Below are positions 1 to 54,432 of a stretch of 54,432 bases of DNA, piece by piece. This DNA is from Acidobacteriota bacterium (lineage in GTDB: Bacteria > Acidobacteriota > Blastocatellia > Chloracidobacteriales > Chloracidobacteriaceae), in NCBI GenBank assembly GCA_016208495.1, contig JACQXX010000036.1, forward strand, positions 1-54,432. The letters run 5' to 3'. Made by a program: the position numbers and the translations under genes. The notes beneath the pieces are model-generated. The model was not told where the DNA came from, did no database searches, and saw only the letters and a list, made by a program, of their open reading frames with translations. Position 1 is the stretch's first letter; each line of letters starts with the position of its first letter.

Positions 1-1679
1 ACTTTCCCCGTCGCCGCATCATCCGGCACCACCACCGTCAATTCCGTTGCCGTCGCTGCCGTCACTGTCGCCGGAGTCCGTCCCCCGGTTTCACGCGCAA
101 AATCCACCGCGTTGTAGCCCGGTCCGCGTCCGTCAAACTGCCGGCCTTTGAGCTTGATCGTTTCCGCCTGGGCAGCCCGGTCCGGGGTGAAGTCCTCCAC
201 GACGGGTGGTCGCACCAGTTTCCGTAACACGTGATTTCCACTATCGGCCACCAGAATAGCGCTTGATGACAGGACCGCAACGCCCCGCGGTTGGGAAAAT
301 TGCGCTGTTTGGCCGGGGCCATCCGTGGTTCCACGCTCTCCCGTTCCAGCCAGGGTCGTCACCGCCAGGCTGTCCCCACGAACGGCGGCTTCTGGTAACA
401 CTTCCCGAATCAACGAGTTGGCCGTATCCGCCACGATCAACGTTCCAGTGGTATCCAGTGCCAGACCCGCTGGTTCGGCAAACCGGGCTTCAGCTCCGTT
501 TCCATCGGAGAATCCACGCCCGCTCCCCGCCACCGTCAACAGGTTGCCTTCCGCATCCAGCCGCAGAATCCGTCCCTGGTCCGCCAGATACACCAGCACT
601 GTCTCGCGTTCGATGACAATTCCCGCCAGTCCCCGGAGCTGAACCGGGTTTTCTCCGACACCATTTCCAGCGACGGTCGTCACCACCCCATCCAATCCAA
701 TTCGCCGGATGGATTCGTTTCCGGCATCCGCAATATAGAGTTGTCCGCTCGGATCAATCGCAATTCCCACCGGACGGTCAAACTGCGCTTCGTTTGATGG
801 CCCGTCTTTCAATCCGGCAACACCGGTTCCGGCAATCGTCGTCACGGCCCCAAACGGGTCAATTTTCCGAATCCGATGGTTGCTGGTGTCCGCAACGTAG
901 ACATATCCTCCGGCGTCCACCGTCACGCCTTGTGGTTCATTGAATTGGGCTTCCGGGCCGGTTCCATCTGCAAACCCCGGTGTTCCGCTCCCCGCCATCG
1001 TTGTCACCCTCCCAAACGCATCCACTCTCCGAATTCGATGGTTTCCAGTGTCGGCGACATACACCGCTTCATCCGGCCCGACCGCCATTCCCGTCGGACG
1101 GTTGAACCGCGCTTCGCTGGCTTCGCCATCCGCAAAACCGGATTCTCCGGCCATTCCGGCAAAGGTGCTGACCGTCGTGCTGACCGTACCTGGCAACTGG
1201 GTCGGAACCACCGTGAGGCCGATTTCCACTTCCTGGACGTCATTTCCGGTCACGATCCGCATGGTCCGCGTCCCCAGACTCGCTTTTCCCTCAATCTGGA
1301 TCTGCACTTGCATTAATTTCTTGGACACTACCTGCGCCGGTCCGGGCATTCCCGCTGGAGCACCACCCACTGAAATTTCGTTGCCCAGTGAAACTTGCGT
1401 TTTACCTTTCGCCCATTTGGTTTTCTTCCCGCGAACCGTCACCGTCACCGCCTGTCCCTGGGTGACTCGTCCTGGTTCAATCCCAACAATCGTCGCTCCT
1501 GGTTTCTCTTCCTGTTTCTTGCTGGTCGGTTTTGTGCTCCGCCGGGTTTCCGCCGCCAGAACCACCACCGGGAAAAGGGTTTGCAGGCCCATTCCCACCA
1601 TCAACGACCAGATGAGCAGGTGACGGATGGACAATTCAAACCGGGTTTGTCGGCGCGAAGTGAATTGAGTACGAGTCAT
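1..1679 (-). CDS. Secreted NHL-repeat beta-propeller protein with IPT/TIG-like domains (3' end beyond window)
   Basis: The reading frame opens with ATG at 1679 and stays open to the left edge, giving about 559 residues without a stop. Residues 1-43 form a signal peptide: a basic start, a hydrophobic core at 21-42 and an LAA cleavage site. Residues 62-158 resemble an IPT/TIG or bacterial Ig-like fold (pattern IEPGRVTQGQAVTVTVRG). From about 170 to 510 there are roughly six NHL repeats with recurring elements such as 'FNRPTGMAV', 'VYVADTGNHRIRR' and 'TTVAGNG'. A second TIG-like segment (VVEDFTPD, ITLKG-type) begins near 512 and runs off the window. NHL propellers normally mediate protein or ligand binding outside the cytoplasm; no enzyme residues are visible. 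No clear Shine-Dalgarno precedes the ATG, but the signal peptide supports this start. The total length cannot be known. Confidence 0.88.
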   Translation of the reverse strand, partial: MTRTQFTSRRQTRFELSIRHLLIWSLMVGMGLQTLFPVVVLAAETRRSTKPTSKKQEEKPGATIVGIEPGRVTQGQAVTVTVRGKKTKWAKGKTQVSLGNEISVGGAPAGMPGPAQVVSKKLMQVQIQIEGKASLGTRTMRIVTGNDVQEVEIGLTVVPTQLPGTVSTTVSTFAGMAGESGFADGEASEARFNRPTGMAVGPDEAVYVADTGNHRIRRVDAFGRVTTMAGSGTPGFADGTGPEAQFNEPQGVTVDAGGYVYVADTSNHRIRKIDPFGAVTTIAGTGVAGLKDGPSNEAQFDRPVGIAIDPSGQLYIADAGNESIRRIGLDGVVTTVAGNGVGENPVQLRGLAGIVIERETVLVYLADQGRILRLDAEGNLLTVAGSGRGFSDGNGAEARFAEPAGLALDTTGTLIVADTANSLIREVLPEAAVRGDSLAVTTLAGTGERGTTDGPGQTAQFSQPRGVAVLSSSAILVADSGNHVLRKLVRPPVVEDFTPDRAAQAETIKLKGRQFDGRGPGYNAVDFARETGGRTPATVTAATATELTVVVPDDAATGK

Positions 1680-1711
1680 GGAAATCACCGGAATTGGATT
1701 TGGGAGTTGAA

Positions 1712-1830
1712 GTTCAGAGTTCAAGTTTTAGCTTGTTCTTCACCTTACCCCGCAATCAGTTTCAGTGGAACAAAAATATGAAAAAAATGCTTCCGAAATA
1801 TTTTTGCAAGCTGAAGCCTGAACTCTGAAC
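1712..1830. repeat. Imperfect 24-bp inverted repeat between two leftward genes
   Basis: Arms at 1712-1735 and 1807-1830 are complementary with three mismatches and enclose 71 bp. The outer ends read GTTCAGAGTTC / GAACTCTGAAC. A second hairpin at 3310-3385 uses the same outer AGAGTTC/GAACTCT ends, so this may be a small repeated palindromic family that could also act as a transcription barrier. Confidence 0.6.
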
Positions 1831-1850
1831 ATAATTCATCGCCTGAAAGA

Positions 1851-3281
1851 TTATGGCTCAACCTGCACTGACTGTGGACGGCTCGTTTTGCCTGGAATCA
1901 CCGACAGAACTGCTTCCCAAAAAGCGTGGGCGACTTCGGGTTCGGCAATCATGTTGTGGGCGCCGGAAGTTGCATTCTCGATCTTCGAAATGTACTGGCT
2001 GGCTTCCAGGTTGTAGATTCTCCCAGGTTCAAACCGGTACAGTCGCGTCGCCGGCAACATAGGGCTGTTAACCGTAGCTGAATCAATGCCGTTGGCGCCC
2101 CACGACCCCAGCGCTCCGATTTCAGGTAAATTCGACTGGTCAGCCGGTGCAAAACAAACGTCGCCTTTCACCTTTGACGCCATCGGGTAGAGCGTCCCAA
2201 CTGCCGAATCATATTTTGAACGCGTTGTAATCATCGGTCCTTTGATTTTTTGTTCGCGCACCACTGGATGAAAATACCCCGGACTGTTTGAGTAGGGAAT
2301 GTCTTCGGCAAAAGACCAGTGCGACAACGCGCCTTGAACCAGAAACAGGCTGTCTACCGGCCTGACCAGATGTCCGGTGCCATTTGGACCAGATAACACT
2401 GACGAAGCAACGATACACCCAAAACTATGCCCCATCACGTGACAACGGGCTTCCGGCGCTGTCGTCAACAACTGGTTCAGAAAGGTAAATCCTCCGGATT
2501 GCCCAAACCTCCGGGCCCGGTCTTTCATTTTCCAGAATGACAGTTGCTGGAGCAAACTCACAATCCATCCCGGCGCCCGTGAAGCAAAACTGGTATCGGC
2601 GCCATAACTTGGAACCTGTGAGTCCAGTTCTGGAATATCCGAAGCTGGGACCTGGGCTTCGAGCAATTCAAAGAAGGAAAGCGGGTCAAACGGCATGTGG
2701 TCGCTTCCAGGAGCTGAACTCAAGCCTCCGCCAATCAACCCGGATTCCTGATACAGCACCTTGCAGGCAAACAATATCTCACGTGGAGGCTTTTCCCTTG
2801 AGTCACCGTGGGTTCGCTCATAGTCCAGGATGATTTCGAGCGCTTCGTTGGCCAGTTCCGTCGGCGTCAGGCAGGGGTAATAGTCAGCCGTGTGCTCGTC
2901 GGTTGTTCCGTGGCCAAATTCAACCGAATCAGTCGTTTCAGGTTGTCCAGCAAGCTGCTCGTTGCCCCAGGGCAAACTTGGCCAATGGAGCCCTACCAGC
3001 AGGGGGTTGAATTCTGGACAGGCCGTCCGCACCCGATCAATGTCAATTTCACAATCCGCCATCGCCTTGATCCAGCGGTTGTATTGATCAATCGCCGCCG
3101 GGATATCGCCTTTCCAGCCATGACTGATGACAAAAACATCGGTGACTGGTTTTTCAGCCAGGGTACTGAGCACAACTTCGCTCAATTTCCCGTGTTCATC
3201 ATCGGTGCGCTCCTGACCATTTTCATCAAAACACACCAGATGATAGAGAATATCCGTTTCAGGAATCGTGACTTTCGGCAT
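1851..3281 (-). CDS. Alpha/beta-hydrolase-like protein (putative serine hydrolase)
   Basis: 476 residues, no signal peptide. Two features suggest an alpha/beta-hydrolase fold: the early strand-loop VFVISHGW near residues 49-56, typical of the oxyanion-hole strand, and the nucleophile elbow MGHSFGC with the candidate serine near residue 286. A histidine near the C-terminus (SGAHNMI or EVAHAFW) could complete a triad, but I cannot assign it firmly. The middle part (about 90-230) is long and has no recognisable domain. Lipase or esterase activity is a plausible reading of the motifs, not a demonstrated substrate. The gene stands alone with structured noncoding DNA on both sides. The ATG at 3281 is followed at once by conserved-looking sequence, so I keep it as the start. 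Confidence 0.8.
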   Translation of the reverse strand: MPKVTIPETDILYHLVCFDENGQERTDDEHGKLSEVVLSTLAEKPVTDVFVISHGWKGDIPAAIDQYNRWIKAMADCEIDIDRVRTACPEFNPLLVGLHWPSLPWGNEQLAGQPETTDSVEFGHGTTDEHTADYYPCLTPTELANEALEIILDYERTHGDSREKPPREILFACKVLYQESGLIGGGLSSAPGSDHMPFDPLSFFELLEAQVPASDIPELDSQVPSYGADTSFASRAPGWIVSLLQQLSFWKMKDRARRFGQSGGFTFLNQLLTTAPEARCHVMGHSFGCIVASSVLSGPNGTGHLVRPVDSLFLVQGALSHWSFAEDIPYSNSPGYFHPVVREQKIKGPMITTRSKYDSAVGTLYPMASKVKGDVCFAPADQSNLPEIGALGSWGANGIDSATVNSPMLPATRLYRFEPGRIYNLEASQYISKIENATSGAHNMIAEPEVAHAFWEAVLSVIPGKTSRPQSVQVEP

Positions 3282-3777
3282 CGGAGGTCTCCCAGAGTGA
3301 GTGACGTTTAGAGTTCCGCCTTCAGGCGGTGCCGTAGATCGAAAGCATTTCTGTTCAAAGTTTTACCGCCTGAAAGCGGAACTCTGAACATTTTTTGGCC
3401 TGAAGAATCGGTTTTTTTCGCTTTAGAAGACAACGGTGAACAATTTTTTGAAAAACGTGAAAGGAACTCAGAGAAGACGTGAACTTGAATGCGTATTGGT
3501 ACGGATCATAAGACGGTCTTCTCATCGAAATCAACAACTTTTTTTCACTTCAACTGGACTAAGTTTCCCACCTGCCACTGAATATTTTTCCAACTGGCAG
3601 GCAAGCTTTTTCGCGTTCTAAATCCGCTTGCTTAAAGTCAACAATTCATTTTTTATCAATATTTTACAAGTGAAATTACCTTCAAAAGAGTGAGAGCCTT
3701 CTCAAGTCTAATCCTCAATGAAAACAGCCAGGAAGACAGGTGTCTTCCTGGCTGTTTTTCCCCTCTTTAGGAACCAA
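3282..3777. other. Intergenic region with hairpin and terminator, no gene seen
   Basis: This 496-bp gap lies upstream of the leftward hydrolase gene and holds its promoter region. It contains a 21-bp inverted repeat with one mismatch (3310-3330 with 3365-3385), a low-complexity A/T-rich stretch from 3390 to 3720, and a strong terminator at 3721-3758. Short open frames here show no coding signs. Confidence 0.6.
3721..3758 (-). terminator. Perfect 18-bp stem terminator after the TerF-like gene
   Basis: Arms 3721-3738 and 3741-3758 pair perfectly around a GG loop. The ends are A4 and T4-5, so it can terminate in both directions. It lies just past the stop of the leftward TerF-like gene (stop at 3778). 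Confidence 0.85.
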
Positions 3778-5112
3778 TCAGTTCCTCACAATCCCTTTGC
3801 TTCGGACAGCGGCCAGCCAGAGCGGGAATTCGTTGAGCAATCGGTCATAGAGTTCTTCATCTGAAATCCTGGCAATGTCGTTGAGGGCAAAAAACGAAGC
3901 GTTATCCACAATCCGGCCCGGCAGCGTATCAATGCGTTCCAAAGCGCCGAATTTGGCGTTTCCAATTCCGACAAATTGCCAGAAGATCGGATATTGTGCC
4001 GCGTTTGTAATGATTTCCTGGATTTCCTGGTTCTTTTTGACGCCTCCGTCACTGACAAAGACGATAAAGGCTGGGATCGGGCCCGGTTCTTCGACGACAT
4101 ATTTGTGAACGATGTCACGCATCACCAGCGGTTCATCATTGTGGCCGTAAATATCCCGGTCGGAGAGGGCTTCGCGGTTGACGTAGCCTTCGAAATTGTG
4201 GACCGTGGCCGGTGCCAGCCGTTTGAACCGATGGTCAAAACGCCAGACATCGAGGCTGCCGTCATCATCAAAGGAAAGCGCTACGGCCAGGATGCGCTCC
4301 ACGACGTTTTGCACCGTCCCGTTTTTATACAACTGGGTCATGGAGCCAGTGATATCCATCGAAAGCCCAACTCTGGCTTTCACACCCGTCAGGTTTTTCC
4401 TGGCCAGTGTCACCTCGACTTTCTGCTTGAGAAGACTCACTTTTGGAGGAAGCGGCACGTGCGGCGTCAATGAAACAACTGGCGGTGGTGGAGCAACGAC
4501 AACCGGTGCTGATGGTGGCGGAGCGCCTGCCGATGAGGTCGAGTGTTCCTGGTAATAGCGATCTACAAAGCCTTGTAATCCAGACCGATAGCCCTGGCCG
4601 ACGGCCTGAAATCGCCAGTCTCCGTCTTTGCGGTACAGTTTGCCAAACTCCAGCGCGGTTTCCGTGCTCGAATCGTCACTGAGCGAAAAACGGGCCAGCT
4701 CGCGGTTTGTGTCTTCATCCACCACACGAATGAAGGCATCGCGGACCTGTCCGAAACTCTGGTTCTTTTCAAGCGCTCCATCAATCGTGACGACAAAAAC
4801 CAGTTCGGTAATCGCCGGGTCAACTTTAGGAAGCTCAACCCGGATCACTTCGGCGTCTTCTGAAACGCCTCCCTGTCGGTTGTCACCTGAGTGAATGACA
4901 GATCCATCCCGTGACCGGAGATTGTTATAAAAAACAAAATATTCCTCGTGCGGGATTTTTCCATTGCTTCCCAGCATAAATACTGATGCATCAATATCAT
5001 AGGGTGTACCAGACTGGCTTGTCTTCCAACCAAGCCCAACCAGCACCCGCTTTAATTGCGGCGCTTCTTTCGAGAGATTGACGCGACCACCTTTGGTCAA
5101 ATGTACTGGCAT
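3778..5112 (-). CDS. TerF-like protein: TerD domain plus von Willebrand A domain
   Basis: 444 residues from ATG 5112, which has a near-ideal AAAGGAG ribosome site eight bases upstream. The frame stays open for 41 more codons upstream, but those codons translate heptamer-repeat DNA. Residues 1-185 are a TerD domain: 'LTKGGRVNLSK', 'VLVGLGWK', 'YDIDASVFML', the Ca-binding region 'SGDNRQGG', and 'FVVTIDGA'. A proline/valine-rich linker (about 190-235) leads to a VWA domain whose metal-site motif is DITGS (in LSMDITGSM) with later 'FVSDGG'. This order matches TerF of tellurite-resistance operons, where the C-terminal VWA is a recognised subfamily. Ter proteins are cytoplasmic or membrane-associated and act in stress, phage and metal responses; the biochemical role is unsettled. 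The nearest gene upstream in the same orientation is AAA-1, separated by 520 bp containing a MITE-like element. Confidence 0.92.
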   Translation of the reverse strand: MPVHLTKGGRVNLSKEAPQLKRVLVGLGWKTSQSGTPYDIDASVFMLGSNGKIPHEEYFVFYNNLRSRDGSVIHSGDNRQGGVSEDAEVIRVELPKVDPAITELVFVVTIDGALEKNQSFGQVRDAFIRVVDEDTNRELARFSLSDDSSTETALEFGKLYRKDGDWRFQAVGQGYRSGLQGFVDRYYQEHSTSSAGAPPPSAPVVVAPPPPVVSLTPHVPLPPKVSLLKQKVEVTLARKNLTGVKARVGLSMDITGSMTQLYKNGTVQNVVERILAVALSFDDDGSLDVWRFDHRFKRLAPATVHNFEGYVNREALSDRDIYGHNDEPLVMRDIVHKYVVEEPGPIPAFIVFVSDGGVKKNQEIQEIITNAAQYPIFWQFVGIGNAKFGALERIDTLPGRIVDNASFFALNDIARISDEELYDRLLNEFPLWLAAVRSKGIVRN

Positions 5113-5632
5113 GTTTAAACTCCTTTCAGGGTGAGGGCTGAGAAAACCAGGGCTCAGGGCTTGGGGCGGAAGACTCGCAAGCTCGGAGCAATCGAAGGGA
5201 TGAGGGATGAAGGATGAGGGATGAAATAAAACCAATTCTTCAACCCATCGTCTTCAGCTTTCACATATAGATTTTTGATAGCGCTGCAGTGGGACGAGAT
5301 CTTGTGTGAATTGGATTGAGCATCCCGAAGGGTTGCAGTTCGGATAGCCGGTTGGTTGCGAGGTTTTGGGAGCTACCACCGGGAAAAGTTGCTTCTCCAC
5401 CTCCGCGCGAGCCGCGCCCGCAGGGCGCGGCTCGCGCGGAAAAAAGAATCGGCCACCGGATCCGGTGGTAGGCCCAAAGCGGCCAACCGACCGGCTATCC
5501 GAACTGCAACTCTTCGTGGTGCAAAACCAAAAACCGACACATGAAAGCTTAGGGCTGAAGACTTGGTTTTATTTCATCACTCATCCTTCATCCCTCATCC
5601 CTTGAATTGCTCCAAGCCCGCTGCCTTCCGCC
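5113..5632. other. Intergenic region with heptamer repeats and MITE-like copy A
   Basis: The 520 bp between AAA-1 and the TerF-like gene hold four GGGATGA-type heptamers (5197-5224), a truncated palindromic element (5312-5528) and a second heptamer block in the complementary sense (5574-5601, TCATCCC/TCATCCT). No gene is supported. Confidence 0.65.
5312..5528. mobile_element. MITE-like palindromic element, copy A (truncated ends)
   Basis: Inverted arms carry GTTGCAGTTCGGATAGCCGG on the left and its complement on the right, with CCACCGG inner boxes. The centre is a perfect 17-bp stem (5403-5419 with 5423-5439) around a GCA loop. It belongs to the same family as 16985-17331, 20064-20287 and 43312-43583, but lacks the outer TTAGGGAGCGT ends seen there. 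Confidence 0.75.
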
Positions 5633-8600
5633 CTATTCTAAATGTTCTTCGGCGCATTTGTACAAATACTGTTCGGTGGCCAGTCGGATGGCTTCGGCAA
5701 AGGGTCGGGCAGGTTCAGACTGACTTTGGCCAAGAAGGAACGCTTTTGGAAAAACACGCGATAAAAGTGGATCCGTGACCTTCCCCTCGTCAACCGAATA
5801 GATCCGCCGTTTTTCAGCCGCATCCAGTTTTTCAGGTAATTCAGCCCAGACAATCGGTTCATAGGCTGCCAGGCTGGCCGAACTGGTTTCAACCAGACAG
5901 CCAATCGTTTTGGTATTTTTTTCAAAAACATGCAAACCACTTTCAGCCAACATCAAAAGCCCGGCCTGTGAGCCATCGAGTTGGATCACCATTCCAGGTA
6001 AAACCTTCGGAGGATCTTTGAAAAACTCGTCCGGCTTTTCAACCACTGTGCTTTCAAGTGAAAGCGGTTCTTTGCTTTTTTCCTTGGGCTGGGAATATTG
6101 AATCAATTTCACCGCCCATTGATGGCGGGCAGCAACAGCCAGATACCACGAAACGAGTTCGCAGATGAACTCCGGGTTTTTTCCATAGACTGCGACAATC
6201 ACGTGGTCGGGTTCTTCGAATGTCAGTGCGAACATATCAATCAGCAGCCTGGACCGCATTTCGGCAAGTTGTTCCAGTTCAAGCTGATATGGTTTCAGTT
6301 CCTTCAAATTGTGCTGGTAAAAATCAAGCAGGATCTGATTTTCAAGTGTCCGTGATTTTTCCTCCAGTTCCCCTCCCCGGATGGTCAATTGTTTTAAAAT
6401 TGGAAGTCTGGCCAGCAACGCCCCAAGCGCTGGGGCATGTTTTTTCTTTTGTTGCTGCTGGATACTGCGTTCAACCCGGTATTTTTCATTCCTGAGGTTG
6501 GTAAAGGCAATGCTATGAGTAAGTTTCAGGACGTTGCGCACAAATTCGGAGCTGCGTTCGGCCAGGTCCCGCAAACGGCTTTCAGCCAGTCGAACGGCGC
6601 TGGCTTTGGTTGACCCATCTTCCCGTGGCTGAACCATCACTGAAAGCGTTTCTCCCGCAACCGAAACGGCTGCCCGGAGCGGAAGCGACTGGGCATACCG
6701 GTTGAGGGCGGCACTGAGCGGCACCAACAGTTCACGTTCCAGACACCGCTTGAGCGGGCGGGCGCCATACACGACATCATACCCTCTGGCTGCCAGAAAG
6801 TCGGGAACTTCCGGGCTGACATCCAGATGCAGATTGCGAAACTTGATCCCTTCACGACGCTGCATTAAATCAATTTCACGCCGGGCCACGGCCACGATAG
6901 TTTCGGGTGAAAGCGGCCCAAACGGAACGATGCGATCAATGCGGTTAAACATCTCTGGCCGAAGGTAGCTGCGCACCGCTTCGACAAAGTGCCGGACCAC
7001 GGCTTCCGGCTGGCGATCATCGCCAAACCCGATGGTATTTCGACGATAGGATTCAGCGCCTAAATTCGAAGTCATAATCACCACGGCATTGCGAAAATCG
7101 GCCAACCTTCCGCTGGCATCGGTCAGGCGGCCTTCCCCGATCACCTGCAGCAGCAAATCGAAAAACATCGGGTGGGCTTTTTCAACTTCGTCAAACAAAA
7201 TCACCGAAAAAGGCTGTTCGCGCACTTTGGCGGTCAGCAGTCCTTCAGCCAGCCCCAAACCGCCGATTAAGCGCAGGATTCCTGCCGGGGTGGCAAATTC
7301 ACTCATATCAAAGCGGGTCATCCGGGTTCGATCACGAAACAGGAATTCCGCCAGCGCCTTGGCCATCTCAGTCTTTCCAACACCTGTCGGACCAACAAAC
7401 AGAAATGATGAAAGGGGGCGATTGGGACGGGTTACACCAGCCTTAATGGCTGCCAGCAGGTCAACCACCAGATCCACGGCCTGGGGTTGCCCGATGACCT
7501 GTTGACTGAACCAGGAGTGAACGCTCTCTAAATCCAGCGGAATTGATTCGTCCAGCAAAAAGAGCGGCAGACCCGTTTCACGTGAAAACGTCTGGGTGAC
7601 CTCCGTCGTGGTGAGGGTCGAACCTTCAACCGCATCCTGGATCAAATTCTTCAAAAAACGGAGCGGGCGCCCAGGGTAGGCCGAATACGTCGCATATCGG
7701 CGATGCAGCCGATCAAGAGTCTCAATCCCCAGGTCGTCAAGCACCACTTCGCGACCCGGGACCAAATCCGAAGCCACCCGGCGCAGGATTTTTTGACCAA
7801 CCTCAAGGGATGGCTCTGAAATGTCAATTCGATGAAACACCTGAAGCAAATGCGGATCTTCGCGTTCGATCACAGTAATTTGCTCCGGAGTGCATTCCGC
7901 CACCACAAGCATATCACCCCGAGCGAGATACGAGCGGAAGAAACTGGCAATTCCCTGTTCGTTGCTGACGGATTTTCCGACCTCCATGAGTTCAACCAGG
8001 TTTCCCAAATGAAGCAGTGCTTTGGTGTGTGTAGCTTCTCTCCAGACATCAAGACAGCGCTCCTGCCACATCCCAAACCCGGTCATCCCAGCTACGAGCC
8101 TGGAGCCCGAAGTTGCCCAAAACGGAGTATGTCCAAGATTATATTTATTTCGAGTGCGAACCAGTTCGTGAAAAATGGCTGTCTTTCCTGTACCCGAGGC
8201 CCCAACCAGGAGGACACTGCGTTGAACACGTCCAGTTAATGCGGCGGCAAGCGATTCAACCAGCTCATCCACCTCGTAGGCAACCGAAAGAAAACCACTG
8301 TTGAGGTTGGTTGCGACCTGCTCAAGGACAGATTTCTTTTTTTCAGGATCGTCGTCCTTTTTGGACATCACCTGCTTTGGACGCAGTAACGTGATTTGTT
8401 GAGTCAGGTAACAGGTCTGGATTTCTTCAGCCTGCTGCAGAAGCAATAATTTATACAACGAGAGGTTAGATTCCGTTCGCAAAATATGCTGACGAATCTG
8501 TTTGAGGACTTCTTCGTTTAAATCTCCGGTTCCGCTGACAATGACCATCTCTTCAAGTTCTGGTAAATAAGCCAGTTGCGCGTCACCGTGCTGCCAGGTT

Positions 8601-8890
8601 ACGCCAGAAAATTCCAGGTTGATCGGCTCCCGCCAAAACACGCCTTTTGGTGGATTCAGGTCGAGATTCCATTGACGCAATTCAATTGGATCGGAGAGCT
8701 GGCGCCGATGAACCGTTCCCAGTGGCAAATTTTCCAACACCTGAGCGATGTTTGCCGACAATGCGCCGTGGGCTTTTACAGGCTGATTTGTCAGGCACGA
8801 AAATTCTGGAAACAACAGCGCTTTCGAGAGATAGGTGTCATCGCCGAGCTTGAGAATAATTCCGAAAAATTTCCAGTCGAGGGTTGGCAT
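5633..8890 (-). CDS. AAA-1: divergent tandem-AAA+ Clp-like ATPase with C-terminal release-factor (PCRF)-like segment
   Basis: 1085 residues. The N-terminal domain (1-140) is shared in pattern with AAA-2 and AAA-3. D1 has Walker A GASGTGKT (230-237), a ClpB-style pore segment (GMTGFG, 268-273), and LHLGNLVEL (293-301) where Clp proteins carry the acidic Walker B, so the catalytic Asp/Glu are absent. D2 has Walker A GPTGVGKT (500-507), Walker B ILFDEVEKAHP (D567/E568), SNLG sensor 1, FNR finger (R650) and Clp C-terminal YGARPLKR. Between RLIG (540-543) and LLTAKVREQP the usual GYVG pore loop is missing. Residues about 800-890 are helical and Q/E/K-rich; 894-990 and 1027-1072 resemble the PCRF half of RF1/RF2, without GGQ. 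There is no ClpB-type middle domain. It is probably a remodeller or unfoldase-like machine; substrates are unknown. No ribosome site precedes the ATG; heptamer repeats sit directly upstream. Confidence 0.88.
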   Translation of the reverse strand: MPTLDWKFFGIILKLGDDTYLSKALLFPEFSCLTNQPVKAHGALSANIAQVLENLPLGTVHRRQLSDPIELRQWNLDLNPPKGVFWREPINLEFSGVTWQHGDAQLAYLPELEEMVIVSGTGDLNEEVLKQIRQHILRTESNLSLYKLLLLQQAEEIQTCYLTQQITLLRPKQVMSKKDDDPEKKKSVLEQVATNLNSGFLSVAYEVDELVESLAAALTGRVQRSVLLVGASGTGKTAIFHELVRTRNKYNLGHTPFWATSGSRLVAGMTGFGMWQERCLDVWREATHTKALLHLGNLVELMEVGKSVSNEQGIASFFRSYLARGDMLVVAECTPEQITVIEREDPHLLQVFHRIDISEPSLEVGQKILRRVASDLVPGREVVLDDLGIETLDRLHRRYATYSAYPGRPLRFLKNLIQDAVEGSTLTTTEVTQTFSRETGLPLFLLDESIPLDLESVHSWFSQQVIGQPQAVDLVVDLLAAIKAGVTRPNRPLSSFLFVGPTGVGKTEMAKALAEFLFRDRTRMTRFDMSEFATPAGILRLIGGLGLAEGLLTAKVREQPFSVILFDEVEKAHPMFFDLLLQVIGEGRLTDASGRLADFRNAVVIMTSNLGAESYRRNTIGFGDDRQPEAVVRHFVEAVRSYLRPEMFNRIDRIVPFGPLSPETIVAVARREIDLMQRREGIKFRNLHLDVSPEVPDFLAARGYDVVYGARPLKRCLERELLVPLSAALNRYAQSLPLRAAVSVAGETLSVMVQPREDGSTKASAVRLAESRLRDLAERSSEFVRNVLKLTHSIAFTNLRNEKYRVERSIQQQQKKKHAPALGALLARLPILKQLTIRGGELEEKSRTLENQILLDFYQHNLKELKPYQLELEQLAEMRSRLLIDMFALTFEEPDHVIVAVYGKNPEFICELVSWYLAVAARHQWAVKLIQYSQPKEKSKEPLSLESTVVEKPDEFFKDPPKVLPGMVIQLDGSQAGLLMLAESGLHVFEKNTKTIGCLVETSSASLAAYEPIVWAELPEKLDAAEKRRIYSVDEGKVTDPLLSRVFPKAFLLGQSQSEPARPFAEAIRLATEQYLYKCAEEHLE

Positions 8891-9309
8891 GGTTTTAGGG
8901 TTCAGGGTTTGGGGTTTGAAAACCAGGGTTCAGGGTTCAGGGTTCAGGGTTCAGGGAAAAGACAAAAAAGATCAAAAGGACATAAAGGACTCAGGGTTCA
9001 GGGTTCAGGGTTCAGGGTTTTCGAAACCAGGAGGCCCTAAAATTTTGTTTTTGCCACCAGTGACCTTGACCGTGCGATACGCTTTCTCAGGATCAAAACT
9101 CCAAAACAACAAACCCAAAAATCTTTAAACCCCGAACCCCGAACCCTGGTTTTCAAACCCTGAACCCTGAACCCCGAACCCTGGTTTTCAAACCCTGAAC
9201 CCTGAACCCTGCTTTCGGTTTATTTGCCTTTTAAGCGACGAAAAAGAGCCAGAGCACCCTGAGAGACCATGTAGCTCATAAAAATCGCTTAAATCGGCAA
9301 TAAACGCGA
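8891..9309. other. Intergenic heptamer-repeat region between AAA-1 and rep
   Basis: Blocks of GGGTTCA heptamers occur at 8926-8956 and 8994-9017. The complementary-sense AACCCTG/AACCCCG units at 9128-9212 include two copies of an AACCCTGGTTTTCAAACCC phrase. The two senses face each other and could fold into a large imperfect hairpin. No gene is seen. Confidence 0.7.
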
Positions 9310-10899
9310 TTAACGGTCATTTCGCGAGCGGGATCGCTTCCCTGGTTGAGCCAGGATTTCATCTGCGAAGAATTTTGCCGCATTGCTGAGCAAAGTTTCA
9401 CGCCGGGTGGTTGGGTCATACTTGTCAATTTGCCTGAGCAGAGTTCGTTTATCGGATTTTTCCAGAACTTCGCGCGCCCGTCGGCACCACTGCTCCTGAT
9501 CCTCGGTGGAAAGGCGCTCCAGGACCTGATAAGCGGTTTCCTTGGCGGTTTCCTCCTTGGTCAGGACCGCAACCGGCGCGGGTTCGTCAAAGGGCAGCAG
9601 GCTGGATTTGCCCGATGAGGTTGGTTTCCCTGATTTCCCACCGGTTGTGATGGCAAGTTCGATGTACTGGCTGATGCCGGCCAGGTTTTGGACTTCAAAA
9701 CCGGTTTTTTGGGCAGCAGTTTGAGCAAATTCGACCACGCGTTTGCCGTCGTCCACCGACAGGTTGTATTTGCTGATCCACCCCGACGCCAGCGAGATTT
9801 CCTTTGCGGTCGGTTTGCGTTTGAGGTCAAAAATTTTCAGGAAGTGTTTGACGAAGCGCTCGGGTTCGGCCAGCGTCAGATGCCGCTCCGCCGTGAATTC
9901 CGGCACGTCCAGTCCGGCATTGCCCACCAGCAACCCGGCCTGGCTGCCGAATAATTCGAGATCGTCGAGGTTGATCGTGATTTCGGAAGCTTCAGGTTGG
10001 GCTTGAAGGCGCTTTTTGCGGGCGATGAGCTTGTAGTCAGCCTCGTCGGCCTCGATCAGTTGCACCGAAAGCACGCCGTCCTGGATCGGAAGCCCTTCGA
10101 GTTCGCTGATCACGTTTTTGAGGGCCGTCACTCGAAGCGAAAGTTTCTGGTAGCGTTCTGACAACACGCCCATTTCCTCGAACAGCTCTTTGGTTCGGCG
10201 CTCGTACTGGTCAATTCGAAACAGCTTGGGTTCGATGAGTTTGTAGACCAGTTGCGAAATGCCACTGCGAAACCCCAGCAGCACTTTGGCCCGCGTCGGG
10301 AGCGAGTAATTCAGCCTGAGATTCATTTCGATTCGTTCGTCAAACACGACCCGGACGGTCTCGCGAACATTTTTTCCTTCGCCCCGGCTGATGAACTCCA
10401 AGGTTGATAAAATATTGAAAAGACTGATCTTAGACAGTGTATTGCGCTGATTTTTGTCGTAAAACGAGTTTTCCCAGGTGATGTTGACCTTCTTGAGCCG
10501 GGCGAGGGATTCGCGAATGGCCTTGCGCGAATTTGACCCGTAGGGCTTGCCCAGCACCTTGAGCAACTGGCGGATGGCAAAGGTCAAAACCCTGGGCTTG
10601 CCCTGCGACTCCCACAGGTAAATCAACCCGTACAGGGTTTTCTGGTCCTCGGTCGTGAGATTGCCAAGCACTTTGTCGGCGCTGAGTTCGACCCGGGCCA
10701 CAAGCTGGCTGCCATTTGGGACTGAAATTTGTTTGACCAGCGTGCGGTCGTCGAGGACGGGAGTTCCCTTGGAAAGCTGCCAGATTGAGGGCCAGCGTTC
10801 GAGGTTGAGTTCCGAACGAATCAACGTTTCATTGGTCAGGTTTTGTTTTTTGGTGTTTTTGGGGTCTTCAAACAAGACCTCCTGGATTGAGTCCGTCAT
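9310..10899 (-). CDS. Plasmid-type replication initiator (Rep) protein
   Basis: 529 residues from ATG 10899, preceded by a strong GGAGGAGG site; the frame is open for 60 more codons upstream but without coding character. Residues about 60-290 read like the winged-helix part of iteron-binding initiators: 'LTTEDQKTLYGLIYLW', 'FAIRQLLKVLGKPYGSNSRK' (helix-turn-helix-like with basic residues), 'ESLARLKKVNITW', then 'SLPTRAKVLLGFRSGISQLVYKLIEPKLF' and 'YERRTKELFEEMG'. The C-terminal 200 residues are less typical and end in a basic KRSRSRNDR tail. The strongest support is position: the gene reads away from a dense iteron array that begins about 325 bp upstream. Its product would bind the iterons, open the origin and recruit helicase. 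I cannot assign it to a named Rep family from sequence alone. Confidence 0.78.
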   Translation of the reverse strand: MTDSIQEVLFEDPKNTKKQNLTNETLIRSELNLERWPSIWQLSKGTPVLDDRTLVKQISVPNGSQLVARVELSADKVLGNLTTEDQKTLYGLIYLWESQGKPRVLTFAIRQLLKVLGKPYGSNSRKAIRESLARLKKVNITWENSFYDKNQRNTLSKISLFNILSTLEFISRGEGKNVRETVRVVFDERIEMNLRLNYSLPTRAKVLLGFRSGISQLVYKLIEPKLFRIDQYERRTKELFEEMGVLSERYQKLSLRVTALKNVISELEGLPIQDGVLSVQLIEADEADYKLIARKKRLQAQPEASEITINLDDLELFGSQAGLLVGNAGLDVPEFTAERHLTLAEPERFVKHFLKIFDLKRKPTAKEISLASGWISKYNLSVDDGKRVVEFAQTAAQKTGFEVQNLAGISQYIELAITTGGKSGKPTSSGKSSLLPFDEPAPVAVLTKEETAKETAYQVLERLSTEDQEQWCRRAREVLEKSDKRTLLRQIDKYDPTTRRETLLSNAAKFFADEILAQPGKRSRSRNDR

Positions 10900-10919
10900 C
10901 AACCGATTCCTCCTCCGAA

Positions 10920-10936
10920 AGACCCAACCGGGGTCT
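10920..10936. promoter_or_regulatory. Small inverted repeat in the rep leader, possible operator
   Basis: AGACCC (10920-10925) and GGGTCT (10931-10936) pair across five bases about 20 bp upstream of the rep start. Iteron-type initiators often repress themselves through inverted half-iterons. GGGTCT resembles the iteron's GGGTCC, so this may be such an operator, but six-base arms can arise by chance. Confidence 0.25.
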
Positions 10937-11034
10937 GCGCTGCCCGAAACGAAAAATGTGTTGTGTGGAATGACCCGGCTATTGAACCACCATGGGTTTT
11001 GTTGAATCAAGCCAGGATAAGAACTTGTTTCGGA

Positions 11035-11143
11035 AATAAAAACAAAAAAAGAAAAAGAAAAAAGAATAAAAACACACACACACTAACACACACAAAAGCG
11101 CTTCGCGCGCGTGCTCGCGCGCATGCGCGTTGTGTGTGTTTAT
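11035..11143. promoter_or_regulatory. A-rich tract plus CA/CG alternating hairpin, likely part of the replication origin
   Basis: An almost pure A tract with a few G and C (11035-11070) is followed by (CA)n, then alternating CG/CA DNA (about 11097-11131) and TGTGTGTGTT (11131-11140). CA- and TG-rich arms can pair, and the purine-pyrimidine alternation favours Z-DNA. It lies between rep and the iterons, where a DNA-unwinding element is expected. Confidence 0.5.
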
Positions 11144-11177
11144 AGTCTTTAAAATAGTCTTATATAGTTAGAGGTTT

Positions 11178-11186
11178 TTTTCCACA
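11178..11186 (+). promoter_or_regulatory. DnaA-box-like site at the origin
   Basis: TTTTCCACA fits the relaxed DnaA consensus TTWTNCACA. It is followed by an AT-rich stretch (11187-11219) and then the first iteron at 11224. It is a single copy, so the match is suggestive only. Confidence 0.45.
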
Positions 11187-11223
11187 GGATAACTTATTTA
11201 TTTTCAATAGTTTACAAAAATCG

Positions 11224-11904
11224 TGGGTCCAGCAAATACCCCACTTGGGTCCAGCAAATACCCCACTTGGGTCCAGCAAATACCCCAGTGGGTCCAGCAA
11301 ATACCCCACTTTTGGCCAAAAAATGGGCCTTCGGTACAGCAAATACCCCACATGGGTCCAGCAAATACCCCACATGGGTCCAGCAAATACCCCACTTTTG
11401 GCGATTTGGGTCCAGCAAATACCCCACATGGGTCCAGCAAATACCCCACATGGGTCCAGCAAATACCCCAGTTGAGTGAGGTATTGTCAGATTTGTGGGT
11501 CCAGCAAATACCCCACCTTTTTGGCCCTTCAAACGCCGATTTATTTTGAAATAAATACTGTTTTTTAGAAAATAAAAATAAAGCCTGGGTCCAGCAAATA
11601 CCCCACTTTTTTGAGGCTGATAAAGCACTGATAAGCCATCTGGGTCCAGCAAATACCCCGGTTCTCTGAGGCTGATAAAACACAGGTACAGCGCCTGGGT
11701 CCAGCAAATACCCCACCTTTTTGAGACTGATAAAACACGGATGCGCCACGTGGGTCCAGCAAATACCCCACCTTTTAAAAGCCATTGAACCATCTGGGTC
11801 CAGCAAATACCCCACCCTCAATCGAGCTAAATATGGCTGATCTGTTGAGCCTTCACGCCTGTTTTTGACGAATTGAGAGAAATGGGGTCCAGCAAATACC
11901 CCAC
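11224..11904 (+). repeat. Main iteron array: 17 directly repeated sites
   Basis: The core is GGGTCCAGCAAATACCCCAC, usually preceded by T. Copies start at 11224, 11246, 11268, 11289, 11332 (degenerate: GGTACAG), 11353, 11375, 11407, 11429, 11451, 11496, 11586, 11641, 11696, 11751, 11795 and 11884. All point the same way. Spacing is about 21-22 bp in the left half, then 55, 55, 55 and 44 bp, i.e. mostly multiples of 11 bp, so most sites fall on one helix face. Each unit also has GGGT/ACCC half-symmetry. Direct repeats of this size beside a rep gene are the hallmark of an iteron origin. Confidence 0.95.
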
Positions 11905-11925
11905 CTGACGTCAGATTATGAGTTA

Positions 11926-12642
11926 TACCAGTTTGTAGTCAGTCGTCAGTCGTCAGTCGTTCGCTAAGTACAAGTCCCCATAAAAGGGGGATGAAATTCG
12001 ACCACTCGCTGGCAGAAACATTGGTTTTCGCCCGGATGGGCGCTGGAAAATAGCCGGTGGCAAGTGTCGCTTTGGACACGCGGCCACCGGACAGAGCCGC
12101 CATCACGGGTTCGCGCCCGGATGGGCGCTGGAACAGGAGTCGTGAGCCAGAAGCCGAAAATTCGACGAAAAACGAGACCCGAACCAGCTTCCAGCGCCCA
12201 TCCGGGCGCGAACCACGGCGGACCGACGCTCCGGTGGTGTGCCCAAAGCGGCAAACCACTGGCTATTGTCCGGCGCCCATCCGGGCGAAAGCCAATTCGG
12301 AGGAACCAAAATTCCATCCCCCATTTATGGGGACTTGTACTAAGTTTATTTGATTGAATTACTTGACTGTTTTCTAATCCGAAGACTCCATTGCAAGTTG
12401 GTATTATGAATTATGAATAGAATAACTGCTTTATCATCAATGAGATCAGGTTGTGTCATCTGAACTTGTTCATTGCCGATGCGGTTTTTTGCTTCAATTC
12501 AATCTGGGTCCAGCAAATACCCCACTTTAGAACTTGTTATACCATTTTGGAATGAAGTCCCCGCATGAGAAAATAGCCAAGTAGTTCAATCAAATGAAGT
12601 TAGTGGACTACTGACTACGATCTACTGACTACAAACTGGTAT
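11926..12642. mobile_element. Nested palindromic element inserted within the iteron region
   Basis: An inner unit (11963-12346) is bounded by about 35-bp inverted ends (AGTACAAGTCCCCATAAA type, few mismatches). It contains CGCCCGGATGGGCGCTGG twice and its complement twice (about 12027, 12115, 12190, 12271), so the whole folds on itself. Its inner CCGGTGG / GCCCAAAGCGGC words recall the 17-kb MITE family. A second imperfect inverted pair lies at 12338-12371 with 12571-12606, and a third, outer pair (CCAGTTTGTAGTCAGT) at 11928-11943 with 12623-12638. One normal iteron (12505) sits inside the outer pair. No transposase is present. Confidence 0.65.
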
Positions 12643-13376
12643 TCGTTCAGATTTGGGTCCAGTAAATACCCCACTCTTGAGCTCTCCAGTCCGGAAAATT
12701 CCTTTTCAACCAGGCAACAACGAAAATGAGTCTGCAGGTAAACTATTGAAAATAAAGATATATTTTGAGCCTGTACTTCTTTTCAATCAGATGCTCAGGG
12801 CGGTGAATACCTTCAATCCCGGCACCTTTTGAAGTGATTATGGGCCAAATCAACGAGCTTATGACCGCTGGATAGGGAAGCAGGGCTGAAGTTGCGGGAA
12901 CTTGATAAAACCTTGAAGGTCTTATCTATAAGTTATTTTAAATCAACTGGTTATATTTAGTTCTGCTTCTGACTTTACCTGATTTAGACGAAAGCAGGTT
13001 CAAAAAATACCCGCCTGGGTCCAGCAAATACCCCACCCTCAAACAGTTCTGACATTCGAGGTGTTGCGAGTAAGTGTTCTAAACCTGGTAACTGTTGAAA
13101 ATAAAAGTATTGAGATGTTTTTTAAAGAAAATCTCGGCCAATTTGATCCAGCCATTTTTTCACAAAAGCTCCGAGCTTTGGGCCACGCAAGCTTCAAAAA
13201 GAAAGGCCCTCAGTACACCAAATACCCCACGTGTGAGGCTGATTGAAAATTATTACCGACGGTGAAAAGTAAATGGAACTACGATATTTTACTGTTAGTT
13301 CGTTGCTTTTTCCTGAAGTAAAATCTCAAGTTCTGATTTGTCTCTTGCTGGTTTGTTCGTACAGCAAATACCCCAG
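12505..13376 (+). repeat. Dispersed iterons right of the main array
   Basis: Full or near-full iterons start at 12505, 12654 (AGTAAA variant) and 13016. Degenerate ones lie at about 12994, 13211 and 13356. All keep the same orientation as the main array. An A-rich word, TATTGAAAATAAA or GTTGAAAATAAAA, recurs at about 12745 and 13093 and, reversed, at 11199. The stretch 12675-13517 has no credible gene. Confidence 0.8.
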
Positions 13377-13517
13377 GCTGGGGCAAAGTGACAACATGAC
13401 AAGATGAGAGGGTGACAGGCATAAGCACCAGGAGAAGGAACTTTGAGCCTGTGTGAGGCAAGGAGACGGGGAGACCGAGGGACAGGATGATCATTCTCAA
13501 TTCTTCATTCTGCCTCA

Positions 13518-16500
13518 TCAGTTCTCAAGCTCGACTGGGAGCGGCAGCGACGACAGCACAAAGGTATTGAGATCTGCCGATGAGGGAAACTCAACTGAAA
13601 GCAATTCAGACCGCAAATCGAGTGTACGGCCAGTGTGTTCATAGACCCGCACGATTGGCAGGAGCTTGAGCGGTGATGATTCTGGCAGGTCATCTGACTG
13701 GTGGCTGGCAAGGCGGCTGAGTGCTTCATTCCAGTTGCTGGCAAACTCAAGCAATACTGACAGTCCCGATTGGGTTGGACCAACTGGGAGGACTCTCAGT
13801 TGGATTGGGATAAATAGACTGGAAGTAGCATAAACCAGATGGGTTCCGGCTTCATTCTGAAGAAGCTGGTAGGCCAGAGCACCAGACATTTCGAGGCACA
13901 CGGCTGAAAATCCAAGCGTCCGTGGCAACGTGACGGTCGAAACTGTCAGCCCCTGATCGTCAGCAGCCCACTGGCGGTAGAGATTAGCCAGCCTTCCCTT
14001 CCAATCTGCAATGCCTGGGTATTCATTGAGTGTGTAAAACAAAGCGAGAGCCCCGGTTGTCTCCTTGTTTTTGAGTGAGTGGGCCAGGGTTTCAAGCAAG
14101 GCTGTTTCCCGCACAATGTCGGCGACATAATCGGTTGGAGACTGACCGATGCTTACACCTTCGGTTGCAAATTCCTGGAGATAGAGGTGAACATCACTGG
14201 CGGCAACAAACTCTTGTGCGAGCTGACTTAACCCTGCCGAGCGATGGCTGAGATGGCGCTGGACCAGGTGTCGTTTGGAAACCCGCGAAACCTTTGTCCA
14301 TTGGGTTGCGTGAGGTGATGTCTTTTTCGCCTCTAACCGCGTACTTCCCCGTTCAATCATGCGCTGAACCCGTTGCAGGTGCTCGCGAACCAGAAAATAC
14401 CGTTCGTGCGCTGGATCCAGTGCATCCAGTGAAACCTGGCCAGTTGGGCGCAACACACTGATTTCTTGTTCAATCCGATGAACTATCCGCTCTGTTTGTT
14501 TCAGAATGTCTTTGGCTGGGCTGACAGCCAGCACCAGTGACAGGGATGAACTCTGTTTGACTGGTTCAATCGCCTGAACAATGACACCAAAACCTTCAGG
14601 CTGGGGCAGCACGCTGATCAAGGTCAGCGATTCAAGCGGGAGTGCCGCCAGCCGAGCCGCCACAGGTTGAATGAGATTGCGTTCGAGTGACCGCTTGAGT
14701 GCGCGGGCGCCGAGCTGGGGATGGTATCCAAGCGAAATAATGGCTTCCATCGCCCGTGGATCAACATACAACGTGGCTTTTCGGCGTAGAAGTCCTTCAC
14801 GATGAAGAATTTCCCCAAATAATCCCTGGGCAATCCGCTCGATTTCGGGTCGGGAGAGGCGTTCAAACGGGATAATCCGGTCCAACCGGTTGAAGAATTC
14901 AGGTTTGAAGAATTTCTGAGCGGCGGTGAGGTAGGCGGCTGTTTCGTGACTGCCATCGGTGTGAAATCCAAGGGTCGTCTGGGCCTCCCTCACGCCCAGG
15001 TTCGAGGTTAAAACCAGAATGGCGTTTGAAAAATCGGCGGTTCGCCCGAGGGCATCGGTCAATCGTCCATCCCCCATGACCTGGAGCAACAAATTGAACA
15101 TATCCGGATGGGCTTTTTCGATTTCATCCAGTAGCACGACCGCAAATGGCTGGCGGCGAATGGCGCTGGTCAGGAGCCCTTCAGGCTGGTCAAATGTTCC
15201 AATCAGTCGGGATACCGCTGCTGGGGTGAGATATTCGTTCATGTCAAAGCGCAGCAGTTTGTCTTCGTGACCAAACAAATACCGGGCAATTGTTTTGGCA
15301 CAATGGGTCTTCCCTACCCCGGTTGGACCGAGGAACAACATGGCCGCCAGTGGTCGGGTGGGGTCGCTCAATCTGGCTTTGGCAACTGAAACCACATCCG
15401 CCACCGCCGTGATCGCCACTTCCTGACCAATCACGAGTTGCCGCAAGGTGTCAAAAATGTCTTTGCGGTCCAGTTTGACTTCATCGTCCAGGTACGCCAG
15501 CGACAATCCGCTGCTGGCCTGGAATTCACGCAATACCGCCTGACGGTTGATAAAGTGGCCGGTATGTTTGACCGCCAGTTGGCGCAAAAAACCGGCAGCT
15601 TTGCCAGGAAAGACGGCTTCTTTGACAAACCGGCGCTGGAGGTCAATCACAACTGGCAGTGAATCAAGTGAAAAGGTGCACTGGTGGCGGAGTTCAAACT
15701 GACGCTTGCAATCAATCAGAACTTCGAGTGTTTCGTCCGCATTGGTTGGTTCAACAAACAGTGGGTGAAAGAGGTCGGCGAACGACCGATCTTTTTCACG
15801 CAACACTCGAAGGGATTCGGGCGTGATTTCACCCAGGATTCGCACGTCCCGGCGTTCGATATAGGGCTTGAGGACATCGGCCACCGACAGGCTGGAACTG
15901 CTTGATTGACCAGCCATAAACAAACCGAGCAGATCGTCAAAATAGAGGACCAGTTTGAGCCGCCTGGCTTCTTTCAGAATAGCAATCAAGCGGTCTTCCC
16001 ATTGGCCAACATATGCCATGCCCGAAATCAATCGCTGTGGAGACAGGAGCCAGACCTGACCGCGAAATTGTTCTTCTTCAGTTGTGGCCAGCGGACGTTG
16101 CGTGCGTTGGAGTTCGCTTCGATACACCAGTTCCTGGATGATGGTGGTTTTTCCAACCATGCGTGGACCGACCACCACCACAGGGCGCTGGTCTTCTTCG
16201 GCCAGAAGTTTTGAAAGTTCAGTTACTTCGCGTTCGCGCCTGATTGCCCGATCAAGTTCGTCGGGATAGAGCCGATTGAGCAGCCGTCCGACTTTGTGGA
16301 GTTCCCGATATCCGCTCGTTACCCGCTGGGCGCCGAGCATCGCAAACAATGAGACTGGCTCTGGTTTCACCACATCTGGGACGTTGACAAAGACTTCGAC
16401 CGAGGTCACCCAGACTTTTCCTTCAAGGCTATAGCTGGCCGGTTCGGTAAAGCTGTCGCTCTCATCCTTGAATTGCTTGCGAAAGTAGGCGGCAAGTGTG

Positions 16501-16898
16501 TCTTTGGCGCGGTCAAAAAGTGATTCACCCCGTTCAATATCAAACCAAACGTCAGGCAATTTCGGCGAAAAGGCAATCCGGCGATCAAAGGCTTCAAAGA
16601 CCACGATGAGTAGCCGGCAGGTGTGGGTTTTCTTGGCCAGTTCAAAGGAAAATTTCCAGACGTATTCTTCCAATGGTGGATGAAACGTCAGTTGGGCGAG
16701 TTCATCCCGATCAGGTGTGCGTGCCAGTTCGCGGAGTTTTTGCCCTAGTGCAAAGGAAAATTTATCCAGCGCCGATTGCAGACTGGCATGTGAAATCACT
16801 GGCTCGCTGAAAAATAGTGGTTGAACTTGATAGAGAAAGCCTCTGGCTTTTCCAGTCTGCTTTTGTTCGTTCACGTAAACGGGGATGGTGAATTTCAT
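13518..16898 (-). CDS. AAA-2: divergent tandem-AAA+ Clp-like ATPase with C-terminal release-factor (PCRF)-like segment
   Basis: 1126 residues from ATG 16898; the frame is open 69 codons further upstream, but those codons run into a MITE-like element, so I reject them. The N-terminal domain (1-145) matches AAA-1/3 in pattern. D1: Walker A GPRMVGKT (244-251), pore segment MAYVG (Y296), Walker B-like LYFDDLLGL (D321-D322, the second usually Glu). D2: Walker A GPTGVGKT (524-531), Walker B VLLDEIEKAHP (D591/E592), TSNLG, FFNR (R671), LGARALKR. The D2 pore loop GYVG is absent between RLIG (565-568) and GLLTSAIRRQP. Residues 795-945 are helical. Residues 946-1040 and 1083-1120 read like a release-factor PCRF half: 'GRLANLYRQWA', then 'GALAYQLLQNEAGTHLVY', then 'VRVYEHTGRTLDLRS'. 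No GGQ motif. Role inferred: ATP-driven remodelling, perhaps at ribosomes or nascent chains. Confidence 0.88.
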   Translation of the reverse strand: MKFTIPVYVNEQKQTGKARGFLYQVQPLFFSEPVISHASLQSALDKFSFALGQKLRELARTPDRDELAQLTFHPPLEEYVWKFSFELAKKTHTCRLLIVVFEAFDRRIAFSPKLPDVWFDIERGESLFDRAKDTLAAYFRKQFKDESDSFTEPASYSLEGKVWVTSVEVFVNVPDVVKPEPVSLFAMLGAQRVTSGYRELHKVGRLLNRLYPDELDRAIRREREVTELSKLLAEEDQRPVVVVGPRMVGKTTIIQELVYRSELQRTQRPLATTEEEQFRGQVWLLSPQRLISGMAYVGQWEDRLIAILKEARRLKLVLYFDDLLGLFMAGQSSSSSLSVADVLKPYIERRDVRILGEITPESLRVLREKDRSFADLFHPLFVEPTNADETLEVLIDCKRQFELRHQCTFSLDSLPVVIDLQRRFVKEAVFPGKAAGFLRQLAVKHTGHFINRQAVLREFQASSGLSLAYLDDEVKLDRKDIFDTLRQLVIGQEVAITAVADVVSVAKARLSDPTRPLAAMLFLGPTGVGKTHCAKTIARYLFGHEDKLLRFDMNEYLTPAAVSRLIGTFDQPEGLLTSAIRRQPFAVVLLDEIEKAHPDMFNLLLQVMGDGRLTDALGRTADFSNAILVLTSNLGVREAQTTLGFHTDGSHETAAYLTAAQKFFKPEFFNRLDRIIPFERLSRPEIERIAQGLFGEILHREGLLRRKATLYVDPRAMEAIISLGYHPQLGARALKRSLERNLIQPVAARLAALPLESLTLISVLPQPEGFGVIVQAIEPVKQSSSLSLVLAVSPAKDILKQTERIVHRIEQEISVLRPTGQVSLDALDPAHERYFLVREHLQRVQRMIERGSTRLEAKKTSPHATQWTKVSRVSKRHLVQRHLSHRSAGLSQLAQEFVAASDVHLYLQEFATEGVSIGQSPTDYVADIVRETALLETLAHSLKNKETTGALALFYTLNEYPGIADWKGRLANLYRQWAADDQGLTVSTVTLPRTLGFSAVCLEMSGALAYQLLQNEAGTHLVYATSSLFIPIQLRVLPVGPTQSGLSVLLEFASNWNEALSRLASHQSDDLPESSPLKLLPIVRVYEHTGRTLDLRSELLSVEFPSSADLNTFVLSSLPLPVELEN

Positions 16899-17709
16899 GA
16901 GTGAGTGAAGAGCAAAAAAGCGAGATAGTGAGTAGCGAGGTAGCGAGTAGCCAACCCAACTACGTAAACCAGCAGACTCAGCCGCGCTTAGGGAGCGTAA
17001 AAAAACAACTTCTTGTTTTCGTTTGGGAATCAGGCATTTGGATTGAGCATCCTGAAAGGCTGCCGTTCGGATAGCCGGTGGTTGCGAGGCTTTGGGAGCT
17101 ACCACCGGGACCGATTTGTTTCCCCAGTCTACCTCTCCCCGCTTCGCCCGCGCCCCGCAGGGGCGCGGGCGAAGCGGGGAGAAACAAGAGGAATGGCCAT
17201 TGGATCCGGTGGTAGGCCCAAAGCGGCCAACCGACCGGCTATCCGAACTGCAACGCTTCGCGGTGCAAAACCAAAGCCTGGGCGTGACAGAACACCCACG
17301 CCCTCAGGAACTTATTTTTTAACGCTCCCTTACTTTTACTGCCGGGTGCCGACCAAAGCCCCAAAAAGTACACTGAAAAAGAGCTTTCAGGCAACAAGTC
17401 GGAAGTTTCTGTTAAGGAAAAAAGGACTGAGTTTAAGCCTTTGCCGGGTTATTTGCTGGTAAAGTGAAACAGAAGAATGGTTGAAAACTTGCTTGTTTAA
17501 AAGACAACCCTTTAGAAATTAAGGAGATAGTCTGTTCATAATTCATAATTCATCATTCATAATTTCTAAAAACTGGTCAAAGGTGCGGTGGCGATGGTAG
17601 GCTATTGAAAGAATCAAACACAACCTGCCCTCCTTCCCCTGGAGTCCTGGGTTGCCCCACAAAAGTCCTTATCTGGCACTCATCTCAACATCTGGATGGA
17701 TCAAATTTT
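16899..17709. other. Divergent intergenic region between AAA-2 and acyl-CoA reductase
   Basis: Contains a degenerate GCGAGTA heptamer stretch (16919-16950), MITE-like copy B (16985-17331), and four TTCATAA-type heptamers (17535-17562). Promoters of both divergent genes must lie here, but no confident -35/-10 pair can be picked by eye. Confidence 0.6.
16985..17331. mobile_element. MITE-like palindromic element, copy B (most complete)
   Basis: Outer inverted ends read TTAGGGAGCGTAAAAAA and TTTTTTAACGCTCCCTTA. Inside lie the family arms (TTTGGATTGAGCATCCTGAA, CGGATAGCCGG) and a perfect 23-bp central stem (17134-17156 with 17160-17182) around a GCA loop. It has no open reading frame for a transposase. 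Confidence 0.8.
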
Positions 17710-19704
17710 ATGAACTACTTCGTCACCGGCGGCACGGGGTTCATCGGTAAATTTCTGGTCGAACGTCTTGCACGGCGCAAGGACGCCACCATTTATGTCC
17801 TGGTGCGCGAGTCGTCGCAGGATAAGTTTGAATTTCTGCAGGAACGCATTGGTGAAAACGGCAAAAAACTGGTTCCGATTTTCGGTGATATCACCAAACC
17901 GGGTGTGATCTCCCCGGCAAATTTAAAGAAGCTCAAGGGAAAGATTGATCACGTGTTCCATCTGGCGGCTATTTATGACATGGATTTAGACGAAGAAACC
18001 GCCGAAGCCTTCAATGTCGAAGGAACACGCAACGTCGTGAAACTGGTCAATAAACTGGGTGGGGATGTTCGGTTGCACCATACCAGTTCGGTGGCGATTG
18101 CCGGTTCCGACTTTGCCGGGCAATTTACGGAAGACATGTTTGACGAAGGCCAGACGTTGACGCATCCCTATCACCGGACCAAGTTTGAATCCGAACAAAT
18201 TGTGCGCGAGGAATCAACCGTTCCGTTTCGCATCTACCGACCCGGCGTGGTCATTGGGTCAAGTGTGACGGGCGAGATTGATAAAATTGACGGGCCGTAT
18301 TATTTCTTCAAGACGCTCCAGAAAATCAGCTACAAGATTCCGAAATGGCTGCCGTTGCTTGGAATTCACGGCGGAAAAGTTCCGATTGTCCCGGTTGATT
18401 ATGTCGCCAATGCAATGGATGCAATTGCCCATAAACCAAATCTGGACGGAAAAGCCTTTTTCCTGTTACAGGCCAATTCACCGTCAGTGGGTGAACTGAT
18501 TGAAACCATTCTGGCGGCGGCTCACGGTCCAGGCTTTGCCCACAAACTTGAATTGCCCTGGTTGAATGCTCCGTTGCGAACTGCGACAGAATCCATTGAT
18601 CGTGTGATGCCAGACCGAATCAAGAAACAAATTGCGAAAGCCATTGGGGCACCGGTTTCAACTCTGAGTTTTTCGTTTGTGACCACGGTTTTTAGTGACC
18701 GCAACACTCGGGCGGCGCTCAAAGGCACCGGCATTCGATGTCCAAATCTGGTTGATTATGCCCCGGTCATCTGGCAGTTTTGGGAGCAATACCTTGATTA
18801 TGACTACACTGTTCCAGTGAAACTGGTCCGTAAACTGACCGGGAAAGTGGTGCTCATTACTGGAGCGTCGAGTGGAATCGGTTTTTCCACCGCCAAAAAA
18901 CTGGCGGCGACTGGCGCCAAAGTGCTGCTGGTGGCCCGCACGCGTGAAAAACTTGAGGAAACCCAACGCATTATTGAGAATGCTGGCGGCGAAGCCTATG
19001 TCTACCCCTGTGATCTCAATGATTTAGAAGCGATTGACAAAATGGCGGCGGATGTGTTGAGTGATTTCGGCGCCGTGGATGTCTTGATCAATAATGCCGG
19101 ACGTTCGATCCGACGGGCGGTGGATGAATCCTATGATCGCTTCCACGACTTTCAACGCACGATGCAGCTTAACTACTTTGGTGCCGTGCGGTTGATTATG
19201 GCGTTGCTTCCCAGCATGCAACAGAACCGAAGCGGCCAGATCATCAACATCAGTTCAATCGGCGTGCAACTCAACGCGGCTCGTTTTTCGGCCTATGTGG
19301 CAAGTAAAGCCGCGCTTGATGCCTTCAGTCGGTGTCTTTCAGCGGAGGTCAGGGATTACAATATCCATATCACCGCCATTTATATGCCGCTGGTTCGGAC
19401 GCCAATGATCGCACCGACAAAAATTTACAGCTACGTGCCCACCTGGTCACCGGAAGACGCGGCCAACACAGTCATCAAGGCCATTGTGGACCGTCCCAAG
19501 AGCATTGCGACGCCGATGGGAACGGCGGCGGCGGTCAGCTATGCCCTCTGGCCCAAAGTCAATGACTACATTCTTTCAAAGGGCTTCCAGTTATTCCCCT
19601 CCTCGGCGGCGGCCAAAGGCCAGAAAGGGAAAGAGGGGCCATCTCCAAAACCAACGCTGGAACAGGTCATCTTTGCCAATGTCTTCAAGGGTGAACACTG
19701 GTAA
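17710..19704 (+). CDS. Two-domain fatty acyl-CoA reductase (alcohol-forming) homologue
   Basis: 664 residues from ATG 17710; the frame extends 35 codons upstream, but the Rossmann motif starts only with MNYFVTGGTGFIG. Residues 1-370 are an extended SDR domain: GGTGFIG NAD(P)-binding loop, 'DHVFHLAAIYDM', YHRTK active-site tyrosine/lysine, 'RIYRPGVVIG'. Residues about 380-640 are a classical SDR: TGASSGIG, NNAG, 'RTMQLNYFG', SAYVASK catalytic Tyr/Lys. From memory, length and domain order match the Marinobacter enzyme (Maqu_2220, 661 residues), with matching stretches such as 'TMQLNYFG' and 'TPMIAPTKIY'. That enzyme reduces long-chain acyl-CoA or acyl-ACP via aldehyde to fatty alcohol for wax esters. 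No wax synthase or acyl-CoA ligase is visible nearby, so the local pathway is unknown. Only weak ribosome-site sequence precedes the start. Confidence 0.93.
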   Translation: MNYFVTGGTGFIGKFLVERLARRKDATIYVLVRESSQDKFEFLQERIGENGKKLVPIFGDITKPGVISPANLKKLKGKIDHVFHLAAIYDMDLDEETAEAFNVEGTRNVVKLVNKLGGDVRLHHTSSVAIAGSDFAGQFTEDMFDEGQTLTHPYHRTKFESEQIVREESTVPFRIYRPGVVIGSSVTGEIDKIDGPYYFFKTLQKISYKIPKWLPLLGIHGGKVPIVPVDYVANAMDAIAHKPNLDGKAFFLLQANSPSVGELIETILAAAHGPGFAHKLELPWLNAPLRTATESIDRVMPDRIKKQIAKAIGAPVSTLSFSFVTTVFSDRNTRAALKGTGIRCPNLVDYAPVIWQFWEQYLDYDYTVPVKLVRKLTGKVVLITGASSGIGFSTAKKLAATGAKVLLVARTREKLEETQRIIENAGGEAYVYPCDLNDLEAIDKMAADVLSDFGAVDVLINNAGRSIRRAVDESYDRFHDFQRTMQLNYFGAVRLIMALLPSMQQNRSGQIINISSIGVQLNAARFSAYVASKAALDAFSRCLSAEVRDYNIHITAIYMPLVRTPMIAPTKIYSYVPTWSPEDAANTVIKAIVDRPKSIATPMGTAAAVSYALWPKVNDYILSKGFQLFPSSAAAKGQKGKEGPSPKPTLEQVIFANVFKGEHW

Positions 19705-20358
19705 TACCATTTAGGGCTGGGGGAAACACAAGTTTATCAACAATTTAGCCTTTTGCTCATGCGATAGGATATTGGTAATGCCAGTTAAGAGTTTAAGCAG
19801 TTTTTGGGTCTCAGCCCAGGAACTGGGCGAAAGAGTTAAAGCCTCGGGTGGAGCGTAGCGGAATCCGTGGAAAACAGAATCGGTGGCGATAAATTCCGCC
19901 GCCGCCCAGGCCACGCTGACCGGTGATGGACGCCACGGATTCCATTCGCTGATGCTCATTCCACCCGAGGCTTGAAGACTGTCACCCGCTTCGCGGATTC
20001 AAAACCGCTCTTTTTCAACTCTTAAGTACCTTGTCATAAGTTTACTGAAAGATTGGGATTTGGTAAGGGACTGTAAAAAATCAACTTCCCGTTTTCGTTT
20101 GGGAATCAGGCATTTGGATTGAGCATCCTGAAAGGCTGCAGTTCGGATAGCCGGTGGTTGCGAGGCTTTGTGAGCTACCACCGGGAACAGGTTCGTTCTC
20201 TCCAGTGCTCCCCCGCTTCGCGGTGCAAGACCAAAACCTGGATGTGGCAGAACACGCCCCAGGAACTTATTTTTTAACGCTCCCTTAGTGTTTGATTTTT
20301 TTCGTGTTTTTCGTGGTTAAAAATGTCTTGGAATTTTCGGTAAGGTACTTAACTGGCA
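19705..20358. other. Intergenic region with two palindromic elements
   Basis: Holds an inverted repeat (left arm 19839-19870, right arm 19933-19973; outer AAGCCTCGGGTGG / CCACCCGAGGCTT, inner GGAATCCGTGG / CCACGGATTCC) and MITE-like copy C (20064-20287). An 82-codon leftward frame at 19711-19959 is produced by the first palindrome and is not a gene. Confidence 0.6.
20064..20287. mobile_element. MITE-like palindromic element, copy C (internally deleted)
   Basis: Ends read TAAGGGACTGTAAAAAA (20064-20080) and TTTTTTAACGCTCCCTTA (right end). The left half (GGGAATCAGGCATTTGGATT) and the extreme right end match copy B closely, but the central stem and most of the right arm are missing. Confidence 0.75.
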
Positions 20359-20904
20359 TTAGTATGGCCGAAATCCTTTGAAGAGCAGTGCTTTTCGAAT
20401 CTCTCTGAGCTTTTTGGTATTCCGGGCTGAAACCATAACTTCATTGTGATGGGACACTTCAAAGAAGGCATCCCCGCCTTGTGGAATAACTATCACGTCT
20501 TCCCAGACCGTGTGCCCAAACATCAGCGAATCATAGCATATCGAAATAATATGGGCCGTTTCCGTTGAATCGGCTTCAAGAACATCATCACACTTTGCCG
20601 GTAGGCCAAGCCATGCGTGATGAAGCGACCTGATTTTGTCTTCAAGGTCCATTTGAGGCGAAAGTTCAGTGAACCAGTATCCGTGTCCTTTATAAAGCCA
20701 GCAGGTTTCCCAGGGGCCAACGGCCTGGAGCAAACAATCCAAAAATGACAAAACCCGACCTGGGTTAGCTGGACGTGGCCAGGGTTTCCAAACGCTAGAG
20801 ACAGATCGAAAATGAATCGATTGAGAGTTGGGAAACTGTTCATTCAAACCAATATCTGATTGAGCAGCTTTAAGAAAGAATTCCTCGCGACGTAATCGGT
20901 GCAT
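20359..20904 (-). CDS. Hypothetical protein, unrecognised
   Basis: 181 residues from ATG 20904, chosen because a weak GAGAG site precedes it; the frame continues upstream to other ATGs (20946, 20964) with no ribosome site. The sequence is soluble, without signal peptide or membrane span, and rich in aromatic residues: 'SSVWKPWPRPANPGRVLSFL', 'CWLYKGHGYWFTEL', 'IISICYDSLMFGHTVWEDV', 'GGDAFFEVSHHNEVMVSA'. The C-terminus is basic. Composition and the regular hydrophobic pattern support a real, folded protein. It stands alone upstream of, and divergent from, the sensor-kinase gene at 21125. I do not recognise the family. Confidence 0.6.
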   Translation of the reverse strand: MHRLRREEFFLKAAQSDIGLNEQFPNSQSIHFRSVSSVWKPWPRPANPGRVLSFLDCLLQAVGPWETCWLYKGHGYWFTELSPQMDLEDKIRSLHHAWLGLPAKCDDVLEADSTETAHIISICYDSLMFGHTVWEDVIVIPQGGDAFFEVSHHNEVMVSARNTKKLREIRKALLFKGFRPY

Positions 20905-21124
20905 ATTGCTCTCGGCTTGGGCTTGAACTTGAATTGAACCTGGCATGCAAGCGACCTGGGGCATAAGCTGTAAAGAAAACCGAGTCAAGCTAGCGCACGC
21001 TGAAAAGCGGCGTCAAGTGGGCCGCACTCCAAGCTTTCTTGGCGGAAGCGGCGTTTTCCGCGTAGACTGACCTTCACTTCGATTCCGCAGAACCATTTCT
21101 CCTTTTTCATAAGAATCGAGTTCT

Positions 21125-24100
21125 ATGCTTATCTGCCCTGGAAGCCGTCACCTTCGTCTGTTCTGGCTGCGCGTTATGTGCGCCTGCGCGTTGGTGTTGT
21201 TTTGGCTGGGTATGAATGGGCTGGTGGTGGGACAGACAGCGGTTCCGCTTGTTGACCAAACCAGCGAAACTGACGTGGTGACAGCGGGGAGGCTGACTTT
21301 TCGGGCCTATAATGAAAAGGATGGACTCCCACAAAATGCCATTGAGGGGATGGGCTTTGACCAGAATGGATACCTGTGGGTGGGAACCCAGGATGGTGCT
21401 GCTCGCTACAATGGACGTGACTGGACGGTGGTCAATCTGCCTGAACGCACGACGTCAAATTTTATCCGTTCTCTGCTGGTTGCCAGTGATGGCAGCCTCT
21501 GGTTTGGTCGCCAGGACGGAGGGCTTGCCCAACTGGCCCATGGGAAATGGACCAGTTTTACCATTCAAAATGGCTTGCCGGCCAATCGTGTGAACTGTCT
21601 GGCTGAAACCCGTTCCAATGATGGAACCCCGACCATCTGGGCTGATACAGGCGGCGGTGGACTGGCTGTATTCACCGCTGGAAGGTGGGCTTCGGTTGAC
21701 CAACCCCATCACCTCTCGCAAAAAACCATCACCTGTCTCACTGTTTTGAAGTCACCTGAAGGCGAATCACTTTGGGTGGGGACGGGGAGCGGTTTATCAC
21801 AACTGACTGCCGGGCACTGGACGACGATTGATTTGACGGGTGTTTTTTCAACACCCAATATCTCCAGTTTGTATTCCGGGGTTGGTTTTGATGGGAAGCC
21901 TGCGGTTTGGGTCGGGTCTGATTCAGGTGAACTTGGGGTGATTCAAGTTGGCCGTCTGACCAGAGTTGGTGTTCCTCCTCAATTTGCGACGCTTCCGATT
22001 TCAACCATTGCCCAAACAAAATCTCCTGATGGAAGGCTGTCGCTGTGGGTGGGTGTTGGAGATGCCGGGTTATTTCGGCTGCAGGATGGACGCTGGACCG
22101 GGTTTGACATCGGAGATGGGCTCCCTGGAAATACGATCAAGTCGCTTTTACCCGAGGAAAGCCCGACTGGAACCCGCCGGTTGTGGATTGGGACTGACGG
22201 CGCCGGTCTTGCCCGGCTCGAACTCAATCAGTGGGTCACCTTCAATACCGCTGCCGGGTTGCCGGTCAATATGGTGTTCAGCCTGATGGTGACCAAAAAT
22301 CTGAATGGCGTTGAAACGCTCTGGGCTGGCACCAATGGCAAAGGCATTGCCTGTGTCCAACCGGGAAAAGTGACAATTTATGACGAAACCTCCGGCCTAC
22401 CAAACGCAACCGCTTTTGCCCTGCTGGAAACCACCCGGATTGAAAACAAACGAATCATCTGGGCTGGCATGCGTGGCGGTGGTATTGCCCGACTGGTGAA
22501 TGACCGCTGGCAGCCGGAATCATCGGATTTCGGCCTGGAAACCGCGACCGTTCGGCGGATGATCGAAACCGTTGACGAAGACGGCACGCCTGAAATTTGG
22601 GCGGCGACGGGATCGCATGGTCTGGTTCGGTACCGAAATGGGAAATGGACCGCCATTACCACCCATGATGGGCTGCCGACCAACCGGTTGTTCACCGTGG
22701 TGGAAGCCGTCAACTCCGCTGGTGAACGCCAGCTCTGGGTTGGCACTGAAGGTGGCGGACTGGCTTGCCGGGCCAAAGATGGATCCTGGAAGGTGTGGAA
22801 CCAGGCTTCCGGCTTGCCAAACAACAGCATTCTGTCGCTTTTGGTTGGTAAAGGACCTGATGGAACGCCGACGCTCTGGGCGGGAACAGAAGGCGGTGGG
22901 GTTGTCCGATTCCCCTTGACGCCGGGAAATCAAATGTTTTCAGTCTTTTCAGAGCAGTCACAGCCCGCCCTGCCAAACAACACGATTTACCAGGTTCAAT
23001 CTGACGCAAAGGGCCGGATGTACCTGTTTACCAATAAAGGTGTGGCCCGGTTATCGCCTCGAACCCCAACCCTTGATAATCCAGCCGAATTTGACGTCTA
23101 CACGTTTTCAATTGAGGATGGGCTTCCAAATAATGAGTTTAACGGTGGAGCTTCGTGCACTGACACCAGAGGCCGAATTTGGGGTGGCTCGATTGGCGGC
23201 GCCGTGGTGTATGACCCGGACCGCGAAGTTCCCGAAGTCACCACAAAACCATTGAAACTGGAACGATTTCTGATCAACGGTGAACCTATCGAACTCAAAG
23301 CGACTGGAGATGCCGCCTATTTCACCTTGGAGCGGGCACTCCGCTATGATGAAAACAATGTGCTGGTGGAATTTTCGCTGTTGAGTTTTTTTCGGGAAAA
23401 AAACACGACGTACCAGATCCGGCTCGATGGGTTTGATCACACCAAACCCCAATGGATGACAGATTTTAAAAAGGAATACACCAATCTCCCGGCTGGAACC
23501 TTCACGCTGAGCGTGTGGGGGCGGGATGCTGGTGGCAACCTCTCTGGACCGCTGGTGGTGTCTTTCAGGGTCAAACCGGCACCCTGGCTGACATGGTGGG
23601 CGTTTCTCGGGTATGGACTGGTTGGCGGGAGCGGAATCTGGTTTGGTGCGCGCTGGCGAATGCGTGCCCTCGAACAACGCAACCTGGTGCTCGAATCCAA
23701 AATTGCCGAGCGAACCGCTGACCTGGCTCAGGCGGTCAAAGAAACCGAACGGAAAAACGAACTCCTCGCCGCCGCCAAAGATCAGGTCGAACGCAAAAAC
23801 CAGGAGCTTGATCGAAAAGTCGCGGAATTGATGGCTTCGCAGCAGCAGGCTGACCGAATCTTTTCAGCCCTGGCTGAAGCCCTGCCGGGAACCGTGCTCG
23901 ACGGAAAATATCGGTTGGAAGAAAAAATTGGGTCTGGCGGGTTTGGAACAGTTTTTCGGGGCATCCATCTGGCACTTGACCGTCCGGTTGCCGTCAAGGT
24001 GTTTCGGCCACGACCCGGAAACGACACGCCCGAGGCCGTCGAACGGTTTCGCCGCGAAGGCGTTTCGGCCACACGGGTCAACCACCCAAATGCCATCCAG

Positions 24101-24871
24101 GTGCTCGACTGGGGAATTTCAACCGAAGGAATTGCCTTTCTGGTGATGGAACTGTTGCAAGGCTATACCCTGGCGACGGAACTGAAATTCAAAAAACGCC
24201 TGTCCTTAAACCGAATCAAGGAAATACTCCAGCCAATTTGCTCCGCACTGGCTGAAGCACACTCAGTGGGAATTATCCATCGGGACATTAAGCCTGAAAA
24301 CATTTTTATTCATCGAACCCGCGACGGCGAAGTCGTGAAAGTCGTGGATTTTGGGTTGGCCAAATTTCGAGAAGAGGAAGCCGGCGACCGACTCAACACG
24401 GGGTTGACGGCGGCTGGCATCATCATCGGAACCCCAACCTATATGTCGCCCGAACGGTTGGAAGGGCTTGACTACGATGGCCGGTCAGATGTGTATAGCG
24501 TCGGGGTCATGCTGTATGAAATGGTGAGTGGGTGTCTGCCGTTTCAACCTTCATCGCGGGGTGTGATTGATGTTATTTTGCGCCAAATCAAAGAATTGCC
24601 CTCGCCGCCACGCCAGATCAATCCTGATTTACCAGAAAGTGTGGAGCAGGTCATTTTACGGGCACTCGAAAAAAATCCTGAGCTTCGCCCCTCCATTACC
24701 GAACTGGAAGAGTCATTTTTGGCGGCGATTGAAGGGCTTTCTGACACCATACTGGAATCTGGACCAGTCCACCTGGTGCAACCCTGGAACATTGGGTTGG
24801 ACGTCACGATTGAAGACAGTCTCAGCAATATGACCACAGACATTGTGCCGCCTTCGAAAGAAACGCTTTAA
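21125..24871 (+). CDS. Membrane sensor: reg_prop beta-propeller + Y_Y_Y domain + Ser/Thr kinase
   Basis: 1248 residues. The N-terminal 38 residues are a signal peptide or anchor (hydrophobic 17-36, VVGQTA). From about 45 to 690 there are many two-component-regulator propeller repeats, recurring as 'DGLPQNAI', 'LWVGTQDGAARY', 'GLPTNRLFTVVE'. A Y_Y_Y domain (about 735-825: 'TYQIRLDGFD', 'YTNLPAGTFTLSVWGRD') is followed by a membrane span (WLTWWAFLGYGLVGGSGIWF, about 830-850) and a coiled coil. The cytoplasmic Hanks kinase (about 928-1205) has IGSGGFG loop, VAVKVF lysine, HRDIKPEN, DFGLA and a TPTYMSPE activation end. Such propellers normally sit on histidine kinases of hybrid two-component systems; here the output is a Ser/Thr kinase. 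The linker and kinase are closely related to the kinase at 42070. A 37-bp palindromic terminator follows. Confidence 0.95.
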   Translation: MLICPGSRHLRLFWLRVMCACALVLFWLGMNGLVVGQTAVPLVDQTSETDVVTAGRLTFRAYNEKDGLPQNAIEGMGFDQNGYLWVGTQDGAARYNGRDWTVVNLPERTTSNFIRSLLVASDGSLWFGRQDGGLAQLAHGKWTSFTIQNGLPANRVNCLAETRSNDGTPTIWADTGGGGLAVFTAGRWASVDQPHHLSQKTITCLTVLKSPEGESLWVGTGSGLSQLTAGHWTTIDLTGVFSTPNISSLYSGVGFDGKPAVWVGSDSGELGVIQVGRLTRVGVPPQFATLPISTIAQTKSPDGRLSLWVGVGDAGLFRLQDGRWTGFDIGDGLPGNTIKSLLPEESPTGTRRLWIGTDGAGLARLELNQWVTFNTAAGLPVNMVFSLMVTKNLNGVETLWAGTNGKGIACVQPGKVTIYDETSGLPNATAFALLETTRIENKRIIWAGMRGGGIARLVNDRWQPESSDFGLETATVRRMIETVDEDGTPEIWAATGSHGLVRYRNGKWTAITTHDGLPTNRLFTVVEAVNSAGERQLWVGTEGGGLACRAKDGSWKVWNQASGLPNNSILSLLVGKGPDGTPTLWAGTEGGGVVRFPLTPGNQMFSVFSEQSQPALPNNTIYQVQSDAKGRMYLFTNKGVARLSPRTPTLDNPAEFDVYTFSIEDGLPNNEFNGGASCTDTRGRIWGGSIGGAVVYDPDREVPEVTTKPLKLERFLINGEPIELKATGDAAYFTLERALRYDENNVLVEFSLLSFFREKNTTYQIRLDGFDHTKPQWMTDFKKEYTNLPAGTFTLSVWGRDAGGNLSGPLVVSFRVKPAPWLTWWAFLGYGLVGGSGIWFGARWRMRALEQRNLVLESKIAERTADLAQAVKETERKNELLAAAKDQVERKNQELDRKVAELMASQQQADRIFSALAEALPGTVLDGKYRLEEKIGSGGFGTVFRGIHLALDRPVAVKVFRPRPGNDTPEAVERFRREGVSATRVNHPNAIQVLDWGISTEGIAFLVMELLQGYTLATELKFKKRLSLNRIKEILQPICSALAEAHSVGIIHRDIKPENIFIHRTRDGEVVKVVDFGLAKFREEEAGDRLNTGLTAAGIIIGTPTYMSPERLEGLDYDGRSDVYSVGVMLYEMVSGCLPFQPSSRGVIDVILRQIKELPSPPRQINPDLPESVEQVILRALEKNPELRPSITELEESFLAAIEGLSDTILESGPVHLVQPWNIGLDVTIEDSLSNMTTDIVPPSKETL

Positions 24872-24901
24872 AGCGCCGGTTCAGAGGAGCGTTGCTGGCT
24901 A

Positions 24902-24938
24902 AAATCCCCGTTCCGGAAAATTTCCGGAACGGGGATTT
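24902..24938. terminator. 37-bp palindrome copy 1, acting as terminator
   Basis: Two perfect 18-bp arms flank a single central A; the core CCCGTTCCGG...CCGGAACGGG is followed by a T run. It begins 31 bp after the sensor-kinase stop. The same 27-bp core recurs at 25761-25787 and 28757-28783. Confidence 0.8.
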
Positions 24939-25073
24939 TTGAAATCAATTTCAGTCTAAGTTATTGAAAAATTTAGCTTTCAAAGAAATTCAATTCTTTT
25001 CGTTTTGAAGTTTTCTTTTCAGTGAATTTGTAGTTCAATCTCTGACATTCATCAACAGGAGAATTAAGAAACT

Positions 25074-25676
25074 ATGGCTCATTGTATCTCAAGGTGTGGA
25101 TTGGCAGGTTGGATATCCCCAATCATTGGCCGAATTTTGCTTGGAATGCTAGTTCTGGGTGGATTCTGGATCGCCACCTCGCCGATTCTGGCTCAAAACC
25201 CGTCCCCGAAACCTTCCGGTGCTGAGTTTTTAAAAGAAATCAATCGTGATGTCTGGATTCCATTTTCAAAAGCGTACGCCACAGGTGATGCGGAAGCCTA
25301 CCTGAATTTACATTCCAAGGATTTGATTCGAGGCCAGGGAAACAGCCGGGAAGTGTTGAATTTGACGCAATATGGCACCGGTATTCGCAATTTTTTCAAG
25401 AAGGTCAAAACTGACGGTGGAAAACTGGGAATCAGTTTCCGGTTTCAGGAGCGGATTGCCAATGCTGAATTTGGATCTGAGCGAGGGTTCTTTGAGTTCA
25501 GCTTTACAAATGCCAAAGGCGAGACGCGCAAGGCATACGGCAAGTTTCATGTCTTTCTGCGCAAGGAAAGCGGCACCTGGAAAATCCTGGTGGATTACGA
25601 TTCCAACGAACAAAACACGATTACCGAAGCCACCTTCAATGCGGGAACGGCCCTGGATGATGTGGCAAAATATTGA
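25074..25676 (+). CDS. Secreted NTF2-like (DUF4440/SnoaL-type) protein
   Basis: 200 residues with a signal peptide (hydrophobic 19-37, ending PILAQN). The mature part follows the SnoaL/DUF4440 pattern: an initial helix, 'WIPFSKAYATGDAEAYLNLH', a middle 'FRFQERIANAEFG', and closing strands 'GKFHVFLRKESGTWKILVDYD'. Proteins of this fold bind small molecules or act as stress-linked periplasmic proteins; no catalytic residues can be assigned. The ATG is preceded by AGGAG about 12 bases upstream. It stands as a single transcription unit between two stem-loops, with a strong terminator downstream. The larger secreted protein at 32531-33451 carries related patterns. Confidence 0.82.
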   Translation: MAHCISRCGLAGWISPIIGRILLGMLVLGGFWIATSPILAQNPSPKPSGAEFLKEINRDVWIPFSKAYATGDAEAYLNLHSKDLIRGQGNSREVLNLTQYGTGIRNFFKKVKTDGGKLGISFRFQERIANAEFGSERGFFEFSFTNAKGETRKAYGKFHVFLRKESGTWKILVDYDSNEQNTITEATFNAGTALDDVAKY

Positions 25677-25705
25677 TCCACTGATATGAACCTGGATTTT
25701 TGTTC

Positions 25706-25738
25706 AAGCCTTCGCGGTTATTTCAGCGAAGGCTTTTT
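25706..25738 (+). terminator. Rho-independent terminator
   Basis: A perfect 10-bp stem AAGCCTTCGC (25706-25715) / GCGAAGGCTT (25726-25735) with a 10-nt loop ends in a T5 run, 29 bp after the NTF2-like gene. Confidence 0.9.
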
Positions 25739-25756
25739 CATTGCTGGTTGATGTGG

Positions 25757-25791
25757 TTTTCCCGTTCCGGAAATTTTCCGGAACGGGAAAA
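25757..25791. repeat. Palindrome copy 2 (CCCGTTCCGG family)
   Basis: Core 25761-25787 is the same 27-bp palindrome as at 24902, with central T and TTTT/AAAA flanks instead of the AAAT/ATTT-type flanks of copy 1. It lies past a terminator already sufficient for the upstream gene, so termination may not be its only purpose. Confidence 0.75.
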
Positions 25792-25952
25792 TTGAAAGCG
25801 GCAATACCAGGAATCAAAGCCGTATTTGCTTATAAATCAATTTGTTGACGACGAATTGCTACGAAGGTGAGCCATTTTCAATATTGCAATTCCAGTTGAA
25901 AGGCAGGATAGTTGGGGGAGCTTCATTTCATCTCTTTTCGACTGAGGTTGGT

Positions 25953-26852
25953 ATGGTATTTTCCCGAAAGCTCGGTCTTTTGACCTTGATGTTGATTTTG
26001 ACTGGATCGTTCTCGGTTAGTTCCCTGGCTGTCCAGACAAAAGGCCAGAAATCGGTTTTGTTCTGCGTCCAGAGATATGAAGATGGAAACACGGCGATGG
26101 AACCGATAGTTGTTCTTTCGGGTGGAAAATTCCTGGCTCCTCCAACCGGTATCGAAAGCACGGAAGACCTGGCCGCCCAGGATGCCGAAAGCGTCAAATT
26201 TCTCAAGAATTACTATCGAAAAGGCCAGACCTACCGGGTGGTATTTGGGACTGCCGAAGATGGAACTGTAGCCGTGATCAAGCCTCAGGAATCAGGGTGT
26301 GTATCCTTATCCGCCCAGGTTTCAGTTGCCAGCAGCGTGAAGCTCGGCGGTCGAGTCTATGCGTTGGCGACTGATCACCCGACACTCGGCGTCGGAAAAA
26401 AACGTTCACGGCGGGCACCCACCCCTGATGAACGATCTGCCGCCATTGCCGTTGCCAAAGACTTTTTGCGGGTTAAAAAAGTGCCCGCCGCACTGATGAA
26501 ATTGATGCAGGTGGGAAATCTCACCGCAGTTGATTTGAACGGCGATGGAAAAGATGAGTTGGTGGGGAACTTCGAAATTGACCAATCAGACGCGACTCTT
26601 GAGGCACGCTCACTTTTCTTGATTCTCAACCCGGTCGGAGTTGAGTTCCAAATTGCCTACTCTGATTATCAAAAAGGCGGTGGCGACCTGTTTCAACGAT
26701 CAATTTTTATTGACCATCTGGATCTTGATGGAGATGGCATCAGCGAAGTCATTACTCAAACGTCCTATTATGAAAGCCTGTCCTATAGCATCATCAAAAA
26801 TAAAAGTGGGAAATGGGTCAATGTCTACACCGGCGGCGAAAGTGGATGCTGA
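25953..26852 (+). CDS. Secreted protein with FG-GAP/VCBS-like Asp motifs
   Basis: 299 residues from ATG 25953, preceded by GAGGT; 37 upstream in-frame codons lack coding character. A signal peptide covers about 1-28 (LLTLMLILTGSFSVSSLA). The C-terminal half has two calcium-binding-like acid loops of the FG-GAP/VCBS type, 'VDLNGDGKDELVGNF' and 'LDLDGDGISEVI', each followed by a strand pattern typical of propeller blades. The N-terminal half (30-170) is unrecognised. Only two blades are visible, so the domain is partial or divergent. It is likely exported; function unknown. Confidence 0.8.
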   Translation: MVFSRKLGLLTLMLILTGSFSVSSLAVQTKGQKSVLFCVQRYEDGNTAMEPIVVLSGGKFLAPPTGIESTEDLAAQDAESVKFLKNYYRKGQTYRVVFGTAEDGTVAVIKPQESGCVSLSAQVSVASSVKLGGRVYALATDHPTLGVGKKRSRRAPTPDERSAAIAVAKDFLRVKKVPAALMKLMQVGNLTAVDLNGDGKDELVGNFEIDQSDATLEARSLFLILNPVGVEFQIAYSDYQKGGGDLFQRSIFIDHLDLDGDGISEVITQTSYYESLSYSIIKNKSGKWVNVYTGGESGC

Positions 26853-27124
26853 ACAGGTGACAAGGGACAGGGGGACAAGGTGACAAGGTGACCAGGTGAC
26901 CAGGTGACCAGGTGACAAGGTGACAGGGTGACAAGGTGACAGGGTGACAAGGTGACAAGTGACAAGTGACAAGTGACAAGTGACAGGATGACAAGTGACA
27001 GAGTGACAGGATGACAAGTGACAAGGTGACAATTTCTTCAGCCCCGAGCTTGCGAGTCTTCAGCCCCAAGCCCTAAGCCCGAAGTCTTCAGCCCTGAGCC
27101 CTGGTATTTTCAAAAGGAGGCGTG
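26853..27124 (+). repeat. Tandem GGTGACA/AAGTGAC repeat tract upstream of the ADP-ribosylglycohydrolase
   Basis: From about 26857 to 27030 the DNA is built of 7-8-bp units (AGGTGACC, AGGTGACA, AAGTGAC). It is followed by degenerate CAGCCCTGAGCCCTGG phrases that lead into the AAAAGGAGG ribosome site of the next gene. No gene. Confidence 0.85.
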
Positions 27125-28186
27125 ATGAACCGATTGAAACAGGATTTTAGCCATTTTTCCGGATGTCTTATCGGCGGTGCGGTCGGAGATGCCCTGGGCT
27201 GGCCAGTCGAATTTCACAAACTCCATCAGATTCACGAGCGGTTTGGACCGGAAGGCATCACCGATTTTCCTGAAGAAATTGGCCAGGTGACCGATGACAC
27301 GCAGATGACCCTGTTTACGGCGGAAGGGATTTTGCGCTACGTCAATGCTGAACAGGCTGAGTACCCGACTGATCTGGTTCAGGAACTGTATGTTGCTTAC
27401 CTCCGATGGCTGGTCACCCAGGGAAGCCTGGTCAGTGGATCGGCTGATAAATCAATTGTTCGGGATGGATGGTTGTTTTCCATTCCTGATCTGTATCACC
27501 GGCGCGCCCCAGGGATGACCTGCCTTTCGGCCCTGGCGAGTGGAAAATGTGGCACCGTCAATCGTCTATTAAATAACAGCAAAGGATGCGGCGGAGTGAT
27601 GCGGGTTGCGCCTTGTGGTCTGTATGTACGTGGAGTTCAGGCATACGAGCTTGGGTGCCGGGCAGCCGCCATTACGCATAGTCATCCATTGGGATATGTC
27701 ACCGCCGGCGCATTTGCGTTGATGATTGCTGAACTCATTGATGGTGCATCACTTGAATCTGCTATTGGTCGTGGAATTGAGCAACTCTATCGTGACCCGA
27801 TGCTGGTCAGTTCAGAATGTGCTCAACTCCTCGAACGAGCTGTTCGCTTTGCTCAAGAGCTTCCTGGAGACCTGAGTCGGTTGCAGGTTTTGGGTGAAGG
27901 CTGGGTTGCCGAAGAATGCCTGGCGATTGCCGTGTACGCCGCCCTTTCATTTCCAGATAGTTTTGAAAAAGCGTTGATTTTTGCTGTGAACCACGACGGA
28001 GACAGTGATAGCACTGGTGCCGTAACCGGGAACCTGCTTGGGGCATTTTTAGGGATTGATAGCATTCCGGAACCATGGGTACGACGCGTGGAATTTAAAG
28101 AAGTACTCGCGCAGGTGGCAACCGATCTGCTGCTGGCTCCAGACGATCAGGCCGGAAGATTAGAGCGCTATCCAATTTCAAAGTGA
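27125..28186 (+). CDS. ADP-ribosylglycohydrolase (DraG/ARH family)
   Basis: 353 residues from ATG 27125, four bases after a perfect AGGAGG; a GTG at 27122 is too close to the ribosome site. Family motifs are in order: GGAVGDALGWPVEF near residues 18-31, TDDTQMT near 57-63 (first metal ligands), 'GCGGVMRVAP', HSHP, and the C-terminal metal motif DGDSDSTGAVTGNLLGA near 295-311. These residues bind the two Mg2+ ions that hydrolyse ADP-ribose from proteins (or nucleic acid, or free ADP-ribosyl compounds). The length is typical. No ADP-ribosyltransferase is visible in the window, so its partner is unknown. It lies between repeat tracts and converges on parB. Confidence 0.95.
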   Translation: MNRLKQDFSHFSGCLIGGAVGDALGWPVEFHKLHQIHERFGPEGITDFPEEIGQVTDDTQMTLFTAEGILRYVNAEQAEYPTDLVQELYVAYLRWLVTQGSLVSGSADKSIVRDGWLFSIPDLYHRRAPGMTCLSALASGKCGTVNRLLNNSKGCGGVMRVAPCGLYVRGVQAYELGCRAAAITHSHPLGYVTAGAFALMIAELIDGASLESAIGRGIEQLYRDPMLVSSECAQLLERAVRFAQELPGDLSRLQVLGEGWVAEECLAIAVYAALSFPDSFEKALIFAVNHDGDSDSTGAVTGNLLGAFLGIDSIPEPWVRRVEFKEVLAQVATDLLLAPDDQAGRLERYPISK

Positions 28187-28292
28187 AGGATGAAGACATG
28201 AGCGTCAGGATAAGGGAACAGGATGACAGGTAACAGAATGACAAAATGACAAAGTGACAAAGTGATTTCTTTAGATCCCTTATCCTTTCGAA

Positions 28293-28396
28293 AACCCCGA
28301 ACCCCGAACCCCGAACCCCGAACCCCGAACCCCGAACCCCGAACCCCGAACCCCGAACCCCGAACCCCGAACCCTGAACCCTGAACCCCGAACCCT
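28293..28396. repeat. Near-perfect heptanucleotide array (AACCCCG), about 15 units
   Basis: Eleven consecutive AACCCCG units (28293-28369) are followed by two AACCCTG, one AACCCCG and a partial unit that touches the parB stop codon. On the other strand the unit is CGGGGTT. It is the longest of many heptamer arrays in the window. Confidence 0.95.
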
Positions 28397-29246
28397 ATTC
28401 GTTTTCCACCAGTGATGTTTTCGCCAGTTTCAGTGCTTCTTTCAATTGTTTCGATGAAATCGGTTGTTTCGATTGGGTCAATATCACAACTTGAACAGCG
28501 GTTCCATCTTTGAGGGATGCTGTCAGGTTAAAGGCCAGTTCTCCGGCAAAAGATTGTTTCGAGGTCGTGGCTTCTTTTGGTTCGGGTGCTGGGTGCACTG
28601 CTACCTGTTTGGCCGCGGAATTGACCGAAATTTCACCCTGATCCATTGCCCGAATCAGTTCAGGCGATCCGCTGGTGACCACCTGCCTGATCTTACGCAG
28701 GGTTTTTCCAGAGACGCCCACCATCGAAGCAATTTCATCAATTGCTTCGCCTTTTTCCCGTTCCGGAAAATTTCCGGAACGGGGATTTTCAGCGCCTTTT
28801 TTCAAAGCGGCGGCTTTGCGTTCACGGGCAGCACGCTCGGCTTCGGGGAGCAAGGCTTCAGTAATGGCCGCCATTTCAAGCGGGGTAAAGCTTTTTCGGG
28901 CCACATTTTCATCGCGTTCAGCTCGCAGAATGGCTCGGGCGTCTTCGAGCGTTTCAATAATGCGTGCCGGAATGGTTTCCCGGTTGAGCGCTTTAAAGGC
29001 TGCCAGTCGTCGTTCACCAGCAACCAGTGTGTGGTCAGGTAAAACAGTGATCGGATTGAGCAGGCCAATATCCTCAATGCTTTGTTTGAGATCGGTCAGG
29101 TCGCCCATGTCTTTGCGAAAGCGGTCACCAATTTTGACGTCTTCAACTGGGATTGTCACCACGCGCATCGGGGGGCGATGGGCAGCCCGGTTGTTGGCAA
29201 TCACGGTTTTAAGCAGTTCAGGATTGAGTGGAGATTTAACCGGCAT
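28395..29246 (-). CDS. parB: ParB-family partition protein
   Basis: 283 residues from ATG 29246, preceded by GAGG; this start overlaps the parA stop by 11 bp. The upstream start would need TTG. The N-terminal region carries the ParB/Srx nuclease-like box: '[13 protein letters not shown]', '[28 protein letters not shown]', '[17 protein letters not shown]', i.e. the GERR CTP-binding motif and the ENxxR-like box. A helix-turn-helix follows ([19 protein letters not shown]). In the variable linker just before the helix-turn-helix, the residues PRSGNFPER are encoded by the third copy of the 27-bp palindrome. The C-terminus (about 205-283) is less conserved. Together with ParA it should segregate this replicon, loading at parS sites. 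Confidence 0.95.
28757..28783. repeat. Palindrome copy 3, embedded in frame in parB
   Basis: The 27-bp core CCCGTTCCGGAAA-A-TTTCCGGAACGGG is identical to copy 1 and lies within the ParB coding sequence at the linker before the DNA-binding helices. A length of 27 bp keeps the frame. It may be a mobile palindrome that inserted without breaking the gene, or a ParB binding site. Confidence 0.85.
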
Positions 29247-30000
29247 GGCGTACCTCGTCTGCAAACACTTTGAAATCTTCGGCTACGGCATCATTTGGGC
29301 GGTACAAAATCACGGGCAAGCTCGCCGCCTGTGATTCGCCAATGCGCACTGATTTGCGAATAGTTGATTTGAAAAGGTCTTCCCCAAAAGCATTTTCAAG
29401 ATTGAGCCGCACACTTTCCGACAAATTGGTGTGATCTACCCGGCAGCGAACCGCCCGCACCCGACCCAGTTCGGAGTTATAGCTCCGCACATCATCAATC
29501 AATTCAACCAGTTTGGACAGACCATAGAGGCCATAAACCCCTGGATCAACCGGGATCAAGACTTCGTGGGCTGCCACCAGGGCATTGAGGGTCAAGGTGG
29601 CGAGTGATGGTGGCGTGTCAATAATAATGAAATCAACTGGGGTGGCCAGAGTTTGCAGGGCTTTGCGGAGTCGAGTATCGGCACCGACTTTTCCCAGCAA
29701 CTCAATCTCAGCCGCGGCCAGATCCAGGTTGGCACCAATGAGCTTGAGATTTGGCAGGACTTCAAGTGGAGTCAACATGGCCTTTTCCATTGGCCAGTTT
29801 TTGACCAGTACGTGATAGAGCGTCGTTTCAAGCGTGTCAGGCGTGAGGCTGAGCCCCTGGGTCAGGTTTCCCTGTGGATCAGCATCAATGAGCAATACCC
29901 GGTGGGTCGTTGCCAGTACGGCGCCCAGATTTGAGGCAATCGTGGTTTTGCCAACGCCACCTTTCTGGCTGGCAATACAAATAATTCGTGGTTGGTGCAT
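29236..30000 (-). CDS. parA: ParA-family partition ATPase
   Basis: 254 residues, a typical length for short ParA/Soj proteins. The deviant Walker A KGGVGKTT lies at about residues 13-20, DADPQGNLT at about 40-48, and IIIDTPPSL (switch II/Walker B) near 125-133. Absence of an N-terminal helix-turn-helix puts it with type Ib/Soj-like ParA proteins rather than P1-type ones. It is followed by parB with an 11-bp overlap, so the two are co-translated. ParA forms ATP-dependent nucleoid-bound gradients that move ParB-parS complexes. No ribosome site is evident before the ATG. Confidence 0.96.
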
Positions 30001-30235
30001 AAGGCGATGGCTTTTTCTGCTTGTGGAGAATCCGTGTATGGTAGTCTGGGGTTTGGGTGAATTATGAATTATGAATTATGAATTATGAAGAGGCCATCCA
30101 ATTGAATCTCAGATGGTTATGTGTTGCAAAATTCATCCTTCATCACTGACTGGAATTTATTGACTGGACCGGTTTATAGCACTTCTTTGCGCTCAATTGC
30201 TATTCCTAGAGCGCCTCATCATTTGGAGAACATCC
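30001..30235. other. Divergent promoter region of parA and PQQ-propeller gene
   Basis: Includes four ATTATGA heptamers (30061-30088). No additional gene; no promoter assigned with confidence. Confidence 0.5.
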
Positions 30236-31609
30236 ATGAACCTGTATAAAAAAACCTTCATCCTGCTCTTTTTTTCACTGGTCTGGAGCTGTAGCGGCTG
30301 CAAATCGTTTGAACCACCGCCATCAGAGTTTCCTGAATCACTTCAAAAAGTTTGGCGATACCCCATCAGCAATGGTTCCGGGCCTTATTTGATTGGAAAG
30401 GGACCGCTGGTACTTGTTTTTAACAGCCTGGGAACGGCAACCGCGCTCGATGCCCGAACGGGAAAGGAACAGTGGAAGATCAAAACCCTCGACAAAGCCG
30501 CACTGTCACCCGATTTCTGGGAGGGATTGATCTTTATCACGTCATATGACGGCGGCGGAGTCAGTGCCGGGTCAAAATATAAAACGCAATGTGTTGAGGC
30601 CGAAACAGGAAAAGAACTCTGGCATTTTGACCAGTGGGAGACCTATTTCCCACTTCTGCGCAACGGCATGATCGTTGGTCAGCTCGCTGAAAAAGAGAAA
30701 CACCTTCCAAATCAAGAGTTTGCCGAGCGGATTTCGGTGTGTGTCGGGCTGGATGCCAAAACGGGAAAGGAACTCTATCGCACGGAATTTAATCGTGGCG
30801 AATGGGAAAAAAACCATCCGCAGGAACGGCTTGATGCCCATATCGTCGGCGAGAATGGACAAATGTTGATGGTGAATTCAACCAAGAATGTTCCGGTGAT
30901 TGATTTTGCCAGACAAAAAATTGAAACGCGCACCTTTGACTATGCGGGTGAAATACCTGAAAAGTACTGCACGATTGGAAACACATTGATTGTCATCAGC
31001 TTCACCTGGATCAAGAACAAGTACAAGGACTTTAGCGCCAAATACCGGGACCTGTATTTGCAAGCATTTGATATTGAAACCGGAAAAACGCTCTGGGCCA
31101 AAAAGAAATCCGCCAAATTTTATGATCTGGCGAAAGGGAAGCCGGGCGTGGTGCTGGTTCAGGATTGGGAAGGCGACTTGATGGCCTATGATGTTGCCAC
31201 CGGGAAGGACCTCTGGCCAAAGCCGATTTTTACCGGCAGCGTCCAGCACGTTACGATGGATGACGTCGCCGAAAACACGCTCCTTGCCCGACCTGGTGAA
31301 TCCAGCGAATGGTTTCTGGCATACAATGCCACCACTGGGGAAAAGCTCTGGGAGCAAAAGACAGATGACCTCAACCGAACGTTCTGGCTTTACACGCATC
31401 GTGGCGTGGCCTATCTGGAATCAACTCAGGCTGGGACACGATTTAATTCTCCGGTGACCCTCAATATCAGGTTGGCGGCCTATGACCTGAAATCTGGAAA
31501 AAAGCTCTGGCACATTCTCAACTATGATCTGGAGAATGTGGTCTGTGTTGAAGACCTGACCCTGATTGGAATGAAATCAGAAGTGTTTGCGGTGAAGGCT
31601 GGCCAATGA
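30236..31609 (+). CDS. PQQ-like beta-propeller lipoprotein
   Basis: 457 residues from ATG 30236, seven bases after GGAGAA. The N-terminus is a lipoprotein signal: basic start, hydrophobic core LLFFSLVW, then cysteines in VWSCSGC; the exact lipid-carrying Cys is uncertain. The rest consists of PQQ-type propeller blades, seen as 'TALDARTGKEQWKIKT', 'CVEAETGKELWHFDQ', 'GLDAKTGKELYRTEF', 'AFDIETGKTLWAKKK', 'AYDVATGKDLWPKP', 'AYNATTGEKLWEQKT' and 'AYDLKSGKKLWHILN'. The blade consensus A-x-TGK-x-LW is the tryptophan-docking motif. PQQ cofactor residues are not evident, so a scaffold or BamB-like role at the membrane is more likely than a dehydrogenase. No neighbour explains its job. Confidence 0.9.
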   Translation: MNLYKKTFILLFFSLVWSCSGCKSFEPPPSEFPESLQKVWRYPISNGSGPYLIGKGPLVLVFNSLGTATALDARTGKEQWKIKTLDKAALSPDFWEGLIFITSYDGGGVSAGSKYKTQCVEAETGKELWHFDQWETYFPLLRNGMIVGQLAEKEKHLPNQEFAERISVCVGLDAKTGKELYRTEFNRGEWEKNHPQERLDAHIVGENGQMLMVNSTKNVPVIDFARQKIETRTFDYAGEIPEKYCTIGNTLIVISFTWIKNKYKDFSAKYRDLYLQAFDIETGKTLWAKKKSAKFYDLAKGKPGVVLVQDWEGDLMAYDVATGKDLWPKPIFTGSVQHVTMDDVAENTLLARPGESSEWFLAYNATTGEKLWEQKTDDLNRTFWLYTHRGVAYLESTQAGTRFNSPVTLNIRLAAYDLKSGKKLWHILNYDLENVVCVEDLTLIGMKSEVFAVKAGQ

Positions 31610-32213
31610 AGAGCGAGGAGCGAGGAGCGAGGAGTCAGACTGAGTGAGGAGCAAGTGGCATAAGCGCCAGGATAAGGATTTCAGGCCCGCAGGGTCGTTG
31701 TGTAATAGCCGTGGTGCAAAGCCCACGGTTATGGCCAGGACGGGATACAGGCCCTACCAAAACGGCGTTCAATACCAACGGAAAGGACACGGTTTTTATT
31801 ATCCTGGCGCTTATGAGAGTGAGTGGCGAGGAGCGAGGAGTCAGAAAAACAGCCGGTTGAATCTTCGCAGAAGGTGATGGAATCCGTGGGGTTTACCGCA
31901 TTCCGATAATTAACCAGCCTGGTTTTTCGCAATAACTCAACCATTGATATGTTTGTTTATCGTGAATTCAGAGCGGATTTGCCTAAAAAGAAGGTTCCAC
32001 TCTTTTAAACCAGCCGGAACGGCTCAATTCTTCAATCAATGGACTCAGATCGCACCATTTTGAAATACTTGGGGAGTTCTTTCTCGCCGAAGCGCCAAGG
32101 GTGCGCTACTCTTGGGATGAACTTTCTGGTTCATCAATGAACCCGGTTGAATCCACGCGCTCCACGAGGTGCGTGCCTGTTAACGTCGAAATGAATAACT
32201 CCTGGAGGATCCC
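31610..32213. other. Intergenic region with heptamers and palindrome
   Basis: GAGCGAG heptamers (31611-31638) are followed by an element with inverted ends CATAAGCGCCAGGATAA (31659-31675) and its complement (31799-31815), which encloses a smaller hairpin (31705-31713 with 31724-31732). The remainder has no gene. Confidence 0.55.
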
Positions 32214-32306
32214 ATGGCCAAAGGTAACAACAGCCAACGGAAAGAGACAAAGAAACCGAAAAAAGACAAACCCAAGAAAGGGTCACCAGAACCAAGGAAG
32301 GCATAG
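32214..32306 (+). CDS. 30-residue lysine-rich small protein
   Basis: ATG 32214 follows a strong CTGGAGG site by five bases and the frame ends at 32306. The peptide begins MAKGNNSQRKE and continues with repeated KKPKK / DKPKK motifs, about 40% Lys/Arg. I recall similar very short MAKGNNSQ-type basic proteins annotated as hypothetical in many bacteria, but no function. Its charge would suit nucleic-acid or ribosome binding; this is inference. A good terminator lies about 105 bp downstream, supporting an independent transcript. Confidence 0.7.
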   Translation: MAKGNNSQRKETKKPKKDKPKKGSPEPRKA

Positions 32307-32408
32307 TCGGTTCGGCCACGAGTCCGGTTTGAACTTTAATTTAAAGTAGATTCCCGGTCGTGGTGATTGAGTGACCTTAGAAAATCAGACGCAAATATAT
32401 TGAAACCA

Positions 32409-32450
32409 AAAGCCGGTGGTGTCCCAAAAAGGGAAAACCACCGGCTCTTT
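32409..32450 (+). terminator. Terminator after the small basic protein
   Basis: AGCCGGTGGT (32411-32420) pairs with ACCACCGGCT (32437-32446), with GTCCC/GGGA pairs possible in the loop, followed by CTTTTC. It could also serve the leftward gene ending at 32531 from the other side. Confidence 0.8.
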
Positions 32451-32530
32451 TCTTATTGTCCACTGGGCGGACGTCGTCACGCCAACTCGATTTTTTACAC
32501 TGCGGTTGCATCACTCAAAGCGGACAATTT

Positions 32531-33451
32531 TCACTTTTCAGGCGGAAGCGGCAGGAAGGTTTCAAACGCCAGCTTCCAGTCTTTCCTGGTTGCGCGCCGC
32601 CAGATCCGAACATAGTACCCTTTTTCGGTTTTATCTCCGGCTTGCGGTTTGAATTCATAACTGCCGACGGTGTAACCAAAATCAGCCGCTTTTGACATGT
32701 CGGAATGCGTAATCGTCCCGGTCATTGACCCCGGATGGCCCTTCAGGTACGCGAGAATTTGATCATTGCTTACCAGCGGTGCCAGGTCATTGAGGTGAAG
32801 CCGCGATTTTGGAAGCAGCACGGCTTTATAGCTTTCTGCCCGACCTTTGGTTTGGGTGGTTTGCGTCAAGGCTGTGTCCGTTGCGAGGAGTCCTTCTTTT
32901 TCCTTCTCAGGATTGATGGATTTGACCGGGAGTTCAACGGTTTTGATCGGCGTTTGCTGATAAACAACCTCAGACAACGGGCGTTTTCCAGCCTCCGCAG
33001 ACTGAACTCCGGCATCAACCACAACTTTCCAGGTGCCATCCGCCTGTTTTTTCCAGATTGAGAAAAAATAGCCGAATGACGGTTTTTGATCTTTCTGGCT
33101 GGGAACGGTGACCATAAATGGCCCGGTGTTATAGCCCAAATCTCCCGAACGTGCGATGTCACCCGTCATCGGCGTCCAATCCAGAATAAATGGAAGCGGT
33201 TTGGGGGTCGGAGGTCTTTTCTTGAGAAATTTACGGGTTAACACCGGTTGAGGGACAAAGTTAATTCCTTCATCGGTAAAAAATTCAATGAAAGCTTCGC
33301 GCATCCCATTTTCAACTGAATATTTGGCAAAAGCTTTTTCAGCCGCGACCAGTTCCTGAACCGATGATGGTTTTTCCGATTGGCGCGGCACAGCCACGAC
33401 ATTCAACGACAGGGCAACCACCAGCCCTAAAAAGAGCAAACAGTGTTTCAT
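32531..33451 (-). CDS. Secreted protein with two NTF2-like (DUF4440-type) halves
   Basis: 306 residues with a signal peptide at about 1-20 (LLFLGLVVALSLNVVA). Two related halves are visible: the first around residues 30-150 ('VQELVAAEKAFAKYSVENGMREAF', 'GDLGYNTGPFMVT', 'GYFFSIWKKQADGTWKVVVDAG'), the second around 205-300 ('AADFGYTVGSYEFKP', 'GYYVRIWRRATRKDWKLAFETF'). The closing 'G-Y-x-x-x-I-W-x-x-x-x-x-x-W-K' strand pair is typical of the SnoaL/DUF4440 fold. A GAGGAA site lies upstream of ATG 33451. Likely periplasmic; ligand unknown. Diverges from the histidine kinase gene. Confidence 0.82.
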   Translation of the reverse strand: MKHCLLFLGLVVALSLNVVAVPRQSEKPSSVQELVAAEKAFAKYSVENGMREAFIEFFTDEGINFVPQPVLTRKFLKKRPPTPKPLPFILDWTPMTGDIARSGDLGYNTGPFMVTVPSQKDQKPSFGYFFSIWKKQADGTWKVVVDAGVQSAEAGKRPLSEVVYQQTPIKTVELPVKSINPEKEKEGLLATDTALTQTTQTKGRAESYKAVLLPKSRLHLNDLAPLVSNDQILAYLKGHPGSMTGTITHSDMSKAADFGYTVGSYEFKPQAGDKTEKGYYVRIWRRATRKDWKLAFETFLPLPPEK

Positions 33452-33634
33452 ACATGTATTTCCTCAGGGAATTTGTCGGCATGGACTGGCAATTTTTCTT
33501 GAGCGCCCTACAATACCCACGCCTTTTGATTGATTCAACCGTTTCACCGCTCTCCAACCTCACTGTGGTTCATTTTTATTTCGCGTGCGCACCGTCTGTG
33601 CGCATGCCTGTTTGATCCGGGAGAACTTTTGGCC

Positions 33635-34627
33635 ATGGCACGCGACCTCGAAGGAAGACTCAACGAACGCGAGATTTTTGAGACTGAATACCAGGTTCTG
33701 GATGAAGCCGAATCGGCATTGAAAAATGAAGAACTGTCGCGTGATGATTTGCGCAAAGCCTTCAAAACACTGGCGAAAAAGTACAAAAGTCTGCTTTCGC
33801 AAACAGTCAAAATCACCCGGATTGGGGATTCAACCCAGAGCAAATTGATCAAAATTCAAAACCAGTTGGACCAGCAAAACAGCCAGCTTGAAGCCGCCAA
33901 TCTGAAATTGCGCGAGCTGGATCAAATCAAGCAAAACTTTACCGCCATGCTGGTTCACGATTTGAAATCGCCGCTCAGTGTGGTCAAAGGCACGCTCGAA
34001 TTCCTGAGCATGGATGAATCGCTGGAAGAAACCGGGTATGGCGAACTCATTCGAGCCTCGGAGGGCAGCGTTCAAAAAATCCTGAATCTGATCAACGAAG
34101 TGCTTGAAGTCTACAAAAGCGAAGCTCAGGACATGAAACTGGTGCTCATACCTCAAAATCCTCAGGCGCTGCTTCGGGAATGTATTGTGGAAGCCGAAGT
34201 TTCGGGACGAGCGGCTGGCTTGACCGTTGTGCCCAATATTGTAGACGGCTTGCCGACGATTTTGATGGACGCCGGGAAATTGGGACGGGTCTTTTCAAAT
34301 CTGCTTTCCAATGCCGTGAAATTTACGCCCCAAGGCGGTCACATTATCATTGAAGCGCGCACCACCATCGGTACCGGTATTGAAGCTGGATCAAAGTTCC
34401 TGACCGTCGAAATTACTGATACCGGCGAAGGTATCCCAGCCGAGGAAATTCCATTTTTGTTTGATCCATATCGCCAGGCAAAATCCAATAAAGCCAAACT
34501 TGGCGTGGGATTAGGATTGGCGATTGTGAAACGAATCGTGGCTGCCCACGGTGGAAACATTGCCGTCCGAAGCCGGCTTGGCGTCGGCACCTGTTTTGCC
34601 GTCGTGATTCCGGCTGTGAGTGAATGA
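33635..34627 (+). CDS. Cytoplasmic histidine kinase
   Basis: 330 residues from ATG 33635, after GGGAGAA; 35 upstream in-frame codons are not coding. Residues 1-60 form a helical module followed by 'KITRIGDSTQSKLIKIQNQL' (about 60-80) and a coiled coil, the same module that opens the Ser/Thr kinase at 42070. The HisKA domain carries the phospho-acceptor in MLVHDLKSPLS. The HATPase domain has an N-box (NLLSNAVKF), DTGEGIP and GVGLGLAIVKR. There is no membrane span or PAS domain, so the signal is cytoplasmic, probably through the helical module. No response regulator is adjacent: it is an orphan kinase or talks to a distant partner. Confidence 0.95.
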   Translation: MARDLEGRLNEREIFETEYQVLDEAESALKNEELSRDDLRKAFKTLAKKYKSLLSQTVKITRIGDSTQSKLIKIQNQLDQQNSQLEAANLKLRELDQIKQNFTAMLVHDLKSPLSVVKGTLEFLSMDESLEETGYGELIRASEGSVQKILNLINEVLEVYKSEAQDMKLVLIPQNPQALLRECIVEAEVSGRAAGLTVVPNIVDGLPTILMDAGKLGRVFSNLLSNAVKFTPQGGHIIIEARTTIGTGIEAGSKFLTVEITDTGEGIPAEEIPFLFDPYRQAKSNKAKLGVGLGLAIVKRIVAAHGGNIAVRSRLGVGTCFAVVIPAVSE

Positions 34628-34688
34628 AGAATGAAGAATGAAGAATGAAAAAAAGTGGTTAGTGATTAGTGGTTAGTGGTTAGTGGTT
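34622..34688. repeat. Two adjacent heptamer arrays
   Basis: Four GAATGAA units (34622-34649, overlapping the kinase stop codon) are followed by five AGTGGTT/AGTGATT units (34654-34688). A third set (AACCCTG, about 34790-34811) precedes the AAA-3 start. Confidence 0.9.
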
Positions 34689-34818
34689 AGAAATGCGAAT
34701 TGCCTAAATTTCGCCCAAAATATCACCACCTTTCCACAAGACCAGCACCGTCCAGTATGGCTAAACTATTGAAAAAATTGTTTTTCCCCGCAACCCTGAA
34801 CCCTGAACCCTAATTGGT

Positions 34819-37110
34819 ATGACTTACTACAAATACCCGGTTTTAATCTGGCAAGATTATCAAGGCATGTACACTGGCCGGTTTGTTGATCAGGAAATCG
34901 GATCGCAAATGATTGCGGCAACTGGACTTACTATAGAATCAGTACTGGTTGAATTAAAAGAACTCATCCAGTGGCAGGCATCCGAATGGCATCACAGTAT
35001 TTATCCGAATTTTGAATCGGCCCAGCTCATTACGTTCCGGGTTGAAGTCAGGCCCGAACGTCAATTCAACAACCGGCGCTTCCCGGCATCTGAGACGGTG
35101 GCGATTCGGGCGACCTGTGTTTATGGCGAGCAACGGAGCGGGTTGCTGGTGGCGGCGTTGCCGATGCTTGGGATCCAGTTTTATTACTATCAGCCAGGTG
35201 AGTTGAAAAACCTGGTGCTGGCCTATGTTCAGGAATCCTTTAAAGGGGCCTCAACCCGGCAAATCGTATCGCTGTTGGATCCGAAATCAGTGCAGTTGCT
35301 TGAGTTATCAGTGAATGTCGGCAAGGTGAAGTTTGCTCAACCAAAGGCCGGAAGTCCAACCCAAACGTTGGAGATGGTGGCCGAACCACTCGGAGACCCA
35401 AAATTGCGCCGTCAGTTTGGCCGCGCCTTTGAACGTGAAACCGAAATTCACCTGCTGGTCAAAAAACTGACGGAAGAAACACCCAATCTGATTTTGCTTG
35501 GGGAGACAGGCAGTGGGAAATCCACGGTGCTGGTCGAGGCCGTTCGGCAGGCCGAACACCATCTCAAAAAAGCGGAAGCCGAAACCGATGGCTCGCGGCC
35601 TTCGCGTCGGTACTGGTTGACCAGTGGTTCACGATTGATTGCCGGCATGATGTACCTGGGGCAGTGGCAGGAACGCTGTGAAACCGTCATTGATGAAATA
35701 AACTCCATTGGTGGCGTGCTCTGTGTTGGGAATTTGCTTGAACTGGTGGAAATGGGAGGCTCTGGCCCACTCGACAGCCTTGCCACATTTTTGATGCCAT
35801 TTTTGCAACGCAATGAATTGCGAATGGTGGTGGAGGCAACCCCAGCCGAACTGGATGCCTGTCGGCGGTTGCTTCCCGGACTGGTGGAGCTTTTCCAGAT
35901 TGTTCGCATTGATTCCTTCACTCGCGAAAAAGCCCTGTCGGTTCTGGAGCTGTACCAGAAATCGTTGGAAAAGACCTTTGAATTGTCGGCTGAGGCTGGT
36001 GTGGCTGAAGCAACCCATCGGTTATTTGCCCGGTTTCAGCCCACGGATGGATTTCCAGGGCTGGCAACTCGTTTTTTGCATGATGTCTTTGATCGTCAAA
36101 GTCGGGCCAAAGTCCAACAAGTGACACCCGACCACGTGATTACTCAATATGTCCGCCAAACCGGATTGCCGGAAAGCTTTTTGCGGGATGAGATTCTGCT
36201 GGAGCTTTCGGTTGTGCATGAAGCCCTGCAAACCCAGGTGATTGGCCAGCCGGATGCTTGCCGACTGGCGGCCCAGGTGATTACCACTTTCAAAGCCGGG
36301 CTCAATGACCCGAACCGCCCGATTGCCGTGTTGTTATTTTGTGGACCAACCGGAGTTGGCAAAACCGAACTGGCCAAAGCGATTTCACGCTTCCTGTTTG
36401 GCAGCGGTCAGGCCGCCGAACAGCGAATGATTCGGCTTGATATGAGTGAATATAGCGGGTATGGCGCCCTCGACCGATTGTTTACCGCACCCAATGGCAA
36501 ACCTGGCCAACTCATTGAACGCATTCGCCGTCAACCATTTTCAGTTGTCCTGTTTGATGAAATCGAAAAAGCCGACGAAGAGGTGTTTGACGCCTTGTTG
36601 GGTGTCTTTGACGAAGGCCGATTGACCGACCGATTTGGCCGAACGACCAGTTTTCGCAATGCCGTCATTGTCATGACCTCAAATCTGGGCGCGGATCTCT
36701 CACCGGCCATTGGCTATGGAGCACCAACGGCACCACCCTATGAAAAAGTCGCCATGTCATTTTTCCGACCGGAATTTTTTAACCGCCTGGACGCGGTGGT
36801 GCGGTTCAATGCCCTGACTCCGCCGATGGTGCTCGATATAACACGCAAGGAATTGGGCGAAATTGGGCGTCGAGAAGGATTTACCAAAGCCAGGCTCCAG
36901 CTTGCATGGTCTGCCGGATTGGTGGCACAGTGTGCTCGTGACGGGTACGATGTACGCTACGGAGCACGCCCTCTCCAGCGAACCCTGGAAGCAACCGTGG
37001 TGGCCCCGCTGGCTCGATACCTGTTGCACCATCCGAAACTTCGATCCAAAACACTTTTTCTTGATTGGTCCGCTGAAACCAGCGCGCTTACAATTCATTC
37101 TGAACCCTGA
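34819..37110 (+). CDS. AAA-3: short divergent tandem-AAA+ Clp-like ATPase
   Basis: 763 residues. The N-terminal domain (1-145) matches AAA-1/2 in pattern, ending with 'ALPMLGIQFYYYQPGELKNLVLAYV'. D1: Walker A GETGSGKS (228-235), pore segment MMYLGQW (Y279), then LCVGNLLEL (301-309), so the acidic Walker B is replaced by Gly-Asn exactly as in AAA-1. D2: Walker A GPTGVGKT (509-516), Walker B VLFDEIEKADEE (D580/E581), TSNLG, FFNR (R656), YGARPLQR. The GYVG pore loop is missing between RLFTAPNG and QLIERIRRQP. The protein ends soon after the Clp C-terminal domain and lacks the release-factor-like extension of AAA-1/2. No ribosome site; heptamer repeats lie 8-29 bp upstream of the ATG. Probably a partner or regulator of its two relatives; inferred. 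Confidence 0.88.
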   Translation: MTYYKYPVLIWQDYQGMYTGRFVDQEIGSQMIAATGLTIESVLVELKELIQWQASEWHHSIYPNFESAQLITFRVEVRPERQFNNRRFPASETVAIRATCVYGEQRSGLLVAALPMLGIQFYYYQPGELKNLVLAYVQESFKGASTRQIVSLLDPKSVQLLELSVNVGKVKFAQPKAGSPTQTLEMVAEPLGDPKLRRQFGRAFERETEIHLLVKKLTEETPNLILLGETGSGKSTVLVEAVRQAEHHLKKAEAETDGSRPSRRYWLTSGSRLIAGMMYLGQWQERCETVIDEINSIGGVLCVGNLLELVEMGGSGPLDSLATFLMPFLQRNELRMVVEATPAELDACRRLLPGLVELFQIVRIDSFTREKALSVLELYQKSLEKTFELSAEAGVAEATHRLFARFQPTDGFPGLATRFLHDVFDRQSRAKVQQVTPDHVITQYVRQTGLPESFLRDEILLELSVVHEALQTQVIGQPDACRLAAQVITTFKAGLNDPNRPIAVLLFCGPTGVGKTELAKAISRFLFGSGQAAEQRMIRLDMSEYSGYGALDRLFTAPNGKPGQLIERIRRQPFSVVLFDEIEKADEEVFDALLGVFDEGRLTDRFGRTTSFRNAVIVMTSNLGADLSPAIGYGAPTAPPYEKVAMSFFRPEFFNRLDAVVRFNALTPPMVLDITRKELGEIGRREGFTKARLQLAWSAGLVAQCARDGYDVRYGARPLQRTLEATVVAPLARYLLHHPKLRSKTLFLDWSAETSALTIHSEP

Positions 37111-37147
37111 TTTTTATTCAGCCAGTTTTTCAAGTTGGGAAATACTT

Positions 37148-37954
37148 ATGCGTACCGCTGTTTTTGTCTGCTGTTTAATGCTCAGTGTCCTGGCTCTGCC
37201 GGTTTCCACCCAAAGAACGGTTGTTGCCAAAGCCATTCAATCCTCGACGATACCAACCTACGGATATGAAGTTGTCAATACATATCCCCATGACACACAA
37301 GCCTTTACCCAGGGCCTATTTTTCTTCCGCAACAAAATGTATGAGAGCACCGGACTCAACGGACGCTCCAGCCTGCGGTTTGTCGAACTCAAAACTGGAA
37401 CGATTCGAAAAAAAATAGACGTCGAACCCCAGTATTTTGCCGAAGGCATGACCGTGATCGGAAATCAGATTTTCCAACTGACCTGGCTTTCAGAAAAAGG
37501 GTTTGTCTATGAGCGGAAGACGATGAAGTTGATCAAGGAATTTTCCTATACCGGGGAAGGGTGGGGATTGACCTTTGATGGAACCAGTCTGATTTTGAGC
37601 GATGGGACCAATGCCATCCGGTTTCTTGACCCGGAAACATTTGAAGTCAAACGAACCATTCATGTTTTTGCCAACAACACTCCAGGGGCGCCGCTTCGAA
37701 ATCTGAACGAACTCGAATATATCGAAGGGGAAATCTTTGCCAATATCTGGCTGACCGATCAAATCGTGAGAATTGACCCGGAAACCGGTAAGATCTTAGG
37801 AATGATTGATTTGAAGAATTTGTTGACCCCGCAGGAACGGGCAAGCTCGGATGTGCTCAACGGAATTGCTTACGATACCAGGAAAAAGCGGCTGTTTGTG
37901 ACGGGGAAATTCTGGCCCAAGCTGTTTGAGATCAAATTGATACCGAAGGAATGA
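37148..37954 (+). CDS. Glutaminyl-peptide cyclotransferase (plant-type, beta-propeller)
   Basis: 268 residues from ATG 37148. The frame is open 95 codons upstream, but that part overlaps AAA-3, and the signal peptide (TAVFVCCLMLSVLALPVS) marks the true start. Family signatures: 'VVNTYPHDTQAFTQGLFF', 'MYESTGLNGRSSLR', 'AEGMTVIGNQIFQLTW', 'GEGWGLTFDGTSLILSDGT', 'LNELEYIEGEIFANIWLTDQI'. The enzyme converts N-terminal Gln to pyroglutamate on exported peptides, protecting them from aminopeptidases. It starts 37 bp after AAA-3, so the two may share a transcript, but no functional link is apparent. Confidence 0.93.
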   Translation: MRTAVFVCCLMLSVLALPVSTQRTVVAKAIQSSTIPTYGYEVVNTYPHDTQAFTQGLFFFRNKMYESTGLNGRSSLRFVELKTGTIRKKIDVEPQYFAEGMTVIGNQIFQLTWLSEKGFVYERKTMKLIKEFSYTGEGWGLTFDGTSLILSDGTNAIRFLDPETFEVKRTIHVFANNTPGAPLRNLNELEYIEGEIFANIWLTDQIVRIDPETGKILGMIDLKNLLTPQERASSDVLNGIAYDTRKKRLFVTGKFWPKLFEIKLIPKE

Positions 37955-37961
37955 GATGCGT

Positions 37962-38125
37962 GAGTAGCGAGTAGCGAGTAGCGAGTAGCGAGTAGTAAAA
38001 CCCGGACACAATTTCAGTGATTGTTTTTCACTTCCATTGCTTGAAAGGAGTGAATCCCTGGATTCAGGGTTGAAAACTACTCGCTACTCGCTACTCGCTA
38101 CTCGCTACTCGCTACTCGCTACTCG
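37962..38125. repeat. Inverted heptamer arrays between convergent genes
   Basis: Five GAGTAGC units (37962-37996) face seven CTACTCG units (38077-38125) across about 80 bp. The arrays are mutually complementary, giving a stem of up to 35 bp, and probably serve as a bidirectional terminator between the glutaminyl cyclase and htpG. Confidence 0.9.
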
Positions 38126-38133
38126 CTTCAAAG

Positions 38134-40026
38134 TTATTTATTCATCTCCAGAAACAACTGATTAAGCCGGTGGACAAACGAAGCCGGGTCGTCGAGTTGA
38201 CCGCCTTCGGCCAGGAGTGCCTGATCAAACAGAATGTGTGACCAGTCGGCAAATCGGTCGCTGGAAATTTCACTCTTGAGCTTTTGCACGATGGAGAGAT
38301 CCGGATTGATTTCCATAATCGGTTTAAAGCCCATTACTTTTTGACCCGAAGCTTTCAACAATCGTTCCAGATTGCTGCTGATGTCGTGGTCGTCTGAGAC
38401 CAGGCAGGCCGGAGATGACGTCAACCGCCCGGTTAGCCGGACATCTTTGATTTTTTCGCCCAGCGTGTCTTTGATCTTCTGGATCACATCTTTATAGTCA
38501 CCGGAGGCTTTTTCGATCTTTGCCTTTTCTTCGGGGGCTTCCAATTTACCCAGATCGAGTTCACCTTTGGCGACTGACTGCAATTGCTTGTTGTCAAACT
38601 GAGTTAAGGAAGATACCAGCCATTCGTCAACCCGGTCGGTCAGAAGCAGCACTTCAATGCCGTTTTTGCGGAAGACTTCGAGGTGTGGGCTGTTTTTGGC
38701 GGCAGCAAAGCTTTCAGCCGTGACATAGTAAATTTTGTCCTGATTGGGTTTCATCCGCGAAACATATTCAGGCAGCGTCACGGTTTGTTCTTCTGAGTCG
38801 GTATGGGTGGTTGAGAAGCGCAACAATTTGGCAATCCGTTCCTGATTGCCAAAATCTTCGCCAACGCCTTCCTTCAGCACTCGACCAAATTCCTTCCAAA
38901 ACGTGGTGAATTTTTCGTCGTTGGTTTTGGCCAGGTCTTCAATCAGTCCCAGGACTTTTTTGACGGCATTGGCGCGGATGGCTTCGAGAACTTTGTTTTG
39001 CTGGAGCAATTCGCGGGAAACGTTGAGCGGCAGGTCATTGGAATCAATCACGCCACGCACAAACCGCAGGTAGCGCGGCATCATTTTTTCAGCATCATCC
39101 ATAATAAACACGCGGCGAACATAGAGTTTCACTCCGTGTTTTGGATCCCGGTCCCAGAGGTCAAACGGTGCCCGATTGGGAATATAGAGCAACAACGTGT
39201 ACTCCTGACGGCCTTCAACATGGATGTGAAGGTAGGTCAGCGGATTGCTGAAGTCGTGGGCGACGTGTTTGTAAAATTCGTTGTAGTCGTCTTCGGAAAT
39301 CTCTGACCTGGCGCGCAACCACAGGGCCGACGCCTGATTGATGGTTTCTTCCTCGGCGTCTTTGTCGCCGGTTGGTTTCATCACGACGGGGAAGGAAATG
39401 TGGTCAGAGTATTTGCGAATGATGGAATGCAGCCGATAGTCGTTGAGAAATTCATCTTCGCCTTCCCGCAGGTGAAGTGTGACCTCGGTGCCGCGAGTTG
39501 GTTTTTCGATGGCTTCAAGCGTGTAGTCGCCTTCACCTGAAGATTCCCAGCATACGCCTTGATCGGCAGGGGTCCCGGCCCGCCGGGTGCGCAGGGTCAC
39601 TTTGTCGGCCACAATAAAGGCCGAATAGAACCCAACCCCAAACTGGCCAATCAGGTTGGCGTCCTTGGCCTGGTCGCCGGTCAGCGATTCCAGAAAACGG
39701 CGGGTTCCAGATTGGGCGATAGTACCAATATTTTCAATGACTTCGGCTCGGGACATCCCAATTCCATTGTCGGAAATGGTGACCGTTCGGTTGGTCTTGT
39801 CAAAGGAAACCCGGATTTTGAATTCGCCATCGCCTTCCAGGAGCGTGCTGTCAGACAAGGCCAAAAAGCGGATTTTGTCGGCGGCATCTGACGCATTGGA
39901 AAGCAATTCGCGCAAAAAGATTTCTTTGTTGCTGTAAAGAAAGTGGGTAATGAGATTGAGAACCTGCTTGACTTCCGTTTGGAAACTCAAGGTTTCTTTG
40001 GTCGAAAGTTCCGGCTTGCTGCTCAT
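38134..40026 (-). CDS. htpG: Molecular chaperone HtpG (Hsp90)
   Basis: 630 residues from ATG 40026, preceded by AAGGAG; a start 12 codons upstream is less likely. All Hsp90 N-domain signatures are present: '[19 protein letters not shown]' near 35-53, DNGIGM near 85-90, and [11 protein letters not shown] near 124-134. Middle-domain features include '[16 protein letters not shown]' with the ATP-contacting Arg loop, and the C-terminal dimerisation part ends in '[14 protein letters not shown]'. Full length for a bacterial HtpG. It is an ATP-dependent cytosolic chaperone acting with DnaK. Its location on a secondary replicon beside Clp-like AAA+ proteins is noteworthy, though no operon is seen. 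Confidence 0.98.
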
Positions 40027-41015
40027 AGTGAATCTATCTCCTTCAAGATGAAGAGTTATCAAAAAGGATATCGTTTACCATAAATCCCGCCAGTTGAAAA
40101 CCTCCTCGTCCGACAAAGCTGAAAACTCCACCCTGGTGATGGGTCATTTTTTGGTCCGGCGAACCTGAACGCTAGTCAACCCTCATTCAATCGCTCGCAG
40201 AGGACAAATGGGGTAACCTGTTAAGCCGATTGATATTTTATCAAAGCCAGACCCAACACCGTCCTTCACTTGCCTGGAGGTTGATTGGCCGGTTAAACAC
40301 CGCCCGGTTTGAAATTGGAGAGTTGCTTCCCCAAAGCAATATGTGTATAAAGTCAAGCAATGACTTTCGGGTCACGGCGGTTCACTCTAACCGTTGCAGC
40401 ACGTGAAGGGCGACTCTTCAGAGGCCCATCGAAACGTGAACGCTGGGAATTCCCGTCAGGGAATCGCTTGCGGATTCTGGATTGGCCCCGTGCAATCCAT
40501 CCCTCTCAGGGCTGACCCAGGTGAGCATTCAATGGTTGCGGCACTAAAAGCTTCGTTCGATTTAATTCAACCCGTTTGCCAGTTCAATCCCTTTTCCTGA
40601 ACGGTTCCCGGCTCAGGTCAGGCACAATTCTTTGAGTTTTTTCGAGTACTGGATTGTGCCGCACCTGAATTTGGTGTTTTGGGGAAGGAGTTCTGACCGC
40701 TTGTGAGACAAGGAGACAAAGAGACAGGGAGACAAGGGGACATAAACGGATGACCTGATTCCCGCCTCCTTATCGCAGGTTGTTCAGGCCCACAAGAACT
40801 GGTTTGATGCCCCGGTCTTCCGGTCTCGTTAGTCCAGATCAGGTTCATCTCTCCGTATCCTGGCGCTTATGAGGGGCCAGGCGGGTGCCGTCTCAGAATG
40901 TGATCGTTGAAAAAAGCCCCGGCTTGCGGTCAGGTGATCCAACACAGGGTGCGCAGGTTAACCACAGATGACGTCCTTTCAATTCATGGCCTGACTGGCC
41001 GCCAGGAGGAATTCC
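40027..41015. other. 989-bp gene-free region between htpG and siaB
   Basis: No open frame has coding character. Visible structures: a hairpin around 40449-40466 (GGGAATTCCC / ATTCCC-GTCA-GGGAAT), a longer imperfect one at 40612-40670 (TCAGG..GGCACAAT with ATTGTGCC..CCTGA), a GAGACAAG-type repeat tract (40706-40742), and one inverted end (ATCCTGGCGCTTATGAG, 40858-40874) of the element seen at 31659-31815. The 40200-40600 part is compositionally even and could hold a structured RNA, but I recognise none. Confidence 0.5.
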
Positions 41016-41561
41016 GTGACACAGGACCTCTTTTCGCTCTACCACAAACTCTGTGATCAAAAAGTCTTTCTTGCTTTCAAGGGGGCTGTTTCACAAGGGG
41101 TACTTGTTGAACTCGGCGGAGTTCTCAAAAGCAAGCTGGTGCTGGATCGAAATGTCAAGAAGGTGTTCTCGGTCTTTATCGAGTTAACCCAGAATATCCT
41201 CCATTACTCGGCGGAAAAGGAACGCATTGATGAAACCGGGGAAGAAGTTGGGGTTGGGATCATCGTGATCACCGAAACTTCGAAATTTTATATCGTGAGC
41301 AGTGGCAATAAAACTCTCAAGGACCGGGCTGAAGACCTCAAAGCCCAGTGTGAATTCATTAATTCGGCCACCGAAGAAGAATTAAAACGACATCATGCCG
41401 AACGCCGAAAATCAACACCTCACGAAGGGAGTAAAGGCGCTGGCCTGGGGTTGATTGATATGGCGCGAAAATCGAAACGTCCGCTTGATTTCACAATCAG
41501 CCCGATTGACGAAGAATATGTTTTTTTTATTTTGAACATTAGTATCGAGAAAGGTGAGTAG
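41016..41561 (+). CDS. siaB: SiaB-family protein kinase (DUF6272)
   Basis: 181 residues, GTG start at 41016 with a perfect AGGAGG six bases upstream. It matches SiaB: 'MTQDLFSLYHKLCDQKVFLAFKG'-type start, 'VFSVFIELTQNILHYS' (N-box-like Asn of the GHKL-type fold), 'GIIVITETSKFYIVSSGNKT', and 'HEGSKGAGLGLIDMARKSKRPLDF' with the GxGLGL ATP-lid motif. In Pseudomonas the SiaABCD module uses SiaB to phosphorylate SiaC, reversing the PP2C phosphatase SiaA, to control biofilm and aggregation. SiaC follows 7 bp downstream, so the pair is an operon. The residues quoted are split for brevity. Confidence 0.9.
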   Translation: MTQDLFSLYHKLCDQKVFLAFKGAVSQGVLVELGGVLKSKLVLDRNVKKVFSVFIELTQNILHYSAEKERIDETGEEVGVGIIVITETSKFYIVSSGNKTLKDRAEDLKAQCEFINSATEEELKRHHAERRKSTPHEGSKGAGLGLIDMARKSKRPLDFTISPIDEEYVFFILNISIEKGE

Positions 41562-41568
41562 GCGAGTG

Positions 41569-41943
41569 ATGGAAAACCTAATCGTAGATAAAACCAAAGT
41601 CACACCCCAGGTGTCATTTGATGCAACGACCGGCGTGATGGAAATTGCGGGTGAGTCGTATCCTGAAAACTCGATGCAATTTTACCAGCCGGTTTTTAAA
41701 TGGCTGCAGGAGTATTTCAGTTCGGAACCAGGGGCGGCGACCTTTAATTTTAAGCTCGAATATTTCAACACCAGTTCGTCAAAGTGCATCCTCAACATCC
41801 TTGAGATTCTGGAAGATGCACACGGAGAAGGCCATACCATCGAGTTGAACTGGTATTACCGCGAAGACGATGACGATATGCTGGAAAGTGGTCAAGAGTT
41901 TTGTGAGGACATGACCCTCCCCTTTCAATTTATCTCCTATTAA
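41569..41943 (+). CDS. siaC: SiaC-family regulatory phosphoprotein (DUF1987)
   Basis: 124 residues from ATG 41569; a GTG at 41554 overlaps siaB but adds only SRRV. The sequence follows the DUF1987 pattern: 'TPQVSFDATTGVMEIAGESYPENS', 'FYQPVFKWLQEYF', 'FKLEYFNTSSSKCILNILEILE' with the Thr/Ser phospho-site region NTSSSK, and a closing 'WYYREDDDDMLESGQEFCEDM'. SiaC is the switch protein: dephosphorylated SiaC binds and activates its target (a diguanylate cyclase in Pseudomonas), while SiaB phosphorylates and the PP2C resets it. No diguanylate cyclase is present here, so the target may be one of the neighbouring kinases or unlinked. Confidence 0.92.
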   Translation: MENLIVDKTKVTPQVSFDATTGVMEIAGESYPENSMQFYQPVFKWLQEYFSSEPGAATFNFKLEYFNTSSSKCILNILEILEDAHGEGHTIELNWYYREDDDDMLESGQEFCEDMTLPFQFISY

Positions 41944-42069
41944 CAATCAGTCGTGGGCGGGCTCAGGTCAATTATGAGAAATGAATTGTGAGTTTTGAAA
42001 GAGTTATCTCCCTCAATTACAGATACTTAGCCATTTCATAATTCATAATTACTAAAGATGAGGATTGGC

Positions 42070-43296
42070 ATGGAAAAGGAAGTTGGGCGTGAATCCGAAC
42101 GGAGCAGCAATATCAACGAAGTTTTCGCCGATGAACTGGATGTCGTTCAACAGGCGGAAACGGTGCTGAAACAGGAGTCGCTCGACCCGAAAGGTCTGGT
42201 TGATGAATACAAATTTTTGGTGAAAAAGTATCGCGGCTTACTCAAGCAAGCCATGAAAATCACCAAAATCGGAGATTCAACCCAGAGCAAGTTGATCCGA
42301 ACCCAGAAGGAACTCGACCGCCAGAACGAAGAACTGGGCAGCAAAAATCGAGCCCTGCAGGAAAAGAACGAGGCGCTGATTCGGGCCCACGAGGCGCTGC
42401 TGCAAGCCAAGCAACGCCAGGAAAGCATTTTCTCGGCGCTGACTGAAGCGTTGCCGGGAACGGTGCTGGATAACAAGTACCGGCTGGAAAAGAAGATCGG
42501 CACGGGGGGCTATGGTGCGGTGTTTGAAGCCACCCACCTGGGCCTGAGCCGCCCGCTGGCCGTCAAAGTCCTGCAGCCGCGTTCGGGGCTGATAACGCCG
42601 AATGATTTAGAGCGTTTCCGGCGGGAAGGCATTTCCGCCTGTCGAATTACCCATCCGAATGCGGTGGCGGTGTCTGATTTTGGGATTTCAACCAGCGGGA
42701 TTGCCTACCTGGCAATGGAATTGCTCCAGGGGCATACGCTGTCTGACGAATTGAAAGAATTTGGCCGGCTCTCTCCTCATCGGTCAGTTGAGATTTTGAT
42801 TCCGGTCTGCCAGGCCCTGGCCGAAGCCCACTCCGCCGGTCTGGTTCATCGCGACATCAAACCCGACAATATCTTTCTCCACAAAACACCCACCGAAGAA
42901 GTGGTCAAAGTACTGGATTTTGGGCTAGCCAAGCTGATGGGAGAAGAGCATCGGGCTGACCTTTCTGACATCACCCAGGGGGTGATTGTCGGCACCCCGC
43001 TCTATATGCCGCCCGAACGACTCAGCAATCTGCCGTATGATGGCCGGGCTGACATTTATAGTCTCGGGGTGTTGTGGTTTGAAATGCTGACTGGGCGCGT
43101 CCCGTTCATTATTCGGAAAGGAAACCTTGGGGCGCTGGTCACGGCGCACATGCTGCAGCCTCCTCCCCCGTTGCGGTCAATTGTCCCGGAGATTTCTGAA
43201 GTACTGGAAACATTGGTCTTGCGGACCCTCAAGAAAGTTCCGAACGAACGACCCACCGCCAAAGAGCTGGCTGAGGCCATGACGTTGTTTTTGTAG
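42070..43296 (+). CDS. Cytoplasmic Ser/Thr protein kinase with helical sensor module
   Basis: 408 residues from ATG 42070 (GAGGA six bases upstream; an ATG at 42058 is possible). Residues 20-75 are the helical module with 'KITKIGDSTQSKLIRTQ' shared with the histidine kinase at 33635. A coiled coil (about 75-120) leads to the phrase 'FSALTEALPGTVLDNKYRLE', also found in the kinase at 21125. The Hanks kinase domain (about 138-408) has GTGGYG, VKVL lysine, HRDIKPDN, DFGLA and 'GTPLYMPPERL'. No membrane span. Lies between siaBC and the FHA phosphatase, reading the same way, so it may act in that switch, phosphorylating a protein recognised by the FHA domain. That link is inferred from position. 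Confidence 0.94.
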   Translation: MEKEVGRESERSSNINEVFADELDVVQQAETVLKQESLDPKGLVDEYKFLVKKYRGLLKQAMKITKIGDSTQSKLIRTQKELDRQNEELGSKNRALQEKNEALIRAHEALLQAKQRQESIFSALTEALPGTVLDNKYRLEKKIGTGGYGAVFEATHLGLSRPLAVKVLQPRSGLITPNDLERFRREGISACRITHPNAVAVSDFGISTSGIAYLAMELLQGHTLSDELKEFGRLSPHRSVEILIPVCQALAEAHSAGLVHRDIKPDNIFLHKTPTEEVVKVLDFGLAKLMGEEHRADLSDITQGVIVGTPLYMPPERLSNLPYDGRADIYSLGVLWFEMLTGRVPFIIRKGNLGALVTAHMLQPPPPLRSIVPEISEVLETLVLRTLKKVPNERPTAKELAEAMTLFL

Positions 43297-43311
43297 TGTT
43301 TGGTTTTTGGT

Positions 43312-43583
43312 TTTGCACCGCGAAGCGTTGCAGTTCGGATAGCCGGTCGGTTGGCCGCTTTGGGCCTACCACCGGACACAGTAGCCTTCTCCTTTTCCCG
43401 CTGCTGCCCGCGCCCTGCAGGGCGCGGGCAGCAGCGGGGAGAACGTAGGTAACGTGCCTCTCCCGGTGGTCGCTCCCAAAGCCTCGCACCACCGGCTATC
43501 CGAACGGCAGCCTTTCAGGATGCTCAATCCAAAGACTGATGCTTGCAAACAAAAACGGAAAGTTGTTTTTTAACGACTCCTAA
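43312..43583. mobile_element. MITE-like palindromic element, copy D (inverted relative to copy B)
   Basis: Its left arm (GCACCGCGAAGCGTTGCAGTT ... CCACCGG, about 67 bp) is the exact complement of copy B's right arm. The right side ends TTTTTTAACGACTCCTAA. The centre is a perfect 42-bp palindrome (43397-43438) around TGCA, with different bases from copies A and B. It separates the kinase from the phosphatase gene; AACCAAG heptamers follow (43584-43604). Confidence 0.8.
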
Positions 43584-43636
43584 AAACCAAGAACCAAGAA
43601 CCAAAACCTGACCCGTTGTCCATAAATGAATCTGTT

Positions 43637-45520
43637 ATGCCAACCACCAGTAACCCACCTGCATACTTGATGTATTCAACCAAAGGTAACCCGAAGGGGC
43701 AGGTGCCGATTACGGGCGATTCGTTTCTGATTGGCCGATCTGACGGAAGCGACCTTCAAATCCTGGATCCACAGGTATCTCGGCGGCACATTCTGATTCA
43801 ACGGCAGGCGGATGGAAAATTTGTCTTGCGTGACGAGGGGAGCAAGTCTGGCACCTTTGTGAATAAACAACGGGTCGTCGAACATACACTCCACAACGGG
43901 GATGAAATTATTTTGGGTGATTCGACGATTGCCGTGATTCGATTCCACTCCGTCGAAGCGGCGCCGATCAATCCACTGGCCAACACCATTCCAATTCAGC
44001 AGGTTCGCTCCGCAGGGATGCCAGCCGCGATTTCACTCAGCGGAACGCTGCCCCTCGAAACCAAAACCACCCATAAGCCTGCGGAAGCCAGTCCATCAGT
44101 TGAGATGCGGATCAATGACCGGCAAACCCGATTCCTCAACCTGGAATTGCTTCGCGAACAACTCAAGCGACCTGAAGGGACAAAGGTTGATCAGATTGTC
44201 CAGCGGCTCAGTAAATTGTATGAAATCACGCACACGCTGTTACCTGCCAAAAGCGTGCAAGAGTTGGTGGATAAATGGCTTGAAGCGATTTTTACCTGCC
44301 TTCCCTGTGAACGGGGTGCGATTTTGCTTCACAATTCAGAAACGGGAGAGTTTGAGCAGGTGGTTGCCCGCGACCGTGAAACCGGCAAATGTGGCCAGAT
44401 TCATACCAGTTTCACCATCATCGAGCAGACGTTTCGTGAAAACGTGGCGGTCTTGTGCCGGGACGCAACCAGTGACGAACGGTTTGCCAGTCAGAAAAGC
44501 ATTGTCATCCAAAATTTGCGCTCAGTCTTGTGTGCCCCGATTAGCTCAAACCTGCGGGTTTGGGGGGTTTGTTATCTCTATAACACCAAAGCCATTGCCC
44601 AGTTTAACGGCGAAGACCTGGAATTTCTGATGGCCACCGCCCGCGAAGCTGGCCTGGTGTTTGAAAATCTGCAACTGGTTGGTCATCTTGAAGCCCTGGT
44701 GGCTGAGCGGACCGCCGAAATTGTCCGGCAGGCTGAAGAAATCCAGCACAAAAACAACCATATTATGGACAGCATCCGCTATGCGGAGCGCATTCAACAG
44801 GCGATTCTTCCGCACGACCAGCGCGTCAGTCAGCTTTTTCCAGAGCATTTCATCCTGTTTCGGCCAAAGGATATTGTTTCGGGTGATTTCTACTGGGTCA
44901 ATAAAATTGACGGAGTTGTGATTGCCGCCGTGGCAGACTGTACCGGGCATGGTGTTCCTGGCGCCTTAATGTCCATGATCGGCAACACTCTGTTGAATCA
45001 GATCGTGAACGAAAAGCGGATTTTGGATCCGGCGTTGATTCTGGAGCATCTGCACAACGGTATCCGGGAAGCGCTCCGCCAGGAACATGCCGAAAGCGAA
45101 TCCCAGGATGGGATGGACCTCTGTTTGTGCCGAATTGAGCCAGGGCGGGTGGTCTTTGCCGGAAGTCGCCGCCCGCTCTATGTTGTACCCCGCCAACCAG
45201 ACCAACCTGAACTCATTGAAATCAAAGGTGATCGGAAATCAATCGGCGGCATGCAAAAGGAAGATAAACGGGTGTTCACCAATCATGAATTTCGAGTCAC
45301 CGAGCCGGTCATGCTGTATTTATCGTCCGATGGATTTGCCGACCAGCCCAGCGAACAGGGACAAAAATTTAGCACCAAACGCTTCCGGGAATTTTTAACC
45401 CGTTTGGCCCGGTACGCCGCCGACCGCCAGTATGAAATGATTGTCGCCGAACTCGAAGCCCATCAAGGAAATGAAGTCCAACGCGACGACCTGACCGTCG
45501 TTGGCATTTGTGTTGGGTGA
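43637..45520 (+). CDS. FHA-GAF-SpoIIE/PP2C phosphatase (SiaA-like role)
   Basis: 627 residues from ATG 43637 (no ribosome site; an upstream start would need TTG). FHA domain, about 20-105: 'FLIGRSDGSDLQILDPQVSRRH' region with GR-S-RRH phosphothreonine pocket and NKQRV. A helical segment leads to a GAF domain (about 195-350: 'ERGAILLHNSETGEFEQVVARD', 'VLCAPISSNLRVWGVCYLYN'). A coiled coil (355-395) precedes the SpoIIE-type PP2C (about 395-625): 'IVSGDFYWV' and 'AVADCTGHGVPGALMSMIG' metal-binding aspartates, 'LSSDGFADQ', 'RDDLTVVGI'. This would dephosphorylate SiaC, the job of SiaA, but with FHA and GAF inputs in place of SiaA's membrane HAMP part. The FHA domain could read phosphothreonine written by the adjacent kinase. 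Confidence 0.93.
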   Translation: MPTTSNPPAYLMYSTKGNPKGQVPITGDSFLIGRSDGSDLQILDPQVSRRHILIQRQADGKFVLRDEGSKSGTFVNKQRVVEHTLHNGDEIILGDSTIAVIRFHSVEAAPINPLANTIPIQQVRSAGMPAAISLSGTLPLETKTTHKPAEASPSVEMRINDRQTRFLNLELLREQLKRPEGTKVDQIVQRLSKLYEITHTLLPAKSVQELVDKWLEAIFTCLPCERGAILLHNSETGEFEQVVARDRETGKCGQIHTSFTIIEQTFRENVAVLCRDATSDERFASQKSIVIQNLRSVLCAPISSNLRVWGVCYLYNTKAIAQFNGEDLEFLMATAREAGLVFENLQLVGHLEALVAERTAEIVRQAEEIQHKNNHIMDSIRYAERIQQAILPHDQRVSQLFPEHFILFRPKDIVSGDFYWVNKIDGVVIAAVADCTGHGVPGALMSMIGNTLLNQIVNEKRILDPALILEHLHNGIREALRQEHAESESQDGMDLCLCRIEPGRVVFAGSRRPLYVVPRQPDQPELIEIKGDRKSIGGMQKEDKRVFTNHEFRVTEPVMLYLSSDGFADQPSEQGQKFSTKRFREFLTRLARYAADRQYEMIVAELEAHQGNEVQRDDLTVVGICVG

Positions 45521-46101
45521 AATTCGGGTTCCGGGTTCCGGGTTTTCAGAAGGGATGAGGGATGAGGAATGAGGGATGAAAGAAATCACTCTGTCATCCT
45601 GTCCGTGTGTCACCTTGTCATTCGTTCCGGGTTCCGGGTTTTCGAAGGAGGGCGCGGCTCAAAGCAACAACGCCCTTACAGATTATCACTTTGTCACCTT
45701 GTCACCTTGTCACCTTGTCCGGGTTCCGGGTCTTCGACGTGAATTTCTTTTCGTCCCTTTTGTCCCTTTTGTCCTTTCTTGCCAACCTCCAGTTTTCCAG
45801 CCTTTACCAGCGTTTTCCCCATAAAAATACAGAATATTGCGATGTTTTTGCGGATCACAATAATTTCGCAAGAACTCTGTACACAATGTAGCCTGTCTAC
45901 CTATACCGCACACCTTTAGTTACCTCGGTTCGCTCAACAAGGTCACTACACAACTCAATCACTTGCACAGCAGGAAGGTTTCCTGCACAGGGGATTTTTG
46001 TGTCTGAAGAAAAAAGCCAATTACATGGCGGTAAATAATTGAAAATAAAAGAAAAACTAGATAGCTGTCCTCAGGTTAGAGAGAAAAAACTCGGAGTCAA
46101 T
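45521..46101. other. Intergenic leader of the giant repeat protein
   Basis: GGGTTCC heptamers (45526-45539 and nearby) and TTGTCACC repeats (45684-45719) occupy the first 220 bp. From 45790 the DNA is A/T-rich and unique, with a GCAGGAA / TTCCTGC hairpin (45970-45986) about 115 bp before the start codon that could affect expression. No gene. Confidence 0.55.
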
Positions 46102-49100
46102 ATGATAAATCAAAGCTCTTTGCATCGCCGCGTCCGGACTACCATGGTTTGGGCCGTATGTCTTTTCCTCGTGGCTGCTGATTCAATCGGCGTCATTTCC
46201 GCCCTGGCAGCCACTCACCGAAGAATCCAGGCTGGAAATTCACAGATTATTCCGATCAGCGTTTCGGCCAAAGGGAGGGGAACTCCCTGGGTTGATTTTC
46301 AAGATGCCACTCCCACCAGCCTGGACTATGTCGGACAGGAAGCCTTTGTCAAAGCCGTGGCTTCCGGGCAAGCCCGCCCACTGTCAATCGCCATTGGTGA
46401 CCTTGACAATGACGGCACCCAGGATGTCATCAGTGGATATGCCTCTGGTACGAGCGGTCTGTTGATGGTTCAAAAAGGTACGGCGGCTTTGTCAAACGGC
46501 GCGGCGCGGTTGCAGGACCGGGGTTCAATTTTCCAATTGCCGCAGGCGCCCTACCTGCTTCAGGTTGGCGACTTTGACGGCGACGGCAAAGCTGATGCTG
46601 TGGCGGCAACAACCGGTCAGAGTGAAATTCAATGGCTGCGTGGCGATGGTTTTGGTGGCTTCGCGATGGCGGAAAGCATTGCGGTGCCAGGAAATATCAT
46701 ATCTCTGACCTCCGCGAAAAAAGACACTGGCGGTCCCGCCGATCTGGCGATTGGGCTGGCCGGTGACAAGTCAACCTCCCTGCTGATTTACGCCGGGCAA
46801 AACGGTGGTTTGAAGGCGACGCCGCACAGTCACCGCCTGCCGCTGGATGAACCGACGCAGTTGGCGCTCTCTGAGCCCACTCAGCAGGGGTTGCAATATC
46901 TCGGTGTCGCGACCGGGCAAACCCTGATGCTGGTCAAAGGGCTGGCTTCGGCGCGCGAAAAAATAAAACGAACATTTGAATCCCCGGTCCAGGGGATTGC
47001 CTTCGGGAACTTTACCCAGCTTGAACAACCAGAAGTCGCCGTGCTTGTTGGCACCGGCGACGTTTTTGTGTTTTCGCTGGACGAATTGTTTTCAGGTGCC
47101 GAAACGGAAGGCGTCCTGTTTGGCAGCATTCCAAATCCAAAAGGATTGGCGGGACTGACCACTGGCCGGTTTGCAAAAAATGCAACGGGTCTTGATGACC
47201 TGCTGGTGATGGATCGCGGAACACGAAAAATCTATCTGCTGATCGCCAGTGACTTGATGGCGCGCGAAGACCGAACGTTTACGGCTGAATTTGACGTGAG
47301 TACCCGGCTGGTAGCCGTGGCCCCGATCCAGCTTACCGCCGGCCAGCCACAGGATCTGGTTGTGCTCTCGCTTGGCCCAAATGTTTCGCTCGTTTCGCAG
47401 ACGAAAAAAGAAGACGTGGTTGTGACCTCACCCGAGGATCCTTCGGAATCAACCGTTTTTGCTCCAACCGAAAAGCGCCCGGAACTCGAAGTCAACCCGC
47501 TTTATTCCCCAGGCAAAGACGGTGCCTTGACTGTGACCACGGCTGCGACAATCGTTAATCGATATACTTTTCTCACCGCCAATGCCGCTGCTGGAGCAAC
47601 GAGCATCACGGTTGATAACACGAATGCAACCAATCGCCTGGTACCCACGACCCATCTCACGGCGGGCGACCTGATTTTGATCATTCAGATGCAGGGCGCG
47701 ACAATGACCACAACCGATAGTTCTGCTTATGGAACTATTACTGCTTACAACAATGCTGGGAAATTTGAATTCTTTAGCGTGTCGAGTGTGGGCTCAACCA
47801 CAATCTCGCTGGCCAACTGCACTGGTGGGTTGCGCAATAGTTACACTTCGGCTGGCAGAGTCCAGGTCATCAAAGTTCCTCAATACACCAATTTAACAGT
47901 CAATAGCCCAGGATATATCACGGCACCAGCCTGGAATGGCAGTTTTGGCGGTATCGTGGCGGCGCATGTCCAAAACACAGCAACTTTGAATAACAGCGGC
48001 ACAAACGGGTCAATTCAAGTTTCGGGCCTGGGTTTCCGTGGTGGTGCACTTGAAAACAACACAGCCGGTCAAACAACAAGTTCAGCGGTACTCATCTTTC
48101 GAAACACGGATTCAAATCAGGGTGCTGAAAAAGGCGAAGGAATTGCCGGCAATCAAACCGACTATAATGCTATAGGAAGATACGGTCGTGGCGCGCCGGC
48201 CAATGGTGGCGGTGGCGGAAACTCGCATAACGCCGGCGGCGGCGGTGGTTCAAATGGAGATAATGGGGTCACCTATGATGGATTAGGCAATCCAAGTCTC
48301 TCAACAGCAAGCTGGGCAACCGCCTGGAATTTGGAAAGTGCTGGATTTTCCACCCATACTTCCAGCGGTGGTGGTCGTGGGGGATACTCGTTTTCCTCGG
48401 CGAATCGGAATGCCACAGTCGAAGGCCCTGGCGATGCAGATTGGGGGGGAGATGGTCGTGATAATACTGGAGGCTGGGGTGGAAAGCCCCTTGATAACGA
48501 CCCGTCAACCACCAATTCCCGCATCTTTATGGGCGGCGGCGGCGGTGCCGGTGATGCCAACAACGGCCCAGTCGGTGGTGCCGGTGGAAATGGGGGTGGT
48601 ATTGTCTTTTTGCTAGCGGCTACGGTTTCCGGTACCGGAACAATTCTGGCGAATGGCAACACTGGCGGTAATACAACCGGTACCGGAAATGACGCCCCAG
48701 GTGGTGGTGGTGGTGGTGGAAGTGTTGTGGTGAAAGCCACGACCTTGAGTGGGATAACCATTAATGCCAATGGTGGTGTCGGCGGAACCCAAACCATCAG
48801 CGGGGATGAAGCTGAAGGACCAGGCGGCGGTGGTGGTGGTGGCTTTATTGCTACTTCTGGAGGCACCGTTACTCAGAATGTGAACGGTGGTCTGCATGGA
48901 ACTTCAAACTCAAGCGCTGTCACTGAATTTATCCCCAACGGTGCCACCCGTGGTGCGACTGGTGAAACTGCCACGGCACCCGCTGATGCCAGTTTCCCAT
49001 TTTGTTTTCCAACTGGAACCGTAACCGGGCATGTCTTTACCGACACCAATGGTGATGGTATTCAGAATGGTGGTGAACCGGATCTGGTGGGAGTCAGTGT

Positions 49101-52100
49101 AACGATTACCCCTGCAACAGGATCACCAATCACCGTCACGACAGATGCGAGTGGAAATTACACGGCGAGCGGCGTTGCGGCAGGAAGTGCAACTGTGGAC
49201 GTGGCCGATCCCGCCAACACCAATGAAACGACGAATGTTGACCCGCAAACCGTGACGGTAACCGGCAATAGCACAACCACCGCCACCACTGTGGGCTTCC
49301 AGCCAGTTGGAACAGTGACTGGGCACGTGTTTACCGATACCAACGGAAACGGAGTCCAGGACAGTGGCGAACCGGACCTGAGCGGTGTCAGCGTAACGGT
49401 TGATTCCGCCAATGGGCCGCCCATCACGGTGACGACTGATGCGAACGGGAACTACACCGCAACCAACGTGGCAGCCGGCCTCACGAGTGTGAACGTGGCC
49501 GACCCGGCCAACACGATTGAAACGACGAATGTTGATCCACAAAACGTGACCGTCACCCAGGGAGCAACTGCAACGGCAGCAACTGTTGGGTTCCAGGGCT
49601 TTGGGAGTGTTTCCGGCCACGTGTTTACCGACACCAACGGTAACGGTATCCAGGATTCCGGTGAGCCGGACTTGAATGGAGTATCCGTCACGATTACTCC
49701 GGCGAACGGATCGCCAGTGACAGTGACGACAAATGCGAGTGGGAATTACTCCGCGTCGAACATTCCAGTCGGAAACGTCACGATTAACGTGGCTGACCCC
49801 GCGAATACAATTGAAACCACAAATGTTGATCCACAAACGGTAACCGTGACAGCGGGAGCAAATACAGCCGCCGCCAACGTGGGTTTCCAACAAGTTGGGA
49901 CGGTGACGGGCCACGTGTTTACCGACACGAACGGAAATGGAATCCAGGACAGCGGCGAACCAGACCTGAGCGGTGTCAATGTAACAGTTGATTCGGTCAA
50001 CGGAGCCCCAGTGACAGTGACGACCGACGCAAATGGGAACTACACAGCCAATAACATCCCAACTGGCAGTACGTCCGTTGATGTGGCTGACCCAGCCAAC
50101 ACCACTGAAACCACAAACGTTGATCCACAAACCGTAACCGTGAATGTGGGTGCCACAACCACCGCCGCCACTGTGGGCTTCCAACCAATTGGATCAGTTT
50201 CCGGCCATGTATTTACCGACACCAATGGCAACGGTATCCAGGACTCCGGTGAACCGGACCTGAATGGAGTTTCAGTTACAATCACCCCGGCCAACGGCTC
50301 ACCGGTGACAGTGACAACCAATGCAAGTGGAAACTACTCAGCCTCGAATATCCCAGCGGGCAGCGTCACAATCAATGTGGCTGACCCCGCGAATACAGTC
50401 GAAACAACAAATGTTGATCCACAAACCGTAACTGTCACAGTTGGAGCGAACACGGCAGCCGCGAATGTGGGTTTCCAACAAGTTGGAACGGTGACCGGGC
50501 ATGTGTTTACCGACACGAACGGGAACGGTACTCAGGACAGCGGCGAACCAAACCTGGGCGGTGTCAGTGTGACGGTTGACTCAGTCAATGGCCCACCGGT
50601 GACCGTGACGACCGATGCGAACGGGAACTACACGGCCAGTAACATCCCAACCGGCAGTACAACCGTGGATGTGGCTGACCCAGCCAACACCACTGAAACC
50701 ACAAACGTTGACCCACAAACCGTAACGGTGAGCGTGGGGGCAACCACCACCGCCGCCACTGTGGGCTTCCAGCCAGTTGGAACCGTGAGCGGACATGTTT
50801 TTACCGACACGAACGGAAATGGAATCCAGGACAGCGGTGAGCCAAACCTGAGTGGTGTTGACGTGGTGATTGATTCAGACAACGGCCCACCAGTTACTGT
50901 GACTACTGATGCGAACGGGAATTACACAGCAAACAACATTGCAGCCGGGAGCGTGAGCATTGATGTGGCTGACCCGGCGAACACGATTGAAACCACAAAT
51001 GTTGATCCACAGACCGTAACGGTAACCCAGGGAGCAACCACAACGGCGGCAACGGTTGGGTACCAGCCAGTCGGAACAGTCACTGGCCATGTATTTAATG
51101 ATGTGAACGGGAATGGAACGCAGGACAGCGGCGAACCAAACTTGAGTGGTCTCAATGTGGTGGTGGATTCAGTCAACGGACCACCAGTGACAGTGACGAC
51201 CGATGCGAATGGCAACTACACCGCCAACAACATTCCAGCCGGAAGCACGTCGGTGGACGTCGCCGACCCGGCCAATTCAACCGAAACAACCAACGTTGAT
51301 CCGCAAACAGTCAGCGTGGTTGGTGGCAATACCACCACGGCAGCCAATGTTGGGTATCAGTTCTTTGGAAGCGTCACCGGTCACGTGTTTACCGACACCA
51401 ACGGAAACGGAACGCAGGACAGCGGCGAACCAAACCTGAGTGGCGTCAATGTGACGGTGGATTCAGTCAATGGAGCACCTGTCACGGTCACGACGGATGC
51501 GAACGGCAACTACACCGCCAACAACATCCCGGTGGGCAGCACGTCGGTTGATGTGGCCGATCCAGCCAATACCAACGAAACCACGAACGTTGACCCACAA
51601 ACCGTCAACGTGACAACTGGTGCCACTACAACGGCGGCCAATGTGGGCTACCAGCCAGTGGGAACCGTGACCGGACATGTCTTTAATGACGTGAACGGAA
51701 ACGGAGTGCAGGACAGCGGCGAACCAAACCTGGCGAATGTGGATGTGGTGATTGACTCTGAGAACGGAGCACCAGTCACGGTGCAAACCGATGCGAACGG
51801 TGATTTCTCCGCGCCAAACATTGCCGCCGGAAGCACGACGGTGAATGTGACGGATCCAAGTGGATTTACCCTGACAACGGCAAATGATCCGCAAACGGTG
51901 ACGGTGACCCAGGGAGGAACGGCGGATGCAACCGACGTGGGCTTCCAGGGCCAGGGAACAGTGACGGGTCATGTATTTAATGACCTGAATGGAGATGGAG
52001 ACCAGGACAGTGGCGAACCAGACCTGAATGGAGTCAATGTGACGTTGACGCCAGCGGGAGGTGGAGCGCCAATCACCGTGACGACCGACGCGAACGGGAA

Positions 52101-54432
52101 TTACACCGCAACCAACGTTCCAGCCGGAAACGTGGATGTGAATGTAACCGACCCGGCGAACACGAATGAAACGACCAACACGGATCCACAAACGGTGAGT
52201 GTGGCAGCCGGTGGAACAGCCACCACCGCGCCAGTCGGTTTCCAGTTCGTGGGATCCGTGAGCGGGCACGTGTTTGAAGATGTGAACGGAAACGGAACGC
52301 AGGATTCAGGTGAACCAGACCTGAGCGGTGTGAATGTGACACTGACACCAGCGAACGGAACGCCGGTGACGGTGGCGACGGATGCGAATGGCAATTACAC
52401 GGCGCCGAACATTCCAGCCGGAAGTGTAAGCGTGGATGTGGATGACCCAGCCGGAACCGTGGAAACGACGAACACGGATCCACAGACGGTTTCAGTGACG
52501 GCAGGCAATACAACCGCAACCAATCCAGTGGGTTACCAGGGACAGGGAACCGTGACCGGACATGTCTTTACCGACACGAACGGAAATGGAACGCAGGATA
52601 GCGGCGAACCAAACCTGGCTGGCGTGGATGTGGTGATTGATTCGGTGAACGGGGCCCCAGTGACCGTGACGACGGATGCGAATGGGAACTACACGGCCAA
52701 TAATATTCCAGCGGGCAGCACGACAGTGGACGTGGCCGATCCAGCCGGAACGATTGAAACGACCAACGTTGATCCGCAAACGGTGAGTGTGACGGCAGGC
52801 AACACCACGACAGCGGCGAATGTGGGATACCAGCCAGTGGGAACCGTGAGCGGGCACGTGTTTACGGACACGAACGGAAATGGTGTGCAGGACAGCGGCG
52901 AACCAGATCTGGTCGGCGTGGATGTGGTGATTGATTCGGAGAACGGAGCACCGGTGACGGTTCAAACCGACGCGAACGGCAACTACACGGCGTCAAACAT
53001 TCCAGCGGGAAGCACGACGGTGGATGTGGCTGACCCGGCCAGCACGGTGGAAACGACGAATGTTGATCCACAAACGGTAACCGTCACGGGTGGCGCAACC
53101 ACGACGGCGGCGAACGTTGGCTACCAGCCGGTCGGAACAGTTTCCGGGCACGTGTTCAACGACGTGAACGGAAACGGAACGCAGGACAGTGGCGAACCAA
53201 ACCTGGCGAATGTGGATGTGGTGATTGATTCCGAGAACGGAGCGCCAGTGACCGTTCAAACCGATGCCAACGGCAACTACACGGCGACGAATATCCCCGC
53301 CGGAAGCACGACGGTGGATGTGGCCGATCCAGCCAATTCAAACGAAACGACGAACGTTGATCCACAAACGGTGAGCGTGACGGGTGGCAACACAACCACG
53401 GCAGCGAATGTGGGCTACCAGTTTGTGGGAAGCGTGACCGGGCACGTGTTTACGGACACGAACGGAAACGGAACGCAGGACAGCGGCGAACCGGATCTGG
53501 CGGGAGTGAATGTCACGTTGACGCCAGCGAACGGAGCGCCGGTGACGGTGACGACGGATGCGAACGGGAACTACACGGCGTCGAACATTCCAGCCGGAAA
53601 CGTTGGAGTGGATGTGGCCGACCCGGCGAATAACAATGAAACGACGAATGTGGACCCACAAACGGTAACAGTGACCGCAGGCAACACGACCACGGCCAGT
53701 GCCGTGGGTTACCAGCCAGTCGGAACGGTGTCTGGACACGTGTTCAACGGCGCAACCACAACGGCAAGTGCCGTGGGTTATCAGTTTGTGGGAACAGTGA
53801 ATGGTCACGTGTTTACGGACACGAACGGAAACGGAGTGCAGGATAGCGGCGAACCGGATCTGGCGGGTGTGAACGTGACGTTGACGCCAGCGAACGGAGC
53901 GCTAGTGACGGTGACGACGAATGCCGGCGGGAACTACTCAGCGGCGAACATTCCAGCCGGAAACGTCGGGGTGGATGTGGCCGACCCAGCCGGAACGGTT
54001 GAAACGACAAATGTTGACCCGCAAACGGTGAGCGTGACGGCGGGGAACACAACCACAGCCAGCACAGTGGGTTACCAGCCGGTCGGAACAGTGAGCGGTC
54101 ACGTGTTTACGGACACGAACGGAAATGGAACGCAGGACAGCGGCGAACCAAACCTGGCGGGTGTGGATGTGGTGATTGATTCGGTGAACGGAGCGCCGGT
54201 GACGGTTCAAACCGACGAGAACGGCAACTACACGGCCAATAATATTCCAGCGGGAAGCACGACGGTGGATGTGGCCGACCCAGCCAACACACTGGAAACG
54301 ACGAATGTGGATCCACAAACAGTGTCGGTGACGGGTGGAGCCACCACCACAGCGGCGAATGTCGGTTACCAGCCAGTGGGAACCGTGACCGGACATGTCT
54401 TTAATGATGTGAACGGAAACGGAACGCAGGAC
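46102..54432 (+). CDS. Giant secreted protein: FG-GAP-like head, Gly-rich region and at least 19 SdrD B-type repeats (3' end beyond window)
   Basis: The frame opens with ATG 46102, six bases after GGAG, and stays open for all 2777 codons to the right edge. A long basic N-region and a hydrophobic segment (VWAVCLFLVAADSIGV, about 16-37) form the signal peptide. Residues about 95-470 contain FG-GAP/VCBS motifs (GDLDNDGTQDV, GDFDGDGKADAV). Residues about 490-700 are Thr/Ser/Asn-rich; 700-925 include several Gly-rich runs. From residue 972 onward 98-residue units repeat, each with GHVFTDTNGNGIQDSGEPDL, a DxNxDGxxD-type calcium site, and 'NYTA..IPAG' strands, matching SdrD B-like/Cna-B-like stalk domains. 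Such repeats form calcium-stiffened rods that hold adhesins away from the cell. The anchor or secretion signal would be in the missing C-terminus. Confidence 0.95.
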   Translation, partial: MINQSSLHRRVRTTMVWAVCLFLVAADSIGVISALAATHRRIQAGNSQIIPISVSAKGRGTPWVDFQDATPTSLDYVGQEAFVKAVASGQARPLSIAIGDLDNDGTQDVISGYASGTSGLLMVQKGTAALSNGAARLQDRGSIFQLPQAPYLLQVGDFDGDGKADAVAATTGQSEIQWLRGDGFGGFAMAESIAVPGNIISLTSAKKDTGGPADLAIGLAGDKSTSLLIYAGQNGGLKATPHSHRLPLDEPTQLALSEPTQQGLQYLGVATGQTLMLVKGLASAREKIKRTFESPVQGIAFGNFTQLEQPEVAVLVGTGDVFVFSLDELFSGAETEGVLFGSIPNPKGLAGLTTGRFAKNATGLDDLLVMDRGTRKIYLLIASDLMAREDRTFTAEFDVSTRLVAVAPIQLTAGQPQDLVVLSLGPNVSLVSQTKKEDVVVTSPEDPSESTVFAPTEKRPELEVNPLYSPGKDGALTVTTAATIVNRYTFLTANAAAGATSITVDNTNATNRLVPTTHLTAGDLILIIQMQGATMTTTDSSAYGTITAYNNAGKFEFFSVSSVGSTTISLANCTGGLRNSYTSAGRVQVIKVPQYTNLTVNSPGYITAPAWNGSFGGIVAAHVQNTATLNNSGTNGSIQVSGLGFRGGALENNTAGQTTSSAVLIFRNTDSNQGAEKGEGIAGNQTDYNAIGRYGRGAPANGGGGGNSHNAGGGGGSNGDNGVTYDGLGNPSLSTASWATAWNLESAGFSTHTSSGGGRGGYSFSSANRNATVEGPGDADWGGDGRDNTGGWGGKPLDNDPSTTNSRIFMGGGGGAGDANNGPVGGAGGNGGGIVFLLAATVSGTGTILANGNTGGNTTGTGNDAPGGGGGGGSVVVKATTLSGITINANGGVGGTQTISGDEAEGPGGGGGGGFIATSGGTVTQNVNGGLHGTSNSSAVTEFIPNGATRGATGETATAPADASFPFCFPTGTVTGHVFTDTNGDGIQNGGEPDLVGVSVTITPATGSPITVTTDASGNYTASGVAAGSATVDVADPANTNETTNVDPQTVTVTGNSTTTATTVGFQPVGTVTGHVFTDTNGNGVQDSGEPDLSGVSVTVDSANGPPITVTTDANGNYTATNVAAGLTSVNVADPANTIETTNVDPQNVTVTQGATATAATVGFQGFGSVSGHVFTDTNGNGIQDSGEPDLNGVSVTITPANGSPVTVTTNASGNYSASNIPVGNVTINVADPANTIETTNVDPQTVTVTAGANTAAANVGFQQVGTVTGHVFTDTNGNGIQDSGEPDLSGVNVTVDSVNGAPVTVTTDANGNYTANNIPTGSTSVDVADPANTTETTNVDPQTVTVNVGATTTAATVGFQPIGSVSGHVFTDTNGNGIQDSGEPDLNGVSVTITPANGSPVTVTTNASGNYSASNIPAGSVTINVADPANTVETTNVDPQTVTVTVGANTAAANVGFQQVGTVTGHVFTDTNGNGTQDSGEPNLGGVSVTVDSVNGPPVTVTTDANGNYTASNIPTGSTTVDVADPANTTETTNVDPQTVTVSVGATTTAATVGFQPVGTVSGHVFTDTNGNGIQDSGEPNLSGVDVVIDSDNGPPVTVTTDANGNYTANNIAAGSVSIDVADPANTIETTNVDPQTVTVTQGATTTAATVGYQPVGTVTGHVFNDVNGNGTQDSGEPNLSGLNVVVDSVNGPPVTVTTDANGNYTANNIPAGSTSVDVADPANSTETTNVDPQTVSVVGGNTTTAANVGYQFFGSVTGHVFTDTNGNGTQDSGEPNLSGVNVTVDSVNGAPVTVTTDANGNYTANNIPVGSTSVDVADPANTNETTNVDPQTVNVTTGATTTAANVGYQPVGTVTGHVFNDVNGNGVQDSGEPNLANVDVVIDSENGAPVTVQTDANGDFSAPNIAAGSTTVNVTDPSGFTLTTANDPQTVTVTQGGTADATDVGFQGQGTVTGHVFNDLNGDGDQDSGEPDLNGVNVTLTPAGGGAPITVTTDANGNYTATNVPAGNVDVNVTDPANTNETTNTDPQTVSVAAGGTATTAPVGFQFVGSVSGHVFEDVNGNGTQDSGEPDLSGVNVTLTPANGTPVTVATDANGNYTAPNIPAGSVSVDVDDPAGTVETTNTDPQTVSVTAGNTTATNPVGYQGQGTVTGHVFTDTNGNGTQDSGEPNLAGVDVVIDSVNGAPVTVTTDANGNYTANNIPAGSTTVDVADPAGTIETTNVDPQTVSVTAGNTTTAANVGYQPVGTVSGHVFTDTNGNGVQDSGEPDLVGVDVVIDSENGAPVTVQTDANGNYTASNIPAGSTTVDVADPASTVETTNVDPQTVTVTGGATTTAANVGYQPVGTVSGHVFNDVNGNGTQDSGEPNLANVDVVIDSENGAPVTVQTDANGNYTATNIPAGSTTVDVADPANSNETTNVDPQTVSVTGGNTTTAANVGYQFVGSVTGHVFTDTNGNGTQDSGEPDLAGVNVTLTPANGAPVTVTTDANGNYTASNIPAGNVGVDVADPANNNETTNVDPQTVTVTAGNTTTASAVGYQPVGTVSGHVFNGATTTASAVGYQFVGTVNGHVFTDTNGNGVQDSGEPDLAGVNVTLTPANGALVTVTTNAGGNYSAANIPAGNVGVDVADPAGTVETTNVDPQTVSVTAGNTTTASTVGYQPVGTVSGHVFTDTNGNGTQDSGEPNLAGVDVVIDSVNGAPVTVQTDENGNYTANNIPAGSTTVDVADPANTLETTNVDPQTVSVTGGATTTAANVGYQPVGTVTGHVFNDVNGNGTQD
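49015..54432 (+). repeat. 294-bp coding tandem repeats, 20 starts visible
   Basis: Units start at 49015, 49309, 49603, 49897, 50191, 50485, 50779, 51073, 51367, 51661, 51955, 52252, 52546, 52840, 53134, 53428, 53722, 53791, 54085 and 54379. The period is 294 bp except for one 297-bp unit (51955, one extra codon) and one 69-bp unit (53722) that has lost 75 codons in frame. The last is cut by the window edge. Confidence 0.97.

Follow-up and report, generated by a model that had tools for sequence, protein, structure and literature searches.

Palindromes clustered at a parAB locus of Acidobacteriota, one of them inside parB, as probable recognition sites of the local ParB

In bacterial ParABS systems the 16-bp parS site is widely conserved (consensus in PMC2346475), and in Bacillus subtilis the ParB site parS-359 lies within the parB coding sequence itself (PMC4442127). 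RepABC systems carry their parS sites in or near the partition operon of secondary replicons (PMC9040568). Orphan proteins with the ParB-CTPase fold are widespread on mobile elements and almost always lack the ParA-binding motif (PMC12704722); in its account of these proteins we found no DNA sites described, and the word stem "palindrom" is missing from the main text. In the open-access literature searched we found no described DNA target for the ParB family considered here.

The locus described here shares with parS-359 of B. subtilis a candidate ParB site inside the parB coding sequence, but differs in that across the family the sequence of this site varies by gene while its position in a linker is kept. 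As in the RepABC systems of PMC9040568, the sites lie in or near the partition operon of what is probably a secondary replicon, although this ParB belongs to a different family and the account of parS given there does not include a linker-embedded site. Like almost all of the orphan ParBs, this ParB lacks the canonical ParA-binding motif in the form given in PMC12704722, and like phage ParB-like proteins it matches PHROG 12047; unlike its viral relatives, near which no ParA was found (0 of 240 loci, many of them redundant), it is encoded next to parA.

We analyzed a stretch of 54,432 nucleotides (the window) from an Acidobacteriota contig and searched it with the 27-bp palindrome core CCCGTTCCGGAAANTTTCCGGAACGGG, allowing up to 3 mismatches. 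The search returned three matches, all exact (Table 1), compared to a mean of 0.00 in 100 shuffled windows. The initial annotation had described a perfect palindrome in three places with one copy in frame in parB, and this was borne out: copy 3 is an in-frame part of the gene and codes for PRSGNFPER (residues 155-163). Identity extends beyond the core, as copy 3 with its right flank equals copy 1 across 33 nt and with its left flank equals copy 2, inverted, across 31 nt. Given the peptide, the chance of a 27-bp palindrome is 0.0015, which is not vanishingly rare. No copy is more than 4.4 kb away from parA and parB, slightly more than the 4 kb first noted, and the two copies outside parB are 3.4-4.3 kb away from parA.

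Table 1. Features of the parAB region and of the contig; core, position of CCCGTTCCGGAAANTTTCCGGAACGGG within each palindrome
Feature	Position	Strand	Core	Description
RPA-like replication initiator	9310..11079	-		weak match: 23.4 and 26.2 bits, cut-off 27
palindrome copy 1	24901..24939	.	24907-24933	39 bp, perfect; intergenic, after kinase gene
palindrome copy 2	25757..25791	.	25761-25787	35 bp, perfect; intergenic
palindrome copy 3	28757..28783	.	28757-28783	27 bp, perfect; inside parB
parB	28395..29246	-		283 aa; ParB_N/CTPase-type domain, linker, HTH region; matches PHROG 12047
parA	29236..30000	-		254 aa; Walker-type ATPase; end overlaps parB start by 11 bp

A genome-wide count at up to 3 mismatches, covering 8,375,582 bases (8.38 Mb), found only these three core copies, all at parAB and none far from par. 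A 21-nt core was present in none of the 395 other genomes of the phylum sample and was absent from the viral contigs searched. An 18-nt core occurred in 74 stretches of genome_contigs, but these look unrelated because the CCCG extension is missing from all 74 and CCG is found in L130 alone. The counts in this genome and in the phylum sample bear on the second option raised initially, a small mobile palindrome inserted in frame into parB. Palindromic elements of the Rickettsia type have many dispersed genomic copies, and the insertion is missing from homologous proteins. In favor of such an element are the in-frame position, a core that is identical between the coding and non-coding copies, and the recurrence of all 27 bp on a Bradyrhizobium plasmid. 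However, on that plasmid the palindrome occupies the corresponding position in a ParB-like frame, where the peptide alone would yield these nine codons by chance with a probability of about 4e-6, and the clustering of all three copies at parAB disfavors a dispersed element. Nor are linker residues of this kind confined to this ParB: related linkers, in part drawn from those fitting a motif pattern (21 viral rows, redundant), already read ENFPE or NFPER, and homologues such as L216 have comparable residues without an insertion, which makes in-frame insertion unlikely. We therefore rejected this explanation, which we regard as highly improbable.

Sequence and fold searches, the latter with modest TM-scores, supported a ParB-type fold with a CTPase-type N domain and an HTH. 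PRSGNFPER falls in a loop that separates two predicted helices (residues 122-149 and 161-166). The neighboring ParA matches AAA_31/CbiA and contains KGGVGKTT. ParABS features are present in the adjacency of parA and parB and in the clustering of the palindromes there, but we do not claim membership in the chromosomal type because the ParA-binding motif is absent. On the window contig no 16-bp parS resembling TGTTTCACGTGAAACA was found at up to 2 mismatches, and another contig of the same genome has three such sites. Part of the RPA-like protein aligns at 29% identity with a Rubrobacter plasmid protein annotated as replication initiator protein A, and RPA is on the smaller replicon in three two-contig relatives; the weak RPA-type match suggests a secondary replicon. 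Short repeated palindromes were also found near one other par locus of the same genome (L401) and two of a relative (L409 and L410), with no comparable repeat within the stretches examined at seven other par loci of these two genomes.

We consider it likely that the palindromes are parS-type loading sites of the local ParB, which would form a ParABS-like pair with ParA, probably on a secondary replicon of the chromid or megaplasmid kind. On this reading, the HTH of a ParB dimer would recognize the dyad; the dimer would then close into a CTP-dependent clamp, slide off the site and present the DNA to ParA. The intragenic copy falls at the seam of the CTPase-type domain and the HTH, a place that may tolerate a flexible loop, and would permit autorepression of parB.

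Relatives of this ParB were sparse in direct searches. Its sequence retrieved none from genome_contigs and one short fragment (L040) from viral contigs, where a degenerate DNA search for the linker peptide gave no matches. A 40-aa linker piece matched only the Bradyrhizobium plasmid and, weakly, Azospirillum among plasmids, and nothing among phages. In a family search of 396 phylum genomes the ParB of the window was the best match (3.7e-37), followed by one at 2.7e-20. The wide set of relatives was obtained via alignments; nine tested relatives match PHROG 12047 as this ParB does, although it is not the best match for all.

The linker-coding stretch of relatives on viral contigs often holds a palindrome whose sequence varies from gene to gene. 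We started from 240 viral loci, which include the same contig retrieved by more than one scan, dropped 28 without the EN motif, and clustered the remaining 212 at 80% to 76 non-redundant genes. Perfect dyads (arm of at least 7, spacer of at most 2) were present in 33 of 76 linkers compared to 12 of 603 equal-size windows elsewhere in the same genes, and synonymous shuffling predicted about 3.4 linkers. Allowing imperfect dyads (9 or more of 10 pairs matched) gave a similar picture (34/76 against 8/603), and arms of at least 9 were found in 10 of 76 linkers and in none of the 603 windows. Fixed window borders cut some palindromes both in and outside linkers; in a whole-gene listing, the best palindrome had an arm of at least 9 in 11 genes and lay in the linker in 10 of them. 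The excess was present in both gene sets (16/43 in the first and 17/33 in the second, arms of at least 7), the second not being a blind test because window and thresholds were set after the whole-gene listing. The 33 perfect palindromes comprise 21 distinct half-cores. Among named records the linker palindrome is 18 bp in Pseudomonas phage phiAH14a and 24 bp in Vibrio phage eugene 12A10, and three of five (L043, L044 and L045) have none above arm 6, as is the case for all nine chromosomal-type ParB loci.

This feature is not universal, as 43 of 76 linkers have no perfect palindrome of arm 7 or more and per-gene synonymous shuffling reached p < 0.05 in only 27 of 76. A palindrome with an arm of at least 8 lay within 500 bp of 1 of 33 genes with a linker palindrome and 6 of 43 without, a weak hint that the latter may have sites at other positions. 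For linker palindromes with arms of at least 9 (L153-L232, L041-L045 and L150) we found no further copy at the locus; the one match, in L228, lay at a different place. Half-arm counts were raised (at least 4) for 8 of 33 non-redundant linker palindromes and for none with longer arms, which is uninformative because all eight have 7-nt arms.

Conservation of the peptide is an unlikely cause of these palindromes, since two gene pairs (L239/L248 and L315/L356) each have a palindrome in common in different reading frames and shuffling removes most of the excess. We also weighed a role in RNA, in which the parB mRNA would form a hairpin and the intergenic copies would act as terminators. All three copies fold as strong RNA hairpins, and copy 1, initially proposed to double as a terminator, has a T-run after it and by eye could be one, unlike copy 2; however, a terminator scan (GC stem, then T-run) lists none of the three. 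In addition, a spacer of 0-2 separates the arms in 33 of the 44 maximal inverted repeats found in linkers, compared to 21 of 80 outside, a preference that an RNA hairpin does not need and that is as in a DNA dyad, which makes an RNA-level element very unlikely. Of the initial reading, the parS-type site is the part that gained support, from the genomic clustering, the linker dyads of relatives and the palindromes at some other par loci; the mobile element did not hold, nor did the scan bear out the terminator.

Across 36 genes palindrome similarity followed similarity in the HTH region, with a partial r of 0.29 (p 0.0005; a 35-gene version was similar), to which linkage could contribute as the palindrome adjoins the HTH code, and showed no association with the NTD (p 0.85). 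One pair, L155 and L191, has an NTD similarity of 0.95 and only 0.60 in the HTH region. This pair, and the location of the palindrome at a domain border, would also fit a recombination seam that ParB does not read and that helps ParBs exchange their DNA-binding domains, but such a seam leaves both the two intergenic copies and the palindrome-HTH similarity unexplained, and we give it very little credence. On balance we lean towards a phage and mobile-element ParB family that carries its own recognition site at the seam of the CTPase-type domain and the HTH, site and reader being passed on and swapped together as one cassette in which the site changes with the HTH. Phage-type relatives keep their own dyad at the linker, and therefore gene and site may move as one unit; the embedding of the site in parB looks old.

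KorB-type ParBs autoregulate or silence nearby genes, and the palindromes could likewise be operators through which ParB and its orphan phage relatives shut off transcription of their own gene or silence neighbors, with no partition role. KorB was among the fold-search matches, and GGAAAATTTTCC is present once per record in all ten phage records that have it; with ParA missing near the viral loci, this makes partition unlikely as a general role in phages. At the locus studied here, however, parA overlaps parB, two additional sites lie at a distance outside parB, and the contig is probably a secondary replicon, all of which render a pure operator unlikely and are consistent with parS-type sites.

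Should the palindrome inside parB prove to be the cognate site, the targets of many orphan ParBs would be predictable from gene sequence, with one oligonucleotide per test. A change of specificity that leaves the site in place would then also be accounted for, because the site and the DNA-binding domain would adjoin in one gene.

A 27-bp palindrome, CCCGTTCCGGAAA-N-TTTCCGGAACGGG, occurs three times in the window, twice between genes (copies 1 and 2) and once within parB (copy 3). Copy 3 with its right flank shares 33 identical nt with copy 1, and with its left flank 31 nt with copy 2 in inverted orientation. A search of the source genome (8.38 Mb, 177 contigs) allowing up to three mismatches returned no further copies, and the 21-nt core was absent from viral contigs and from all 395 further genomes sampled from the phylum. 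The initial annotation had suggested a parS-type centromere, to be checked by a genome-wide count; as the genome has no copies besides these three, that reading is favored, and on sequence grounds the palindromes are probably sites of the adjacent ParB.

Features of the window and of the Bradyrhizobium plasmid locus
Feature	Position	Strand	Remarks
Palindrome copy 1	24907-24933		full perfect symmetry 39 bp
Palindrome copy 2	25761-25787		full perfect symmetry 35 bp
Palindrome copy 3	28757-28783		full perfect symmetry 27 bp
parB	28395-29246	minus	ParB_N domain
parA	29236-30000	minus	overlaps parB start
RPA-type replication initiator	9310-11079	minus	weak match: 23.4 bits (protein scan), 26.2 bits (genome search), below Pfam cut-off 27
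Second inverted repeat in parB	28725-28749		CGAAGCAATT-N5-AATTGCTTCG
Short intergenic tandem arrays	26850-27030, 28290-28395		8-base GGTGACAA-like and 7-base AACCCCG-like
Long GC-rich perfect hairpins	5402-5440, 17134-17182, 43397-43438		arms 16-21; unrelated to palindrome
Unannotated frame, Bradyrhizobium plasmid (L150)	5676-6314	minus	identical 27 bp

The second inverted repeat in parB lies 7 bp from copy 3, where the gene encodes the beginning of the HTH region, and a terminator scan found it terminator-like on the plus strand, antisense to parB.

The window ParB matches PHROG 12047 (1.6e-37). Its solved-structure relatives by sequence include ParB, Spo0J and Noc, to which a fold search added KorB at modest TM-scores. 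In the predicted structure, an N-terminal domain is followed by a long helix (122-149), a loop and HTH-region helices, and residues 155-163, encoded by copy 3, are placed in the loop of this model. A canonical ParA-binding motif was not found in the ParB sequence. We infer that the window contig probably belongs to a secondary replicon. It carries an RPA-type initiator, and in three relatives with two contigs RPA lies on the smaller one (about 1.0-1.1 Mb); such two-replicon relatives resemble Chloracidobacterium. The initiator has one plasmid match, to a Rubrobacter protein annotated as replication initiator protein A. The source genome holds four RPA-like loci, that of the window and three on contigs C91, C80 and C40; one of the four is above the cut-off.

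Copy 3 encodes PRSGNFPER in the linker between the N-terminal domain and the HTH region, which had raised the alternative of a small mobile palindrome inserted in frame into parB. Linkers of homologous ParB proteins read like ...ENFPE..KGDTRD... (e.g. L216), so PRSGNFPER appears to be a variant form of this linker, and an origin by in-frame insertion is unlikely. Where D or E follows ENFP, in 17 viral rows that are redundant in part, the codons for ENFP are always GAA AAT TTT CC(G/T). This DNA, GGAAAATTTTCC, is itself palindromic and is absent from the four ENLP rows listed.

Relatives of the window ParB were drawn from 240 viral loci found in three overlapping alignment-based scans; an EN motif was recognizable in 212, giving 76 genes after 80% clustering. 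Within a linker window that begins 25 codons past the EN motif and spans 37 codons, perfect palindromes (arm at least 7, spacer at most 2) occurred in 33/76 linkers compared to 12/603 equal windows of the same genes, and about 3.4 were expected from synonymous shuffling (per-gene p < 0.05 in 27/76). The two sets contributed 16/43 and 17/33, with window and thresholds set after a whole-gene listing and the second set sequence-separate, not blind. With arms of at least 9, the counts were 10/76 and 0/603. In the whole-gene listing, which has no window borders, the best palindrome had an arm of at least 9 in 11 genes, lying in the linker in 10 and elsewhere in L269, and of 8 in 15 genes, in the linker in six. 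Imperfect dyads behaved similarly (at least 9 of 10 pairs, 34/76 linkers vs 8/603 other windows; at least 8 of 10 pairs, 57/76 vs 67/603). Examples of linker palindromes measure 32 bp (L253), 30 bp (L251), 29 bp (L268), 28 bp (L201), 27 bp (L156) and 26 bp (L155 and L320). The 33 linker palindromes comprise 21 distinct half-cores, with GGAAAA in eight. Of the five relatives from named records, two bear linker palindromes, of 18 bp in phiAH14a and 24 bp in eugene 12A10, and the other three (L043, L044, L045) have none with an arm above 6. The L254 linker bears an imperfect dyad whose outer arms, GTTCCGG...CCGGAAC, equal the half-site of the window palindrome, with a different center.

Of 20 whole phage records searched, which may be fragments, 10 hold a single copy of GGAAAATTTTCC and 10 hold none, the linkers of the latter bearing other palindromes. 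The 240 viral loci, with flanks of at most 3-4 kb, gave no ParA-like match. The ParB-like proteins of L239 and L204, both with a linker palindrome, additionally match DNA methyltransferase families.

As judged from these sequences, the linker palindrome is probably a DNA-level feature rather than one of RNA or protein. In a search allowing spacers of 0 to 12, 33 of the 44 maximal inverted repeats of linkers had spacers of 0 (18), 1 (11) or 2 (4), and 21/80 outside linkers had spacers of 0-2. One palindrome, GTGGCAACTTGCCAC, is common to L239 and L248 and another, TGGAAATATTTCCA, to L315 and L356, in each case in differing reading frames. Palindrome similarity tracks HTH-region similarity when the N-terminal domain is controlled for (36 genes; partial r 0.29, p 0.0005), and shows no association with the N-terminal domain when the HTH region is controlled for (36 genes; p 0.85); with 35 genes the values were 0.27 and 0.79. 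Physical linkage may contribute to this correlation.

The palindrome is also present in a second phylum: a conjugative plasmid from Bradyrhizobium sp. Ash2021 carries one copy of the 27 bp, in a stretch that matches window positions 28744-28784 at 95%. The surrounding frame aligns without gaps to the window ParB linker (48% over 64 residues; 22/55 without the nine shared palindrome residues). Given the peptide, the same nine codons would arise by chance at about 4e-6 (codon usage of six neighboring Bradyrhizobium genes) and the 27-bp palindrome by codon choice with a probability of 0.0015; the peptide is therefore one that permits the palindrome. The frame looks like a remnant. Its linker is ParB-like, a ParB_N domain is not evident by eye, and an IS1634-family transposase lies nearby.

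Some other par loci also carry repeated palindromes. Contig C56 of the source genome has three copies of TGTTCCACGTGGAACA, located about 0.1 to 9.6 kb ahead of a parA gene. In a relative's genome, TGTAAACATGTTTACA occurs twice at one locus (L409), 3.3 kb before parA and near the parB end, and AATGTTGTCATGACAACATT twice near the parB end of another (L410). Such repeated palindromes with an arm of at least 7 were absent from seven further par loci (L397-L400, L408, L411, L412), except for a GC-rich hairpin pair in L398, and nine chromosomal-type ParB genes had no linker palindrome with an arm above 6.

A parS site within parB is known in B. subtilis (PMC4442127), a putative parS within parA is described in M. 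bovis BCG (PMC2346475) and P. aeruginosa is mentioned as having intragenic parS sites (PMC4368675). A 2025 survey of ParB-CTPase folds describes orphan mobile-element ParBs, and 'palindrom' does not occur in its main text (PMC12704722). The open-access literature searched gave no description of phage ParBs with a site embedded in the linker. The point of general interest is the wider pattern, a varied palindrome retained where phage-type parB genes encode the linker.
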